64,000 bases of DNA from assembly GCF_024345835.1 (NCBI RefSeq), contig NZ_JAGQBW010000002.1, forward strand, positions 124,001 to 188,000, read 5' to 3'. The first letter of the stretch is position 1. Each line of letters starts with the position of its first letter. Origin of the DNA: Synechococcus sp. HJ21-Hayes (GTDB lineage Bacteria > Cyanobacteriota > Cyanobacteriia > PCC-6307 > Cyanobiaceae). Below, one piece after another: positions 1 through 64,000 of this stretch. The notes under the pieces were generated by a model that saw only the letters and a program-made list of their open reading frames with translations, was not told the origin of the DNA and ran no database searches. The position numbers and the translations under genes were made by a program.

Positions 1-239
1 GCCTGCTGATCGGCATGTTGGTGGCGCAGCCTCCCCGCCGAGCACGCCTCTATCTCTGGGCCGCCATCGGGTTTTGTGGTTCTCTCACCACGTTTTCCTC
101 CTGGATGCTGGAGTTAGCCAGGGCTTTGGATGGCGGACACCCCAGCAAAGCCCTGGCCGTTCTGGTGCTGAGCCTTGTAGGGGGCCTTGTTCTGGTGGTG
201 TTGGGCTATGGCCTGGCTCGCCGCTTCAGGCGTGAGTGA
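1..239 (+). CDS. crcB: Fluoride channel FluC/CrcB, 3' part only
   Basis: The gene runs in from the left edge; in-frame codons begin at position 3. About 78 C-terminal residues are visible. FluC proteins are small four-helix membrane proteins that dimerise into a fluoride-export channel. The visible part holds the family signature GFCGSLTTFSSW, which matches the conserved GxxGGxTTFSTF segment of the third helix, followed by a last hydrophobic helix (LVLSLVGGLVLVVLGYGLA) and a basic tail ending RRFRRE. The N-terminal half is outside the window, so intactness cannot be judged. Cyanobacteria often carry two adjacent crcB copies; the neighbour lies outside. Confidence 0.85.
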   Translation, partial: LLIGMLVAQPPRRARLYLWAAIGFCGSLTTFSSWMLELARALDGGHPSKALAVLVLSLVGGLVLVVLGYGLARRFRRE

Positions 240-259
240 GGCCCAAAAGAACCTCGTGC

Positions 260-493
260 TCAGCTGCCGTGACTGGGAATAAGCTCCACTGCTGGAATCC
301 GGAACACGGCCAGGCCCGCTTGGCTGGCATCGCGGCAGAGCTCCTCAACGCAGGCAGCTTGGAGGCGTACCGCGCCGGAACAGATCAGCTCCCAGGTGTT
401 GATTTCGAAGTGGGTTTGAAGCCAAGCCAACCCCAGCACAGACGTGGGCACTAGGCGGTAAGAGCTGCCAACTCCTGCCATTGCCAGATCCAT
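260..493 (-). CDS. Small conserved-type hypothetical protein (77 aa)
   Basis: I do not recognise a named family. The product starting at the ATG at 493 begins MDLAMAGVGSSYRLVPTS and is a soluble-looking acidic protein with two cysteines (LICSG, EELCRD) and no signal or membrane segment. An in-frame ATG 24 nt upstream exists but would lie inside a hairpin, so the inner start is preferred; it has a G-rich Shine-Dalgarno-like AAGGGGG 6 nt upstream. That sequence is part of the 3' arm of the hairpin at 497-538. It follows the DUF4278 gene on the same strand and may be co-transcribed with it. Function unknown. Confidence 0.55.
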   Translation of the reverse strand: MDLAMAGVGSSYRLVPTSVLGLAWLQTHFEINTWELICSGAVRLQAACVEELCRDASQAGLAVFRIPAVELIPSHGS

Positions 494-496
494 GAA

Positions 497-538
497 AAAC
501 CCCCTTGCTGCACCCATTGACGACGCAGCAAGGGGTTT
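497..538 (-). terminator. Strong hairpin with T-run, abutting a start codon
   Basis: On the minus strand AAACCCCTTGCTGC is followed by a 13-nt loop and then GCAGCAAGGGGGTTT, giving a 14-bp stem with one bulged base, then more T. It sits 43 nt past the DUF4278 stop codon and looks like a Rho-independent terminator for that gene. It also ends 3 nt before the ATG of the next minus-strand gene and contains that gene's likely ribosome-binding G-run, so it may instead control translation. Confidence 0.65.
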
Positions 539-581
539 GTGTCGTGGCCGTTGCTACGGAAGCGCCAGGTTCCGGTTGGGA

Positions 582-797
582 TCAGCCCTGGTTCACCTGT
601 TGGGCGGCTTCAGCGGCCCGGTGGTGGTAGGTGTGGCCGCGGTACTGGAGTTCCACTTCCGTGTCGGAGGCAGCGGCTTCGTGGCGCAGGGGCGCATTGA
701 AGTGCTGGCCGCGGTAGGTGTGCTCCACCGGTTGGCTGGTGAGCTGTTCGTGCTGGGCGGTGTCGTAGGCGACGCCGCGGTATTGGAGTTTGGTCAT
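582..797 (-). CDS. DUF4278 domain protein (71 aa)
   Basis: Short, His/Gln-rich soluble protein opening MTKLQYRGVAYD. The YRG motif appears three times (LQYRGVAYD, HTYRGQHFN, LQYRGHTYH), the pattern typical of DUF4278, a cyanobacterial family of small proteins with no established function. The triple repeat suggests small beta units. No signal peptide or membrane segment. It ends upstream of the hairpin at 497-538 and is transcribed away from amt1, so the 798-1164 gap probably holds promoters for both directions. Family assignment is by motif only. Confidence 0.8.
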   Translation of the reverse strand: MTKLQYRGVAYDTAQHEQLTSQPVEHTYRGQHFNAPLRHEAAASDTEVELQYRGHTYHHRAAEAAQQVNQG

Positions 798-1164
798 GGT
801 CTTCGGGCCTCGAAGGATTGGATGGGATGTCCGCTTCGTGGGAAGGAGCGTTGCTTCGCCTTGCGGTGGGCTACTTCCGGTGAACCAGGGCCCGCAGGCG
901 GCTCACCCAACGTTTTGTCCTTCAATGCATTTCTAACGCGTCAAGGATGTTCGTGCTGAACAGTTCGTCCATTTCTTCATCCCGTGCTCGTTGTTCTTGT
1001 GCGGGCATGAACGTTCTTGGCTCGAAAGCCTTTCTCTGTGATGGCGGCCCTGTGGTGCGGATTGCAGGTTTTGTATCCGATCGAACGGAACTGTGCACCG
1101 CTTTGGCGAATGATTCGCCTCCAATGGCGTTAGATCCGCCATCCCCCCACAGCCATTTCCCTTC
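798..1164. other. Intergenic region between divergent genes
   Basis: This 367-bp gap separates the leftward DUF4278 gene from rightward amt1. No convincing coding sequence, tRNA or known small RNA was seen. The right half contains a candidate NtcA-dependent promoter (1073-1114). The left half is GC-rich, with only short dyads such as CTTCG...CGAAG near 812. Long open frames across it on both strands look like GC-skew artefacts. Confidence 0.6.
1073..1114 (+). promoter_or_regulatory. Candidate NtcA-activated promoter of amt1
   Basis: GTA at 1073-1075, eight bases, then AAC at 1084-1086 differs by one base from the NtcA consensus GTA-N8-TAC. A -10-like AATGAT lies at 1109-1114, exactly 22 nt downstream, the spacing of class II NtcA promoters. 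amt genes are classic NtcA targets in cyanobacteria. The mismatch in the conserved TAC and the weak -10 keep confidence moderate. Confidence 0.4.
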
Positions 1165-2613
1165 ATGACTGTTGCCTCGCCTGCCCCGCGGCGCCGCCAG
1201 CCGCGGAGTTTGCAGGAAGCGAGCCTGTTGGATGCCCCCGAACTGCTGCTTCGCAAGATTCGGGGGTTGTCCTCCAGCCGCACGCTCACCTGGCTGGCCT
1301 GCATTCCCATCGCCCTACTGGGCCTGGGTCTGTTCAACCTGTCGGCCCATGCCGCTGAGCTGCCCGAGCTCACACCGGCCTTCCTGGCCAACAACATGTT
1401 CCTGTTGATCTGCGCCGCTCTGGTGATCTTCATGAACGCCGGCTTCGCCATGGTGGAAGCCGGGATGTGCCGCCAGAAGAATGCCGTTAACATCCTTGCC
1501 AAAAACCTGATCGTCTTCGCCCTAGCGGTGACGGCCTACTGGTTCATTGGCTACAAGGTGATGTACAACGCCGATTGGATCATCCCCGGCTGGTTCAAGT
1601 TTGGTGGCCTGTTCTTCGATCCCACCGTCACTCCGGAGATGGTGACTGAGGGTAAGCTGGTACCCAGCGTTGATTTCCTCTTTCAGGCTGCCTTTGCTGG
1701 CACCGCCGCCACGATCGTTTCCGGCTTGGTGGCTGAGCGCATCAAGTTTGGCGAGTTCGTGATCTTCTCGCTGGTGCTGGTGGGCATTCTCTATCCCATC
1801 TCAGGATCCTGGCAGTGGAACGTGGGTGAGGGCTGGCTCAACAAGCTGGGCTTCATCGATTTCGCCGGCTCCACCGTGGTGCACTCCTTCGGTGCCTGGG
1901 CTGGCTTGATTGGGGCCATCCTGCTTGGACCTCGCATCGGCAAGTTCAGCGATGGCAAGCCCCAGGCCATCCCCGGCCACAACCTGGCGATCGCCACCCT
2001 GGGTTGCCTGATCCTCTGGCTCGGTTGGTATGGATTCAACCCCGGCTCCTGGCTGTCCATGGCGCCGGAAGTTCCTTACATCGCCGTAACCACCACCCTC
2101 GGTGCCGCCGGTGGCGGCATTTCCGCCACCCTGCTCAGCCAGTTCACTGGTGGCAAGCCGGATCTCACCATGACCATCAACGGCATCCTGGCCGGTTTGG
2201 TGGGTGTTACTGCGGGCTGCGACGGCTTCTCGATGCCTGCTGCCTGGGTTGTTGGTTTCATCGCCGGCATCCTGGTGGTGTTCTCAGTGGCCTTCATCGA
2301 CGGCCTCAAGATCGACGATCCTGTGGGTGCGTTCTCCGTGCACGGCACCTGCGGCATCTGGGCAACCCTGGCCGTGGGGCTGTTCAACACCGATAAGGGT
2401 CTGCTCACCGGCCATGGCTTCAGCCAGCTCGGTATCCAGATCGTGGGTGTGCTGGCCTTCGCGATCTTCGCGATCGTTTCCTCCTGGATCGTCTGGTCGA
2501 TCATCGGAGCGATCTTTGGTGGCATCCGCGTCACCGAGAAGGAAGAGATCGAAGGTCTCGATATCGGCGAGCACGGCATGGAGGCCTATCCCGATTTCGC
2601 CTCTGCCAAATAG
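1165..2613 (+). CDS. amt1: Ammonium transporter, Amt1-like
   Basis: 482-aa Amt/MEP/Rh family channel for ammonium uptake across the cytoplasmic membrane. A basic N-terminus is followed by a signal-like hydrophobic stretch ending AHA near residue 63, then about eleven helices. The family segments EAGMCRQKNAVN (98-109), STVVH (H240) and FSVHGTCG (H393) are present; H240 and H393 fit the twin-histidine pore pair. The sequence differs clearly from the second Amt at 6377 and looks closer to the AMT1-type group often used for nitrogen-scarce conditions. It stands alone with its own upstream NtcA-like site and a strong terminator downstream. Start ATG at 1165 gives normal family length. Confidence 0.95.
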   Translation: MTVASPAPRRRQPRSLQEASLLDAPELLLRKIRGLSSSRTLTWLACIPIALLGLGLFNLSAHAAELPELTPAFLANNMFLLICAALVIFMNAGFAMVEAGMCRQKNAVNILAKNLIVFALAVTAYWFIGYKVMYNADWIIPGWFKFGGLFFDPTVTPEMVTEGKLVPSVDFLFQAAFAGTAATIVSGLVAERIKFGEFVIFSLVLVGILYPISGSWQWNVGEGWLNKLGFIDFAGSTVVHSFGAWAGLIGAILLGPRIGKFSDGKPQAIPGHNLAIATLGCLILWLGWYGFNPGSWLSMAPEVPYIAVTTTLGAAGGGISATLLSQFTGGKPDLTMTINGILAGLVGVTAGCDGFSMPAAWVVGFIAGILVVFSVAFIDGLKIDDPVGAFSVHGTCGIWATLAVGLFNTDKGLLTGHGFSQLGIQIVGVLAFAIFAIVSSWIVWSIIGAIFGGIRVTEKEEIEGLDIGEHGMEAYPDFASAK

Positions 2614-2634
2614 GCCATTGGCCCCAGGCTCCAA

Positions 2635-2660
2635 GCGCCCGCCAGAGGCGGGCGCTTTTT
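2635..2660 (+). terminator. Rho-independent terminator after amt1
   Basis: GCGCCCGCC, loop AGA, GGCGGGCGC, then TTTTTG: a 9-bp perfect GC stem with a T-run, 22 nt past the amt1 stop. A textbook intrinsic terminator, indicating that amt1 is monocistronic. Confidence 0.92.
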
Positions 2661-2725
2661 GTTTGCTTTGAACAGTTGGATGCGTCCTGCTTCGGCAGGA
2701 TTTCTAATTCAAGGGTGATCGTTCG

Positions 2726-2989
2726 ATGTCCTGCCCCCACTGTGGTGAGCACCTGATTACCAAGGTGGAAGGCACCCTCTGCTGCTGCCAGTGTGGCCGG
2801 CCGAGGATCGATCTGCATTCCCCCCAGCGGTGGGCCAACCCCCTGAGCTCCTGGTCTGTGCTGGTGGGAACGCTCCTGGTGTTGCCCTTGGCCCTTGGCA
2901 TGGCAGCCACGGATGCTCTCCGCCACGGCGGTGCCCATGGCCAAAGCCAGGCCGCCGCTCAGATCGCAACACGGGCCCAAGCCCGCTGA
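2726..2989 (+). CDS. Zinc-ribbon single-pass membrane mini-protein 1
   Basis: 87 residues. The N-terminus MSCPHCGEHLITKVEG...CCCQCGRPR carries a CPxCG...CxxCG pair typical of a zinc ribbon, followed by one hydrophobic helix (SVLVGTLLVLPLALGMAATDAL) and a short Ala/Gln-rich tail. This predicts a cytoplasmic or lumenal zinc knuckle anchored in a membrane. The next gene encodes a protein with the same plan, suggesting tandem duplication. No function is known to me. Start ATG at 2726 places the first Cys at residue 3, which is common in such proteins. Confidence 0.6.
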   Translation: MSCPHCGEHLITKVEGTLCCCQCGRPRIDLHSPQRWANPLSSWSVLVGTLLVLPLALGMAATDALRHGGAHGQSQAAAQIATRAQAR

Positions 2990-3031
2990 CACGCCAGCAA
3001 CGGTCTGGCAGCCTGGGTTTGGCTCCACCTG

Positions 3032-3382
3032 TTGATTGCGTTGGCCTGTCCCTTCTGTGGTGCCCGCCTGGTTTCCAAAACTGCAGATCACCCGCCGCGG
3101 CTGATCTGCAGCACCTGTGGCCGCATCCTGCCCCAAGCCCCCACTCCCACAGTCCTGGGGTGGCTGGATCGGCACTGGGGAGGATTACTGGTGCTGGTGC
3201 CTCTGCTTGTGATGCCGTTCAGCGTGCTCGTGGTAGCGCCGTTCCTGGAGGGTGCCGTTGAGCGTCGCCAGCCACGGCTGGAGAAGCGTGTTGAGCCCCG
3301 GCACGGGAAACACCAGCAACCCCATCAGCCAGCCAGTGCTGTGAGATCTCCAGCGCACCGGAGGCTGAGGGAGATGCCGTAG
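3032..3382 (+). CDS. Zinc-ribbon single-pass membrane mini-protein 2
   Basis: 116 residues from a TTG start at 3032. ACPFCGARLVSKTADHPPRL...CSTCGRIL mirrors the zinc ribbon of the preceding gene, followed by a hydrophobic helix (GGLLVLVPLLVMPFSVLVVA). The last 40 residues are very basic and low-complexity and may be less constrained. Start is uncertain because it is TTG and the ribbon begins at once. The gene ends 22 nt before the stop of the opposing ATPase gene. Paralogy with its neighbour is inferred from the shared CPxCGxxL-CxxCGR-helix order. Function unknown. Confidence 0.5.
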   Translation: MIALACPFCGARLVSKTADHPPRLICSTCGRILPQAPTPTVLGWLDRHWGGLLVLVPLLVMPFSVLVVAPFLEGAVERRQPRLEKRVEPRHGKHQQPHQPASAVRSPAHRRLREMP

Positions 3383-3404
3383 TTCAGCCCCAGCCTCCAG
3401 TCTC

Positions 3405-6194
3405 CTACGCGTCGGCGCTGGCCTTGCGGCGCCAGAGACGCCAGAGCTTCTCCACTTCCAGATAGAGGAAGAACAGCAGGCTGAAGCCCACACAGATCAG
3501 CAGGTCATGGCCACTCAGGGGGGTGGTGCCGAAGAACCGTGCCAGCGATGGCACATAGAGAAGCAGCAGTTGCAGGCCTGTGGTGAGGGCCACCGCCCAG
3601 AGCAACCAGGGATTGGAGAAGGGTGCCACCTGGATCAGCGGCAGGTCACTGCGGGCCGAGAGGGCATGGCCCATCTGGGCCAGGCAAAGGGTGGTGAACA
3701 CCATGGTTTGCCAGGGGGCCTCCTGCCGGGAGGCATACAGCATCAGGGCGATCACGATCACGGCAAACACCACGCCAACCCTGAGGATGTAGCTGCCGAT
3801 GCCGCGGGCAAAGATCGATTCACCGGGCTCAGCGGGAGCGCGTTGCATCAAGCCCTCCTCTCCCGGTTCCAGCGCCAGGGCGAGGGCTGGAACGCCGTCT
3901 GTCACCAGATTCATCCAGAGGATCTGCAGGGGCGTGAGCGGAACCCCGAGCAGCCCCACGAGCGGGGCGGCGGCGATTGTGATCAGCTCGCCCACATTGC
4001 TGCCCAGGATGTATTTCACGAAGCGGCGGATGTTGGCGTACACGAGCCGCCCTTCCTCCACCGCATTCACGATGGTGGCGAAGTTGTCGTCGAGCAGCAC
4101 CATATCGGCGGCCTCCTTGCTCACCTCCGTGCCGGTGATGCCCATGGCCACACCGATGTGGGCCTGTTTCAGGGCCGGGGCGTCATTGACGCCGTCGCCG
4201 GTCATGGCCACCACCTGGCCGTTGGCCTGAAGGGCCTTCACGATCCGGAGCTTCTGCTCGGGAGGAACCCGGGCATAGACGCTGCAACGGGCCACCACAT
4301 CCCGCAGTTGGGCGTCGTCGCAGGCTTCCAGTTCCCGGCCGAGCACCACTTCGCTGTCGGCGCTGCTCAGGCCGATGGCCGCTCCAATGGCCCTGGCGGT
4401 GAGGGGGTGATCGCCGGTGATCATCACCGGCCGGATGCCCGCCTCGCGGCAGGTGGCCACGGCCTCACCCACTTCCGGTCGTGCTGGATCCAACTGGGCC
4501 ATCAGGCCCAGCAGCACCTGGCCATCGAGCTCATGCTCCGGGCTCTGGTGATGGGGAGCACAGGCGAAGCCCAGCACCCGCAGGCCGGAGGCCGCGAGCT
4601 CCCGGGCCTGGTCCAGCCACCACTGGCGCTGCTCGTCGCTGAGCGGCACCACGCCGGAGCCATCGATCCAGCGATCGGAGTGCCCAATGATCACCTCAGG
4701 GGCGCCTTTGCTGATCAGCAATCGCGAAGAGCCGCTGGCAGTGCCACCGAGAGGCGCTTGTAGCTGGCCACTGGGATCATCAACCCACACGGCCATCAAT
4801 TGGCGTTCAGAGCTGAAGGGGATTTCGGCTGAGCGGCGGTAGTGGCTGCGCAGCTCAAAGCCATCGATTCCGCCTTTTGCCGCCACCACCACCAGGGCTC
4901 CTTCGGTGGGGTCCCCCAAGATGTCCCAACGGCCATCCGCGTCCCGCTTGAGCTCGGCATCGCTGCAAAGCACACCGGCCTGGAGCAGCAGTTGGCTGGC
5001 GCCTGCCGGGCTGCCGGGGGTCACGCCCACCGGCGGCACCAGGGCGGTTGTGGTCATGGTTCCCACCGGTTCGTAGCCCTGCCCGGCCACCACCACCGAT
5101 TCAGAGCCCACCCGCAGTTCCTGCACCACCTGGCGGTTCTGGGTGAGGGTGCCGGTTTTGTCGGAGCAGATCACCGTTACCGAGCCCAGCCCCTCCACGG
5201 CCGGCAGACGGCGGATCAACGCGGCCCGCCGCACCATCCGTTGGGTGCCGATGGCCAGGGTCACGGTGATCACCGCGGGTAGACCCTCAGGAACGATGGC
5301 CACCGCCATCGACAGGGACACCTCGAGCAGATTGAGCAGGGGCTGGCCGAGCAACCAGCCCAGCAGCACCACAACAGCCACCAACACCAGGGCACTACCC
5401 ACCAGCACCTTGGCGAGGCCATCGAGCCGTTCCTGAAGTGGGGTGCTCTCGCCGCCTGCGGTGTTGATCAGTTCGGCGATTTGTCCCAGTTCGGTGTCCA
5501 TGCCCGTGGCGGTTACCACCGCCAGGCCACGGCCCCGCACCACCTCCGTGCCCTGGAACAGGCAGTTCTGGCGCTCCAGAACAGGGGTTTCTGCTTCCAG
5601 CACCAGGCTGGCCTGTTTGAACACCGCTTCGGCTTCGCCGGTGAGGGCCGCTTCACGCACCCCCAGGTCGGCCACCTCCAGCAGGCGTGCATCGGCGGGA
5701 ACCCGGTCGCCGGCCTCGAGGCGAATCACATCGCCGGGAACCAGCAGATCGCTGGAGAGTCGATCCCAGGTGCCATCCCGGCGGGCTTGCACCATGGGTT
5801 GGGCCATATCCCGCAGGGCAAGCAGCGCCTGTTGGGCCTTGCTCTCCTGCAAGTAACCCAGTAGGCCATTGAGCACCACGATCACGAGGATCGCAATGGC
5901 ATCCTTCGGAAACTCTTGCTGATGCAGCGACACGGCCGCTGACACGGCCGCCACCGCCAGCAACATGATCAGCATCACATTGCTGAATTGATCCCAGAGG
6001 ATCTGCAAGCTGCTCCGGCCAGTCGCCAGTTCCAGCCGGTTGGGGCCGCAGTCCGCCAGCCTGCGGGCGGATTCGGCCGTGCTGAGGCCCTTGCCACTGG
6101 CCTGCAACCGCTCCAGGCAGCCTTCGCCAGTGAGGGCATGCCAGGCGGTTGGAGTTGGACGGGTCAATCGTGGAAGGAGCCCCGAGCCCCACAT
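3405..6194 (-). CDS. pacL: Cation-transporting P-type ATPase, P2A (Ca2+) type
   Basis: 929-aa P-type pump. Order: N-terminal cation-ATPase domain (residues 15-75), actuator domain with TGEA (185-188), M4 motif VPEGLPA (301-307), phosphorylated Asp345 in DKTGTLT, nucleotide-binding domain, hinge [12 protein letters not shown], and six C-terminal helices. Ca2+-site residues of the SERCA family are kept: Glu in PEGL, Asn and Glu in SNVGE (M5), and Asn, Thr, Asp in MNLVTDG (M6), supporting Ca2+ export. Related Mn2+ or mixed P2 pumps cannot be excluded. It lies between the two ammonium transporter genes on the opposite strand, with no obvious functional tie. Length is normal for the family. Confidence 0.9.
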
Positions 6195-6376
6195 GCTGTC
6201 GAATCGACCATAGGGCGAGCGAATTCAGGGCTGGTCAGCCGCCAGCGGCGAGACCCAAGGGCTATGGAGTTGATTTGAGCTCATTCCCTGGGGAAAATCG
6301 TTGCGACGGATACAGGGCGGGACACCGTGAGGGTGGAGGGTCTAAGAGCGAAAGACAAGAGAGGTTGCTCCCCGAC

Positions 6377-7828
6377 ATGGCCCATGTCCCCCTGGCGGGC
6401 GGTGGTCCTACACCACTGGCCGTTTTTGATCGCTTCCGTACTAAGGCGTTAGCGCGCGTTCAGGAGCCTGAGCTCAAGCGCTACGCGGTGATGTTGCTCG
6501 CCGCTGGTGCAGGCCTACTGCCCCTGATGGCCGGCTCGGCCAAGGCGGCCCTGGCCAAGGTGCCCACCGATGGTGCGGACACCCTGCTGATGCTGATGGG
6601 TTCGGCGCTGGTGTTGCTGATGACCCCAGGCCTGGCGTTCTTCTACGGCGGCTTCACCCGCGCCAAGAACGTGCTCAACACCATGATGATGAGCTTCTTC
6701 CTCATGGGGCTCATCGGGGTTGTGTGGGTGGTGCTCGGCTACTCCCTCTCCTTCGATACCGGCTTTGGCAGCCCCTTCATCGGCGGTCTTGGCCAGATGT
6801 GGCTGAATGGCGTTGGCGGTGAACTGGGTGATGCACCCCTGGCCGATGGCTTCGCAATTTCGGCGTCTTCCTTTGCCCTGTTCCAGGGCATGTTTGCGAT
6901 CATCACGCCGGCCCTGATCTCTGGTGCCCTCGTGGAGCGCATCAACTTCAAGGCGTGGTTCTGGTTCTCGCTGCTGTGGAGCCTCTTCATCTATTGCCCC
7001 ATGTGCAAGATGGTGTGGGGTGGCGGTTATCTCGGCCCCTTCGGTGAGATCGGCGCCATCGACTTCGCCGGCGGCACCGTTGTGCACATCGCCGCTGGTG
7101 TTGCTGCCCTGGTGGCCACGGCAATTGTGGGACCTCGCACCAACTACCCCGATAGCAAGCGCCCACCCCACAACGTGCCCTTCATCCTGCTGGGTGCTGG
7201 CCTGTTGTGGTTTGGCTGGTTCGGCTTCAACGGCGCCAGCTATTTCGCCGCCAAAGGCGCTGGCTTCTCCTTCCTTGCCACCACCCTCTCGGCCTCGGCC
7301 GCGATGCTCACCTGGTGTTTGATCGAGTGGTTCCGTGATGGCAAACCCACGGCCGTGGGTGCTGCCACCGGCGCCGTGGCTGGGCTGGTGGGGATCACTC
7401 CCGCGGCGGGCTTTGTGTACATGCCCCAGGCCCTGATCATCGGCATTGCCACCTCTGCGGCTTGCTACATCGCCGTTCAGGTGAAGGCTGCCATCAAGTT
7501 CGACGACTCCCTGGATGCCTATGCCGTCCACGGCGTGGGTGGCACCGTTGGGGCCCTGCTCACCGGCCTCCTGGCGGTTCCGGCCCTGGTGCCGGCCGAT
7601 TACTTCCCCAAGTCTGCCGAGATCCTCGCCAACGGTGGCAACGCTGCCCTGTTTGTGGCCCACATCAAAGCTGTTCTGATTTCCTACGGCTTCGTGGGCA
7701 TCGGCACGGCCATCATTCTCTGGATCGTGGGTGCTGTAGTGGGGCTGCGCGTCACTCCTGCCGAGGAAGAGCGCGGCCTCGACTTCGTTGCCCATGGCGA
7801 AGAGGCTTACGACCCCATGACCTACTGA
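6377..7828 (+). CDS. amtB: Ammonium transporter, AmtB type paired with PII
   Basis: 483-aa Amt family channel. ATG 6377 is chosen because longer readings enter the ATPase promoter region; the resulting N-terminus has a basic part and a signal-like helix ending near GSAKA (residue 57). Canonical features: GLAFFYGGFTRAKNVLN (85-101), pore histidines H237 (GTVVH) and H385 (YAVHG), and the loop FNGASYF. It is followed 10 nt later by a PII gene; in the well-known amtB-glnK arrangement the PII protein binds and blocks the transporter when nitrogen is sufficient. A degenerate NtcA-like GTT-N8-TAC sits at 6300-6313. This is the second and clearly divergent Amt in 8 kb. Confidence 0.95.
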   Translation: MAHVPLAGGGPTPLAVFDRFRTKALARVQEPELKRYAVMLLAAGAGLLPLMAGSAKAALAKVPTDGADTLLMLMGSALVLLMTPGLAFFYGGFTRAKNVLNTMMMSFFLMGLIGVVWVVLGYSLSFDTGFGSPFIGGLGQMWLNGVGGELGDAPLADGFAISASSFALFQGMFAIITPALISGALVERINFKAWFWFSLLWSLFIYCPMCKMVWGGGYLGPFGEIGAIDFAGGTVVHIAAGVAALVATAIVGPRTNYPDSKRPPHNVPFILLGAGLLWFGWFGFNGASYFAAKGAGFSFLATTLSASAAMLTWCLIEWFRDGKPTAVGAATGAVAGLVGITPAAGFVYMPQALIIGIATSAACYIAVQVKAAIKFDDSLDAYAVHGVGGTVGALLTGLLAVPALVPADYFPKSAEILANGGNAALFVAHIKAVLISYGFVGIGTAIILWIVGAVVGLRVTPAEEERGLDFVAHGEEAYDPMTY

Positions 7829-7838
7829 GACGGCAGCC

Positions 7839-8177
7839 ATGAAACAGATCACTGCTGTCATCCGCCCCTCCAAGGTGGATGCCGTCAAAACCGCCCTCGT
7901 CGCCATCGACGTGGTGGGCATGACCATCAACGATGTACGCGGCTTCGGCCGTCAGAAGGGCCAGGTGGAGCGCTACCGCGGCAACGAGTTCACGGTGGAC
8001 TTTCTGCCGAAGGTCCGCATCACCACCGTCGTTTCCGACGACAAGGTGGAGGCGGCGCTCACGGCCATCACGGAGGCGGCTCGAACCGGTGACATCGGCG
8101 ACGGCAAGATCTTCGTGACCTCCGTGGACACGGTGGTGCGCATCCGCACCGGCGATCGTGGCGAAGCGGCCATCTGA
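7839..8177 (+). CDS. glnK: PII signal protein, GlnK-like paralogue with altered T-loop
   Basis: 112-aa PII trimer subunit. The fold signatures are present: RGFGRQKGQ (34-42) before the T-loop and TGDIGDGKIFV in the B-loop that binds ATP/ADP with 2-oxoglutarate. Canonical cyanobacterial GlnB has Ser49 (phosphorylated) and Tyr51 (uridylylated in proteobacteria) in RYRGSEYTVEF. Here the loop reads RYRGNEFTVDF, with Asn49 and Phe51, so neither known modification can occur. The amtB-glnK order implies a role in gating the adjacent transporter through ligand binding alone. A separate canonical glnB is expected elsewhere. Start ATG 7839 is unambiguous. Confidence 0.92.
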   Translation: MKQITAVIRPSKVDAVKTALVAIDVVGMTINDVRGFGRQKGQVERYRGNEFTVDFLPKVRITTVVSDDKVEAALTAITEAARTGDIGDGKIFVTSVDTVVRIRTGDRGEAAI

Positions 8178-8205
8178 GGGCAGCTCGTTTCGGGATCGCT
8201 CCCCA

Positions 8206-8235
8206 AAGCCCCTGGCCTTCGGCGAGGGGCTTTTT
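8206..8235 (+). terminator. Rho-independent terminator after amtB-glnK
   Basis: AAGCCCCTGGCC, TTCG-type loop, GGCGAGGGGCTT, then TTT: an 11-bp stem with one mismatch and a T-run, 28 nt past the glnK stop. It closes the amtB-glnK operon before the kimA-like gene. Confidence 0.88.
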
Positions 8236-8295
8236 GCTGTGATCGATCAGCAGGCGTAGCGTCAAGGCCTGTTGCCTGGGAAGTGATCTCCCTGC

Positions 8296-10173
8296 ATGCC
8301 CCGCTTTCGTTTGGATCGGCTCAAGGCGGCTCTGGTGGGGGCGCCCCTGCCCACAAGTGCCCACGCTGAAGAGCGCCTCACCAACGCCGAGGCCCTGGCG
8401 ATCCTCAGTTCCGATGCCCTCTCGTCGGTGGCCTATGCCACCCAAGAGATCGTGCTGGTATTGGGCATGGCCGGTGCGGTGGGGTTGGGCTTCACCCTGC
8501 CGATCACGGGGCTGATCATTGCCCTGATGGTGATCGTGGCGATCAGCTACCGGCAGACCATCAAGGCCTATCCCCAGGGGGGAGGCTCCTACCGGGTGTC
8601 CCACGAGAACCTGGGCGATCTGGCCGGATTGGTGGCCGGTGCCTCGCTCTCGATCGACTACGTGCTCACCGTGGCGGTGAGCACGGCAGCGGGCATTGCC
8701 GCCCTCACGTCCTATGTCCCTGAGCTGGACAGCCTGCGTGTGCCCCTCTGCCTGGCGGCCGTGGTGGTGCTGATGGTGGCCAACCTGCGGGGGGTGCGCT
8801 CCAGTGCCCAGATCCTGAGCCTGCCCACCTACGTGTTCATGGCCGCAGTGTTCACCCTGCTGGTGGCCGGTGGCGTGAAGGTGTGGGCCGGAGCGTTGCC
8901 CTCCATGCCCGCGGCGGAGCAGAACCTGGTGATGACCCAGGAGCACGGCGGTGCGCTGATGGCCGTAGGGGGAGTGTTGCTGATGCGCGCCTTCAGTTCC
9001 GGTTGTGCGGCCCTCACCGGGATTGAAGCGATCAGCGATTCGGTGATGGCCTTTCGCCCCACCGAGTGGAAGAACGCCCGCCGCGTGCTCACCGTGATGG
9101 TGTTGCTCTTGGCCACCATGTTTGGCGGCATCAGCCTGCTGGCCCATCACCTGGGGGCGGTGTACGTGGAGCACGGACCAACCCTGCTCTACCAGCTGGG
9201 CGAGCAGGTGTTTGGCAATGGGCCGTTGCTGCTGATCCTGCAGCTGTCCACCTTGTTGATCCTGCTGTTGGCGGCCAACACGGCCTACGCCGATTTCCCC
9301 CGCCTGGCCAATTTCCTGGCCCAGGATGGCTATCTGCCCCGGCAGCTCACCTCCCTGGGCGATCGGCTGGTGTTCAGCAACGGCATCCTGGCCCTCAGTG
9401 GCTTTGCCGCTGTGTTGCTGGTGGCTTTTGGCGGCAGCGTGACCCGGCTGATTCCCCTCTATGCCGTGGGGGTGTTTCTCAGTTTCACCCTCTCCCAGGC
9501 CGGGATGGTGGTGCATTGGTGGAAGGAACACTCCAGTGGCTGGCTGGGAAAGGCCTTGGTGAACGGGTTTGGCAGTGCCGTCACCGCAGTGGTCACAGGC
9601 GTGCTGCTCTACAGCAAATTCAGCCAAGGGGCCTGGCTGGTGGTGGTGGCCGTGCCGCTGCTGGTGTGCCTGTTCCTCACCATCCACAGCCACTACCGCA
9701 GTGTGTCCAAACGGCTGCGCCTGGCCACGGATAAAAAACTCACCCTGCCCCCGGCTCCGGCCGGCGGGGGCGCCCCCGTGGTGGTGCTGGTGGGTCAGCT
9801 GCACCGCGGCAGTTTCGAAGCCGTGCGCTACGCCCGCACTATTTCCAGGGATCTGGTGGCTGTGCATGTGGATCTGGGCCTGGGCAAAGCGCAGGCCTTT
9901 CAGGAGCAGTGGCAGCGCCAACTGCCCGAGATCCCTCTGGTGGTGCTCGAGTCTCCCTACCGCTCCCTGATCGATCCGGTGGTGCAGTTTGTGCAGCAGT
10001 TCGAGAGTCAGCACAAAAAAGATCGCGATCGCTTCTGCACCGTGGTGCTGCCGGTGTTCGTGACCCGGCATCGCTGGGAGAACCTGCTCCACAACCAGAG
10101 CACGATTGCCCTGCGCAGCGCCCTGCGGGCCCAGGGCACCCGGGTGGTCACCACCGTGGGCTTCTACCTATGA
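8296..10173 (+). CDS. kimA: KimA-like APC-family potassium importer
   Basis: 625-aa APC superfamily transporter. The N-terminal part reads LSSDALSSVAYATQEI and SYRQTIKAYPQGGGSYRVS, strongly resembling Bacillus subtilis KimA (YdaO), a high-affinity K+/H+ symporter inhibited by c-di-AMP. About twelve helices are followed by a cytoplasmic domain (from about residue 480) of universal-stress-like alternation, as in KimA. Length matches the family (about 600 aa). Its last codons overlap the next gene in ATGA. KtrB/KtrA genes 1.5 kb downstream support a potassium role. Older annotations would say amino-acid permease. Confidence 0.82.
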   Translation: MPRFRLDRLKAALVGAPLPTSAHAEERLTNAEALAILSSDALSSVAYATQEIVLVLGMAGAVGLGFTLPITGLIIALMVIVAISYRQTIKAYPQGGGSYRVSHENLGDLAGLVAGASLSIDYVLTVAVSTAAGIAALTSYVPELDSLRVPLCLAAVVVLMVANLRGVRSSAQILSLPTYVFMAAVFTLLVAGGVKVWAGALPSMPAAEQNLVMTQEHGGALMAVGGVLLMRAFSSGCAALTGIEAISDSVMAFRPTEWKNARRVLTVMVLLLATMFGGISLLAHHLGAVYVEHGPTLLYQLGEQVFGNGPLLLILQLSTLLILLLAANTAYADFPRLANFLAQDGYLPRQLTSLGDRLVFSNGILALSGFAAVLLVAFGGSVTRLIPLYAVGVFLSFTLSQAGMVVHWWKEHSSGWLGKALVNGFGSAVTAVVTGVLLYSKFSQGAWLVVVAVPLLVCLFLTIHSHYRSVSKRLRLATDKKLTLPPAPAGGGAPVVVLVGQLHRGSFEAVRYARTISRDLVAVHVDLGLGKAQAFQEQWQRQLPEIPLVVLESPYRSLIDPVVQFVQQFESQHKKDRDRFCTVVLPVFVTRHRWENLLHNQSTIALRSALRAQGTRVVTTVGFYL

Positions 10174-10649
10174 CCCGCAGGCGGGCGCGGCGACTCCGCC
10201 ACAAGTCGTGGTTGCGGCTGCTGAAGCAACGGCTGATCTGGCTCTGGCGCCATGAGGGCAGCCATGGCGAGCGGGCTCGTGGGCTAGCCGCCGGCGTGTT
10301 CACCGGCTGCTACCCCTTCTTCGGGCTGCAGATCGTGCTCGGCGTGGCCCTGGCCAGCCTGGTGCGCGGCAATCACCTGCTAGCGGCCGCCGGCACCTGG
10401 ATCAGCAATCCGCTCACTTCGCTGCCCCTCTACTGGTTCAACTATCAGGTGGGCAGTTGGCTCCTGGGGGCGGGCCCAGGCTTCCCCTCGCTCGATCAGA
10501 TCAAGGAGGGGGCCCTCTGGGATCTGGGGGCAGCCTTCAGTAGCCGGCTGCTGCTGGGCTCCACCCTGGTGGGCCTGATCAGTGCCCTGGTGGTGAGTGG
10601 GCTCTATTGGCTGTCCCTGCGGCGGCAGGTGCCCCGCTCTCAGCTCTGA
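10170..10649 (+). CDS. DUF2062 membrane protein
   Basis: 159 aa. A very basic start (MTRRRARRLRHKSWLRLLKQR) is followed by a hydrophobic domain with GVFTGCYPFFGLQIVLGVALA and ISNPLTSLPLYWFNYQVG, the hallmark segments of DUF2062 (small two- to three-helix membrane proteins often near glycosyltransferases or transport genes). The ATG overlaps the kimA stop, implying translational coupling. Its end overlaps the opposing CNNM gene by 10 nt. Biochemical role unknown. Confidence 0.8.
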   Translation: MTRRRARRLRHKSWLRLLKQRLIWLWRHEGSHGERARGLAAGVFTGCYPFFGLQIVLGVALASLVRGNHLLAAAGTWISNPLTSLPLYWFNYQVGSWLLGAGPGFPSLDQIKEGALWDLGAAFSSRLLLGSTLVGLISALVVSGLYWLSLRRQVPRSQL

Positions 10650-11653
10650 GGGCCGCCGGGCTCGGTCTGCACCCGTTTCCAACCCGCCAGCACCCCGAGG
10701 ATGTCGGCGGCACTTACCAACCCCACGAAGGCCCCGAATTCATCCACCACCACGCGCACGGAGGTCTTGTCGCCCCGGCGGAAGGTGGTGAGCAGCCTGT
10801 CGGCGCGGATCATCTCCGGCACGAACTGAGGTGCTTCGCAGAGCTCACTCACCGAGGATTCTCCATGGCCCCGCAACAGCTCGGTGAGGGCCACCTCGCG
10901 GCTCTGCACCCCCAGCACCTCATCCACCTCCTCGCCAAGCACCACCCACCAGGCATCTTCCGGGGCGGCGAGGATCTCCTCCTGGGCCGAGGCCAGGGTG
11001 GTGGCCCCCGCCAGGGAGGGGGTGGCCACCCGCGACACCATCAAGTCGCGCGCCGTGAGGTCGTTGAGCGCGAACACCTTGCCGATCATGGCCGCCTCAT
11101 CGGCCTCAATCTGTCCCTGCTGGGAGCCCAGCCGGGCCATCAGGTGGATCTCCCGCTCGTTGGTGGTGAGCTCGGCCTCCGCTGTGATCGCGGGCATCAG
11201 TTTTTCCAGGAGCAGCAGCACCGGCAGGCTGAGCCGCTCCAGGATGAGCAGGGCCCTGGAGGCCACCAGAGAGATGGGCATCGCGAAGCTGTTGCCGATG
11301 GCCTTGGGCAGGATCTCGGCAAACAGGATCACCAGCAGGGTGAACACCACGTTGAAGATCACCAGGCCCATGGCGCCGCCATAGCCGCCGTGAAACACCT
11401 CATCGGCCCGGCTGCCCAGCAGCATCGAGCCGGAGATGTTGAACAGGTTGTTGGCCACCACCAGCAGGGCGAGCGCCCGTCCGGGCCGCGCCTTGATCCG
11501 TTCCAGGGCGCGGGATCCCGGCACCCGTTGTTGGGTGAGGGTGTGCACCTGGATCGGACTCACCGTGAGGATGGCGGCCTCCACTCCCGTGGCGATCGCC
11601 GAACCCACCAGGATCACCGCCCCTAGGACGATGAGCACAACGATCGGGTTCAT
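10640..11653 (-). CDS. CNNM-type transporter with CBS pair (DUF21/CorC-like)
   Basis: 337 aa. The N-terminal CNNM (DUF21) membrane domain of about 180 residues begins MNPIVVLIVLGAVILVG with the pattern EAAILTVSP, and has further helices near FNVVFTLLVILFAEILPKAIG. A cytosolic CBS pair follows from about residue 200 (MVSRVATPS; FRRGDKTSVRVVVDEFGAFVGLVSAADILG). Relatives act in Mg2+ or Co2+ efflux and ion homeostasis; old annotations call them hemolysins. The C-terminal CorC domain of longer members is missing, which is common. Divergent from ktrB, and convergent with DUF2062. Confidence 0.85.
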   Translation of the reverse strand: MNPIVVLIVLGAVILVGSAIATGVEAAILTVSPIQVHTLTQQRVPGSRALERIKARPGRALALLVVANNLFNISGSMLLGSRADEVFHGGYGGAMGLVIFNVVFTLLVILFAEILPKAIGNSFAMPISLVASRALLILERLSLPVLLLLEKLMPAITAEAELTTNEREIHLMARLGSQQGQIEADEAAMIGKVFALNDLTARDLMVSRVATPSLAGATTLASAQEEILAAPEDAWWVVLGEEVDEVLGVQSREVALTELLRGHGESSVSELCEAPQFVPEMIRADRLLTTFRRGDKTSVRVVVDEFGAFVGLVSAADILGVLAGWKRVQTEPGGPQS

Positions 11654-11723
11654 GGGCAGGCATGGCCTTTCGGGTTGGACCGGACCTTACCTACGGTTTG
11701 GGGATTAAACCCGTAGCGGCTGG

Positions 11724-13133
11724 ATGACCCAAGCCCCTCTGCCCAACGCGCTGTCAGCTCTGCAGCGTTGGCGCCATCAGCTCACGGTGCCCCAGTTCAC
11801 CGTTGTGACGGGCCTGCTGGTGATCGTGGTGGGCACCTTTCTGCTGGCTTCCCCGCTGTGCTCCAGCGACGATGTGGGGCTGTGGCAGGCGCTGTTCACG
11901 GTGACCTCCGCCATCACGGTGACGGGCCTTTCGATCATCGTGGTGGACCGCGACCTCACCCTGCTGGGCCAGATCGTGCTCTCCGGACTGATCGTGACCG
12001 GGGGCCTGGGCCTGATGGCCATCACCACCTTCCTGCAAGGCTTTGTGCAGGGCCGCTCCGGCCTGCGCCGCCGCCTCGACCGTGGCCGCGCCCTCGATGA
12101 ATTCGGCGTGGGGGGGATTGGTCCCACCTTCAACAACATCCTGCTCACTGCCACCTGTGTGATGGGTCTGGGAACGGTGGTGCTCTATGCCTTTGGCTTC
12201 ACCGACATCGCCAATCCAGGTCAGAGGCTCTGGGCCTCGATGTTCCACGTGATCAGTGCCTACAACAACGCTGGTTTCGGCCTCTGGGCCAAGAACCTTG
12301 AGGCCTACCGCGACAACACGGTGGTGAACGCGGTGATCGCCGCCATGATCGTGATCGGCGGCATTGGCTGGCGCGTTACCAACGATCTCTGGGTGAATCG
12401 CCTGCGCCTGCAGCGCCTGCGCCGCCTCAGCCTGCACACCCGCCTGGTGCTACGCACCACGGTGGTACTGATCGTGCTGGGAGCCCTGGGGTTGCTGGTT
12501 ACGGAACACTTCGGCTTCGATGCCGCGGCCATGGGCAACTACAGCCTCTGGCAGAAGCTGCAGATCACGCTGTTTCAGTCGGTCACCACCCGCACGGCTG
12601 GGTTCAACACCATCCCCCTCTCGGCAGAGGTGATCACGGATGCGGGTCTGCTGCTGATGATCGTGTTGATGTTCATCGGGGCCAGCCCCGGGGGCACCGG
12701 CGGCGGCATCAAAACCACCACGTTTGCCATCCTGATGGGGGCCACCCGCTCCACCCTGCAGGGGCGTGACAACGTGCTGCTCCACCGCCGCCAGATTCCC
12801 GATGGCACGGTGCTGAGGGCCGTGGGGGTCACCCTGGCCTCGGTGCTGTTCGTGGTGTTAATGGCTCTGCTGCTGGGTATTGGCCCCACCGCCGGTGGCT
12901 TGCCGGGTCACCAGTCCTTCAGTTTTCTCGAGAAGCTGTTCACCTGCGTGTCGGCCTTTGGCACCGTGGGGCTCGATCTGGGGGTCACCGCCAACCTCAA
13001 CCGCTGGGGTCAGCTGGTGCTGATGGTGGGCATGTTCGTGGGGCGGATTGGCATCCTGCTGCTGCTATCGGCGCTCTACGGCCATCGGCCCCAGCAGCGG
13101 GTGGGTTACCCCCGCGAGGATCTGTACGTGTGA
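11724..13133 (+). CDS. ktrB: Potassium uptake membrane subunit KtrB/TrkH
   Basis: 469-aa SKT-family K+ transporter. Four membrane-pore-membrane repeats are recognisable from the selectivity-filter glycines: VTGLSI, NAGFGL, TAGFNT and TVGLDL. The motif GGTGGGIKTTTFAILMG is the gating-loop region typical of KtrB/NtpJ. It works as a dimer with a KtrA ring; the ktrA gene starts 38 nt downstream. Together with kimA this block provides two independent K+ uptake routes. Cyanobacterial Ktr is usually Na+-dependent and important in osmotic response. Confidence 0.93.
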   Translation: MTQAPLPNALSALQRWRHQLTVPQFTVVTGLLVIVVGTFLLASPLCSSDDVGLWQALFTVTSAITVTGLSIIVVDRDLTLLGQIVLSGLIVTGGLGLMAITTFLQGFVQGRSGLRRRLDRGRALDEFGVGGIGPTFNNILLTATCVMGLGTVVLYAFGFTDIANPGQRLWASMFHVISAYNNAGFGLWAKNLEAYRDNTVVNAVIAAMIVIGGIGWRVTNDLWVNRLRLQRLRRLSLHTRLVLRTTVVLIVLGALGLLVTEHFGFDAAAMGNYSLWQKLQITLFQSVTTRTAGFNTIPLSAEVITDAGLLLMIVLMFIGASPGGTGGGIKTTTFAILMGATRSTLQGRDNVLLHRRQIPDGTVLRAVGVTLASVLFVVLMALLLGIGPTAGGLPGHQSFSFLEKLFTCVSAFGTVGLDLGVTANLNRWGQLVLMVGMFVGRIGILLLLSALYGHRPQQRVGYPREDLYV

Positions 13134-13171
13134 GGGGCACCCCGCGCTTCCCGACCGCTTAGAACTGTTGT

Positions 13172-13897
13172 GTGAGCGATGGAATCAGACCCGTGAACCA
13201 GTGGTGGCAGTGGGGGGCTGAGGGCGAGAGCCAACCGGGTGGATTTGCCGTGATTGGCGTGGGTCGCTTCGGCTCCTCGGTGTGCGCTGAACTGCTCCGG
13301 GCCGGTGCCGATGTACTGGCGATCGATTCGAGCCAGCGGGCCATCGATGAGCTCCGCCAGATCGACCCGGCCATCGAAGCTCGGGTGGTGGACTGCACCG
13401 ATGAGGAGGCTCTCCGGGCCGCCGGTGTGCTCGATCTCACCACCGTGGTGGTGGCCATCAGTGAACCCATTGAGGCCAGCATCACCGCCACCCTGATTTG
13501 TAAGGACGCACCCGGCACCAAGGTGCGCCAGGTGATCGCCCGCGCCACCAGCGATCTGCACCTCAAGATGCTCTACCGGGTGGGGGCCGATCGCGTGGTG
13601 TTCCCCTCGAAGATGCAGGGCCAGCGCCTCGGCATGGAGCTGGTGCGCCCCAACCTGCTGGAGCAGTTGCGCCTCGACGATCGCAACAGCATTGAAGAGA
13701 TCAAGGTGCCCCGCGGGTTCGTGGGCCACTCGCTGCGGGATCTCAACCTGCGCAAGCACTACAACGTGAGCGTGCTGGCGGCCGGCCCGGCCGGTCAGTT
13801 GCACGTGAACCCGCCGGCCTCCCATGTGCTGCAGGAGGGCGAACTCTTAGTGGTGATGGGCTCCAGTGAGGCCCTCAGGGCCCTGCCGCCGGATTGA
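13172..13897 (+). CDS. ktrA: Potassium uptake regulatory subunit KtrA (RCK)
   Basis: 241 aa from a GTG at 13172; GTG 13193 is an alternative. The Rossmann RCK_N domain shows the nucleotide motif GVGRFG (29-34) with acidic Asp52 at the end of strand 2, binding ATP/ADP or NAD. An RCK_C (TrkA_C) domain occupies the last 80 residues (IKVPRGFVGHSLRDLNLRKHYNVSVLA), the site where c-di-AMP binds in several bacteria. The octameric ring gates KtrB, encoded just upstream. Confidence 0.92.
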   Translation: MSDGIRPVNQWWQWGAEGESQPGGFAVIGVGRFGSSVCAELLRAGADVLAIDSSQRAIDELRQIDPAIEARVVDCTDEEALRAAGVLDLTTVVVAISEPIEASITATLICKDAPGTKVRQVIARATSDLHLKMLYRVGADRVVFPSKMQGQRLGMELVRPNLLEQLRLDDRNSIEEIKVPRGFVGHSLRDLNLRKHYNVSVLAAGPAGQLHVNPPASHVLQEGELLVVMGSSEALRALPPD

Positions 13898-13980
13898 GCA
13901 GCAGCGCCGGCGAGCGGCGTTGGCCCCTGATCCCGAAGACAACCGGCGCGAGCCGTGGTCCTCAGGCCGAGTCTGGCTAG

Positions 13981-15255
<1,275 letters not shown>

Positions 15256-15293
15256 GTGCCGCCTCAGTTCCGCCCCCTCCTGCTCTCCCCCCG

Positions 15294-16928
15294 ATGGAAC
15301 TCACCCTCTGGACCTACGAAGGCCCGCCCCACGTGGGCGCCATGCGCATCGCCACGTCGATGGAGGGGGTGCACTACGTGCTGCATGCCCCCCAGGGCGA
15401 CACCTACGCCGATCTGCTGTTCACGATGATCGAGCGGCGCGACCGGCGCCCCCCCGTGACCTACACCACGTTCCAGGCCCGTGATCTGGGCGGCGACACC
15501 GCCGAACTGGTGAAGCGCTCGATCAGCGAGGCGGTGGCGCGCTTCCAGCCGGAAGCCCTGCTGGTGGGCGAGAGCTGCACCGCCGAGCTGATTCAGGACC
15601 AGCCCGGTGCCCTGGCGGGTGGCATGGAGCTGGGTGGGATTCCCGTGGTGAGCCTGGAGTTGCCGGCCTACTCCAAGAAGGAGAACTGGGGTGCGGCTGA
15701 AACCCTCTACCAACTGGTGCGGGGCCTGCTCAAGCCCCAGCTGCCGCCGCCGGGCTTTGCCAAGCCCTCGCCCAGCCGCTGGCAGCAGGAGGGCCGGCGG
15801 CCACGGGTGAATCTGCTGGGGCCGTCGTTGCTCGGGTTTCGCTGCCGCGATGACGTGCGGGAGATCACGGCGCTGCTGGCGGACTACGGCATCGAGGTGG
15901 CGGTGGTGGCGCCCCTGAGCGCCCGCCCCGCCGATCTGCTGCGTATCCCCACGGCCGATGCCAACGTGTGCCTCTATCCGGAGGTGGCGGGTTCGGTGTG
16001 CAGCTGGCTGGAGCGCAGCTTCGGCATGGCCACGGTGCGCACCGTACCGATCGGCATCGGGGCCACCGCCAGCTTCCTGCGGGAGCTGCACCATCTGCTG
16101 GGCCTGGAATTACCCGCCGAACTGGAGCCTGGCCCCGATGGCACCTGCCAGGCCGAACGGCGCTCGCGCCTGCCCTGGTATTCGCGCTCGGTGGATTCCA
16201 CCTATCTCACTGGCAAGCGGGTGTTCATCTTTGGCGATGCCACCCATGCCATCGCCGCCGCCCGCATCGCCAGCCGGGAGTTGGGCTTCCAGGTGGTGGG
16301 GCTGGGCAGCTACAGCCGCGAGCAGGCCCGCGAACTGCGGGCCGCAGCGGCCGAGCTGGGCCTCGAAGCCCTGATCAGCGACGACTACCTCGCTGTGGAG
16401 GCGGCCATGGCGGCCGCGGCGCCGGAGCTGGTGCTCGGCACCCAGATGGAGCGTCACAGCGCTAAGCGCCTCGGCATCCCCTGCGCGGTGATCAGCGCGC
16501 CACTGCACGTGCAGGACGTGCCGGCCCGTTATTCCCCCCAGATGGGGTGGGAGGGGGCCAATGTGATTTTCGATGCCTGGGTGCATCCGCTGATGATGGG
16601 GCTCGAGGAACACCTGATCGGCATGTTCCGCCACGACTTTGAATTCGTGGATGGTCACCTCAGCCATCTCGAGGGGGCCAGCGCGCCGGCGAGACCTGCA
16701 GAGCCGGAACCGCCCGATGATCAAGCCGCGGCGGAGCCGGTTGCGAGCGTGCTCCCCGGCCATGGGGCCGTGGTGTGGAGTGCCGATGGCGAGGCGGAAT
16801 TGGCCAAGATTCCCTTCTTTGTGCGCGGCAAGGTTCGCAAGAACACCGAGGCCTATGCCCGGGATCGGGGCCTAGTCCAGATCGATAGTGAAGCCCTCTA
16901 CGAGGCCAAGGCCCACTTCAGTTCATGA
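15294..16928 (+). CDS. chlB: Dark-operative protochlorophyllide reductase subunit B
   Basis: 544-aa NifK-like partner of ChlN. The start [20 protein letters not shown] is the invariant family opening, which fixes ATG 15294 although an open frame extends upstream. Asp36 in HAPQGD is the unusual aspartate ligand to the [4Fe-4S] cluster shared with Chl[15 protein letters not shown] and [17 protein letters not shown] are conserved segments. The C-terminal PCP-reductase-like domain (final 45 residues, [20 protein letters not shown]) is present after a variable Pro/Ala-rich linker (residues 460-490). Confidence 0.97.
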
Positions 16929-17019
16929 GCGGCTGCTTAGCTGGAATGCACCCACATCAGCAGCAGCTTAAGTATTTTCACCCATCCTCATGTGTGTGGA
17001 TCCGCATGGGCTGAAGTGA

Positions 17020-18021
<1,002 letters not shown>

Positions 18022-18050
18022 TCGCCAGGTGGCCGCCGCGGCGCCCGTGG

Positions 18051-18116
18051 CCCCAGCGCAGGTGACGGGACACGTGCAACCCCGTGGGTGTGTCTCGCTG
18101 CTCGCTATCGCTGGGG
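18051..18116. repeat. Nested inverted repeat between chlL and por
   Basis: CCCCAGCG at 18051-18058 pairs perfectly with CGCTGGGG at 18109-18116. Inside, GGGACAC (18067-18073) can pair with GTGTCTC-type sequence near 18089-18096. It lies in the gap between convergent genes, so it may act as a bidirectional transcript end. There is no clear T-run. Confidence 0.4.
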
Positions 18117-18158
18117 CTTGTCTTGATGAATCCCGAAGGCGGCCCTCGGTGCGGCCGA

Positions 18159-19178
<1,020 letters not shown>

Positions 19179-19183
19179 TCAAC

Positions 19184-19696
19184 CTAAGGACGCGCCGCTG
19201 GTTTCCCGCTGGTGCCAGGTGCCTGCTCAACAGTTGGAAATGGGCGCTGGGCCGCCTGGTCAGCTTGCTGCCACACCACCCGCAGGCGATTGGGGGCGAT
19301 CCACTGGTCCTGCTCCTGGATCAGCTTCTGCTCACCGCCAGCGGCAAACAGCGTGTCGAAGCGATGCTGGGCCTTGAGCAGCTTGGCCTGCTGGATGTTG
19401 AGCACCGCGGAGATCTCACCGTGGCGTTCAAGCCGGGTTTGGTAGGCACCTGCAAGGCGCACCAGGCTCACCACCGCCACCAGACCCAAGCCCACCTTGA
19501 GGGCGAGGCCAATGGCACTGCAGGTGAGTTCTTGGTGGGGGGTGGAGGGCCGAATACCGGTGGCCGCAGGCGCTGGGTTGGGCGTGCTTGGACCCGGAGG
19601 CACGCGAACTGGGCGCAGGCTTACACCGCGATGACCTCCTGACTGCCGGCTGGCGGATCTCCGCTGAGAGGGTTGGGCTGGCCGGGAGGGGGTCAA
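19184..19696 (-). CDS. Single-pass membrane protein, FtsB/DivIC-like plan
   Basis: 170 aa. A Pro/Arg-rich cytoplasmic N-terminus (about 55 residues) leads into one helix (AIGLALKVGLGLVAVVSLVRLAG), then a heptad-like segment (YQTRLERHGEISAVLNIQQAKLLKAQHRFDTLF) and a short globular end with QDQWIAPNRLRVVW. Small N-terminus, one helix and an extracytoplasmic coiled coil is the layout of FtsB/DivIC septum proteins. The assignment is inference from topology, not a sequence match I can prove. It lies between psaM and por on the same strand. Confidence 0.55.
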   Translation of the reverse strand: MTPSRPAQPSQRRSASRQSGGHRGVSLRPVRVPPGPSTPNPAPAATGIRPSTPHQELTCSAIGLALKVGLGLVAVVSLVRLAGAYQTRLERHGEISAVLNIQQAKLLKAQHRFDTLFAAGGEQKLIQEQDQWIAPNRLRVVWQQADQAAQRPFPTVEQAPGTSGKPAARP

Positions 19697-19707
19697 GGGG
19701 GGCTGTT

Positions 19708-19746
19708 GGTCGGATCTGGCCCGCTTTTAGCAGGTCAGATCCGACC
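19708..19746. repeat. 11-bp perfect inverted repeat downstream of psaM
   Basis: GGTCGGATCTG (19708-19718) and CAGATCCGACC (19736-19746) are perfect reverse complements with a 17-nt loop. It begins 12 nt past the psaM stop codon, as read leftward. No T-run follows, so it could be a stability hairpin at the psaM mRNA end or an operator for the next gene. Confidence 0.6.
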
Positions 19747-19757
19747 GATCAAGGGAC

Positions 19758-19862
19758 TCAGGCGCGATACAGGCTGGCGGCCAGGCGAACGGCGAGAACG
19801 CCCGCATGGGCAGCCACCACCAGGGCAATCAGCACTTCGGCCTGGGTGAGGGACGAAACCAT
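19758..19862 (-). CDS. psaM: Photosystem I reaction centre subunit XII (PsaM), 34 aa
   Basis: A very short gene translated from the ATG at 19862. The product opens MVSSLTQAEVLIALVV and closes with GVLAVRLAASLYRA: one membrane helix with the PsaM pattern LTxxxVxxALVxA...LAxRLxxxLY. PsaM sits at the trimerisation interface of photosystem I. Length (34 aa) is right for the family. It is preceded by no close gene on its strand and followed by the perfect inverted repeat at 19708-19746. The location beside por and the chl genes makes sense for a photosystem subunit. Confidence 0.9.
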   Translation of the reverse strand: MVSSLTQAEVLIALVVAAHAGVLAVRLAASLYRA

Positions 19863-19991
19863 GACCTGTTCCGAGCAAAGAATGTCCTGTCCATTCTCTC
19901 GGCTTCAGGGGTTCTGGCCAGATCAGGCCGCGGGCCTGTCACAGCTCGACACGCCCTCGCTACGGTCGCCGGTATCGATGAACGGGTTGTC

Positions 19992-20477
19992 TTGGCATCT
20001 CCTCTCCCCGAGGCGCCGGTGCTCATCACCGCCGAGCAGGTGAACCAGCGCGATCTCTCGGCGCTGCAGAGCTGGGCGGAGCTAAGGCCTGAGGCCCTGC
20101 TGGAGCTCAGTGGCCAGCTGGAGCTGCAGTTCACCTGGCCGCGCCAGGCCGATGATCCCCGTGAGCTCTCGGAGATCCCCGAACTGCGGCTCTGGAGCCT
20201 GCGGGCTGATGCCCTCTATCCCTGGCTGCCCTTGGTGCTGGAGCGCAGTGGGGGTCAGCTCACGCGCCACGTGGCCATGCAGCTGCCCCATGGCTTCAGC
20301 CGCACCGAAGGCATCCGCTTTGCCCCCGAAGCGCTTGAGCTGTGGGTGACCCACCGGCTGTTCCAGCTCGATGCCTGGGGACAGGGCCATGGCCTCACCT
20401 GCCGCCGCAATCTCGAGCAGATGGCGGCTGTGCTGGGGTTTGAACTGGACGCTGGCTTCTGGGAGGGGCTGACCTGA
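19992..20477 (+). CDS. CRR6 family NDH-1 assembly protein
   Basis: 161 aa from a TTG at 19992; the open frame goes further upstream but would overlap psaM. The core DDPRELSEIPELRLWSLRADALYPWLPL and the HGFSRTEGIRFAPEALELWV segment match the CRR6 family (chlororespiratory reduction 6), which in plants helps mature the NdhI-containing module of the NDH-1 complex. No membrane segment. Start choice is uncertain. Recognised from conserved-motif memory rather than a search. Confidence 0.72.
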   Translation: MASPLPEAPVLITAEQVNQRDLSALQSWAELRPEALLELSGQLELQFTWPRQADDPRELSEIPELRLWSLRADALYPWLPLVLERSGGQLTRHVAMQLPHGFSRTEGIRFAPEALELWVTHRLFQLDAWGQGHGLTCRRNLEQMAAVLGFELDAGFWEGLT

Positions 20478-20482
20478 GCGAC

Positions 20483-21247
20483 TCAGCCAGCCGCCATGGC
20501 CAGGGCAAAGGCCCTCCTACCGGAATCCAGGGCCAGCAGCACGGTGAGAAGCCGCAGCAGCCACACCAGCCGACCTTCGCTCACCCGTTGCAGCCGCGCC
20601 GCTGACCATTGCGAGGCGAGGGCCGCGGTGCCTCCCAGCAACAGCCCCATGGCCAGATTGCTGCGGCCGTCGGCCAGGAAGCCCACGGACGCCGCCGAGG
20701 CTGAGGCACAGACCGCCAAGGTGCTGAGCCGAATGGCCAGGTAAACCCTGAGCCCAAGGCCCTGCACCATCAACGGCACCATCACCAAGCCGCCGCCCAC
20801 CCCCAACAGGCCGCTGGACCAGCCCGCCACCAGGCCCACCCCTCCGAGGGCCATCAGGGACAGCGCCGTGCTGGCGGTTTCCTGCTCGCTGCGGCGGGGT
20901 TGGATCACGACGCTGAGAATCCCGTACATCAGGGATTGGAGGGCCAGCAGGTGCCAGCCCTCCAGGCCATTGCCGATGTGGCTGAAGCTCACACCCCCCA
21001 CCAGGGCCCCCAGCACGATGGCGGCCATGGCCCGGCGGGGCACCGCGCCGCTGCGCAGGTGGGCCCAGCTGCCCGCCAGGGTGGTGGGCACGATGGCCAG
21101 GGTGCTGGTGGCCAGGGCCTGGTGAGGCGTCAATCCCAACCACAGCAGCAGGGGTGAGAACACCAGTCCGCCACCGATCCCCAGCAATCCGGAGAGCAAC
21201 CCAGCCAGGATGCCGAGGGGAAGTAGGGGCAGCAGGTCCCAGGGCAT
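20483..21247 (-). CDS. TauE/SafE family membrane exporter
   Basis: 254 aa with about eight helices in two similar halves: GLLSGLLGIGGGLVFSPLLLWLG at the start and VGLVAGWSSGLLGVGGGLVMVPLMV in the second half. The paired GLLGxGGGxxxxP motifs define the TauE/SafE (DUF81) family of sulfite or organosulfonate exporters. The substrate here is unknown. Its stop is 6 nt from the CRR6 stop (convergent), and its start is 7 nt from the lipoate-ligase-like start (divergent). Confidence 0.88.
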   Translation of the reverse strand: MPWDLLPLLPLGILAGLLSGLLGIGGGLVFSPLLLWLGLTPHQALATSTLAIVPTTLAGSWAHLRSGAVPRRAMAAIVLGALVGGVSFSHIGNGLEGWHLLALQSLMYGILSVVIQPRRSEQETASTALSLMALGGVGLVAGWSSGLLGVGGGLVMVPLMVQGLGLRVYLAIRLSTLAVCASASAASVGFLADGRSNLAMGLLLGGTAALASQWSAARLQRVSEGRLVWLLRLLTVLLALDSGRRAFALAMAAG

Positions 21248-21253
21248 TGCGCC

Positions 21254-22057
21254 TTGAGGGCATCAGCGCTCCAGCATCCCCCATCCCTGCGGTGCTCCCC
21301 CTTGCCGTTGCCCTGGCGCTGGATCGCTCCCATTGAGGCCCCTGGTGCCTTTCAGATGGCCTGCGATGCCTGGTTGTTGGATCAGCTCGTGCAGGGTCAG
21401 GGCACACCGGTGCTGCGCTTCTATCGCTGGTCGCGGCCCACCCTGTCGCTCGGTTTCCACCAGCGGCGGCTGGAGCCCCACTGGCCTGCCCTGGTGCGCG
21501 ATGGCGGCCTGGATGTGGTGCGCCGTCCCAGTGGTGGCCGCGCCGTGCTGCACGCCGGTGAGCTCACCTACGCCCTGGTGCAGCCGGCGCTGAGCGGGCG
21601 CCGGGTGGACACCTACACCCAGGCCTGTCAGTGGTTGCAGCAGGCCTTTGCTGGCCTCGGTCAGCCGTTGCAGTTCGGCCAGACCGGCGGTGGCGATGCC
21701 CAGCAGCGCAGTAGCTGCTTTGCGAGCAACACCGCCGCGGACCTGATCCATGGCAATGGTGCCAAGCGCATCGGCAGCGCCCAGCTGTGGCGGCAGGGCT
21801 ACGTGCTCCAACACGGGAGCGTGCTGATCCACCCGCCAGGCGCGCTGTGGGAGCGGGTGTTTGGAGAAGCTCCACCTTCGCTGCCGCCCCTGGTTCTCAG
21901 CTGGCAGCAGCTGGCCGAGGCCCTCAGGCGGGCGGCCGAGCAGCACCTCTGTGGTGGTGTGCTTCAGGAGCAGCCGCTCAGCGCGGCCGAATGGGAGGCC
22001 GTGGAGCGCCTCAGCCCTGCTTACCGCGCCACGGCGGCAGAGTTGCTCAATTCCTGA
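21254..22057 (+). CDS. Lipoate/octanoate-protein ligase-like (BPL_LplA_LipB)
   Basis: Up to 267 aa from a TTG at 21254. The body reads WRWIAPIEAPGAFQMACDAWLL, LRFYRWSRPTLSLGFHQ, then VVRRPSGGRAVLH, the ligase signature that binds the acyl-adenylate, followed by GNGAKRIGSAQLWRQGYVLQHGSVLI with the conserved lysine. This is the LplA/LipM fold, which transfers lipoate or octanoate to the lysine of E2 or H proteins. Ligase and octanoyltransferase cannot be told apart from sequence alone. Start uncertain; GTG/TTG codons nearby would also retain the domain. The end overlaps the opposing protease gene by 37 nt. Confidence 0.78.
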   Translation: MRASALQHPPSLRCSPLPLPWRWIAPIEAPGAFQMACDAWLLDQLVQGQGTPVLRFYRWSRPTLSLGFHQRRLEPHWPALVRDGGLDVVRRPSGGRAVLHAGELTYALVQPALSGRRVDTYTQACQWLQQAFAGLGQPLQFGQTGGGDAQQRSSCFASNTAADLIHGNGAKRIGSAQLWRQGYVLQHGSVLIHPPGALWERVFGEAPPSLPPLVLSWQQLAEALRRAAEQHLCGGVLQEQPLSAAEWEAVERLSPAYRATAAELLNS

Positions 22058-23295
22058 CCCTGCACCTCACCGCTGGCCAACATGGCCCGGGCCACGGGGG
22101 CCAGGCCCATACCCAGGGGATACACGCCCTCGCGGCGCGCCGCTTCGAGGATGGGGGCGGGCAGCTTCACGCCCAACTTGGCCAGCACGGCCTCCGCCAG
22201 CTCGGGTCGCTCGAGGGTGCCGCAGGGCAGGCCAGCGGGGCTCAGTACGAGGAGACGATTGGTGTTGCCGTCATCGAGCTGAATCACGGCCTGCCACAGG
22301 GGGGCGTCGTCGTGGATGCTCGGCAGGCTGGTCAGGGGCTGGAGGTGGTCGCCGATGCGCTCGCCATCCCAACGCTGCACCGGCAGCGCCTGAAGCGGGG
22401 CGTCATTGATGACCCCCTGCCAGCGGCCGCCATCACACACGAGCAGCCAATCGGCGGGGCCTGTGCCCTCCTGCAGCCGCAGGCGGCTCAGCTCCCGCAG
22501 GCTGCTGCGGGCCTCCAACACCCGAAAGCGCCGCTGGGCTGCATCCTTCACCTTCAGTTCCCGCAGGGTGGATTGCAAGGCCAACAGCTGGGTCTGGTTG
22601 CGGGCGGCCCCAAGGCCGAACCAGCCCAGCACCATCAGCCAAAGCCCCCCGACGCTGCCGCCTCGCAGAAGCAGCACGGCGCCCAGACCGATGGCCAACA
22701 GCGACAACAACTTGCCGCTGGTGGTAGCCACCTGAATCCCTTTGCGCTGGCTGCCGGTCCACTGCCACACGAGCGCCTTCAGAATCAGGCCCCCATCCAG
22801 GGGCAGGCCGGGTAGCAAGTTGAACAGGGCCAGGATCAGGTTCAGGCCCCCCAATTCCTTCACCATGGTCCCCAGCAGGGGGGAGACATGGGCCGCGCTG
22901 TGGGTACTGCCCAACAGCAACCCGGCCAATGCCAGGCTCACCAAGGGGCCGGCGGCCGCCACCAGCAGCGAACCCATGGCCGTGGAGCATTCCCGCTCCA
23001 CGCTGGCCACACCCCCCAACATGAACAGGGTGATGCTGCGCACCTTCACCCCCTGGCTGATGGCGGCGATGGAGTGGCCGAGCTCGTGCAGCAGCACCGA
23101 CACGAACAGCAGCAGGGCCGTGCCAAAACCCAGGATCCATAGCAGGGCTCCGCTGGTTTGGCTGGCGAGTTGCTGGCTGTACTGCTGCTGAAAGGCAACG
23201 CTGGCCAGGGCCAGGATCACAAACCAGCTGGCATGGATGCGCAGAGGGATTCCACGGATCTTCAGCAGCTGCCAGCCTTCGCCCACGCCCATCAC
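22021..23295 (-). CDS. Site-2 protease (M50) with C-terminal CBS-like region
   Basis: 424 aa. The zinc motif HELGH occurs in SVLLHELGHSIAA and the third ligand motif in LLPGLPLDGGLIL, as in SpoIVFB-type intramembrane metalloproteases. The N-terminal 200 residues hold about five helices; the C-terminal half (from about residue 250) is soluble and resembles a CBS pair (QGVINDAPLQALPVQRWDGERIGDHLQPLTSLPSI). Such enzymes cut membrane-bound regulators and are common in cyanobacteria. The client is unknown and no anti-sigma gene is adjacent. Confidence 0.88.
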   Translation of the reverse strand: MMGVGEGWQLLKIRGIPLRIHASWFVILALASVAFQQQYSQQLASQTSGALLWILGFGTALLLFVSVLLHELGHSIAAISQGVKVRSITLFMLGGVASVERECSTAMGSLLVAAAGPLVSLALAGLLLGSTHSAAHVSPLLGTMVKELGGLNLILALFNLLPGLPLDGGLILKALVWQWTGSQRKGIQVATTSGKLLSLLAIGLGAVLLLRGGSVGGLWLMVLGWFGLGAARNQTQLLALQSTLRELKVKDAAQRRFRVLEARSSLRELSRLRLQEGTGPADWLLVCDGGRWQGVINDAPLQALPVQRWDGERIGDHLQPLTSLPSIHDDAPLWQAVIQLDDGNTNRLLVLSPAGLPCGTLERPELAEAVLAKLGVKLPAPILEAARREGVYPLGMGLAPVARAMLASGEVQGQELSNSAAVAR

Positions 23296-23339
23296 CCCAG
23301 TGGCCCGATCCTAGAAAGAACGCCCCGTCCCCACCGTTC

Positions 23340-24047
23340 TTGGCCGTTCCTGTTTCGCCCTGGTCCACTGCCCCCCAGCCCTGGCTGAAGGTCTGTGGGC
23401 TGCGGCAGCCCGATCAGGCGGCGGCGGTAGCCAGCCTCGGTGTTGAGGCCATCGGCGTGATCGCCGTGGCCCGTTCGCCCCGCTGGCTCCCCCCGGATCA
23501 GCGCCCCGCACTGTTTGACGCCATGGCGCAGGGAAATCCTCACTGCCGTGGCGTGTTGGTGGTGGCCGATCCGCAGGATGGAGAGCTGCCGCAGCTGGGG
23601 CCCGGCCTCGGCCATCACGTGGTGCAGCTCCACGGTGATGAGACGCCTCAGCGTTGCGGCCAGTTGCGGCAGCAGCTGGGGCCAAACCTGGCGCTGTGGA
23701 AGGCCCTGCGCATTCGTTCCGCGGCGGATCTGGCCCATGCTGCCCACTACGCCACCGTGGTGGATGGCCTGCTGCTGGATGCCTGGGTACCCGATCAGCT
23801 GGGTGGGACCGGCCACCGCATCCCCACGGAATGGCTCGATGGCTTTGCCCCGGCGTTGCCCTGGTGGTTGGCCGGGGGGCTGACACCAGAGCGGGTTGGC
23901 CCGGCCCTGCAGGCCCTGGTGGCGTCGCCGCCGCATGGCCTGGATGTGTCCAGTGGCGTGGAGCACGCGCCGGGTGACAAAGATCTCGATCGCGTGGCCC
24001 AGCTGGTGGCGGCGGTGAACGCGGTCCGTCAGGATCGCCAAAGCTGA
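23340..24047 (+). CDS. trpF: Phosphoribosylanthranilate isomerase
   Basis: About 235 aa, TIM barrel, third step of tryptophan synthesis from anthranilate (PRA to CdRP). KVCGLRQPDQA contains the catalytic Cys; other family segments are VARSPRW, VVQLHGDE, a GTG phosphate loop (GGTGHRIP), LAGGLTPE and DVSSGVE with the general-acid Asp. Start is a TTG at 23340. It stands alone without other trp genes, as is usual in cyanobacteria. Divergent from the site-2 protease gene with a 44-nt gap. Confidence 0.92.
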   Translation: MAVPVSPWSTAPQPWLKVCGLRQPDQAAAVASLGVEAIGVIAVARSPRWLPPDQRPALFDAMAQGNPHCRGVLVVADPQDGELPQLGPGLGHHVVQLHGDETPQRCGQLRQQLGPNLALWKALRIRSAADLAHAAHYATVVDGLLLDAWVPDQLGGTGHRIPTEWLDGFAPALPWWLAGGLTPERVGPALQALVASPPHGLDVSSGVEHAPGDKDLDRVAQLVAAVNAVRQDRQS

Positions 24048-24056
24048 TCGGCTCCC

Positions 24057-24572
24057 ATGGCTCGTTTCTTTCGCTCTGCCGTGCTCGCTGTTGGCAGCTG
24101 CGGCCTCTTGGCCCTGCCTGGCGTAGGCACCGCTGCCGCCCAAGCCCAGGACCTGGTGGGCTGCCAGTTGGTGGGCGCCACTCTGCAGTGTGTGCCGGGG
24201 GTGACCGAGAGCCCTCAGCAGCAGATTCGCCAGCTGCAGCAAGAGGTGTCCACTGATCTGCAGCTGGAGGGTGCGGTGCAGCAACAGATCAATGGCCTGC
24301 AGCAGCTGGTGTTGGCAGGAGATGTGGCCGTGGGGGCGATGCTCACGGCCACGGCCGTGGCCGATGCCCAGGCGGCTTTGCCAAGCGCCAATTACCACTG
24401 GTATCGGCTCAAGCCCGGCCAGCGCAGCTGGGTGTTGATTGAAAGTGCCAACGGCACCACCTACGTGCCGGCCCCGATCGACATCGGCCAGAATCTGATG
24501 GTGGTGGCTGTGGTGAATCAGAACGGCCAAGTGAAGCGGGTGGCTTCAACACCGGTGGGTCCTGTGCGCTGA
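24057..24572 (+). CDS. Secreted hypothetical protein (171 aa)
   Basis: Starts 9 nt after trpF. A clear signal peptide (MARFFRSAVLAVGSCGLLALPGVGTAAAQA) precedes a mature region with two cysteines (VGCQLVGATLQCV) that may form a disulfide, a Gln-rich amphipathic stretch (QQQIRQLQQEVSTDLQLEG), and a compact C-terminal part with YHWYRLKPGQRSWVLI. I recognise no domain. Likely periplasmic. Probably co-transcribed with trpF, although there is no functional link to suggest. Confidence 0.7.
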   Translation: MARFFRSAVLAVGSCGLLALPGVGTAAAQAQDLVGCQLVGATLQCVPGVTESPQQQIRQLQQEVSTDLQLEGAVQQQINGLQQLVLAGDVAVGAMLTATAVADAQAALPSANYHWYRLKPGQRSWVLIESANGTTYVPAPIDIGQNLMVVAVVNQNGQVKRVASTPVGPVR

Positions 24573-24590
24573 TCACCAACCAGCGATCGG

Positions 24591-24619
24591 TGCAGGGCAG
24601 TCCGTGCAGCTGCCCTGCA
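24591..24619. terminator. 10-bp hairpin between convergent genes
   Basis: TGCAGGGCAG (24591-24600), 9-nt loop, CTGCCCTGCA (24610-24619): a perfect stem lying between the secreted-protein stop (24572) and the folE stop (24626). It is symmetrical, so it could end transcripts from both sides. No T-run is present. Confidence 0.55.
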
Positions 24620-24625
24620 GCCCAT

Positions 24626-25348
24626 TCAGGTGGAGAGCACGGCTTCTTGCTGTTTCACCAGTTCAAAGAACTCGGCCTTGAGGCTGGGGTCGTGGCGGAA
24701 ATCGCCACGCACCACCGAATTCACCATGCTGGTTTGAGGTTCTTTCACCCCACGCCATTTCATGCAGTAGTGCTGAGCTTTCACCAGAATCGCCAGGCCC
24801 TGGGGTTCGCACAGCCGCTCGATTTCATCGGCGAGGATCATCACCGCCTCTTCCTGGATATGGGGGCGGGAGAACACCCAATCGGCCACGCGAGAAAACT
24901 TGGAGAGGCCAATCACCCGCTCGCCGGGCTTGATGCCGATCCAGCAGTTGCCCAGGATGGGCACCAGGTGGTGCGAACAGGCCGAGCGCACGGAGATGGG
25001 GCCTACGGTGTAGATCTCGTCCAGCTTCTTGACGTTGGGGAAGCTGGCAATCTTGGGCTGCTCGTGATAGCGACCCTTGAACACCTCATGGAGATACATG
25101 CGAGCCACGCGCTCAGCCGTTTCTTCCGTGTTGTGGTCGTTGTCAATATCGATCACCAGGCTGCGCAATAGGTCACGCACCTTGCCGGCAACTTCGAGTT
25201 CCAGTTGGTCCAGCTCACCGTCCAACAGGTGGTCGGCGATGTTGTCGTTGGCCAGGTAGGGCACGCCAGCGGCGCTGAGGCGCTCGCGGATGCGCAGGCT
25301 CACGGGAGCCAGTTGGCCGGAAATGCTGGAAGGAAGGGTAGAGGTCAT
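24626..25348 (-). CDS. folE: GTP cyclohydrolase I
   Basis: 240-aa type IA enzyme converting GTP to dihydroneopterin triphosphate for folate and pterins. Zinc and catalytic residues lie in SACSHHLVPILG and in the conserved cysteine of AQHYCMKWRGVKEP; GLSKFSRVADW and EETAERVARMY are family segments. The usual GLSK-zinc layout is intact. Last gene of the leftward ado-aar-accA-SDR-folE run, 21 nt after the SDR gene. Why folate synthesis joins an alkane/fatty acid cluster is unclear; the order may be ancestral in this lineage. Confidence 0.95.
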   Translation of the reverse strand: MTSTLPSSISGQLAPVSLRIRERLSAAGVPYLANDNIADHLLDGELDQLELEVAGKVRDLLRSLVIDIDNDHNTEETAERVARMYLHEVFKGRYHEQPKIASFPNVKKLDEIYTVGPISVRSACSHHLVPILGNCWIGIKPGERVIGLSKFSRVADWVFSRPHIQEEAVMILADEIERLCEPQGLAILVKAQHYCMKWRGVKEPQTSMVNSVVRGDFRHDPSLKAEFFELVKQQEAVLST

Positions 25349-25369
25349 GGGGGGGCTCTCAGGTTGCGC

Positions 25370-26104
25370 TCAGAGAGCGCCGGCGGCGGGCATCAAGGTG
25401 AGGTCCTCCACAACTTGGGAGGCAGGCTGTTGGGCCAGCGACAACAGCGCTTCAGCCGCATGCTCAGCTGGAAGCATGGCACGGCGATCGAAGCTGCTGT
25501 GGACGGTTTCGCTGTCCCAGAGAGGCGTATTAACCGCACCTAGGGTGAGGGTGCTGACGCGGATGCCGTGGGCCCTCTCTTCCTCCGCCAGGCAGCGGGA
25601 GAAGGAAGCGAGTGCCGCCTTGGTGGCGCAGTAGGCGCCCCACTCCGGGAAGGCGTTACGGGCTGCATGGCTGCTCACGTTGATGATGTGTCCGCCGCCT
25701 TGGCGCAACATCGGCAGCAGGGCTTGGCACACCTGGAACACGCTGGTGACGTTCAACTGGAACAGCCACTGCCACTGCTCCACCGGCATGGCTGCGAGGG
25801 GGCCGGTGTAGGCAGCCCCCGCGTTGTTCACCACCACCGTGGGCCGGAGCCCCCGGTTCACCAGCTCGCTGAGGCCGGGAAGAATCGCGGCGGCATCGGC
25901 CAGGTCAAGGCTGAGGGTTTCCACCCGGCGCCCCAGCTTGCGGAGTTCCTCAGCCAGGCTCTCTAGATCTGCAGCAGACCGGGCCACCAGCAGCAGGTCG
26001 TAGCCAGCGGCAGCGAATTGCCGTGAAGCAGCGGCCCCGATACCGCGGGAGGCACCGGTGATCAGGGCAACAGGTGGTGCGGTCAAGCACGCAGGAATGC
26101 CCAA
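25370..26104 (-). CDS. Short-chain dehydrogenase/reductase
   Basis: 244 aa. Classical SDR: TGASRGIGAA (cofactor loop), NNAGAAYTG, catalytic Ser in NVSSHAARN and the Tyr-Lys pair in YCATK. The arginine (LVARSAADL) after strand 2 suggests NADP(H). The most upstream start is TTG at 26104; another TTG lies at 26086. Located between accA and folE in the alkane-type gene cluster (gaps of 27 and 21 nt), it may act on a fatty-acyl or aldehyde substrate, but its real substrate is unknown. Such a reductase is commonly conserved beside aar in cyanobacteria. Confidence 0.85.
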   Translation of the reverse strand: MGIPACLTAPPVALITGASRGIGAAASRQFAAAGYDLLLVARSAADLESLAEELRKLGRRVETLSLDLADAAAILPGLSELVNRGLRPTVVVNNAGAAYTGPLAAMPVEQWQWLFQLNVTSVFQVCQALLPMLRQGGGHIINVSSHAARNAFPEWGAYCATKAALASFSRCLAEEERAHGIRVSTLTLGAVNTPLWDSETVHSSFDRRAMLPAEHAAEALLSLAQQPASQVVEDLTLMPAAGAL

Positions 26105-26131
26105 CCGGCATCCACGAAACGAAAGTAAACC

Positions 26132-27121
26132 TTACGTGCTGATGGACGCGTCCTGGGTGCCGGCTTCCAGGAATCGACCCATGCGCCGGAACTTGGCATA
26201 GCGCTGATCGATCAGCTGGGCTTCGCTGAGGCCCTGGAGCTCTTCCAGGTGTTGGAGCACCGCCGTCTTGAGGCTCTCGGCAGCCTGGCGCGGGGCCCAG
26301 TGGTTGCCGCCGGAGGGTTCGCTAATCACGGCGTCGATGATGCCGAGCTTGAGCAGGTCGGACGCAGTGATCTTGAGCGCTTCCGCCGCCGCTGGGGCCT
26401 TGGCGGCATCGCGCCAGAGGATCGAGGCACAGGCTTCGGGGCTAGCCACGGTGTAGACGCTGTGCTGGAACATCAGTAGGCGGTCGGCCACGCCAATGCC
26501 GAGGGCACCGCCGGAGCCGCCCTCGCCAATCACGGTGGCCACGATCGGCACCCGCAGCCGGAACATCTCCCGCAGGTTCACGGCGATGGCCTCTCCCTGG
26601 CCCTGTTCCTCCGCCAGCAAACCTGCGTAGGCGCCGGGAGTATCAATGAAGCAGAGGATTGGCAGCCGGAAGCGATCGGCATGATCCATCAGGCGCATGG
26701 CCTTGCGATAGCCGCCGGGGGAGGCCATGCCGAAGTTGCGGGCCACGTTTTCCTTGGTATCGCGCCCCTTCTGGTGGCCCAGCAGCACAACGCCCTGATC
26801 CCCAATCCGGCCCACACCTCCCACCAGGGCCCGGTCATCGGAGCCGCGGCGATCACCATGGAGTTCGATGAATTCGTCGGTCAGCACCTGGATGTAATCC
26901 AGGGTGCTGGGGCGCTGCGGGTGGCGTGCCACCTGAATTTTCTGGGCCGGCGTGAGGCTGGTGAAGATCTCTTCGCGGCGCCGGGCCGCCAGGGTTTCCA
27001 GCTGCAGTAGCTGCTGGCTCACATCCACCTCAGAATCCTTGGCCAGCTGGCGGATCTGCTCGATCTGCTCTTCGAGTTCCACCAGGGGCTTTTCGAACTC
27101 GAGCAGGGGGCGGCGGGCCAT
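26132..27121 (-). CDS. accA: Acetyl-CoA carboxylase carboxyltransferase subunit alpha
   Basis: 329 aa. Half of the carboxyltransferase that moves CO2 from biotin to acetyl-CoA, making malonyl-CoA for fatty acids. Family segments: the N-terminal coiled part [57 protein letters not shown] and [15 protein letters not shown] (oxyanion-hole glycines). The N-terminal zinc ribbon belongs to the beta subunit and is not expected here. accA next to aar and ado is the conserved cyanobacterial arrangement and links hydrocarbon output to precursor supply. Confidence 0.97.
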
Positions 27122-27155
27122 GGGGAGAGAAGGGGAGATGGCAGAGCGAACGAGC

Positions 27156-28220
27156 TCAGGCGGCGGCGAGCTGGCGTCCGATCAGGGCAGACGTCAATTG
27201 GTCCGCGGCCAGGCCAATGGCCTGGAATCCATGGCGTAGGGAGGCTCCTCCGATCAACTCCATGTTGGCGAGGCTGATGTTGTTGCGCCCCCAGCTGAAG
27301 TTGGTGTGGATGCCCTCGAATTCCAGCAACATCGCCTCGGCGAAGCAGGCAAACAGGTGGCGCCGGGGATTTTCCATTTCCGCCACCTCCATCATTTGCC
27401 AGCCAATGTCCTGCCAGAACTCCACGATGCCGCCCTTGAGAACGTGCACGCCATCGCCGGCCACCTTGGCGTCCAGGTTCTTGGGGTAGCCGCCGTCGAT
27501 CATCAGGCAGGGCTTGCGCAGGCTGTCGTGATCGATGCTGAGGGTCTGGGGCAGGCTCGCCACCCACACCACCACATCCGCCTCAGGCAAGGCCTCCTCG
27601 AGGCTGAGGATCCGGCCGCCGCCCAGCGACTGCTGCAGATCCTGCAGACGCTGCTGTTGGCGAGCCACCAGCAGCAGTTCGCCCACCTGGGTGCGCTGGC
27701 TCAGCCACCGGCACACGGCGCTGCCAATGTCGCCGGTGGCCCCCACCACCGCCACCTTGGCGGTGGTGAGATCAATGCCGAGCTTGGGGGCATTGCGCTC
27801 CACCTGCTGGCAGATCACCCAGGCTGTGTGGGTATTGCCAGTGGTGAAGCGCTCCCACTGCAGCGTGGTGTTGCGGATCTGCTGGAACTTGGAGAGGTCG
27901 TAGTTCTCGAAAATGATCGAGGTGAAGCCACCGAGGGCGGTCACGTTGATGCCATTTTTCTGGGCCAGCTCCATGGCGTTCTGCACCTTGCGCGTGGCCG
28001 TCTTGAAACGGCTCAGCATCTCGGGCACGAAACAGGAGTCGATGTAGGTGCCCTGAATGGTTTTGCCGGTTTGGCTGGTGACTTGAAAGGTTTCCAGCAA
28101 TTGGGGTGGGGCGGAGCACCAGGCCATCAGGTCCGCACCTGCCATTTCTTCCAGCCCTAGATCCATGGCTTTCTGCTGCGCCTGCTCGAAGCTGCTGGAG
28201 TGACCGATCAGACCGAACAT
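27156..28220 (-). CDS. aar: Long-chain acyl-ACP reductase (AAR)
   Basis: 354 aa. Reduces acyl-ACP to fatty aldehyde with NADPH, the first step of cyanobacterial alkane synthesis. [15 protein letters not shown] opening, Rossmann motif [12 protein letters not shown] (158-169) and [13 protein letters not shown] are family hallmarks. Cys292 in [10 protein letters not shown] appears to match the acyl-binding cysteine reported at 294 in Synechococcus elongatus. Located 34 nt before accA and 104 nt after ado. The aldehyde is passed to ADO. Confidence 0.96.
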
Positions 28221-28324
28221 GCGTGGGGGATCTGCCAGGGCAAGGGGAAAGGAAAGGCCACTGGTGGTGTGACCTGATTAAAGGGCAGCAACGGTGCGGG
28301 GCAGAGAGCCGGACAGGTCGGAGA

Positions 28325-29053
28325 TCAACCCACCAGAGCGGAAGCGGCCATGCGGGCGATCTCCCGGGTGGTGAAGCCGATCTCCGTGAGGGCTTCCTGG
28401 TAGGCGATCAGGAAATCCTCAATCAGGTCTTCCTTGTCCATCTGCAGCACGGCGGCGTCGCCAGCCACCTGGTCGAGCATGCGGCGAATCAGGGGGAGGT
28501 TGTCGCGGTTGGCCTGCTCCAGTTCCTCGCGGCAGCTGTCCAGGTTGGCTTTGAGCCACTCCTGGCCGTAGTTGAGGTGGGTGTACTCGTCCTTCACCAC
28601 GCCCTCAGTGATCTTGCGCGCGAAGGGGTCGGCAACCGGGATATAGATGTGGTAGGCCGAAATGGCGAAGGCCTCGATCAGCAGTGCCTGGATCAACAGA
28701 CAGGTGGGCACCTTGCCCGCAGCCAGGGCGGTTTGGAAGTTGCCGTGCAGGGGTGCGAAGAACGCCTTGGCGAAGGCCATGTCGGCCGTGACCCCCAGGT
28801 TGTTAGCGCAGGCGGTGAAGCCCTTCATGTGCTTGAGCTCCATGCGGGCCAGCTTGGTGAGCTCGTCCGCTTGGTCGGGAAGCAGAGTGCCGATCGAGAC
28901 GTAGTTGTCGTGGGCTTCCTGCTCGCCCTCGATCACGATGGCGTTGATGCGGCTGTAGGCGTCCTTGTAGTTGGCGCTCGTGAAGTCGGGCAGCGCATCG
29001 GCGGAGAGCTCGAGGGTGGCGGGGGCTTCCGCTGCAGTTTCGAGGGTCGCCAT
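28325..29053 (-). CDS. ado: Aldehyde-deformylating oxygenase (ADO)
   Basis: Ferritin-like di-iron enzyme (242 aa from ATG 29053) that converts Cn fatty aldehydes to Cn-1 alkanes plus formate. The six ligands are recognisable in [35 protein letters not shown] and [12 protein letters not shown]. An ATG 15 nt further upstream is less likely; the inner start gives [12 protein letters not shown], a typical picocyanobacterial N-terminus. First gene of the leftward ado-aar-accA-SDR-folE block. Cyanobacterial alkanes affect membrane curvature and growth. Confidence 0.97.
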
Positions 29054-29083
29054 GGCTACCGGGAACACGTCAGATTTGGCTTG

Positions 29084-29095
29084 ACTGTAACCATT
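29084..29095 (-). promoter_or_regulatory. Possible -10 element upstream of ado
   Basis: On the minus strand TGGTTACAGT reads as an extended -10-like element (TGn plus TACAGT at 29089-29084), about 31 nt before the ado start. Upstream is an A-rich tract (29106-29131). No good -35 is seen, so this is a weak prediction. Confidence 0.25.
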
Positions 29096-29154
29096 TCAGG
29101 CCGCTTGGGTTTGGTTTTTGTTCGTTTTGTGGGTTCCTGCACCGATCAGAGCGG

Positions 29155-29958
29155 TTAACCGGCCCCCCGTGCGGCCTTGGGCGGCCAGTCGCTGCGCAGC
29201 AGACCCTCCAGCAACTGCACCCATTCCTCCACCAGCCGGTGCTGCAGGGCGGCCCCCAGCTCTGCATTGGCGTGGCGGGCATCGCCGATCACGCCTGTAC
29301 TGGAGAGATCACCGGTCAGCCAGGCCTCCGGCACGGCGCCCTCCAGGCTCCAGCCCTGGGGTGGCGGTTCACTCAGCAGGCCGTCCACGGGCCGTTGCGG
29401 GCCCACCAGCTGTGGGGCGAGGTGCAGCATCAGGCTCGTTTCCGCCAGGCCGGCATGGAGCCCCTGGCTGCGCTCCGGTTCCGGGATCAGCTCGCCAAGT
29501 CCTCGCGGACCACTCCACAGGAAGCAGGGCAGCACCGCCATGCCGGGGTGGGCGGCCCGCAGTTGGCGAGCAGCCACCTGCAGCAGCGCGATCTGGCCGC
29601 CATGGCCGTTGAACAGCAACAGTCGCTGGAAGCCTGCAGCGGCCAGCTGGGCGCCGATCGCCATGATCTGGGCGATCAGCAGCTCGGCGGGGAGGCTCAG
29701 GGTGCCGCTGAAGCCCTGGTGTTCTGGCGAAAACCCGAACCCCTGAATGGGCAACCGCCAGATCGGCAGGGCTGGCTCGAGCCGGGCCAGCACCGCGTCT
29801 GCAATGGCCTCGGCAAAGCGGGCGTCAGTGCCCAGGGGTAACTGGGGACCATGCTGCTCAAAGGCGCCGAAGGGCCAGAGCACCGTGCTGCCAGGAGTGG
29901 TGGCGACCTGCTGAAACTGGGGCCAGCTCATCCGGTCCAGACCCCGTTCCGCGTGCAT
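29155..29958 (-). CDS. Creatininase family protein
   Basis: 267 aa (a second ATG lies 27 nt downstream). The motif FGAFEQHGPQLPLGTD supplies the Glu, His and Asp metal ligands, GFSPEHQGFSGTLSLP follows, and LLLFNGHGGQ carries the second-shell NGHG motif. The family includes creatinine amidohydrolase and enzymes of mycofactocin, riboflavin and FAPy degradation; substrate cannot be named. The gene is divergent from rps1 (55 nt apart), in its own transcription unit. Confidence 0.85.
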   Translation of the reverse strand: MHAERGLDRMSWPQFQQVATTPGSTVLWPFGAFEQHGPQLPLGTDARFAEAIADAVLARLEPALPIWRLPIQGFGFSPEHQGFSGTLSLPAELLIAQIMAIGAQLAAAGFQRLLLFNGHGGQIALLQVAARQLRAAHPGMAVLPCFLWSGPRGLGELIPEPERSQGLHAGLAETSLMLHLAPQLVGPQRPVDGLLSEPPPQGWSLEGAVPEAWLTGDLSSTGVIGDARHANAELGAALQHRLVEEWVQLLEGLLRSDWPPKAARGAG

Positions 29959-30012
29959 GGAAAAGCTGGGGTGGCATCTCTACAGTGTGGCGCTGTCTCT
30001 CACACCTTGGTC

Positions 30013-31383
30013 ATGGCCGGTTCTGGCACCCCACAGCCTCCCCAGCCCTCGGCCAAGCCCCAGGCCCAGTCGCCGCGTCCCACGCCTCCGGCGCCCGTGC
30101 GCCCCGCGGCGCCGGCCCCAGCGCGCAAGCCTCCCCAGGTGTTGCAGATCAACAAGAAGGACGAGCAGCTGCGGTTAGAGCGCGAAGCAGCCGAGGCCCG
30201 TGCAGCCGCCGATGCGGCAGCCCAACGCGCTGTCGAGCTGGAGAACGCGGCCCGGGCCGGGCGCGGGGAAGGGCCCGTGGCCCCCCAGCGGCCCAGCGCT
30301 CCGGCGACGCCCGCCCGCAGCACCTCCGTGGGCGATGACGAGCTCTTCGACATGAGCGGCTTTGAAGGGCTCACCATGGCCGACCTGATGGGGTCCGACG
30401 ACAGCCGCAAGCGGCGCCCTGGCGGTTCATCAGGTTCGGCCCAGATGGCGCCGCCCCAGCCCGAGCGTGCCGCGATGCCCTCCCGCACCGTGGACGACTT
30501 TGATTTCGATGCGGACGCCTTCCTGGCGGCCCTGGATGAACAGGATTTCGTGGGCACCACCGGTGAGGTGGTGACTGGTGTGGTGGTCGGCATCGAAAGC
30601 GATGGCGTGTACGTGGACATCGGCGGCAAGGCGCCGGGCTTCATGCCCAAGAAGGAAGCGGGCCTGGGGGTGATCACCAACCTCAAGGAGCGCTTCCCCA
30701 AGGGCACCGCGGTGGAGGTGCTCGTGACCCGCGAGCAGAACGCCGATGGCATGGTCACCATCAGCGCACGGGCCCTGGCCCTGCGCCACAGCTGGGAGAA
30801 GGTGCGGGTTCTGGAAAAGGAGGGCAAGGTGGTGCAGGTCACGATCACGGGCTTCAACCGTGGTGGTGTCACCTGCGACCTGGAGGGCCTGCGGGGCTTC
30901 ATTCCCCGCTCCCAGCTCCAGGAGGGGGAGAACCACGAGGCCCTCGTTGGCAAAACCCTGGGCGTCACCTTCCTGGAGGTGAACCCCGAAACCCGCAAGC
31001 TGGTGCTCTCGGAGAAGAAGGCGGCCACCGCAGCCCTCTTCCAGAACCTCGAGGTGGGTCAACTGGTGGAAGGCCAGGTGGTGTCCGTGAAGCCCTACGG
31101 CCTGTTTGTGGACCTGGGTGGCGTCAGCGGTCTGCTGCACCACTCCGCTATCACCGGTGGGCAGATGCGCGATCTGCGCGAGATCTTTGACCAGGGCGAC
31201 CGTGTCAAAGCGCTGGTGACCCAGCTCGATCCCGGCCGTGGCCGCATCGCCCTCAACACTGCCCTCCTGGAGGGTCAGCCTGGGGAACTGCTGATCGAAA
31301 AAGACAAGGTGATGGCTGAAGCCGCCGATCGGGCCAACCGAGCTCGTAACGTGCTGCGCCAGCAGGAACAGAGCGCCGGATGA
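30013..31383 (+). CDS. Ribosomal protein S1-like RNA-binding protein
   Basis: 456 aa. The N-terminal 155 residues are Pro/Ala-rich and then charged (heptad-like EREAAEARAAADAAAQRAVELENAA); three S1 domains follow at roughly 190-260, 275-340 and 360-430, e.g. GEVVTGVVVGIESDGVYVDIGGKAPGF and GQLVEGQVVSVKPYGLFVDLGGVSGL. This is the second, Nbp1-type cyanobacterial S1 rather than the main rpsA. ATG 30013 avoids overlap into the opposing creatininase gene. It binds RNA or the ribosome; whether it takes part in initiation is unproven. tab2 overlaps its last codons. Confidence 0.85.
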   Translation: MAGSGTPQPPQPSAKPQAQSPRPTPPAPVRPAAPAPARKPPQVLQINKKDEQLRLEREAAEARAAADAAAQRAVELENAARAGRGEGPVAPQRPSAPATPARSTSVGDDELFDMSGFEGLTMADLMGSDDSRKRRPGGSSGSAQMAPPQPERAAMPSRTVDDFDFDADAFLAALDEQDFVGTTGEVVTGVVVGIESDGVYVDIGGKAPGFMPKKEAGLGVITNLKERFPKGTAVEVLVTREQNADGMVTISARALALRHSWEKVRVLEKEGKVVQVTITGFNRGGVTCDLEGLRGFIPRSQLQEGENHEALVGKTLGVTFLEVNPETRKLVLSEKKAATAALFQNLEVGQLVEGQVVSVKPYGLFVDLGGVSGLLHHSAITGGQMRDLREIFDQGDRVKALVTQLDPGRGRIALNTALLEGQPGELLIEKDKVMAEAADRANRARNVLRQQEQSAG

Positions 31384-32300
31384 GCCAGGCCACCGAGGAA
31401 GCCCCCCAGGTCGCTGCTGCGGGCCAGTTTCCTGCCGACTGGGAACTCGATTACTACTCCCGGCCCATCCTCGAGTCCGATGGCAAGAAGCGCTGGGAAC
31501 TGCTGATCTGTTCTTCCCTGGATGCCGCCGGCGCCGATGCCATGGTGGCTCCCTTCCGCTGGGTGCTGAACTGCCCCGCTACCAGCGTGAATTCCGCCTG
31601 GTTGAAGGAATCGCTGGAGCAGGCCCTCGCTGCCGCTGCCGAACAGGGTTTCGCGCCGCCCCGCAAGCTGCGTTGCTGGCGCTCGTCGATGCGCACGATG
31701 GTGCAACGGGCCGCCGAACCCCTCGGCCTGGACGTGGTTCCCAGCCGCCGCTGTTATGCGCTGGTGGAGTGGCTCCAGGAGCGGCAGGCCACGGTGTATC
31801 CCCAGGAGGAGGGCTACATGGCCGGTCCCCTGGCGCCGCCACCCCAGTCCATTCCGCCCCTGGCGGTGCCTCTGCCCGAGGCCGCCCGGGGCGATCGCTG
31901 GAGTTGGGCCTCGCTGCCCGTGGCGGCGCTGCGGGAAGCCATCCAGTGGGATGTGGGCTTTTCGGGTCTGGTACCCCTGCCCGCTCACCTGCCGGATGAC
32001 GCATTGGTGAGCGGCCTGCGCCTGTTCAGTTCCGCCCGGGCGCTTGCCATTGCTGGTTGGGTGGCGGGGCTGGAGCCGGTGCGCCTGGAGATCGCCGGAA
32101 ATCAGCTGGTGCTGGAGGCCGGCATGGAAGACCGCTGGCTGCTGGGCAACCTGGAGGCAGAAGAGGCGCGAGCAGCCTCCGAGGCCTTCCTGGCCAGCCG
32201 GGTTCAGGTGGGTGGCGTCCAGTTCCTGGCGGTGCAGGCCGATGAGGATGAGCCCCGTTTCGAGGGGTTCTGGATCCTGCGGGATCTTCCCGACGCCTGA
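31380..32300 (+). CDS. Tab2/Atab2 family RNA-binding protein (DUF1092)
   Basis: 306 aa. WELDYYSRPILESDGKKRWELLIC and LRCWRSSMRTMVQRAAEPLG...SRRCYALVEWLQER are the family signature of Tab2/Atab2. In algae and plants these proteins bind the psaB 5'UTR and activate translation of photosystem I and II proteins, so a role in photosystem synthesis is expected. ATG overlaps the stop of the S1 gene by 4 nt, coupling it with another RNA-binding protein. No membrane segment. Confidence 0.85.
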   Translation: MSQATEEAPQVAAAGQFPADWELDYYSRPILESDGKKRWELLICSSLDAAGADAMVAPFRWVLNCPATSVNSAWLKESLEQALAAAAEQGFAPPRKLRCWRSSMRTMVQRAAEPLGLDVVPSRRCYALVEWLQERQATVYPQEEGYMAGPLAPPPQSIPPLAVPLPEAARGDRWSWASLPVAALREAIQWDVGFSGLVPLPAHLPDDALVSGLRLFSSARALAIAGWVAGLEPVRLEIAGNQLVLEAGMEDRWLLGNLEAEEARAASEAFLASRVQVGGVQFLAVQADEDEPRFEGFWILRDLPDA

Positions 32301-33109
32301 TGGCCGAGGCGGTTGATGCTCCGTTTGACCGGCCTGATGCCGGCTTCAACAGCCTTGAGGGCTGGACCTGGGTGGGCTGCTACGGCGGCTATTACCTGCA
32401 GGCCGATCTGTTGGCGGACTTCGAGCACGGCTTCTTCACCCGCCAATGGCAGGGACGGGGCCCAGAGGAGCTGGCCGGATATGTGAGTGCCGGGGTGAGC
32501 GTCCACCGCCCCAAGCAGATCCACAGTGCCCTGGTGTTGCCGGCCAGTCAGGCCGGTGCCGAACCCTGGCCTGAAGCTGATGGTTTGGTGAGCGATGGTG
32601 GCGGGCAGAGCCTGTGGGTGTGTGGGGCCGATTGCACCCCCGTGCTGCTCGCTGACCCCGTGAATGGCCGGGTGGCGGCCTGCCATGCCGGCTGGCGCGG
32701 GGTGGCGGGCCGCATTCTGATGGCGGCCATCGCCCAACTGGAGGCTGCCGGCAGTCGCCGTAGCGATTTGCTGGTGGCCCTAGGCCCCGCGGTGAGCGGT
32801 GTCAATTACCAGGTGGAGGCCAGCGTGACCCGGCAACTGGCCGCCAGCCTCGAACCGGAAGGCCTCAACGAAGACGAGGGCCTGGCGGCGCTGGACGCCT
32901 GCGGTGCCGTGCAGCCCGATCCCGTACCGGGCCGCGATCGCCTCGATATCCGGGCCGCCACCCGGCTCCAGCTCGAACGGGCCGGTGTGAGGGCCGATCG
33001 CATTGCCGTGTGCCCGCTCTGCACGGTGCAGGAGGAGCTGCTCTTCCATTCCTGGCGGCGGGACCAGGTGAAGGCCGTGCAGTGGAGCGGCATCGTGGCT
33101 CAGGCCTGA
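32300..33109 (+). CDS. pgeF: Laccase-domain purine nucleoside phosphorylase/PgeF-like
   Basis: 269 aa. YfiH/DUF152 family: DGLVSDGGG-like region, GADCTPVLLADPVNGRVAACHAGWRGVAGRI with the metal-binding Cys and His, and CPLCTVQEELLFHSWRRD carrying the last His. Family members hydrolyse or phosphorolyse purine nucleosides and edit UDP-MurNAc-L-Ser in peptidoglycan precursors; earlier names were polyphenol oxidase. The start overlaps the stop of tab2 (TGATG). Three genes here (S1-like, tab2, pgeF) form one tight operon. Confidence 0.9.
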   Translation: MAEAVDAPFDRPDAGFNSLEGWTWVGCYGGYYLQADLLADFEHGFFTRQWQGRGPEELAGYVSAGVSVHRPKQIHSALVLPASQAGAEPWPEADGLVSDGGGQSLWVCGADCTPVLLADPVNGRVAACHAGWRGVAGRILMAAIAQLEAAGSRRSDLLVALGPAVSGVNYQVEASVTRQLAASLEPEGLNEDEGLAALDACGAVQPDPVPGRDRLDIRAATRLQLERAGVRADRIAVCPLCTVQEELLFHSWRRDQVKAVQWSGIVAQA

Positions 33110-33115
33110 GGCCTC

Positions 33116-34780
33116 TCAGAGGCTGAGGTCCAGGCTCAACTGGCCCGGCGCCTCGGGCTTGCTGCGGCGGCGGCGGGTATTGCTCGGAGGGCTGGCCTGA
33201 CGCCCTGGTCCCTGGATCACGAACCAGCTGAGCAGGTCTGCCCGCTGGGGGCCCTGTAGTGCGTCGAGATCCACGGCGGCGGGAAACAGACCCGCATCGC
33301 GCTGCTGCGCCCAGCCCACCACGGCCTCGGGGAAGCGCTGATGGCCAAAGGGCGTCAGGTTCTCAGCCAGTCGTGCCATCGACTCCAGAGCCGAGGTCTG
33401 CGGCGACCGCCGGGCGGCTAAGGCCTCGAGCCGTTGGCGGCGAGCTCTCTCGTAATCGAGCACAGGCCGCGGGTAGTCCGCCATGGGGGGAGGTGCGCCC
33501 AGCTGATCATTGGTGAGGCTGGCCAGCTCCGGCAACCAGCGGCGGATGAACAGTCCCTGAGGATCGCAGCGCTCCACCGCCACCTGGCCGGGGTGGTAGA
33601 TGCGGGTCCAGGCCCGGCTGCCACGGTGGGTCACCCCCGCCTGCATGGCCCACTGGTAGTGGTCGATCGGGCAGTCGCCATCAATCAGGTGGCGCATGAA
33701 ATGCAGGGCCCCATAGCGCCAGTCCATGCCGCAGAGGTTGGCCAGGAAGCTGGCATAGATGGCGCGGCTGCGGAAGTTGAGTTCCCGCCACCCCCCTTCC
33801 GCCGCCAGGCAACGGGCTGCGGCATCCACGATCGGGAAGCCGGTGCGGCCCTCCCGCCAGGCGGCGTAGAGCTCCTCATCGAAGGGCCAGGGCTCCTGGT
33901 CGAAGGGGGTCCACAGCGACTGCAGTTCCAATTGGGGCAGGTAGCGGAACCGCTGGCTGATGGCGGCGGCCCAACGCAATCGGCTGGCCAGTTGCACGGC
34001 ACTGCGCTGAAGCCTCCGGTCGCTGTGGCCGCCGAGGGGGGCCAGCCGCCGCAAGCACTGCCGTGGCGAGATCACGCCAAATTTGAGATACGGACTCAGC
34101 CCGGAGGTGACCTTTGCCGCCGGATAGCTGAGTTCCCAGAAGTAACTGCGGGCCGCCGGTCCCTCGCAGAATTGATCGAGCCAGTGGCTGGCGGCTGCAC
34201 TGCCGGCTGGGGGAAGGGCCTTGCCATCGCCGAGGAGCCCCAGGTCTGCCAGTGAGGGCACGGGCTGATCGGCAAGGGCAGGGCACGGCGGTGGCACCTC
34301 CACCCGCTGAGGCTCGCTGGCGAGCGGGGAGGCCATGGCCCCATGCCAGTGGCGCCGCCAATCGCTGTAGCTGAGCAGCTGCCCGGTGGCCCCCGCCGGT
34401 TCGATCCAGCTGATCGGGATGCGATGGCGCGCCAGCAGTCGGTTCACCCGGTGATCGCGCACCCGGCCCACGATCCGCTCCGCGTCGGTGTGGGCCATCA
34501 CCCGGTCGGCGCCACTGGCCTGCACCAGCTGCAGCAGCACCTGGGCCGGTTCGCCGCGGCGCACCAATAGCCGGCCACCCTTGCGGCGCAGCTCGCCATC
34601 GAGGGCCCTCAGGCTCTCCAGCAGAAAGGCCACGCGGGCCACGGCGGTTTCCGGATGAAACAGCAGGTCGTTGTCGAGGATGAACAGGGGCAACACGGGC
34701 CCCAGCTGGCAGGCCCGTTCCACCACCGCGTGGTCCGCCAGCCGGAGGTCGCGCCGGAACCAGATCACGGTGCCGCCCAT
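33116..34780 (-). CDS. Divergent cryptochrome/photolyase
   Basis: 554 aa. N-terminal photolyase domain starts VIWFRRDLRLADHAVVERA. FAD-domain segments: SGLSPYLKFGVISPRQCLRRL, GRTGFPIVDAAARCL, WRELNFRSRAIYASFLANLCGMDWRYG, and IDGDCPIDHYQWAMQAGVTHRG. In the usual class I enzymes the last two read MHNRxRM and NNxxWQWxAG; here the Asn of NFRSR remains but surrounding residues and the GGWQW segment differ. The C-terminal tail of 100 residues is longer than usual and basic. So DNA repair or blue-light sensing cannot be decided. Confidence 0.85.
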   Translation of the reverse strand: MGGTVIWFRRDLRLADHAVVERACQLGPVLPLFILDNDLLFHPETAVARVAFLLESLRALDGELRRKGGRLLVRRGEPAQVLLQLVQASGADRVMAHTDAERIVGRVRDHRVNRLLARHRIPISWIEPAGATGQLLSYSDWRRHWHGAMASPLASEPQRVEVPPPCPALADQPVPSLADLGLLGDGKALPPAGSAAASHWLDQFCEGPAARSYFWELSYPAAKVTSGLSPYLKFGVISPRQCLRRLAPLGGHSDRRLQRSAVQLASRLRWAAAISQRFRYLPQLELQSLWTPFDQEPWPFDEELYAAWREGRTGFPIVDAAARCLAAEGGWRELNFRSRAIYASFLANLCGMDWRYGALHFMRHLIDGDCPIDHYQWAMQAGVTHRGSRAWTRIYHPGQVAVERCDPQGLFIRRWLPELASLTNDQLGAPPPMADYPRPVLDYERARRQRLEALAARRSPQTSALESMARLAENLTPFGHQRFPEAVVGWAQQRDAGLFPAAVDLDALQGPQRADLLSWFVIQGPGRQASPPSNTRRRRSKPEAPGQLSLDLSL

Positions 34781-34860
34781 TGCTCCGCAGTGGTCGTTGC
34801 TGGACGCAATGCTGGCGGGTTCAAACCCGCGGCGGCGATACAGAGCTGGTTCTTGGGTTG

Positions 34861-34899
34861 TTCACCCCGAGGCGCTTGCCGATGGTCCCTCGGGGTGAA
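34861..34899. promoter_or_regulatory. 12-bp perfect dyad upstream of cyAbrB
   Basis: TTCACCCCGAGG (34861-34872), 15-nt spacer, CCTCGGGGTGAA (34888-34899). It lies 31 nt before the cyAbrB start. A second short dyad ATGCA-N5-TGCAT (34903-34917) follows, and TTCACC recurs at 34923. It could be an operator for autoregulation or a leader hairpin. A further small hairpin (GCGGGT-TCAA-ACCCGC, 34815-34830) lies just upstream. Confidence 0.6.
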
Positions 34900-34930
34900 A
34901 GAATGCAGATGTTGCATAAGTGTTCACCAG

Positions 34931-35293
34931 ATGCTCATCGGAGCCGATTTGCTCGCCAAGGTCAAAGATCTTGGCGATGCCAGCAAGTCAGACATCGTTC
35001 GTGCCTGCGGCTATGTCTCCACCAAGAAGGACGGCACTGAGCGTCTGAATTTCACGGCTTTTTACGAAGCCCTGCTCAATGCCAAGGGCGTGGAGTTCGG
35101 CGGCGGACCCTCCAAAGTTGGTAAGGGTGGTCGCAAGCTGAGCTTCAGCACCAAGGTGCAGTTCAACGGCAACCTGATGGTGGGCAAGGCCTACACGGCG
35201 ATGCTCGACCTCAAGCCCGGCGACGAATTCGAAATCAAGCTGGGTCGCAAGCAGATTCGCCTGGCGCCCCTGGGTGCTGACGACGAAGATTGA
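34931..35293 (+). CDS. cyAbrB-type transcriptional regulator
   Basis: 120 aa. Cyanobacterial AbrB family: N-terminal part LLAKVKDLGDASKSDIVRACGYVSTKKDG and the C-terminal AbrB-like beta domain (KVQFNGNLMVGKAYTAMLDLKPGDEFEIKLGRKQIRL). Family members (cAbrB1/2) act as DNA-binding regulators of carbon/nitrogen balance and hydrogenase genes. ATG 34931 gives the family-standard start MLIGADLLAK. Upstream hairpins may govern its expression. The last 59 nt overlap the opposing FAD dehydrogenase gene. Confidence 0.92.
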   Translation: MLIGADLLAKVKDLGDASKSDIVRACGYVSTKKDGTERLNFTAFYEALLNAKGVEFGGGPSKVGKGGRKLSFSTKVQFNGNLMVGKAYTAMLDLKPGDEFEIKLGRKQIRLAPLGADDED

Positions 35294-36926
35294 GCACCAC
35301 GGCCTCGGCTATCCGGATGCCATCAATGCCCGCCGAGAGAATGCCGCCGGCATAGCCGGCTCCTTCTCCAGCCGGATAGAGCCCCTGGGTGTTCACGCTC
35401 TCCAGGCTGGTATTGCGTGGTAAGCGAACGGGCGATGAGGTTCGTGTTTCAACCCCGGTGAGCATGGCGTCGTCCATGGCGTAACCGGGGATTTTTGTGG
35501 CAAAGGCCGGCAGAGCTTCACGCATGGCCTCGATCACGTAGGCCGGCAGGCAACCCTCCAGGTTGGCGAGCTGCACCCCAGGCGCGTAGGAGGGAGCCAC
35601 CTCGCCCAGGTTCTGGCTGGCCTCTCCGGCCAGGAAATCACCCAGGCGCTGGCCGGGGGCCGCATAGTTGCGGCCGCCCAGTTCAAACGCCCGGCTTTCC
35701 CAGTGGCGTTGGAAGGCCACCCCCGCCAGGGGATCCCCAGCCCCATGGCCATAGGGAGCCACATCCTCGGGCTCGATGTTCACCACGATGCCGCTGTTGG
35801 CATTGCGCTCGTTGCGGGAGTGCTGGCTCATGCCATTGGTGACCACCCGCCCCTCCTCGGAGGTGGCGCCCACCACCAGGCCGCCCGGGCACATGCAGAA
35901 GCTGTACACACAGCGGCCGTTGCTGGCGTGGTGCACCAACTTGTATTCAGCGGCCCCCAGCAGGGGATGGCCGGCGAAATTGCCCCAGCGGGCCTGATCG
36001 ATCAACGGTTGGGGATGTTCGATGCGAAAGCCCACCGAAAAGGGCTTGGCCTCCATGGCCACGCCGTTGGCATGGAGCATGGTGAAGGTGTCACGGGCGC
36101 TGTGGCCTACGGCCACCACCACGTGATCCGCTGCGATCAGGCTGCCATCGCTGAGCTGCACCCCGCGCACCCGGCGCTGGCCGTTCAGCTCCTCGATGCT
36201 GATCTGATCCACCCGGCTCTCAAAGCGGATCTCACCTCCCAATCGCTCGATCTGGGCCCGTAGGCCGCGGACCACGGTGGCCAGCTTGAAGGTGCCGATG
36301 TGGGGACGATGCAGCACCAGGATCTCCGGGTTGGCGCCGGCGGCCACGAATTCCTCCAGCACCTTGCGGCCGTAGTGGTTGGGATCGCGCACCTGGCTAT
36401 AGAGCTTGCCGTCGGAGAAGGTGCCGGCTCCGCCCTCCCCGAATTGGGCGTTGGATTCCGGGTTGAACGGTGTCTTGCCCTTCCAGAAGCCGAAGGTGTC
36501 GGCACTGCGTTCCTTCACGGGTTTGCCCCGCTCCAGCAGTAGGGGGCGGTAGCCCATCTGGGCCAGCACCAGGGCGCAGAAATAGCCGCAGGGGCCAGCA
36601 CCGATCACCACCGGCCGCGGGATTGCCCCATCGGCGATGCCGACGGGAGCCTTCGCCACGAACTGATAGCTGGTGTTGGGCGCAGGCTGCAGATGGGGAT
36701 CCTTGCGGAAGCGTTGCAGCAGCTTCTGCTCCAGGGCTGGCTCCAGTTCGATCTCCACGCTGTAAGTCAGCTGGATGTGGGCCTTCTTGCGGGCATCCAC
36801 ACTGCGCTTCACCACCCGCTGGCTGCGCAGGGCCTCCGGTGCCAGCTTCAGGCGTCGGCAGATGCTGGCTGTGAGGTCGGCCTCGCCGTGCTCGAGGGGC
36901 AGCTTCAGTTCGTTCAGCCGCAGCAC
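35235..36926 (-). CDS. FAD-dependent dehydrogenase (COG2509 type)
   Basis: 563 aa from a GTG at 36926; an ATG at 36962 is less like relatives, which begin MLRLxELKLPL. N-terminal ferredoxin-like lead region (RRLKLAPEALRSQRVVKRSVDARKK), then the FAD motif VVIGAGPCGYFCALVLAQMG, RGKPVKERS, and GEGGAGTFSDGKLYSQVRD. A GAGYAGGILSAGIDG motif is near the C-terminus. Relatives are uncharacterised flavoproteins; a specific reaction cannot be stated. Convergent 3' overlap of 59 nt with cyAbrB. Confidence 0.85.
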   Translation of the reverse strand: MLRLNELKLPLEHGEADLTASICRRLKLAPEALRSQRVVKRSVDARKKAHIQLTYSVEIELEPALEQKLLQRFRKDPHLQPAPNTSYQFVAKAPVGIADGAIPRPVVIGAGPCGYFCALVLAQMGYRPLLLERGKPVKERSADTFGFWKGKTPFNPESNAQFGEGGAGTFSDGKLYSQVRDPNHYGRKVLEEFVAAGANPEILVLHRPHIGTFKLATVVRGLRAQIERLGGEIRFESRVDQISIEELNGQRRVRGVQLSDGSLIAADHVVVAVGHSARDTFTMLHANGVAMEAKPFSVGFRIEHPQPLIDQARWGNFAGHPLLGAAEYKLVHHASNGRCVYSFCMCPGGLVVGATSEEGRVVTNGMSQHSRNERNANSGIVVNIEPEDVAPYGHGAGDPLAGVAFQRHWESRAFELGGRNYAAPGQRLGDFLAGEASQNLGEVAPSYAPGVQLANLEGCLPAYVIEAMREALPAFATKIPGYAMDDAMLTGVETRTSSPVRLPRNTSLESVNTQGLYPAGEGAGYAGGILSAGIDGIRIAEAVVLNLRRQHPGAPGESACDPA

Positions 36927-37219
36927 CCCGCCTCTCCCTTGCCCTGGTCTGTATTTCAGCACCGCAAGAGCAGGGCGCCGATGTCGAAGGATGGCGAGTC
37001 CGCCCTGCCCCCGGTTGAGGCTGTCAGGGTGGGCGCATTCAGGGCCCCTGTGGCATGTCGCTCACCCACTGCCCCCTGTGCGTTGGTTTGGCCGTGCTCT
37101 GCGTGGTGCGCAGCGCTGCCCATGGGGTGATGCTCTGGCAGTGGCTGCGCCAGGAGCCCCAGGCGGCACTTCGGTTGCAGGGGGCCTAGGGTCCGGCCCC
37201 ATCCCCCGATTCGGCTGCC

Positions 37220-37978
37220 ATGGCCCTGCACGCCACCTATTTCGGTGCCAATGGCTGGCTGCTGGAGTTCGACGGCCTGCGGGTGCTGTTGGACCCCTGG
37301 CTCACCGGCAGCCTCTGCTTCCCACCAGGGCCCTGGTTCTTTCAGGGGGACTTGCCCCGCCCCTGGCCCGTGCCGGAGCAGCTGGATCTGCTGCTGCTCA
37401 CCCAGGGGCTGCCCGATCACACCCACCCCGCCACCCTGGCCTTGCTCCCTAAGGATCTGCCGGTGGTGGCCTCCACCACAGCCGCCGCCAAGGTGCGCGA
37501 GTTGGGCTTCCGTGCGGTCACGGCCCTGCGTCCGGGGCAGCAGCACCAGGTGGGTGAGCTGGAGATCACCGCCACGGCCGGTGCTCCGGTGCCCCAGGTG
37601 GAGAACGGTTACCTGCTGCAGCACCCCGGCGGCCGTCTCTATGTGGAACCCCACGGTTTCCTCCCTGCCGATCTCCAGGCCCAACCCCTCGATGCGGTGA
37701 TCACGCCGGTGGTGGATCTCGGCCTGCCGGTGGCCGGTGCCTTTGTGAAGGGCCGCGGGGTGCTGCCCCAGCTGCTCTCGCGCTTCTCCCCCCGCACGGT
37801 GTTGGCCAGCACGGCCGGGGGGGATGTGGCCTTCACGGGGCTGCTCACCAAGCTGCTGTGGCAGGAGGGCAGCCCGCTCGAAGCCCAGGAGCTGGTGGAG
37901 GGCAGCCCCACCCGGCTGATCGATCCGGTGCCGGGGGAGCGCTATTCCCTGACGATCACCCCAGCGCCTGCTCCATAG
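37220..37978 (+). CDS. MBL-fold hydrolase with altered metal motif
   Basis: 252 aa, UPF0173-like: MALHATYFGANGWLLEFDGLRVLLDPWLTGS at the start, then LLLLTQGLPDHTHP. The usual HxHxDH of the family reads TQGLPDH here (residues 61-67), keeping only Asp66 and His67, and later conserved His positions are not obvious. It may use a single metal or be inactive. Convergent with ppsA, overlapping by 23 nt. Function unknown. Confidence 0.75.
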   Translation: MALHATYFGANGWLLEFDGLRVLLDPWLTGSLCFPPGPWFFQGDLPRPWPVPEQLDLLLLTQGLPDHTHPATLALLPKDLPVVASTTAAAKVRELGFRAVTALRPGQQHQVGELEITATAGAPVPQVENGYLLQHPGGRLYVEPHGFLPADLQAQPLDAVITPVVDLGLPVAGAFVKGRGVLPQLLSRFSPRTVLASTAGGDVAFTGLLTKLLWQEGSPLEAQELVEGSPTRLIDPVPGERYSLTITPAPAP

Positions 37979-40373
37979 CTGCCACAGCGATCCGGGTCTG
38001 AATCACCGCGTCGGGGTTGAGGCTGATGGAATCAATGCCCTCGCGCACTAGGAATTCGGTGAATTCGGGGTGATCGCTAGGGGCCTGGCCACAGATGCCG
38101 ATCTTGCGCCCGCAGCGCCTGGCGGTGTGGATCGCCATCCGGATCATCTCCTTCACGGTGGGATGGCGTTCATCGAACAGCTGGGCCACCAGTGCGGAGT
38201 CGCGATCCAGTCCCAGGGTGAGCTGGGTGAGGTCGTTGGAGCCGATCGAGAAGCCATCAAACCGCTCGGCGAAGGCCTCGGCACCGATCACGTTGCTAGG
38301 GAGCTCGCACATCACGTACACCTGCAGGCCGTCGCTGCCGCGCACCAGCCCGTGGCGCGCCATCTCCGCCAGCACCTTGTCCCCCTCCTCGGGCGTGCGG
38401 CAGAAGGGCACCATCGGAATCACGTTGCTCAGCCCCATCTGGTTGCGCACCCGCTTGAGGGCCTGGCATTCGAGGCCGAAGGCCTCGCGGAAGGCTGGGG
38501 CGTAGTAGCGGGAGGCCCCGCGCCAGCCGAGCATCGGGTTCTCCTCGCTGGGCTCGAAGCTGCGGCCGCCCAGCAGGTTGGCGTATTCGTTGCTCTTGAA
38601 ATCTGAAAAGCGCAGGATCACCGGCCGTGGGTAAAAGGCCGCCGCAATGCGGGCCATGCCCTGGCTCAGCAGGGTCACGTAGTAGTCCGCGGGAGTGGCG
38701 TAACCGGCCGTGAGCTCGGCGATGGCCTGGCGTGCAGCGGCGTCGCTGACCCGCTCCGGCTGCAGCAGTGCCATCGGGTGCACCCGGATGTGGTTCGCGA
38801 TGATGAACTCCAGCCGGGCCAGCCCCACGCCATCGCAGGGAATGGCCGCCAGGTTGAAGGCCTCCTCCGGGTTGCCCACGTTCATCAGGATCTGGGTGCG
38901 GGTGCTGGGCAGATCGCCCAGGTCCTGCTCCACCAGCTGAAAGGGAACCGCACCGCGGTACACCCGGCCCTCATCACCTTCACTACAGCTGGCGGTGATC
39001 CAATCGCCATCGGGGATCCTCTCGGTGGCATCGCCGCAGCCCACGATCGCGGTGATCCCCATCTCGCGGGCAATGATCGCGGCGTGGCAGGTGCGCCCGC
39101 CCTGATTGGTGATCACACCACTGGCCAGCTTCAGGATGGGCTCCCAGTCGGGATCGGTGCGCTCGGTCACGAGCAGATCCCCCTGGGTGAAGCGCTGGAT
39201 CTCGCTGGGGCTCTGGATGATCCGGGCCCGGCCGCTACTCACCGAGGTGCCGATGGCGCGCCCCGTGGTGAGGCATTCGGCGTTGTGGGGCTCCAGGTGC
39301 CAGCTGCGCAGCACCGCCCCCGATCGGCGCGACTCCACGGTTTCAGGCCGGGCCTGCAGGATGAACAAGGCACCGCTGTCACCATCCTTGGCCCACTCGA
39401 TGTCCATCGGGGTGGGGCAACCGCGCCTCCGGCTGTAGTGGGCTTCGATCGCGATGGCCCAGCGCGCGAGCTGCAGGGCCTCCGCATCGCTGATGGCGAA
39501 GCAACGGCGCTCGGGCTCCGGCACGTCGAGGGTGCGGGTGGCGGCCCCTTCGCCCTCGCCGACCACCATGCGGATCGCCTTGCTGCCGAGCCGTTTACTC
39601 AGGATCGGCGCAAAACCCTCGGCGAGGGTGGGTTTGAAGATCAGGTATTCATCGGGGTTCACTGACCCCTGCACCACGGTTTCCCCCAGGCCGTAGGCGG
39701 CGGTGAGCAGCACCGCCTCGCGGAAGCCGGTCTCGGTGTCGATGCTGAACATCACCCCGGAGGCGGCCAGATCCGAGCGCACCATGGGCTGCACGCCGAT
39801 GGAGAGAGCCACCTCGAAGTGGTCGAAGCCATTGATCTGGCGGTAGGAGATGGCCCTGTCCGTGAACAGGGAGGCGTAGCAACGCCGGCAGGCGGCGATC
39901 AGCGCGGCCTCGCCGTGCACATTCAGATAGGTCTCCTGCTGGCCGGCAAAGGAGGCATCGGGTAGATCTTCCGCCGTGGCACTGGAACGCACCGCCACGG
40001 CGATGGCCTCCCTGCCGCTCTCCGCGGCCAGCTGCCGGTAGGCCGCCAGGATGGCGTGCTCCAGCTCGACCGGCAGGGGCGTGGCCAGCAGCAGGGAGCG
40101 AGCAGCAGCCCCGGCCGCTTGCAGGGCTGTCAGATCGTTGCCATCCAGGTCAGTGAGGATGACGTGGAGCTGGGGGGCCAGGTTGCCTGCGGTGAGGAAA
40201 CGTCGGAAGGCCGTTGCCGTGGTGGCAAAGCCACCGGGAACCCTCACCCCCTCCGCTGACAGTTCGCGGATCATCTCCCCAAGGGAGGCGTTCTTGCCAC
40301 CCACCTCAGCGATGGCCTCGATTCCCACCTGCGCCAAGGGAACCACCAGCCGCTCAGCCGCGGTGATGGTCAT
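37956..40373 (-). CDS. ppsA: Phosphoenolpyruvate synthase
   Basis: 805 aa. Converts pyruvate + ATP to PEP, AMP and Pi. Domain order: ATP-grasp N-terminal domain (GGKNASLGEMI, RSSATAEDLPDASFAGQQET), swivelling phosphohistidine domain with the catalytic His in GGRTCHAAIIAREMGI, and the PEP/pyruvate TIM barrel with MCELPSNVIGAEAFAERFDGFSIGSNDLTQLTLG and KIGICGQAPSD. Residues are intact. The start overlaps the stop of the preceding periplasmic-binding-like gene by 4 nt (ATGA), giving a possible two-gene unit. Gluconeogenic or dark-metabolism role. Confidence 0.95.
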   Translation of the reverse strand: MTITAAERLVVPLAQVGIEAIAEVGGKNASLGEMIRELSAEGVRVPGGFATTATAFRRFLTAGNLAPQLHVILTDLDGNDLTALQAAGAAARSLLLATPLPVELEHAILAAYRQLAAESGREAIAVAVRSSATAEDLPDASFAGQQETYLNVHGEAALIAACRRCYASLFTDRAISYRQINGFDHFEVALSIGVQPMVRSDLAASGVMFSIDTETGFREAVLLTAAYGLGETVVQGSVNPDEYLIFKPTLAEGFAPILSKRLGSKAIRMVVGEGEGAATRTLDVPEPERRCFAISDAEALQLARWAIAIEAHYSRRRGCPTPMDIEWAKDGDSGALFILQARPETVESRRSGAVLRSWHLEPHNAECLTTGRAIGTSVSSGRARIIQSPSEIQRFTQGDLLVTERTDPDWEPILKLASGVITNQGGRTCHAAIIAREMGITAIVGCGDATERIPDGDWITASCSEGDEGRVYRGAVPFQLVEQDLGDLPSTRTQILMNVGNPEEAFNLAAIPCDGVGLARLEFIIANHIRVHPMALLQPERVSDAAARQAIAELTAGYATPADYYVTLLSQGMARIAAAFYPRPVILRFSDFKSNEYANLLGGRSFEPSEENPMLGWRGASRYYAPAFREAFGLECQALKRVRNQMGLSNVIPMVPFCRTPEEGDKVLAEMARHGLVRGSDGLQVYVMCELPSNVIGAEAFAERFDGFSIGSNDLTQLTLGLDRDSALVAQLFDERHPTVKEMIRMAIHTARRCGRKIGICGQAPSDHPEFTEFLVREGIDSISLNPDAVIQTRIAVAAMEQALG

Positions 40374-41587
40374 CGCTGGGGGCCTGCTTGGCTGAGGCGT
40401 AAGGCGGCTGTGGGAGGTGCGGCTGGTCCCAGGTCGAGGCGACTACCCGCGCCCTGGGGCCGCACGCTGGCTCCCTGGCGGCGGAGTTGCAGGGCCTGGC
40501 AGAGAGGTTGGGGCTGGGCGGTGTTTCTGAACCAGGCCAGGTTCCAGCCCGGCTGGCCCTGGCTGCTCACCGAGGCCAGGGCCGTGATCACGCCGGTGTC
40601 GTAGCCGGCCGTTTCCACCACCCCCGGTGCGTAACCCCACCGTTGGGTAAAGGCGCGGGCAAAGGCCGCCCAACCCTCCCCGCGGCTGAGGGGATCGACG
40701 CCCATCTGCCGCTGGGCGAGGGCGTTGGGCACGGGAAATGGCCAGGCGAGCACCAGATCTGGCGGCCAGGGGGTGCCTTGGATGGCTCTGGCTAGGCGAC
40801 TGCCGGGTTGGGTGAACACGGCCAGGCTCTTGGGGGCGTACCAATCCACATCGCGCACCAGCTGGTCCATGGCGGCCTTGTCGTTGCCATCCACCGGACT
40901 GGCTCCATCGCCGAACCCCACCAGCTGACCCTGCCCCGTGCCCAGGCTGGCGATGAAGCGATCGGCCATGGCCTTGGCTTCGGCACCGGCGTCGCGTACC
41001 ACGAGCACCTTGCCCACGTTCTGGTCCACCAGACCCTTGGCTAGGCGATCACTGATCTGGTTGCGGGCAGGCCCCACTGGCCAGAGGCGATCGGCTCCCG
41101 GCTGCTGTGGCAGACCCTCGAGGGAGATGCCGCGCTGGAGGGGGAGCAACACGTTCAGGCGCTGCTGTTCTGCCAACCGGCCGTAGGCCTTCAGGGGCGC
41201 TGCCGGTGGTGCGATCACCAGCTGGGAGCGAGGGCCGTACCCCAGGCTCGCCTGTGGATTTCCGCCAGGAGGGAGCCAGCCGAGTTGCAGCGAGGGGGGG
41301 CGAATGCCGCAGGCACGGCTCTGATCCATGGCTAGGCCATAGCCGCGCCGTAGTCCATCGCCCAGGCCCGCCAAGACCCCCTCGCTGGGCAGCAGGAGGC
41401 GCACAGCACTGGGTTGGGGACTGCTCGCCGCCAGGGCCTGGCTGCCCAGCACCACGGCCGCCAGCCCCCCCATGGTCATCAGCCGTTGGCTCGAGTGCCG
41501 CCCGCTGAGCGATCTGTTGCCCAGCCCGGTGCTGGGGTCGCGTCGGGCTTGCACAGCGGCTGTGGCCTTCCCTTTCCCGGTGGTCAT
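40370..41587 (-). CDS. Periplasmic-binding-protein-like secreted protein
   Basis: 405 aa from ATG 41587 (ATG 41479 is an alternative). A hydrophobic signal-like segment (MTMGGLAAVVLGSQALA) sits near residue 40, then a two-lobed Leu/Ile/Val-binding-protein or LppC-like fold: VLPSEGVLAGLGDGLRRGYGLAMDQSRACG, LVVRDAGAEAKAMADRFIASLG, PGVVETAGYDTGVITALASVS. Cys116-type lipobox is not seen, so it is probably soluble in the periplasm. Located 4 nt overlapping ppsA. Ligand unknown. Confidence 0.7.
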   Translation of the reverse strand: MTTGKGKATAAVQARRDPSTGLGNRSLSGRHSSQRLMTMGGLAAVVLGSQALAASSPQPSAVRLLLPSEGVLAGLGDGLRRGYGLAMDQSRACGIRPPSLQLGWLPPGGNPQASLGYGPRSQLVIAPPAAPLKAYGRLAEQQRLNVLLPLQRGISLEGLPQQPGADRLWPVGPARNQISDRLAKGLVDQNVGKVLVVRDAGAEAKAMADRFIASLGTGQGQLVGFGDGASPVDGNDKAAMDQLVRDVDWYAPKSLAVFTQPGSRLARAIQGTPWPPDLVLAWPFPVPNALAQRQMGVDPLSRGEGWAAFARAFTQRWGYAPGVVETAGYDTGVITALASVSSQGQPGWNLAWFRNTAQPQPLCQALQLRRQGASVRPQGAGSRLDLGPAAPPTAALRLSQAGPQR

Positions 41588-41660
41588 GATCAACACCGTC
41601 CAGCCGAAGAAAGCTAGGGCTAAATCCCTGACTAGGCTCCTGTTTTCACCCGTTGGTCGT

Positions 41661-42422
41661 ATGCAGTCCCGATTTGACGCATGGCGCCGCCAAATGGGCT
41701 GCAGGTTGGGTCGGCGGGCGTTTTCGCTCTTGACGGGAGCAGGCCTGTGCGGGGCTGCTGTGCTGGGTTCAGCCCCTGCTTTCTCCATTCCTGAGGCCGC
41801 CGCGATCAAGAAACTCGAGGTGATTCCCGTCTTTGTGATCACCGATGAGAAAGGTGTTCCCTTGCCGATACCCAAGGACAAGACGCTGATCCTTCCCCTT
41901 TACCTAGAGAGTGCCACGGCCCAGAACGAGCTGGCGGGACTTCAGAAAAACAACCCCAAGATCAAGGCTGGGGTGGTGGGCATTCCTCTCAACGTGATGA
42001 ATGAAAAGGTTGAGGAGCTCAATAAGCAGCTCAAGGACAAGACCATGACGCTGGTGGCTCCAGTGATGGTGAATCCTGTGGATCGCCAGGAAGCCACCAA
42101 GCTACTCAAGGCCCAGGGCCTCACGGATCAACAGATCAATGAAGGCATGAGTGTGCCAGTGTTCTTCACCAAGCCCTTTCTCACTGTTCAGACCCCCGAG
42201 GGCCCCCGAGGGGTGTTTTTCCTGAGCTACGCCGATCTGCAACGTGGGCTGGCCAAGGTGCCCAACCGTGAGCAGCTCAAACCCCAAGTGGCCGATCTCT
42301 CCGCAGTGATGCGGGAGATCATCAAAGCCAAGGACGACAACTATGTCATTTTCCCCACCCCCGACTATTTCCGACTGGTGCAGGAAGCGCAGTCCAAGGG
42401 GGGAGCCCCAGCCGCTAAGTAA
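41661..42422 (+). CDS. Tic22-like secreted protein
   Basis: 253 aa from ATG 41661. A signal peptide with RR (RRAFSLLTGAGLCGAAVLGSAPAFS) precedes a body with EVIPVFVITDEKGVPLPI, LYLESATAQNELAGLQ and MSVPVFFTKPFLTVQTPEGPRGVFFLSYADL. These repeated VPVF-type strands match the Tic22 family, periplasmic or lumenal chaperone-like proteins in cyanobacteria that help outer-membrane assembly (and chloroplast import in plants). The longer upstream open frame overlaps the divergent gene and is rejected. Divergent from the 40370-41587 gene. Confidence 0.85.
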   Translation: MQSRFDAWRRQMGCRLGRRAFSLLTGAGLCGAAVLGSAPAFSIPEAAAIKKLEVIPVFVITDEKGVPLPIPKDKTLILPLYLESATAQNELAGLQKNNPKIKAGVVGIPLNVMNEKVEELNKQLKDKTMTLVAPVMVNPVDRQEATKLLKAQGLTDQQINEGMSVPVFFTKPFLTVQTPEGPRGVFFLSYADLQRGLAKVPNREQLKPQVADLSAVMREIIKAKDDNYVIFPTPDYFRLVQEAQSKGGAPAAK

Positions 42423-42445
42423 CGGCTAGCTAAGGGGTGGTTCGA

Positions 42446-42667
42446 TCAGGATCGCCCTTGGCCGTTACCTGGGTCTGTCTGGTCCGGTGGCGGCTCTGGC
42501 AGGAATTGGGCGAGCAGCCCTCCGGCCATGAGCGAGAGCCCCAGGGTGAGGGCAAGGTTGCGGTTGGCCTCAGCCTCTCCCCAGGCGGATGCCGCCAGAA
42601 AGGCGGCACCCAGCAGCAGGCAAGGCACCAGCACAATCCCCTTGGCAGCGCGGTTGATGCCCATCAA
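42446..42667 (-). CDS. Small two-helix membrane protein (73 aa)
   Basis: MMGINRAAKGIVLVPCLLLGAAFLAASAWG and LALTLGLSLMAGGLLAQFLPEPP form two helices with a Glu-rich short loop and a polar tail. No recognised domain. The gene lies 9 nt after the SNase-like gene, so it is the last gene in the hemH-ilvB leftward run. The second Met may be the true start. Function unknown. Confidence 0.55.
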   Translation of the reverse strand: MMGINRAAKGIVLVPCLLLGAAFLAASAWGEAEANRNLALTLGLSLMAGGLLAQFLPEPPPDQTDPGNGQGRS

Positions 42668-42676
42668 GCCATCGGA

Positions 42677-43108
42677 TCAGCCGGTGCAGTTTGGCAGGGA
42701 TGTGGCCAACCCCGCGGCCACCAAGCCCGTGGACATGTCGGTGCGGATGCTGCCATCCCCACTGTCCAGCCGCTCCACCCTCGCGACCAGGGTGCCGTTG
42801 TTGGACCCACTGGGCCGCAGATTCACCCGTGCCCGTCGGGGCAGCTGCTGACGCAGCCAGGCCGTGGCCGCTGCATTGCCCTCGCCGGGAATGGCGATGC
42901 AGGCCAGCTCAACGGTGTAGGTGCGGTTGTGGTCACCGATCTGGAGCAGCCTGCCGCTGCGCACCTGCAGCACTTCGGCCGCTTCGGCTACCCCAGCCCA
43001 GGAGAGCACCAAGACCACCAGGCAGGTCAGCAGCAGCTTCAGAGCTTCGCTCCGCAGTTGGGGCAGTAGAGGCTCGAACTGGCGGTGGTGTGGCTGCAGG
43101 CGCTGCAT
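42677..43108 (-). CDS. Secreted SNase-like (thermonuclease-fold) protein
   Basis: 143 aa from ATG 43108, which lies inside the 3' end of ilvB (70-nt overlap). Hydrophobic segment [21 protein letters not shown] acts as the signal peptide. The mature part [18 protein letters not shown]...[22 protein letters not shown]...[12 protein letters not shown]...[15 protein letters not shown] follows the nuclease fold pattern, but canonical SNase catalytic residues are not evident, so it may lack nuclease activity. No better downstream start that keeps the signal is visible. Confidence 0.65.
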
Positions 43109-44892
43109 TGGCGGGTGGCATCGATGGCGAGCTCGGGATGGCTGGGCAGGCCCACCATCTGGGCATTGCTGGCACCGGGCGGCACCATCGGATAGCAGTT
43201 TTCGTTGCGGCGCACCTTCACCTCCACGAACACTGGACCGGGATGGGCCAGGGCCTCACTGAGCTGCTGCCGGAGGTTGGCGCGCTCGCTGATTTGGATG
43301 CCCCGGACGCCAAAGGCCTCAGCCAAGGCAGGGAAATCAGGCATGCCGCCCATCATTTCCGAGGCAGAGTAGCGCTCGTCGTAGAAGCTCTCCTGCCACT
43401 GGCGCACCATGCCTTGCCAGCCGTTGTTCAGCACCACCACCTTCACGGGCAGGTTGTACTGGCTGAGGGTGCCCAGTTCCTGAATGTTCATCAGGATGCT
43501 GGCGTCGCCCGCCACGCAGATCACCTGCTCGTGGGGGAAGGCCGTCTGCACACCCATGGCCGCCGGCATGCCGAAACCCATGGTGCCCAGACCCGCTGAG
43601 CTCACCCAGCGACGCGGTCCGTTGTGCAGGAATTGGGCCGCCCACATCTGGTGCTGCCCCACATCTGTTGTGTAGAAGGCATTGGGTGCCAGGTCCTGCA
43701 GGGCCACCACCACCTCCTGCGGGGCGATTTCGCCTTCAGGGGCTGGCACAACCAGGGGGTAGTGCTGCTTCCAACTGTCAATCCGTTCCAGCCAGGCGTC
43801 GGTGCGCCCCATGCTGCTGTCCCCCTGGGAGGCGGCCAGCAGCATGGTGAGGGCGCGCTGCACATCGCCCACCACGGGCACGTCAGGCACACGGGTTTTG
43901 CCCACTTCCGCGGCGTCGATGTCGATGTGGATCACCTGGGCCCGCGGGGCGAAGCCATCCAGGCGTCCTGTCACGCGGTCGTCGAAACGGGCACCGGCGG
44001 CGATCAGAAGATCGCATTCCGTCACGGCAAAATTGGCGTAGGCGGTGCCGTGCATGCCCAGCATCCCCACAGAGAGGGGGTGCTTCTCATCGAAGGCCCC
44101 CTTACCCATCAGGGTGGTGGTGACTGGCAGCCGGAAGCGCTCGGCCAGTTCTTTCACAGCCTCGTGGGCCCCACAGCTGATGGCACCACCGCCCACATAG
44201 AGCAGCGGGCGCCGCGCCTGGCGAATCAGGTCCAGGGCGTCGGCGATGGCCGCATCGGTGGGCGCAGGGGGGAGTGTGTAGCCGGCGGGGATGGCGCTGC
44301 CGGGCTCCACCGGGGTGTAGTCGAACTGCTCGACGCCCACATCCTTGGGCACGTCGATCAGTACCGGACCGGGCCGACCGGTGGAGGCAATCAGGAAGGC
44401 CTCGGCCACGATCCGGCCGATGTCCCGGGGGTCACGTACCACCCAGGAGTGCTTCACGATCGGCAGGGTGATGCCGAAAATGTCGGTTTCCTGGAAGGCG
44501 TCGGTGCCGATGGAGGCCCGGGGCACTTGCCCGGTGATCACCACCATCGGCACCGAATCCATCTGGGCGGTGGCGATGCCAGTCACCAGGTTGGTGGCGC
44601 CGGGGCCAGAGGTGCCGAAACACACGCCCACCTTGCCGGTGGCACGGGCGTAGGCATCGGCGGCATGGGTGCCCCCCTGTTCGTGACGCACCAGGATGTG
44701 CTTGAGCCAGCCGCGGGCCTCCGCCTTGTGCAGCTCGTCGTAGATGGGCAGGATGGCCCCGCCGGGATAGCCAAAGATGTGCTCCACCCCATGGCGATGC
44801 AGGGCATCCATGAGGGCATAGCCGCCATTCACCCGGGCGGGATAGGAGGGAACGGCGGCGGTAGCCGCTGGAGAAACGGACGTAACGGTCAC
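43039..44892 (-). CDS. ilvB: Acetolactate synthase large subunit with C-terminal zinc ribbon
   Basis: 617 aa from GTG 44892. TPP enzyme for the first common step of valine, leucine and isoleucine synthesis. Domains: alpha ([32 protein letters not shown], catalytic Glu in [21 protein letters not shown]), beta (FAD-binding), gamma with TPP motif [29 protein letters not shown]. After a normal C-terminal end ([14 protein letters not shown]) the protein continues with [13 protein letters not shown] and [22 protein letters not shown], a CxxC-x12-CxxC zinc ribbon not part of the standard enzyme. Follows the M23 peptidase gene after 126 nt; the next gene overlaps its last 70 nt. Confidence 0.93.
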
Positions 44893-45018
44893 GATTTCAG
44901 CAGACACCGCTCGACAACATGAGCCAACCCTAAGGTCTGGTCTGGGCTTTGGGTTGAGGATTTCCACTTTCCAAACGCTGCCAGCCCAACGGAGGGAGTC
45001 CAACGCAGCCAGGCCAGC

Positions 45019-45567
45019 TCAGCGCCTGCTGCGGGCGTTGGCCATCGCCCGCAGGATCGTGCCCGGGTTGAGCCAGCGCCCCTGGTAGCGAATGCCCCAG
45101 TGCAGGTGGGGGCCCGTGGTGCGCCCACTCATGCCCACATGGCCAATCAACTGGCCGCCCCGCAGGGGTTGGCCAGGCCGGAGGGTCACAGCTCCACTGC
45201 GGTACACCCCACCCTGCACGGAGCCGGCCAGATGGCAATAGATGTGCTCGTAGGCGCCCGACTGAATCACCAGCCCCAGCCCGCAGGCCCCATCGCTGAT
45301 CACCTCCCGCACGGCGCCATGCCACCAGTTGCGGATCGGCGACCCCAGCGGCGCAGCGATGTCGAGGCCGTGGTGGGGCTCCATGCTCCCGCTGGGGCCC
45401 CTGCGGCTGCCGAAGTGGCTCGTGTACCCCGCGAAGCTGGCCACGGGAAACACCCCCTGGCGCCAGCGAACTTCAGCCCGGGCCGCCATGACCGAGCCGG
45501 CAACGCTGATGCTCAAGGCAGTGCCCAGGCCAACCAGGCGTTGGGCTCTAGAGCAGACCGATGGCAT
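45019..45567 (-). CDS. M23 (LytM-type) peptidoglycan endopeptidase
   Basis: 182 aa. Signal-like segment ([21 protein letters not shown]) then the LytM domain with [11 protein letters not shown] (His and Asp zinc ligands), and GPHLHWG, the HxH motif. The active-site set is complete, so the protein is expected to hydrolyse cross-bridges in the periplasm rather than act as an inactive activator. It starts inside the last 20 nt of hemH. Possibly co-transcribed with hemH and ilvB. Confidence 0.88.
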
Positions 45568-46735
45568 GAAGCGGACCGCGACCGCTGATCAGCTCCAGCA
45601 GGAAAGCGGAGAAACCGAGCATCGCCAAGCGGCCGTTCCACACCTCGGAGCTGTTGTTCCAACCCCAGGCCCACTTGTCCTGGGGGTAGAGCTTCACCTT
45701 GGTGGGCAAGGCCGCCGCCTGATCCAGATTCACCTCCGGACCTTCCAGGGCGTGTTGCACCAGGTTCGCCAATCCGGCGATGAAGGCCGGGCTTGTATCC
45801 AGGGCTGGCACCCGGCGGAAATTGGTGATGCCGGCTTCCGTGGCGATCTCGCGGTATTCGATGTCGATTTCCTCGAGGGTTTCGATGTGCTCGCTCACAA
45901 AGCTGATCGGCACAACCACCAGGTCTTTCACGCCCTGCTCACCCAGCTCATGGAGGGCATCATCGGTGTAGGGCTTGAGCCACTCCACCGGCCCCACCCG
46001 GCTCTGGTACGCGAGGGTGAACGGGTTGCTGTGGCCAAGGTCGGCCTCCAGCTTCTGCATGATCAGCCGGGCACAGGCCTCGATCTCCTCCTGATAGGGA
46101 TCGCCGGCCTCTTCCACGTAGCTCTTGGGCACCCCGTGGGCACTGAAGAACACGTGGGCGCTGCTGGGCTCGGGACAGGCCTGGATCTCCCTAGCAATCA
46201 GTTCGGCCATGGCGCCCACGTAGCCGGGGTCGTCGTAGTAACTGCGGATGCAGCGGATTGGCAGCTGGGAGAAGGCGGGATCCGCCTGGCGCAGGCGCTG
46301 CAGCTCGCGGAAGCTGGAGCCGCTGGTGCTGATCGAGAAGTGGGGGTAGAGCGGCAGCACGACCACCTGGTCGATGCCATCGGCCTTGATGTCGGCCACG
46401 GCCGACTCCGTGAAGGGGTGCCAGTAGCGCATGGCCACGTAGCTGGTGGCCTCGATGCCCCGCTGCCGCAGGCTGCTCTGCAGTTCACGGGCCTGCTGCT
46501 CGGTGATGCGCCGCAGGGGTGAGCCGCCACCGATCGACTTATAGGCCGCCTGCGACTTGCCCGCCCGCAGCGAACTGATCAGCCAGGCCAAGGGCTTCTG
46601 CAACGCTGGATTGGGGAGCCGGATGATCTCCGGATCGGCAAACAGGTTGTAGAGGAAGGGGCCGACGTCCTGAATGCGTTCCGGACCGCCGAGGTTGAGC
46701 AACAGCACGCCGACCTTGGCGCCGCCCGTGGACAT
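45548..46735 (-). CDS. hemH: Ferrochelatase with C-terminal LHC-like motif
   Basis: 395 aa. Inserts Fe2+ into protoporphyrin [31 protein letters not shown] opens the mature start; [18 protein letters not shown] holds the active His, and [18 protein letters not shown] the second metal-site Glu/His region. The C-terminus carries a linker and [22 protein letters not shown], the chlorophyll-binding (CAB/HLIP) type motif seen in cyanobacterial ferrochelatase. ATG 46735 is chosen over the longer frame. Divergent from the recombinase gene with 120 nt between. Confidence 0.96.
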
Positions 46736-46855
46736 GCCCTGAAACCAGGTAAGGAATGGGGCTGAGCGTAACGCTGACGCCAGGACCCTGGCTGTTCCCT
46801 GCTGTAGTCGATAAGGTCGGCGCCTGTTCACCGCTGTGGCGGCTGCAGCTCCGGC

Positions 46856-48064
46856 ATGGCCACACCTGACCCTGCGGCTGGGGAGCATCCCCTAGACGGG
46901 GAGATTCGCCGGCACAATGCCGCCCTGGCCAGCAGCGGTGTGGCGCTCCGGCTTGAACGGCGTGGTGAGCGCCTGGGGTTGCGGGGACCGCTGCCCTGTC
47001 GCCGCGGTGGCAGCAGCCATCCCGTGCAGCGCCTCAGCCTCGGGCTCCCCGCCGATCCGGCGGGCCTGGATCAGGCCCGCCTGCAGCTCAAGCGGGTGTT
47101 GCAGCAGTTGCAGCAGCAGCGCTTCAGCTGGGGAGCGTGGGGCGCTGCTCCGGTCCGAGGGGCTGGTGCTGCAGTGTCTTCCCAGGGGCGGGCGGTTGCC
47201 CTGGCGGTGGAGGCCTTTGAGCAGGCCTTCGCTCGCGATCCGCGTCGCCGCCGCAACCCGTCCGGCAGCCGCACCACCTGGACCAGCGCCTACCGCCCCT
47301 ACCTGCGGCGTCTGCAGGCGGTGGCGGAAAGCGAGGGCCAGGGCCTGGAGGTGGCGCTGTTGGAAGCCGTGCTGGAGAGCTATCCCCTGGCCTCCCGCGC
47401 CCGCCAGCAGTGCGGCACAGCCCTGGCGGCCCTGGCCAAGGGGGAGGGGCTGGTGCTCCCCGCCGACTGGGGTGAGCGGGCCGGTGGTTACGGGCTGCAT
47501 GCGGCCCAGTTCCGCCAGCTCCCAAGCGACCTGCAGATCCTGCAGGTGCTCGAGCACATCCCCAATCCCGGCTGGCGCCTCGCCTACGGGCTGATGGCCA
47601 CCTATGGCCTGCGCAATCACGAGGTGTTCTTCACCGACTTGTCAGCCCTGGCTCCCGGCGGGGACCGGGTGATTCGGGTGTTGCCCACCAGCAAGACCGG
47701 CGAGCACCAGGTGTGGCCCTTCCAGCCGGATTGGGTGGAGCGCTTTGGCTTGCCCCGACTGGGTGAGGCCCGGGAGCTCTTGCCCCCTGTATGCACAGAC
47801 CTGCGCCACACCACCCTGCAGCAGGTGGGCCGCCGGGTGGCCGAGCAGTTCCGTCGTTACGGGCTGCCCCTCACCCCCTACGACCTGCGCCACGCCTGGG
47901 CAGTGCGCACGATTCACATCGGCCTGCCCGACACGGTGGCAGCGCGGATGATGGGCCACTCGGTGGCGATCCACACCCGCACCTATCACCACTGGATCAC
48001 CCGTCGTGACCAGCAGCAGGCCGTGGATGCGGCGCTCTCGCGCCATCGCCAGCTGGCGGCCTGA
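46856..48064 (+). CDS. Tyrosine recombinase/integrase, not in a mobile element
   Basis: 402 aa. Catalytic core in the last 190 residues: box I Arg in [13 protein letters not shown], Lys in LPTSKTGEH, box II as YDLRHAW, His in MMGHSV, and nucleophile Tyr in RTYHHW. Box II normally starts with His (HxLR), here Tyr, so one general catalyst residue differs. The N-terminal part holds a helical SAM-like DNA-binding region. No prophage genes, att-like repeats or tRNA flank it, and neighbours are housekeeping genes. Probably a conserved chromosomal recombinase; its target is unknown. Confidence 0.85.
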
Positions 48065-48102
48065 GCGCGGCAGAGTGGCAGCACTGCTGGATCGCTTCGC
48101 CC

Positions 48103-48768
48103 GTGCCGGAGACTGAACTCGATCTGGTGGCTGCCGAGCTGGGGCCCGGCGGCGACCTTGCTCCAGAGGCCGATCAGGAGGGTTACCGCCGCCGCATGGC
48201 GCGCCGCAAGGAGGTGCAGCAACAGCGGGTGGGTGAGCGGAACCTGGAGAAGGGCCTGGTGATGGTGTTCACCGGCGATGGCAAGGGCAAGACCACCGCG
48301 GCTCTGGGCCTGGTGCTGCGCACCCTTGGCCATGGTGAGCAGGTGGCGGTGGTGCAGTTCATCAAGGGGGGTTGGCAGCCCGGAGAGGCCAAGGCTCTGG
48401 AACTGTTCGGGGAGGCCCTGCACTGGCACGCCCTGGGGGAGGGCTTCACCTGGGAAACCCAGGACCGCGATCGGGATCGCCTGCTGGTGCAGCAGGCCTG
48501 GGAGAGGTCGTTGCAGTATTTGGGAGATGGCACCCGCAAGCTCGTGGTGCTCGATGAGGTGAACGTGGCCCTCAAGCTGGGCTACCTGGCGGTGGAGCAG
48601 GTGTTGGAAGGCCTCGCGCTCCGCCCCGAACTCACCCACGTGGCCCTCACGGGCCGCGGCGCCCCTGCGGCTCTGCTGGAGCAGGCCGACCTGGTGACCG
48701 AGATGAAGCTGGTGCGCCACCCCTTCCGGGAGCAGGGCGTGAAGGCCCAGCGGGGCATTGAGTTCTAG
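48103..48768 (+). CDS. cobO: Cob(I)yrinic acid a,c-diamide adenosyltransferase
   Basis: 221 aa from GTG 48103. P-loop GDGKGKTTAALGLVLRTLGHG, LVVLDEVNVALKLGYL, and VALTGRGAPAALLEQADLVTEMK match CobO/BtuR, which transfers the adenosyl group from ATP to Co(I) corrinoids in cobalamin synthesis. Picocyanobacteria make pseudocobalamin and keep this gene as a single unit. The N-terminal 60 residues with basic helices are typical. It lies 38 nt after the recombinase stop; no functional link. Confidence 0.95.
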   Translation: MPETELDLVAAELGPGGDLAPEADQEGYRRRMARRKEVQQQRVGERNLEKGLVMVFTGDGKGKTTAALGLVLRTLGHGEQVAVVQFIKGGWQPGEAKALELFGEALHWHALGEGFTWETQDRDRDRLLVQQAWERSLQYLGDGTRKLVVLDEVNVALKLGYLAVEQVLEGLALRPELTHVALTGRGAPAALLEQADLVTEMKLVRHPFREQGVKAQRGIEF

Positions 48769-48840
48769 ACCCCTTAAATGCATCGCGATCACCGTTCCAG
48801 CCCTGCTGGTGATGGCGATTGTTCGCGTGTTCATCCAGCC

Positions 48841-49506
48841 ATGACAACCTTCCTTGTAACCGGCGCCAACCGCGGCATTGGGCTGGAGTATTGCCGCCAG
48901 CTGCACAGCCGCGGCGACCAGGTGATCGCCGTGTGTCGCTCGGTGTCGCCCGAGCTGGAGGCGCTGGGCGTGCGCATCGAGGCCGGGATAGACCTCAGCC
49001 GTGACAACAGCCCTGCCCAGCTGGTGGAGCGGCTGGACGGGCTGCCGCTGGATGGCCTGATCCTCAACGCCGGCATCCTGGAAGCCACGAGCCTGGAGGA
49101 TCTGGATCCGGAGAGCCTGCGCCGCCAGTTTGAGGTGAATGCCCTGGCGCCATTGCGGCTCACCCGGGCCCTGCTGGATCAGCTGCGGCCGGGCTCGAAG
49201 CTGGTGCTGATGACCAGCCGCATGGGCTCGATCGACGACAACAGCTCCGGCGGCTCCTACGGCTATCGGATGTCGAAGGTGGCGCTGAACATGGCGGGCC
49301 AATCCCTGGCGATCGACCTGCGGCCCCGCGGTATTGCCGTGGCGATCCTCCACCCCGGCCTGGTGCGCACCCGCATGATCAACTTCAACCCCCAGGGCAT
49401 CAGCCCGGAGCAGGCGGTGCACGGCCTGCTGGAGCGGATCGATGCCCTCACGCTGGAGACCTCCGGCACGTTCTGGCATGCCAACGGTGAGGTGCTGCCC
49501 TGGTAG
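48841..49506 (+). CDS. Short-chain dehydrogenase/reductase
   Basis: 221 aa from ATG 48841. TGANRGIGLEYCRQLHSRG is the cofactor loop; NAGILEATS, LVLMTSRMGSI (Ser) and YGYRMSKVALN (Tyr-Lys) complete the SDR signature. Resembles the C-factor-like SDR group. The arginine in VCRSVSPEL after strand 2 suggests NADP(H). Substrate unknown. A longer frame upstream is ignored because the preceding region is intergenic. Confidence 0.88.
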   Translation: MTTFLVTGANRGIGLEYCRQLHSRGDQVIAVCRSVSPELEALGVRIEAGIDLSRDNSPAQLVERLDGLPLDGLILNAGILEATSLEDLDPESLRRQFEVNALAPLRLTRALLDQLRPGSKLVLMTSRMGSIDDNSSGGSYGYRMSKVALNMAGQSLAIDLRPRGIAVAILHPGLVRTRMINFNPQGISPEQAVHGLLERIDALTLETSGTFWHANGEVLPW

Positions 49507-49643
49507 GGCTCGCGCCAAATCACAGCTAGAGCGGGGTTGGCCGGGAGGACGCGGGGCCATGGCGCACTGGCTTTGGGTGACTGATGCGGCCTGGCGGTCA
49601 GCGTGCAAGGCCGTTGCTACGCTCCGGCAAATCAAGGCCTGCC

Positions 49644-50357
49644 ATGGGGTACAAGCGCGCGCTGCTCAAGCTCAGTGGTGAAGCCCTGATGGGCAACCAG
49701 GGCTACGGCATTGACCCAGCCATCGTGAATGCCATCGCCGCCGATGTGGCCCAGGTGGTGGCCGATGGCACCCAGCTGGCGATCGTGGTGGGCGGCGGAA
49801 ACATCTTCCGCGGCCTTAAGGGCTCCGCCGCGGGCATGGATCGCGCTACCGCTGACTACGTGGGCATGCTGGCCACGGTGATGAATGCCATCACCCTCCA
49901 GGACGGTCTGGAACGCGCTGGCATCCCCACCCGAGTGCAAAGCGCCATCTCGATGCAGGAGGTGGCCGAGCCCTACATCCGCCGCAAGGCGATCCGCCAC
50001 ATGGAAAAGGGTCGGGTGGTGATCTTTGCTGCCGGTACCGGCAACCCCTTCTTCACCACGGACACCACTGCCGCCCTGCGGGCCGCCGAGATCGGCGCCG
50101 ATGTGGTGTTCAAGGCCACCAAGGTGGATGGGGTGTACGACAAGGACCCCAACAAGCACCCCGATGCCGTGCGCTACGAGAGCCTCTCGTTCCTGGAGGT
50201 GCTCAGCGGCGAGCTCGAGGTGATGGACAGCACCGCCATCGCCCTTTGCAAGGACAACGCCATCCCGATCGTGGTGTTTGATCTCTTCGGTGCCGGCAAC
50301 ATCGGCCGGGCCGTGCGCGGTGAACCCATCGGCACCCGCATCATTCCCGCAGCCTGA
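49644..50357 (+). CDS. pyrH: UMP kinase
   Basis: 237 aa. Hexameric amino-acid-kinase-fold enzyme producing UDP from UMP. Starts [27 protein letters not shown] is the phosphate-binding loop, [12 protein letters not shown] the effector region, and [21 protein letters not shown] the UMP-binding segment; [13 protein letters not shown] is typical. frr follows 26 nt later, the classic pyrH-frr pair for nucleotide and translation housekeeping. Confidence 0.97.
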
Positions 50358-50383
50358 TCTCGCCTCCCCTCGCAATCTTTGTC

Positions 50384-50923
50384 ATGGATCTCGACGCCAG
50401 CATGCGCAAATCGGTGGAATCCACCCAGCGCACCTTCAACACCATCCGTACCGGGCGGGCCAACGCCACCCTGCTCGACAAGATCAGCGTGGAGTACTAC
50501 GGCGCTGAAACGCCACTCAAATCGCTGGCCACCATCTCCACCCCTGATTCCTCGACCATCCAGCTTCAGCCGTTCGATGGAGGCTCCCTGGGCCTGATCG
50601 AGAAGGCCATCTCGATGAGCGATCTGGGCCTCACCTGCAACAACGATGGCCGGCTGATCCGCATCAACATCCCGCCTCTCACCGAAGACCGCCGCAAGGA
50701 TCTGTGCAAGTTAGCCGCCAAATATGCCGAGGAAGGCAAGGTGGCCCTGCGCAACATTCGCCGCGACGCCATCGACAAGGTGAAGAAGCAGGAGAAAGAC
50801 GGCGAGCTCTCTGAAGATCAGAGCCGCGATGAGCAGGACAAGGTGCAGAAACTCACCGACAAGTTCATCGCCGAGATTGAGAAGAACCTGGCGGACAAAG
50901 AAGCCGACATCCTCAAGGTGTGA
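50384..50923 (+). CDS. frr: Ribosome recycling factor
   Basis: 179 aa, about the usual 182-185. Splits post-termination ribosomes with EF-G. Signature segments: [28 protein letters not shown], near the N-terminus, and [38 protein letters not shown] in the three-helix bundle. Coupled with pyrH upstream; the next gene's GTG overlaps its stop by 4 nt. Confidence 0.97.
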
Positions 50924-52059
50924 GCAGCACTGCGGGGTTGAGCGCCGATGTGATCGTGGTGGGCGCCGGCGCCGCCGGTGCTGCCGCTGCCTTCCATTTG
51001 GCCGCTCGGGGGCGGCGCGTGCTGCTGCTAGAGGCCCAGGCCATGCCCCGCCCCAAGCCCTGCGGCGGCGGCATGGCCGCCTCGGTGCAGCGCTGGTTCC
51101 CCTTTGATCTCATCCCGGCGGTGGATCAGGTGATCGAGCAGGTGCGCTTCACCTGGTGCCTGGAGGATGCCGTCACCGCGGTGTTGCCCGGCGATTCACC
51201 GTTCTGGATCGTGCGCCGATCGCGGCTGGATGCCTACCTGACCGACCAGGCGGTGGCGGCGGGCGCTGAACTGGAGGATGGCTCTGCCGTGGAGACGATT
51301 GAGCGCGACGGCCTCCACTGGCGGGTGGTGAGTGGTGGCACCGTCTACTCCTCCCGAGGCTTGGTGCTGGCCGATGGCTCCAACTCCCGCTTCTCGGTGC
51401 CCCTGGGGCTCGGACCTGCCAGGCCCCGCTTCGCCGCCGCGGTGTCCGTTGAAGTGGAGGCAGAGGTGCACGAGCCCAGCACGGCACGCTTCGAATTCGG
51501 CCTGGTGCGCCACGGCTTCTGCTGGGCCTTTCCCCGCCAGGGCGGCTACAGCATCGGCGTGGGCACCTTCATCGGCCGTGAGGCGGCGGATGCGGATGCC
51601 GTGCTCGCGCAGGTGCTACCCAGCCTCGGCCTCAGCCCCCAGGCCGGCGAACGTTGCCTTTCCCCCCTGCGGGTATGGGATCGCCACCATCCCCTGCACG
51701 TGCCAGGTGCGGTGGTGGTGGGTGATGCAGCATCCCTATGCGATCCCTTCCTGGCGGAGGGCCTGCGGCCTGCCCTCCTCAGTGGTGTACGGGCAGCCGA
51801 AGCCATGGACCATTTCCTCAGCGGAGAGGATGCGGCTCTTCAGGGCTACAGCGCCACGATGCGGGCCGAGTGGGGGGAGTCGATGGCCTGGGGACGACGG
51901 ATTGCCCAGGTGTTCTATCGGTTGCCAAAGGTGGGCTATCAGCTGGGCATCAAACGCCCCACGGCACCCCAGCGCATTGCCCAGATTCTCTCCGGAGAGA
52001 TGGGCTACGGGGACATCGCCCAGCGGGTGATCAAGCGGCTGATGTTCCAGCGAGGTTAG
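50920..52059 (+). CDS. Geranylgeranyl-reductase family flavoprotein
   Basis: 379 aa from GTG 50920. FAD motif [29 protein letters not shown], then [18 protein letters not shown], a GGR-family signature, and [25 protein letters not shown] near the end. Members reduce isoprenoid side chains (phytyl groups, archaeal lipids) or related substrates; ChlP is a separate gene in most cyanobacteria, so this paralogue is unassigned. Overlaps frr by 4 nt, and overlaps the end of the opposing cNMP gene by 4 nt. Confidence 0.85.
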
Positions 52060-52460
52060 AGGTTCTTCGTGCAGTCCTTGAGCTGGCGCAGCCGCTGGTC
52101 GATAGAACCCAGCAGCTCAATGGCGAACATCGGCGATTCCTGCACGGCAAACAGAAACTTCTCGCGGTTCATCACCAGCACCCTGCAGGGGCTCACGGCC
52201 TTGGCGTTGCCGTAGCGGCGGTGTTCGGAGGTCACCAGGGCACCGGCACCAAACACGTCGCCCGCCTGGATCTGCTCGTGGGCGGCCTCACCGTTCCAGC
52301 TCAGTTCCACGGTGCCCTCGAGCACGCCGAACATGCACGCACCAGTTTCACCGGATCGGAAGATCAGGTCTCCCGCCGCGAAGTTCAGCACCTCCCCTTG
52401 GCTGGCAAGGGCGCGCATGGTGTCGAGGGCGTTCAACGGGACCACCGGCAGAGCAAGCAC
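52056..52460 (-). CDS. Cyclic-nucleotide-binding domain protein
   Basis: 134 aa from GTG 52460: a single cNMP-binding fold (VLNFAAGDLIFRSGETGACMFGVLEGTVELSW, IQAGDVFGAGALVTSEHRRYGNAKAVSPCRVLVMNREKF). The ligand-binding Glu-Arg phosphate cassette is not obvious, so cAMP binding is doubtful. No helix-turn-helix; thus not a CRP transcription factor. Follows transaldolase by 29 nt. Function unknown. Confidence 0.8.
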   Translation of the reverse strand: MLALPVVPLNALDTMRALASQGEVLNFAAGDLIFRSGETGACMFGVLEGTVELSWNGEAAHEQIQAGDVFGAGALVTSEHRRYGNAKAVSPCRVLVMNREKFLFAVQESPMFAIELLGSIDQRLRQLKDCTKNL

Positions 52461-52489
52461 CAGTGTGGGGCAGCAGGGTTAAGGGAGGG

Positions 52490-53662
52490 TCAACAACCAC
52501 TCAGTGCCAGGGCTGCCCCCAGGCCGCCGCGCACGTCCGCCGGCAGTAGCCGCCCATCGTGATCGGTGTCGAGGGCATCGAACACGGCATCACTGCCGAG
52601 CCACTCCTCCCGGGTGATACAGCCATCGCCATCGAGGTCGTTGAGCAGGAAGATCTCCTGGGCCGCATGCTGGAAGGCATTGGCACCCTCCAGCTCACCC
52701 AGGCGGTGAGCCAGCTGGGCCTCCAGGGTTTCGATCGCCTTGCTGAAGCCGCGGATGCCCTCATCAAGCTTTTCCGTAGCCATTGGATCGCTGGCCATCA
52801 TGGCGGCGAACCCCGCCTGATCCAGGTGAATCTGCTCCTCCGTGGGGGCGGGGTCGAAGGGGTTCAGCTTGCGCTGCAGGTCTCCCTGGGTCTGGCGCAG
52901 TTGGTCCAGCAGAGCGGGGGAGATGGTGAGCAGATCACAGCCGGCCAGCTCAATGATTTCGTCGATGTTGCGGAAGCTCGCTCCCATCACCTCGGTCTTG
53001 TAGCCGTAGGTCTTGAAGTAGTTGAAGATCTGGCTCACCGACACAACGCCAGGGTCTTCAGGGCCGGGATAGCTGTCGCGACCGGTGCTCTTTTTGTACC
53101 AGTCGAGGATGCGCCCCACAAAGGGGGAGATCAGGGTGACACCGGCTTCGGCGGCGGCAACGGCCTGGGCAAAGCTGAACAGCAGGGTGAGGTTGCAGTG
53201 GATGCCCTCCTTCTCCAGCACTTCGGCCGCGCGCATCCCCTCCCAGGTGGCGGCGATCTTGATCAACACGCGCTCGCGGTTGATGCCGGCCTGTCGGTAG
53301 AGGCCGATCAGCTTGCGCGCCTTGGTGATGGTGGCTTCGGTATCAAAGCTGAGCCGAGCATCCACCTCGGTGGACACTCGACCAGGAACGATCTTGAGGA
53401 TTTCCTTGCCGAAGGTGACGCAGATCTCATCGAGGGCCTCGCGCACCACCTCTTCGGCGGGAGCTGTGGCTCCACACACCTCGCGCGACTCCCGCAGGGA
53501 GATGTCGATCAGGTTCTGATAGGCCGGAATCTGGGCGGCCGCCAGGATCAGGGACGGGTTCGTCGTGGCGTCGCGAGGCGTGAACTGCTTGATGGCATCG
53601 ATGTCGCCGGTATCCGCGACCACGACGGTCATGGCGGCGAGTTGATCGAGCAGATTGGCCAC
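52490..53662 (-). CDS. tal: Transaldolase with C-terminal EF-hand pair
   Basis: 390 aa from GTG 53662 ([40 protein letters not shown]). Pentose-phosphate and Calvin-linked enzyme moving dihydroxyacetone units; Schiff-base Lys135 in [10 protein letters not shown]. The usual transaldolase B ends near residue 330. Here about 50 extra residues carry two EF-hand loops: [12 protein letters not shown] (342-353) and [12 protein letters not shown] (365-376; last position Asp instead of Glu). Suggests Ca2+-related control or binding. Lies between ftsI and the cNMP gene on the same strand. Confidence 0.95.
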
Positions 53663-53719
53663 ACAAAGCCCCGCAGATGGTTTCAAGCTAGCCAGCCTGT
53701 CTACTGCGAGAACCGGTTG

Positions 53720-55525
53720 TCATGAAGCGGTCACCGGCTTGCTCGGTGGGATTTTTTCGATCACCAGCAGGGCTTCGATGATCTGCTTGGCCACCGGCAC
53801 GGCAACGGTGGAGCCGTAGGCATTTCCACCCTTGGGTTCGTCGACCACCACCAGCACCACATAGCGGGGGGCATCGATGGGCAGGTGTGCCACGAAGCTG
53901 GTGATCCGTGCCCCGGGGATGTAGACGCCGTTCTCAGCCTTTTGGGCCGTGCCGGTTTTCCCGCCGATGCGATAGCCGGGGATCTTGGTGCCTTTACCGC
54001 TGCCCTTGTCCACCACGGTCTCCATCCAGTTCAACACGGTCTGGGCGATCTCCGGCCGGATCAGCTGAACGCCCGATGCTGGCGGAGGTGCGGCGAGATC
54101 GTCGCCCGAGCGCAGGCCCCGGGTGATGTGCGGGCTCACCAGGCGCCCGCCATTGGCGAGCATGGCGTGCAGCTGAATCAGCTTGAGGGGCGTGAGGGAG
54201 AAGCCCTGACCAAAGGCCGCCGTGGCGGGTTCAATCGGCTGGGTCACGAAGGCGTCCTTGCTCTTGAGTTCGCCGGCCACCGCACCGGGCAGATCGGTAT
54301 CGGGAATGTCGTCGATTCCGAAGGTGCGCAGCCATTGCCAGAACTTCGCTGGCTTCACCCGTTGCATGGCCTGCACCATGGCCACGTTGCTGGACACCTG
54401 CAGCACCGTGGGGAAGTCGATCAGGCCGTTGCCCTTGCGGTCGTGGTTGAAGATCGGCCAGCCGCCGATGGTGAGCTGGCCGGTGTCATTCACCTTGCCG
54501 GCTGGATCAATGGCGTTCTCCTGAAGGGCAATCGCCAGGTTGATTGGCTTGAAGGTGGACCCCGGCTCGTAGAGGTCCTGCACGGACCACTCCCGGAACA
54601 GCCCGGGTTTGAAGTTCCAGAACCGGTTGGGGTCGTAGGTGGGGGTGGAGGCCAGGGCCACCATCTCCCCGTTGCGCACGTCCATCACCAGGGCCACGCC
54701 ACGCTTGGCCTTCCACTGCTTCACCTGCTTAGAGAGGGCCAGCTGGGCCACCTGCTGCAACCGGGCATCCAGCGTCAGCTGCAGGCGCAGATCGTCGCCG
54801 TAGAGCACGCCGGCCTTGAGGCCATCAGGCAGGGGCGTGCCATCGGCACCGCGGCGGAGGGAGCGGCTCGCTTCATGGCGCTTGAGATCACTGTCTCGGC
54901 TCTGTTCCAGCCCCGCCTGGGGTGCCCGCTCCAGGTTGAGGAAGCCCACCACATTGGCGAACAGTCCACCTTGCGGATACACCCGCTGGGGATAGGGCTC
55001 CAGATCCAGGCCGCTGATACCCAGATTGCGCACCCTCTGGGCCGTTTCCGGATCCAGATCGGTGGCCACCTTCACGCCTGATTTGCGGCCCTCCATGGTC
55101 TTCACCAGGTGGGCCATGGGCAGGGCCAGCACCGCAGAAAGCTTGCGGCTCACATCGAGGGGGCTGCGCAGTTTGCCGATGTCGTCACCTGGGAAGGCGA
55201 AGTAGCGGGGGTGGGCCCAGAGGGTGAAGCGCTCCTCGTCGAGGGCCACCAGACGACCCTGGCGATCCACGATCGTGCGGCGCTTGCCGATGGGGGTGGT
55301 GGTCTGGGTCTGGATGGCCCGGGCACGGCTCAGCAGCTCGTTGCCCTGCACCACCTGCACCCAGGCCAGCCGCACCGCCAATCCAGCCAGGCCTGCGGCC
55401 AGCAGGCCGAACACCATCCACAGCCGGCCCGAAGGCACCGGCGTGAGCTCCACAATCCGACGCTGACGCGGCATTCCAGATTTGGCGGGTCCCATCGGCC
55501 GCTGGCGCAGGGCCTCTGTGACCAT
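53720..55525 (-). CDS. ftsI: Septal peptidoglycan transpeptidase FtsI/PBP3
   Basis: 601 aa. Short cytoplasmic tail with a membrane helix (LWMVFGLLAAGLAGLAVRLAWVQ), dimerisation domain, then the transpeptidase with Ser323-x-x-Lys326 (STFKP), Ser378-Ser379-Asn380 and KTGTAQ. Class B penicillin-binding protein, needed to form the septum. Its start is 1 nt from the end of the upstream gene, whose short membrane protein is probably a partner. No PASTA domain is present. Confidence 0.95.
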   Translation of the reverse strand: MVTEALRQRPMGPAKSGMPRQRRIVELTPVPSGRLWMVFGLLAAGLAGLAVRLAWVQVVQGNELLSRARAIQTQTTTPIGKRRTIVDRQGRLVALDEERFTLWAHPRYFAFPGDDIGKLRSPLDVSRKLSAVLALPMAHLVKTMEGRKSGVKVATDLDPETAQRVRNLGISGLDLEPYPQRVYPQGGLFANVVGFLNLERAPQAGLEQSRDSDLKRHEASRSLRRGADGTPLPDGLKAGVLYGDDLRLQLTLDARLQQVAQLALSKQVKQWKAKRGVALVMDVRNGEMVALASTPTYDPNRFWNFKPGLFREWSVQDLYEPGSTFKPINLAIALQENAIDPAGKVNDTGQLTIGGWPIFNHDRKGNGLIDFPTVLQVSSNVAMVQAMQRVKPAKFWQWLRTFGIDDIPDTDLPGAVAGELKSKDAFVTQPIEPATAAFGQGFSLTPLKLIQLHAMLANGGRLVSPHITRGLRSGDDLAAPPPASGVQLIRPEIAQTVLNWMETVVDKGSGKGTKIPGYRIGGKTGTAQKAENGVYIPGARITSFVAHLPIDAPRYVVLVVVDEPKGGNAYGSTVAVPVAKQIIEALLVIEKIPPSKPVTAS

Positions 55526-55526
55526 C

Positions 55527-56018
55527 TCAGTATCCCGCCAAGATCTGGCGGGTGTTCACGCCGGCCAGCAGAGAGGTGATGGGGGCAGGGACCACGGGCT
55601 TGGGGGCTTCTAGGTACACCAGCTTCTCGCTACTGGTGGGCACCAGCAGCCCGGGCTTCTTGGCGATCCCCAGGTGATGTTGCTCAAGCACGGCCGCGGA
55701 TTCCTGCAGGCGGTGCTCCAGCCGCTGGGCGGCCTCGAGTTTCTGGAAGTTCTGGGTCCACTGGCCCTGCCAGTGGAGCGTGAGGCCACAGAGGCCAAGC
55801 ACGGCCACACCAAGGCCGGCCAGGGAACCATCGGCCACCCGGTGCAGGTTGCCCAGCACGGGCGATTGGCGCTCCACCCTGCGGGCCGAGAGGGAGCCCT
55901 GAATCAGCGCGAGGGGGCGTTGACGCGACCCGCGGTTGCCCTCGGTAGCACCGGAGGAGGGCTTCTGTGCGGGAACGGCAACCACGGCCAGGGACGCTGA
56001 ACTGCGCAAGTGAACCAT
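55527..56018 (-). CDS. Single-pass membrane protein, FtsL-like position and plan
   Basis: 163 aa. Ser/Arg-rich cytoplasmic lead (about 80 residues), one helix (GSLAGLGVAVLGLCGLTLHW), then an amphipathic coiled-coil-like stretch (QNFQKLEAAQRLEHRLQESAAVLEQHHLGI) and a Pro-rich end. Directly upstream of ftsI, as ftsL is in many bacteria. FtsL identity is inference from synteny and topology because sequence similarity is expected to be weak. Confidence 0.6.
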   Translation of the reverse strand: MVHLRSSASLAVVAVPAQKPSSGATEGNRGSRQRPLALIQGSLSARRVERQSPVLGNLHRVADGSLAGLGVAVLGLCGLTLHWQGQWTQNFQKLEAAQRLEHRLQESAAVLEQHHLGIAKKPGLLVPTSSEKLVYLEAPKPVVPAPITSLLAGVNTRQILAGY

Positions 56019-56050
56019 GGGGATAGGCCTCCAGCAAGGGAGCCGGATGC

Positions 56051-57457
56051 TCAGCTGCCCAATAGCACGAGATTGCTGAAGGTGAGCGCATTCCAGAGGG
56101 CGTGCATCAGCACCGAGGCCCCAAGGCGGCCACTGCTGAGGCGTAGCCAGCCCAGGCCGAGGCCCAGCACAAACAGGGGCGGCAGTTCTCCCAGGCTGAG
56201 ATGGGCGATGGCGAACACCGCAGCACTGATCACCACGCCCCAGCCACTGCCCAGTTCCCGGGCGGCCACGGGCAATAGCACCCCACGGAAGATGGTTTCT
56301 TCAAAGAGGGGAGCTAACACCACGGCCGTGAAGGCGAAGCAGGCCAGGGCGGGCAGATTGCGGCTGTTTAACACCAACTCCAGCAGCGGATTGCTGCCGC
56401 CGGGATCCCCCCAGATCTGTCCCTGCAGCCAGCCCACCAGGCTCACCAGGGGCAGCACCATCAGGAAGGTTTTGAAGGCGCGGCGGAAGCTTGTGCCAAG
56501 GGGCTGGAGGCGGAACTGGAGCCAGCCCCCCTGCGGCGCTGGCACCTGGCCCCGCAGCATCAGCCACAGGATCATCAGGGGGCCGGCCATGAGGGCCAGG
56601 TAGAGTCCCACAACCGACAATCCCTGCCGCAGGGCTGGGGCCAGGGCCAGATTGCCCAGCCCAGCCTCCAGCAGGGGGGCCACGAGCAGCGGTGTGAGCA
56701 GCTCGCCCACCACCACAAACCCCCCGGCTACCAGCAGCACCACATCCAGGGCCGAGAGGTTAGGCCCCATCAAGAGCGCCATGGCGCCACTGCCGCGGCG
56801 CCAGCGCAACCACAGTTCTCGGCCCAACAGAGAAACCCCCACCAGGAGGGTCAGTACCGGCAGCACCGTCACCGCCACCAGCTGGATGGTGGCTCGGCTG
56901 GCAGCCTGTTGATCGCCGCAGCTGCTGCCGCTGCCCACCAAGCTCGCACAGCTCCACTGCTGCAGTAAGGGCCCCTGGTGAAGCTCCTCACTCAGTCGTC
57001 GGGCCTCGCTGGGTTGGAGGGGCTGTTCCTGGAGCAGAGCAGCGGCGATTGCCTGTTCGGGCCCCCCACCGCCAGCCACCTGCCGCAGCAGGCTGCGGGC
57101 CGCCCTTGGCTGTTGCCGTAAGTCCAACAGGGCTTGCTCCAGCAGCAGGTTGGCCGGGGGCGGGGTGCCCTGCTCTTCCAGGCTGGTGCGCTGCCGCTCC
57201 AGCTCCTGCTCCAGGGCGTTGAGCGGCTCAGCCCCCGCGAGCAGGGACCGGATGGACGGCGGCAGTTGCGGCGCCGCCAGCACCGCCAGTTCCAGTTGGC
57301 GACGGTTGAGGTCATGGCCCACGGAAGGGCGATCCAGGCTGGTGACGAGGCCGTTGAGCCACAGCAGCAGGCTGATGGCCAGGCTCACCAGAGCTACGGC
57401 CACCTTCCAGCCGGGTGGCCGATCGCTGCTCTCGGGTCGTCCGCCGCCTGCCGTCAC
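56051..57457 (-). CDS. CPBP family intramembrane metalloprotease
   Basis: 468 aa from GTG 57457 (up to 520 aa from 57613; start uncertain). The Abi/CAAX motif LFEETIFRGVLLPVAARELG (EExxxR), ISAAVFAIAHLSLGELPPLFVLGLGLGWL (second His) and VLMHALWNALTF (third His) are intact. Eight or so helices; a long periplasmic N-terminal region with Gln/Leu-rich coil lies before them. Family members cleave prenylated or membrane proteins, or serve in immunity to bacteriocins. Leads a leftward set with the FtsL-like, ftsI and transaldolase genes. Confidence 0.85.
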   Translation of the reverse strand: MTAGGGRPESSDRPPGWKVAVALVSLAISLLLWLNGLVTSLDRPSVGHDLNRRQLELAVLAAPQLPPSIRSLLAGAEPLNALEQELERQRTSLEEQGTPPPANLLLEQALLDLRQQPRAARSLLRQVAGGGGPEQAIAAALLQEQPLQPSEARRLSEELHQGPLLQQWSCASLVGSGSSCGDQQAASRATIQLVAVTVLPVLTLLVGVSLLGRELWLRWRRGSGAMALLMGPNLSALDVVLLVAGGFVVVGELLTPLLVAPLLEAGLGNLALAPALRQGLSVVGLYLALMAGPLMILWLMLRGQVPAPQGGWLQFRLQPLGTSFRRAFKTFLMVLPLVSLVGWLQGQIWGDPGGSNPLLELVLNSRNLPALACFAFTAVVLAPLFEETIFRGVLLPVAARELGSGWGVVISAAVFAIAHLSLGELPPLFVLGLGLGWLRLSSGRLGASVLMHALWNALTFSNLVLLGS

Positions 57458-57556
57458 CGCATCGATGCTGGGTTGGAGTGGATTCTCCTTGGCCGCTGAG
57501 CCGAGTGAGGGCCCAGGAGCGTTCCCATACGATCCTTCTATCTGTGTTGTGCGCCC

Positions 57557-58909
57557 GTGTCCCTCCGGATCCTGCTGGTTCGCCACGGCCTGAGCAGCTT
57601 CAATCTCGAGCACCGCATTCAGGGTCGCGACGACCTCTCCTCCCTCACCGATGAGGGCGTAAGGCAGGCCCTGGCCACCGGTGAAGCTCTGCGGGATCTC
57701 CCGATTACGGCGGCCTACAGCTCTCCGCTGCGCCGCGCCAAGGACACCGCTTCAGCCCTGTTGGCGGCCCAGGGCGGCGGGCTCACCGCCCAACTGGACG
57801 ACGATCTGCTGGAGGTGGATCTGGCCCCCTGGAGTGGTCTGCTGGGCACCGAGGTGCGCGAGCGTTTTCCCCAGGAGCACCGCCTCTGGCGCCAGCATCC
57901 TGAGCAGCTGATCCTGCAGCGCTCCGATGGCGGTAGCTATGCCCCCATCCAGGAGCTGATGGAGCAGGCGGGCCGTTTCGTAAACAAGCTGCTGAAGAGC
58001 CACGACCCTGCCTCCAGCCAGCCGCAGACCGTTCTGGTGGTGGGGCATAACGCCATCCTGCGCTGCCTGCTGCTCACCCTGCTGGGTTTGCCAGCCAGCG
58101 GATTCCGGCGCCTGCGCGTGGAGAACGCCTCCCTCTCGGTGCTGAACCTCACCACGGGCGACGCCGGTGGCATGGCGGTGCAGATCGAATCGCTCAACGG
58201 CACCAGTCACCTCCACTCCGCGGTGTGCGCCAGCACCCTGCCCGCCAAGGCCCACGGCCCCCGGCTGCTGTTGGTGCGCCATGGCGAAACCGACTGGAAC
58301 CGCCAGGGCCGCTTCCAGGGTCAGATCGACATCCCCCTCAACGAAAACGGGCGGGCCCAGGCCGCCGCTGCCGGTGCATTCCTCAAGGCGGTGCACGTCG
58401 ACCGGGCCTACACCAGTTCCATGGCACGGCCCCGCCAGACGGCGGAGGGCATCCTGCAGCACCATCCCGGGGTGCCCCTCACCAGCGTGCCCCACCTGGT
58501 GGAGATTGGTCACGGGGAGTGGGAAGGACGGCTGGAGGAAGAGATCTCCGCCACCTGGCCAGAATTGCTGGCCGATTGGAAACGGGCACCGGAGACGGTG
58601 CAGATGCCTGCGGGCGAAACCATTCACGACGTGTGGGATCGCTCGCTCAAGGGCTGGCACACCATCGCCGCCAGCCTGCATCCCGATGAAACTGCCCTGG
58701 TGGTGGCCCACGATGCGGTGAACAAGACCATCCTCTGTGCCCTATTGGGGCTCAGTCCGGCGGACATCTGGGCGGTAAAGCAGGGGAATGGCGGTGTCAC
58801 CGTGATTGATTACCCCCACGGCCCCGATGAGCCTCCCGTGGTGGTCTGCCTGAACCAGACGGCCCATCTTGGGGGCGTGCTCGACCGCACCGCCGCCGGC
58901 GCCCTCTGA
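57557..58909 (+). CDS. Double histidine phosphatase (phosphoglycerate-mutase-like)
   Basis: 450 aa from GTG 57557. Two consecutive histidine phosphatase domains: ILLVRHGLSSFNLEHRIQGRDD (N-terminal) and LLLVRHGETDWNRQGRFQGQIDIPLN (from residue ~230). Each has a second His: VVVGHNAILRCLLL and VVAHDAVNKTILC. Both catalytic sets look intact. Related cyanobacterial double-domain proteins include a metal-independent phosphoserine phosphatase, but broad phosphatase activity is all that can be said. A DHO-like gene follows 13 nt later. Confidence 0.87.
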   Translation: MSLRILLVRHGLSSFNLEHRIQGRDDLSSLTDEGVRQALATGEALRDLPITAAYSSPLRRAKDTASALLAAQGGGLTAQLDDDLLEVDLAPWSGLLGTEVRERFPQEHRLWRQHPEQLILQRSDGGSYAPIQELMEQAGRFVNKLLKSHDPASSQPQTVLVVGHNAILRCLLLTLLGLPASGFRRLRVENASLSVLNLTTGDAGGMAVQIESLNGTSHLHSAVCASTLPAKAHGPRLLLVRHGETDWNRQGRFQGQIDIPLNENGRAQAAAAGAFLKAVHVDRAYTSSMARPRQTAEGILQHHPGVPLTSVPHLVEIGHGEWEGRLEEEISATWPELLADWKRAPETVQMPAGETIHDVWDRSLKGWHTIAASLHPDETALVVAHDAVNKTILCALLGLSPADIWAVKQGNGGVTVIDYPHGPDEPPVVVCLNQTAHLGGVLDRTAAGAL

Positions 58910-58922
58910 CCCCCTGCCCGCC

Positions 58923-60194
58923 ATGCGCAGCCGTTTTCTCCAGGGTGTTCAGCTGCTGGCGGGCCCCGGCCAGGCCCCCCGCCGGGCCGATGTGTTGCTG
59001 GAGAACGGCACAATCGCGGCCCTTGATGCGGCGGCGACTGAGCGCGCCGGCGGCCTGGGGCTAACGCCGATTCAGGCCGGAAACTGGTTGCTGGCGCCTG
59101 CGCTGGTGGACCCCCATTCCGAGCTGGAGGATCCCCACAGCGGTGGTGCCGAAACCCTGGCCTCGCTGGAGCGTTCCGCCCTCGCGGCCGGGTATGGCAC
59201 CGTGGCCCTGCTGCCGCGAGCCCGCACTTGGCGTGATCGCCCGGAATGTCTGCACCTTGCGGGGGCCTTGGGGCTGCGCTTGCTGCTCTGGGGCAGCTTC
59301 AGTCGCGCCGGACGTGGTGAGGAGCTGGCCCCCCATGCTGACCAGTTGGCCGCGGGAGCCGTGGGGCTGGCCGAGGGGCCGGAGCTTCCGCCCCTGACCC
59401 TCCTGGAGCGGGGGCTGCAGCTGGGTGAGATGGGCGCCGCTCCCGTGCTGATTGCAGCGCGCGACGCCAGCCTCAGCCAGCAGGGCTTTGTGCGGGCGGG
59501 GGTGGAGGCCCTGCGGGCGGGCTGGCCCATGGATCCGCCCCTCAGTGAAAGCCTGCCGCTGCAAAGCCTGCTCAGCCTGGCGCGGCTGTTCCCGCAGCGA
59601 CGGCTGCAGTTGATGAATGTCTCCACAGCCCAGGGTCTGGCCGAACTTGGCCAGTGGGCAGGCCCCCAACGCCCCCAGGCCACGGTGTGTTGGTGGCATC
59701 TGCTGGTGGATAGCGGCAGCCTCGATCCCCTGGCAGAAGGCTGGCGGGTGGTGCCGCCGCTGGGCACCCCGGCCGACCGCGAGGCCCTGATCGCCGGCCT
59801 GGCCTCTGGACTGATCACGGCTGTGGCGGTGCACCATGTGGCGCTCGATCCGGAGGAGCAGTTGCTGCCCCTGGATCAACGCAAGCCTGGGGTGGCAGGC
59901 CACCGTTTTGTGTTGCCAAGCCTCTGGGCTGAACTGGTGCAGCGCCGGGGCTGGAGCGTGGAACAGCTGTGGCAGGCCCTCTGTTTCGGCCCGGCTGAGC
60001 TGCTGGGCCTCCATGCCCCCAGCCTCGCCTCCGGTAGTGGTGATTGGATCCTGTTTGACCCCCAGCAGGAGTGGCATCCCTCCCAGGACCCCCACGCTCC
60101 GCTGGCGGCTAATCAGCCCTTGGCAAGCCAGCCGCTCCGGGGCCAAGTGCTGGCCACAGGCCTCAGGGCTGGCCTGTGGCGCGGGGCGGACTGA
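58923..60194 (+). CDS. Dihydroorotase-like amidohydrolase lacking HxH
   Basis: 423 aa. Amidohydrolase/dihydroorotase-type fold: RADVLLENGTIAAL, LLAPALVDPHSELEDPHSGGAETLASLERSALAAGYGTVALLPRA. In active dihydroorotase the segment reads DPHVHFREPG; here residues 63-67 are DPHSE, so the second metal His is replaced by Glu and the Arg is missing. Likely no metal-dependent hydrolase activity; a structural partner role for aspartate transcarbamoylase (as pseudo-DHO proteins have elsewhere) is plausible. 3' end overlaps lepB by 32 nt. Confidence 0.8.
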   Translation: MRSRFLQGVQLLAGPGQAPRRADVLLENGTIAALDAAATERAGGLGLTPIQAGNWLLAPALVDPHSELEDPHSGGAETLASLERSALAAGYGTVALLPRARTWRDRPECLHLAGALGLRLLLWGSFSRAGRGEELAPHADQLAAGAVGLAEGPELPPLTLLERGLQLGEMGAAPVLIAARDASLSQQGFVRAGVEALRAGWPMDPPLSESLPLQSLLSLARLFPQRRLQLMNVSTAQGLAELGQWAGPQRPQATVCWWHLLVDSGSLDPLAEGWRVVPPLGTPADREALIAGLASGLITAVAVHHVALDPEEQLLPLDQRKPGVAGHRFVLPSLWAELVQRRGWSVEQLWQALCFGPAELLGLHAPSLASGSGDWILFDPQQEWHPSQDPHAPLAANQPLASQPLRGQVLATGLRAGLWRGAD

Positions 60195-60945
60195 CGCTGG
60201 TCAGAGGGTCGGCGCTGCCCAACGGCCCAGCGGTGTTGAGGGGCCAGAAGCGCCAGAAGGCCCGGCCGATCACTTCGCTCTCTGGCAGGAAGGGGCCTCC
60301 GGGCCAGAAGCGGCCATCCCAGCTGTTGGCCCGGTTGTCCCCCAGGGTGAGCACGTGGCGGGGCGGCACCACGGCATTGAGGCTGCGGCAAGGCCCCATG
60401 CCCTGGTTGTCCACGGGGCAGTAGTTGGTGACATAGGGCTCGTTCAGCTTCTGCCCGTTCACGCTCACTTCGCCACGGGGGTTCACCACCACGCGATCAC
60501 CGCCCACGGCCACCACCCGTTTGATATAGGCGTCGCAGGCCGGCTCCTGCAGGCCTGGCAGCCCATTGATCAGCGGCAGGTTCACCACGAGGCAGCGCAA
60601 TGGCCCGGCCTGGTGGTTCACTTTCAGCACCGGATCGAAGTGATGGGGGGCGTGGAACACCACGATTTCACCCCGCTGGGGAGGGCGGCTGCGGTAGGTG
60701 AGCTTCTCCACCAGCAGGCGGTCCTGCAGCTGCAGCCCTGGCAGCATCGAGCCCGAGGGGATGAAGCGCGCCTCCAGCAGCAGTTGGCGGATGCCCAGGG
60801 CCACGGCGAGGGTGATCACCACCCCCCGCCAGAACACCCACGGACTTTCCGGCGGAGTTGATGACTGATCGTTCTCGCTCAAGGGTTGCCGGTCCGGCCT
60901 TGGGTTCAGTTGGGGCAGATTAGGGCTGCTTGTGGCGCCCTCCAT
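60163..60945 (-). CDS. lepB: Signal peptidase I
   Basis: 260 aa. Cuts signal peptides outside the cytoplasmic membrane. One helix (VVITLAVALGIRQLLL), catalytic Ser66 in PSGSM, Lys142 in YIKRVVAVGGD, and GDNRANSWDGR. The start ATG shares CATG (60943-60946) with the start of the next, divergent gene, so at least one start may be wrong. A long C-terminal tail ends with Ser/Thr-rich residues. Confidence 0.93.
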   Translation of the reverse strand: MEGATSSPNLPQLNPRPDRQPLSENDQSSTPPESPWVFWRGVVITLAVALGIRQLLLEARFIPSGSMLPGLQLQDRLLVEKLTYRSRPPQRGEIVVFHAPHHFDPVLKVNHQAGPLRCLVVNLPLINGLPGLQEPACDAYIKRVVAVGGDRVVVNPRGEVSVNGQKLNEPYVTNYCPVDNQGMGPCRSLNAVVPPRHVLTLGDNRANSWDGRFWPGGPFLPESEVIGRAFWRFWPLNTAGPLGSADPLTSVSPPRATGQP

Positions 60946-62416
60946 GGTTCGACCCCGCTGGTTCGCCTCCCAGAGGGCCCAGGCGGGCAGTGGATGGCGC
61001 CATTGGGACCGGTTCGTGGCGGTGTGGGCCGGCGTGAACCTGGTGTGGGTGGCCTTTGACCTCACCTACCTGCCCCTGCGCACCTTCTGGCTGCAGCGCA
61101 ATCTCACCCCGCTCCCCTCGGTGCCCCTGGTGATTCCCCTCACCCTGCTGCCCGATATCACGCCCCTCTACGACCCCGTGAAGGGGATTGAGCCCCACCG
61201 CGAGACCGAGGCCTACCTGGCCAGCTTCCGCCGCCTCGACCAGGCCCTCCAGGCCGGTGAATCTGTGGCCAGCGTGGCACCCCTGCGCCGCCGCCAAGTG
61301 CTGCTCACCGAGCAGCTGATCAACGAGAACCCCTTTCTGGGTTCCGGCAATGCCGGAACCCTCGAGAAGATCAAGAACCGCCTGCGGCAGCGGGCTGGGC
61401 TCGACTCCGCCAAGCAATCGGCGGCGGTTCTGCTGGGGGACCGATGGCTGACCAGTCACCCCTGGCAGCAAGAGCGTCGCTTCTGGCAGCAGCAGGTACT
61501 GCCCCTGGTGGCCACCAGCTACTGGCGCTCCATCGATGAAAACGGCCGCCCCTCCGATCATTTCTGGCGCTTTGATCTAGCCCTGTTTCAGAGCGTCTTC
61601 GCACTGGACATCCTGCTTCGGGTTCTGCGGCTGCGGCGCCGTTTCCCGGGATTGAGCTGGAGGGATGCCCTGCTGCGGCGCTGGATCGATCTGCCTCTGC
61701 TGCTGCCCGTCTGGCGCTGGTTGCGCCTGGCCCCTGTGGTGGAGCGCCTCAGTGGCGCGGGCCTGATCAACGTGGAGCCTTTGCGGGCCGCCGTTAGCCG
61801 GGCAGTGGTGTCGCTGTTGGCCCTGGAATTGTTTGAGGTGCTGGCCCTGCAGTTGGTGGACGGCACCCAGTCGCTGCTGCGCTCACCCCAGTGGCCCCGC
61901 TGGATCCGCAGCCTGCGCAGTCACCAGAGCGTCAGCCTCAATGACGAGCGAGAGCTGGTGGAGCTGTTGCGCCTGTGGGGTCCGATGGTGCTGGGCCAGG
62001 TGGCGCCACGGCTCTCACCGGAACTGCAGTCAGTGCTCGGCCATGCCCTGCAGCAGAGCATGCGTGATCTGCCCGGTGGCGCTGTGATGCCGGCCGCCTT
62101 GAGCCGCCAGTTGGCCAGTGGTGTGGTGGACAGCCTGATGGAACTCTCGCGCAGCACGGCCGATCGCCTGGCCCAGCACGACAGCCGCCAGGTGGAGCTG
62201 CTGCAACGCTTCGGTGATCGCTTCTGGGAGGAACTGGCCCTGGCTCTGGAGCGGGGCGGCACACTGGAGCGCAGCCAGCAACTGCTGTGCACGCTGCTGC
62301 AGGAACTCAAACTCACCTATCTGGCCCAGGTGAATCGGGCCGGCATCGACGCTCTGATGGACGAGCTCGACGATCTGACCTCGCCGGCGCCGGTTTCAGC
62401 CCAGCAGGAGCGCTGA
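60944..62416 (+). CDS. Large membrane protein of unknown function
   Basis: 490 aa from ATG 60944. One helix (WDRFVAVWAGVNLVWVAFDLTYLPL) near the N-terminus; a soluble loop with RETEAYLASFRRLDQALQAG; then FQSVFALDILLRVLRLRRR and WIDLPLLLPVWRWLRLAPVVERL as a possible helical pair with many Arg, reminiscent of voltage-sensor-like segments, followed by a mostly helical C-terminal domain. No family recognised. Start overlaps lepB's start. Conserved role in cyanobacteria is likely but unproven; structure and partner remain open. Confidence 0.7.
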   Translation: MVRPRWFASQRAQAGSGWRHWDRFVAVWAGVNLVWVAFDLTYLPLRTFWLQRNLTPLPSVPLVIPLTLLPDITPLYDPVKGIEPHRETEAYLASFRRLDQALQAGESVASVAPLRRRQVLLTEQLINENPFLGSGNAGTLEKIKNRLRQRAGLDSAKQSAAVLLGDRWLTSHPWQQERRFWQQQVLPLVATSYWRSIDENGRPSDHFWRFDLALFQSVFALDILLRVLRLRRRFPGLSWRDALLRRWIDLPLLLPVWRWLRLAPVVERLSGAGLINVEPLRAAVSRAVVSLLALELFEVLALQLVDGTQSLLRSPQWPRWIRSLRSHQSVSLNDERELVELLRLWGPMVLGQVAPRLSPELQSVLGHALQQSMRDLPGGAVMPAALSRQLASGVVDSLMELSRSTADRLAQHDSRQVELLQRFGDRFWEELALALERGGTLERSQQLLCTLLQELKLTYLAQVNRAGIDALMDELDDLTSPAPVSAQQER

Positions 62417-62764
62417 CCACTCCTCAGGCTTGAACCCCACCAGCACTTGGCCGGAGCCGGTGAGGGCAAAGGGACGCTTGATCAGCTTGCCATCGGCCGC
62501 CAAAGCCGCCAGGGCCTGCCCATCGTCCATGGCCGCCACGGTGGCCGATCCCAAAGCTCGGTAGCTCTGGCCGCTGGTGTTGAACAGGCGCTTGCGCCCC
62601 ACCGCCGCCAGGGCCAGCTTCAGGTCTTCCAGGCTCGGAGGGGTGCTGGTGATATCCAACAGCTCGATACCACTAGAAAGACCCTGCTGGTCAAGCCATT
62701 GCAGGGCCTTACGGCAGGTGCCGCACTTCGGGTAGCTGTAGAGGCGCAGAGGCGCTGGACTCAC
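62396..62764 (-). CDS. Spx/ArsC-like thioredoxin-fold protein
   Basis: 122 aa. Spx/MgsR/ArsC family: LYSYPKCGTCRKALQWLDQQG with CxxC at 14-17, then ELLDITSTPPSLEDLKLAL and LIKRPFALTGSGQVLVGFKPEEW (the conserved RP near residue 100). Could be an arsenate reductase-like or a redox-controlled RNA-polymerase binding protein; sequence alone does not decide. Overlaps the 3' end of the preceding gene by 21 nt and lies against fdx, starting 4 nt inside its stop, which suggests co-transcription. Confidence 0.82.
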   Translation of the reverse strand: MSPAPLRLYSYPKCGTCRKALQWLDQQGLSSGIELLDITSTPPSLEDLKLALAAVGRKRLFNTSGQSYRALGSATVAAMDDGQALAALAADGKLIKRPFALTGSGQVLVGFKPEEWSALLLG

Positions 62765-63120
62765 TTGCCGATCAGAGCTTTGAGGGCACCCACCAGGCTG
62801 TTCGAACCCTTGCCAACGCCGCCTTGGGGGCGGGTGCGCACGGTCACGTCGCCATTCACGCTGGTGCGGCAGCTGAGGCGGTAGTTGGCGGGGCGATCGG
62901 CCAGATACACCTGCTCCACATCGCTGCGAGGTGAGAGGTTCTGCATCCCTTCCACCACTTCAACGACACAGGTGCCGCATTGGCCTACGCCGCCGCAGTT
63001 GTTGAGATTGTTCAGGCCCTTGTAGGGGTTGATCCCGGCATCGAGAGCAGCCTTGCGTAGGTTCGCCCCTTCAATGCAACCGACCTGCTGGCCTTCCTGT
63101 TCGAAACGGATGGTGGGCAC
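62761..63120 (-). CDS. 2Fe-2S ferredoxin (extended)
   Basis: 119 aa. [2Fe-2S] cysteines Cys42, Cys48, Cys51 (NNCGGVGQCGTC) and Cys84 (RLSCRTS), the adrenodoxin/plant-type pattern. About 20 residues longer at the C-terminus than photosynthetic ferredoxin, with KGSNSLVGALKALIGK. Electron-transfer role; partner unknown. Paired with the Spx-like gene. Confidence 0.88.
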   Translation of the reverse strand: MPTIRFEQEGQQVGCIEGANLRKAALDAGINPYKGLNNLNNCGGVGQCGTCVVEVVEGMQNLSPRSDVEQVYLADRPANYRLSCRTSVNGDVTVRTRPQGGVGKGSNSLVGALKALIGK

Positions 63121-63226
63121 GGTCGGAAGGGGATCACGGCGCCGACCAACTTACCTGCTTGGCGGCTTCTGCCGCCCACTTTTGGGGGCGGCTGCAACGG
63201 ATTGCAGCCCTAGCTCGCTGCCTAGC

Positions 63227-63925
63227 ATGGGCGTCTCTGCAGTGCCACAGGTGAATCCAGCGGGCTACGACCGGATCCAACGCCAGTTGATCCCCGGATA
63301 CAGCAGCCTGGCGCGGCTTGGCGTAGCGCTGTTGGCGGCCTCGCCCCTGGCCAGTGCCCCAGGCTCCGAGGTGCTGGTGGCCGGCTGTGGCACCGGTGGC
63401 GAGTTACTGGAGGCGGTGGCCCAGCGGCCCGATTGGCACCTCACCGCCCTGGATCCCAGTGCCGACATGCTGGCGGAGGCCCAGCACCGACTGGAGGGCC
63501 AGGGGCATGTCAGCTGGCGACAGAGCACCGTGGAGGCCCTGGCCGAGGACCAGGCCAGCACAGCCCGTTTCGGCGGTGCCCTCTCCGTTCTGGTGTTGCA
63601 ATCCCTTCCGGATGACGGCCGCAAGCTGGCGTTCCTCTCGGCCCTGGCCGCCAGCCTCCAACCCGGCGCTCAGTTGGTGCTGGTGGATCTGATGCAGGCC
63701 TCATTGCCCTCCCTGGAGCAGCAGGTGAGCACGGCCTGGCTTGGCTTCCAGCGGGCCAGCGGCCTGCAGGCCCCTGAGGCAGAGCTGGCACCCCTCACCC
63801 AGGGTCTGCATCCCATCGGCCTGGCCCGTCTCACCAGCCTGGTGAACGCTGCCGGTTTCGGCGACCCCGCCCGCATCTTTCAGGCCCTGGGCTTCGAGGG
63901 GTTCCTGCTGCAACGCCGCAACTGA
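63227..63925 (+). CDS. Class I SAM-dependent methyltransferase
   Basis: 232 aa from ATG 63227. SAM motif I VLVAGCGTGGELLEAV, acidic LTALDPSADMLAEAQHRLEG, motif II/III FGGALSVLVLQSLPDD and GAQLVLVDLMQASLP. Methylates an unknown small molecule or protein. Longer frame upstream would overlap the ferredoxin gene; ATG 63227 is preferred. Stop is 4 nt from that of the convergent gene at the right edge. Confidence 0.85.
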   Translation: MGVSAVPQVNPAGYDRIQRQLIPGYSSLARLGVALLAASPLASAPGSEVLVAGCGTGGELLEAVAQRPDWHLTALDPSADMLAEAQHRLEGQGHVSWRQSTVEALAEDQASTARFGGALSVLVLQSLPDDGRKLAFLSALAASLQPGAQLVLVDLMQASLPSLEQQVSTAWLGFQRASGLQAPEAELAPLTQGLHPIGLARLTSLVNAAGFGDPARIFQALGFEGFLLQRRN

Positions 63926-63929
63926 GGCC

Positions 63930-64000
63930 TCAATCCCCGCCGCTGGCCTGGCCGGCCGCGGCGATGCAGTGCTCGAGCAGGGCAGGCACAGCATCCGCAT
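63930..64000 (-). CDS. Unidentified gene, C-terminal 23 residues only
   Basis: Entering from the right edge, the last codons read ADAVPALLEHCIAAAGQASGGD followed by TGA at 63932-63930. The coding frame continues beyond the window, so the product cannot be named. It is convergent with the methyltransferase. Confidence 0.45.
   Translation of the reverse strand, partial: ADAVPALLEHCIAAAGQASGGD

Follow-up and report, generated by a model that had tools for sequence, protein, structure and literature searches.

A PII paralogue encoded behind amtB in a cyanobacterial family, probably a GlnK-type valve of the adjoining ammonium channel

The PII gene considered here, from Synechococcus sp. HJ21-Hayes, probably encodes the own valve of the ammonium channel whose gene precedes it. 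We analysed the 64,000-nucleotide stretch of DNA that contains the gene (the window) together with PII and Amt loci from related genomes, and the reading that we hold with good confidence, drawn from sequence and from analogy with known systems, is that of a GlnK-type PII serving the upstream AmtB by ligand sensing, with the genome's canonical GlnB keeping NAGK and PipX.

Results

The translated PII frame (Table 1) reads Asn-Glu-Phe at residues 49-51, just as the first-pass annotation had it, and the protein carries the PII superfamily domain, matching Pfam P-II (PF00543) with E 1.5e-29 and 102.7 bits against the curated cut-off of 25. Its best homologues of solved structure are, judged by their sequences, cyanobacterial PIIs. 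The frame upstream encodes an ammonium channel (PF00909, E 1.6e-107; TIGR00836, 406 bits against a cut-off of 343) whose C-terminus ends in ...EEERGLDFVAHGEEAYDPMTY; its stop lies 10 nt from the PII start and both frames are intact, which confirms the pairing with amtB that had been proposed for this gene. Six terminator-like sites were found in the region against 1.9 expected in shuffles, and the one directly behind the PII gene would fit as the terminator of an amtB-glnK operon. An amt1-type transporter gene lies further upstream in the window. Several members of the genus likewise have amt1 and the amtB-glnK pair as neighbours, and in G150 and G189 the distance between them is about 0.25 kb; this neighbourhood suggests an ammonium-uptake cluster.

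Table 1. Positions of the PII gene, its neighbours and related genes (window coordinates unless a contig is named)
Feature	Position	Strand	Remark
amt1-type ammonium transporter gene	1165..2613	+	no adjoining PII gene in own genome
Cation P-type ATPase gene	3405-6194	-	between amt1 and amtB
NtcA-like box GTTGCGACGGATAC	6300..6313	+	one mismatch to GTAN8TAC; 77 nt before ATG at 6377
amtB, ammonium channel gene	6377..7828	+	483 aa if ATG at 6377 is the start (start unproven)
glnK-like PII gene	7839..8177	+	112 aa; translation, no internal stop
PII codon Ser11	7869-7871	+	
PII codon Asn49	7983-7985	+	
PII codon Glu50	7986-7988	+	
PII codon Phe51	7989-7991	+	
Terminator-like hairpin and T-run	8214..8235	+	directly 3' of PII gene; consensus match only
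Canonical glnB (L001)	C1:203052-203366		
Short PII relative (L003)	C12, about 118.4 kb		beside an Sbt_1 gene
Short PII relative (L004)	C12, about 97.1 kb		beside another Sbt_1 gene
Unlinked AmtB (L006)	C1, around 244083-245282		

The genome (assembly 97.7% complete) holds four genes of the P-II family. The first-pass annotation had counted on a second PII gene, a canonical glnB with Ser49, and a search of the genome finds one: a GlnB with Phe11 and Ser49-Glu50-Phe51, to which the window PII is 62% identical. The remaining two are short PII relatives, each adjoining a different bicarbonate-transporter gene (Pfam Sbt_1), so that this genome seems to pair bicarbonate transporters with PII-like partners too. 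The count of two Amt transporters in that annotation has to be revised, since the window does hold two and the genome has a third, an AmtB on contig C1, beside the amt1-type protein and the PII-linked AmtB. This unlinked AmtB reads VVELASG for the VVHIAAG of the linked one, and its Glu replaces what we take to be the first of the twin pore histidines. Split control of ammonium uptake, at which that annotation hinted, is plausible. A single copy of pipX is present.

PII proteins were collected from 240 loci (L001-L240), made distinct and sorted into classes. Class K, the paralogue (58 distinct proteins), was defined partly by a residue other than Phe at position 11, and class B, GlnB, by Phe11 together with S-E-F at residues 49-51; the family here comprises genomes labelled f1 and those recorded as Prochlorococcus, Synechococcus, Cyanobium and the like. 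Directly 5' of the gene for each of the 58 class K proteins, in the same orientation, lies amtB or its 3' end, and an Amt upstream on the same strand was found for none of 105 distinct cyanobacterial Phe11 PIIs, 103 of which could be followed upstream for 700 nt or more; in one out-of-family row an AmtB is on the opposite strand. Sorting by linkage instead of by residue gives the same picture: all 61 amtB-linked PIIs of the family (58 of class K and three of the sister class K2) are without Phe11.

In 50 of the 58 cases the upstream amtB has an open frame of 380 aa or more, and in four, at contig ends, it cannot be judged (L061, L120, L129 and L132, of which L120 shows a gap in amtB). In the remaining four, each with at least 1300 nt of upstream DNA covered, it is broken or reduced to a 3' remnant (L031; L032 with L074 and L082; L065; L127 with L188). 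The PII frame behind these broken genes is open, and all four read Thr49-Glu50-Phe51. In these relatives the PII has therefore either survived the loss of its channel gene or works with another Amt, and its tie to this one channel is not exclusive, or has ceased to be.

The first-pass annotation had treated Asn49 and Phe51 as replacements for the modifiable Ser and Tyr of canonical GlnB, and only the first half of this survives. Among 91 distinct Phe11 PIIs of the family, residues 49-51 are S-E-F in 90 and S-E-Y in one (L175); of 14 Phe11 PIIs from cyanobacteria outside the family, 13 have S-E-Y and one has A-E-I. Since the genome's own GlnB has Phe51 as well, this residue is the family norm, and we rule it out as a special loss of the paralogue. 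Asn49 does stand in place of Ser49, although not uniformly in the class: class K has Asn in 38, Thr in 17 and Ser in three at position 49, and Phe in 51, Tyr in six and Ile in one at position 51. Variability at 49 and 51 had been named beforehand as evidence against the claim, and it is present in part, in that position 49 varies within the paralogue clade. Residue 11 is Ser in 48, Thr in four, Ala in three and Gly in three. Linkage to amtB and loss of Phe11 are stronger signals of the paralogue than residues 49 and 51.

Besides 11 and 49, eleven positions part class K from GlnB (profile overlap below 0.15), and at five (3, 5, 15, 59 and 73) the two have no letter in common; we found no literature on the signature residues 52 and 54. 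Much of the protein is nevertheless shared. Arg9, Phe36, Gln39, Gly41, Glu44, Tyr46, Arg47, Lys58, Gly84, Gly87, Gly89, Lys90, Arg101 and Arg103 are invariant in class K (58/58) and in all 90 GlnBs compared, and Arg45, Glu50 and Glu85 are mostly retained in class K. The invariant set includes the residues for ATP/ADP and 2-oxoglutarate (Gln39, Lys58, Gly87, Lys90, Arg101 and Arg103), which the window PII has as well. For Lys58, Gln39 and Gly87 these roles are described in an excerpt of PMC6908673. Measured against a GlnK, the window PII adjoins amtB and has the pore-plugging Arg47, a residue which, being found in every GlnB compared, does not tell GlnK from GlnB; measured against canonical GlnB, it has Asn49 for the phosphorylatable Ser49 and Ser11 for the NAGK contact Phe11. 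In seven chosen pairs, dN was 0.07-0.12 and dS 0.38-0.83, values (dN/dS about 0.10-0.18) that speak of purifying selection.

Of the 251 family genomes sampled, at least 43 were verified to carry the paralogue. Its sister class K2 came from 14 further genomes picked for having two PII matches, five of which carry it; amtB lies upstream in three of the five, and two have no Amt within 1.3 kb. Outside the family, in a phylum sample of 292 genomes, paralogue hits are at most 61% identical among the matches listed, and none of 29 AmtB loci has a PII behind amtB within flanks of at most 1.5 kb, one of the 29 having a PII divergent from amtB. Within the genus (21 genomes), the window-type AmtB is full or nearly so in nine, our genome and eight others at 92-94% (that of G244 in two pieces); G227 has a 111-residue piece at 94%, and the Amts of the remaining eleven do not exceed 57% among the matches listed. 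A PII follows this AmtB in all nine genomes, so the pair is kept or missing as a unit within the genus.

Upstream of amtB, 38 loci offered sufficient DNA together with a reference motif that could be recognised. Measured from this fixed point in amtB, 35 of them have a GTAN8TAC-like box, allowing one mismatch at most, 165-205 nt upstream (L054, L123 and L125 do not); the loci are related, and the 35 are therefore not independent observations. A smaller second peak, at 140-149 nt, comprises 10 of the 38. Exact boxes occur in six of 52 upstream regions, against a shuffle mean of 2.5 and a maximum of 6. The NtcA consensus is that of an excerpt of PMC3898017.

A third PII class, with the T-loop YRGVK[V/I/M/L], Glu11 in 21 of 23 and neither Phe11, Ser49 nor Tyr51, was found in 23 of the 251 family genomes (E 1e-40 or better) and not in the window's own (loci L052, L179-L186 except L180, and L280-L301). 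Of its 23 loci, 22 have it divergent from amt1; the exception (L284) has only 491 nt upstream. Five genomes (G069, G082, G158, G223 and G243) have matches to both this class and the paralogue, and in Cyanobium sp. FGCU52 (L052) the order is amtB, glnK and then a third-class PII divergent from amt1. One long-branch PII (L180, in G054), with Thr11, A-E-Y and no Amt within 1.3 kb, fits no class.

As to origin, a 63-row PII tree (112 columns) unites class K in one clade (100/92), joins it with K2 (98/92) and places both, weakly, with the GlnBs of the family (84/73); a first tree that included long-branch rows had split class K into two pieces. In an AmtB tree of 32 rows, built by a quick method, those linked to a PII form a single clade (SH-aLRT 99), and on this tree PII position 3 requires one change and position 49 seven. 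What appears to fit best is that glnB was duplicated within the family and that the copy then paired once, and lastingly, with amtB. The alternative is that the paralogue descends not from a cyanobacterial glnB but from a proteobacterial-type glnK acquired by horizontal transfer, an origin which would be compatible with a GlnK-AmtB explanation of function and which we regard as unlikely while taking it seriously: the AU test does not reject a grouping of the paralogues with PIIs of proteobacteria (p-AU 0.244; with K2 included, 0.331), the distribution is patchy, and positions 3 (Q/M/L) and 5 (mostly T) resemble those of the amt-linked PIIs L234 and L236 and of E. coli GlnK. However, the best tree puts K and K2 beside the family GlnB, K2 retains the GlnB-like Lys3/Glu5 even though amtB-linked in three of five, and none of the 29 AmtB loci from outside the family has a PII behind amtB within the flanks covered. 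The resemblance at positions 3 and 5 is itself no clean GlnK signature, because the chain 1hwu, named PII PROTEIN, a Herbaspirillum GlnB, has Q3/T5.

Discussion

If the window PII is a GlnK-type protein, its action can be sketched as follows. The amtB and PII genes would form one operon, as the 10-nt gap and the constant pairing suggest, and the position-conserved NtcA-like box points to its being switched on under nitrogen limitation via NtcA. With the arrival of ammonium and a drop in 2-oxoglutarate, the ADP-bound PII trimer would extend its T-loops into the AmtB trimer, where Arg47 would plug the pores and uptake would stop; MgATP and 2-oxoglutarate would free the PII from AmtB again. These steps are modelled on the conserved residues and on two precedents: the Arg47 of E. 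coli GlnK inserts into the pore of AmtB (excerpt of PMC6243067), and in Synechocystis PII binds Amt1, S49D weakening the binding (excerpt of PMC6603209). Covalent modification at 49 or 51 would have no role. An excerpt of PMC4285133 reports that the Y51A variant of E. coli GlnK keeps its nitrogen-dependent control of AmtB and that the residue which proteobacteria and actinobacteria modify is Tyr51, only nitration being reported in Anabaena.

The division of labour with GlnB would follow from the substitutions at 11 and 49. PII contacts NAGK through Phe11 and Thr83 (excerpt of PMC6908673), and the hydroxyl of Ser49 forms a hydrogen bond with NAGK (excerpt of PMC4285133). Loss of Phe11 and Ser49 would be expected to weaken or abolish NAGK binding by the paralogue, and canonical GlnB would thereby keep NAGK and PipX. 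The paralogue may also bind other Amts or PipX; Arg45, Glu50 and Glu85 are mostly retained.

We consider it improbable that the paralogue is instead a second general PII, overlapping GlnB in the control of PipX, NAGK and Amt and paired with amtB for co-expression under nitrogen limitation only. The retained ligand pocket and most of the T-loop residues would suit such a role, as would the open frames behind the four broken amtB genes, and Synechococcus WH5701 is described as having two PIIs and two PipX in a network that names NAGK and NtcA (excerpt of PMC7344720). Yet the NAGK contact Phe11 is missing from all 61 amtB-linked PIIs, and pipX has not been duplicated along with them: two pipX matches occur in three of the 251 family genomes (G153, G229 and G245), and only G153 is among the 43 verified paralogue carriers. 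The correlation between pipX and glnB duplications stated in PMC7344720 is not borne out for the amtB-linked class in this sample, and we reject a link to pipX duplication.

The reading of the first-pass annotation, in which what defines the paralogue and decides its function is the loss of T-loop modification sites, is very doubtful. Ser49 is indeed absent from 55 of 58 class K proteins, and a charge at position 49 weakens Amt1 binding (excerpt of PMC6603209). However, Phe51 is common to the family GlnB, position 49 changes seven times on the AmtB tree and three members retain Ser. Moreover, phosphorylation is reported not to have been found in Prochlorococcus PII despite its conserved Ser49 (excerpt of PMC4285133), so that loss of Ser49 in the paralogue need not be lost regulation and may change little here. 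The claim of control by ligand alone fares better than this account of it: with Ser49 and Tyr51 absent and the ligand-binding positions intact, it would be the natural reading, although what the first-pass annotation took as its mark is in half shared with GlnB.

A decaying duplicate without function, which the patchy presence within the genus and the broken amtB in four of 58 relatives might suggest, is scarcely credible beside the low dN/dS of the seven pairs, the invariant functional residues, the constant pairing and the intact amtB and PII of the window.

Returning to the GlnK-type reading, the third class allows a tentative extension of it, that in this family each type of ammonium channel can gain its own PII, in one case the Phe11-less amtB-linked protein and in the other the distantly related class divergent from amt1. 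GlnB would thereby be freed for NAGK and PipX, and loss of Phe11 might be the step that severed the Amt-serving copies from arginine-synthesis control. Cyanobacteria usually carry a single PII (excerpt of PMC4285133). A family whose extra PIIs mostly lie beside ammonium channels and lack one NAGK contact residue is a natural experiment in the splitting of a hub protein into specialists. It comes with predictions for single residues (Phe11, Ser49), with members of one genus that have or lack the pair, and with some few strains in which the channel gene is broken and the PII is left.

Several known systems resemble the one described here. The canonical cyanobacterial GlnB shares the ligand residues but has Phe11 and Ser49 and is not amtB-linked, in contrast to the amtB-linked paralogue with Ser11 and Asn49. 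In Synechocystis, too, a PII sits on an ammonium permease at low 2-oxoglutarate and uses its T-loop face (excerpt of PMC6603209), a behaviour that here is suggested by sequence; there, however, a GlnB with phosphorylatable Ser49 acts on Amt1, whereas here a separate PII would act on an AmtB-type permease. The nearest published case is Synechococcus WH5701, another picocyanobacterium with two PIIs, GlnB-A and GlnB-B (Laichoubi et al. 2011, via an excerpt of PMC7344720), which differs from our genome in having two PipX rather than one. Our searches of the literature found nothing related on WH5701 glnB with an ammonium transporter and, judged by titles and the openings of abstracts, none on an amtB-linked PII in Cyanobium.

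The closest parallel in design is the GlnK-AmtB pair of E. coli, which has in common with ours a PII gene paired with amtB, Arg47, the ligand residues and Thr at position 5, and from which we consider it likely, by analogy, that the same pore-plugging mechanism operates here. The differences are that E. coli GlnK has Phe11 and a uridylylated Tyr51 where the window PII has Ser11 and Phe51, and that the gene order is amtB then PII here and glnK then amtB in E. coli. The window PII also stays below the NCBIfam cut-offs for equivalogs of enterobacterial type (127.8 bits against 181 for PRK10665 and 132.8 against 202 for PRK10858) and is therefore not filed as an orthologue of enterobacterial GlnK. 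The pairing of amtB with a PII gene is, in sum, a known kind of system, classic in other bacteria, in an unusual place, the cyanobacteria.
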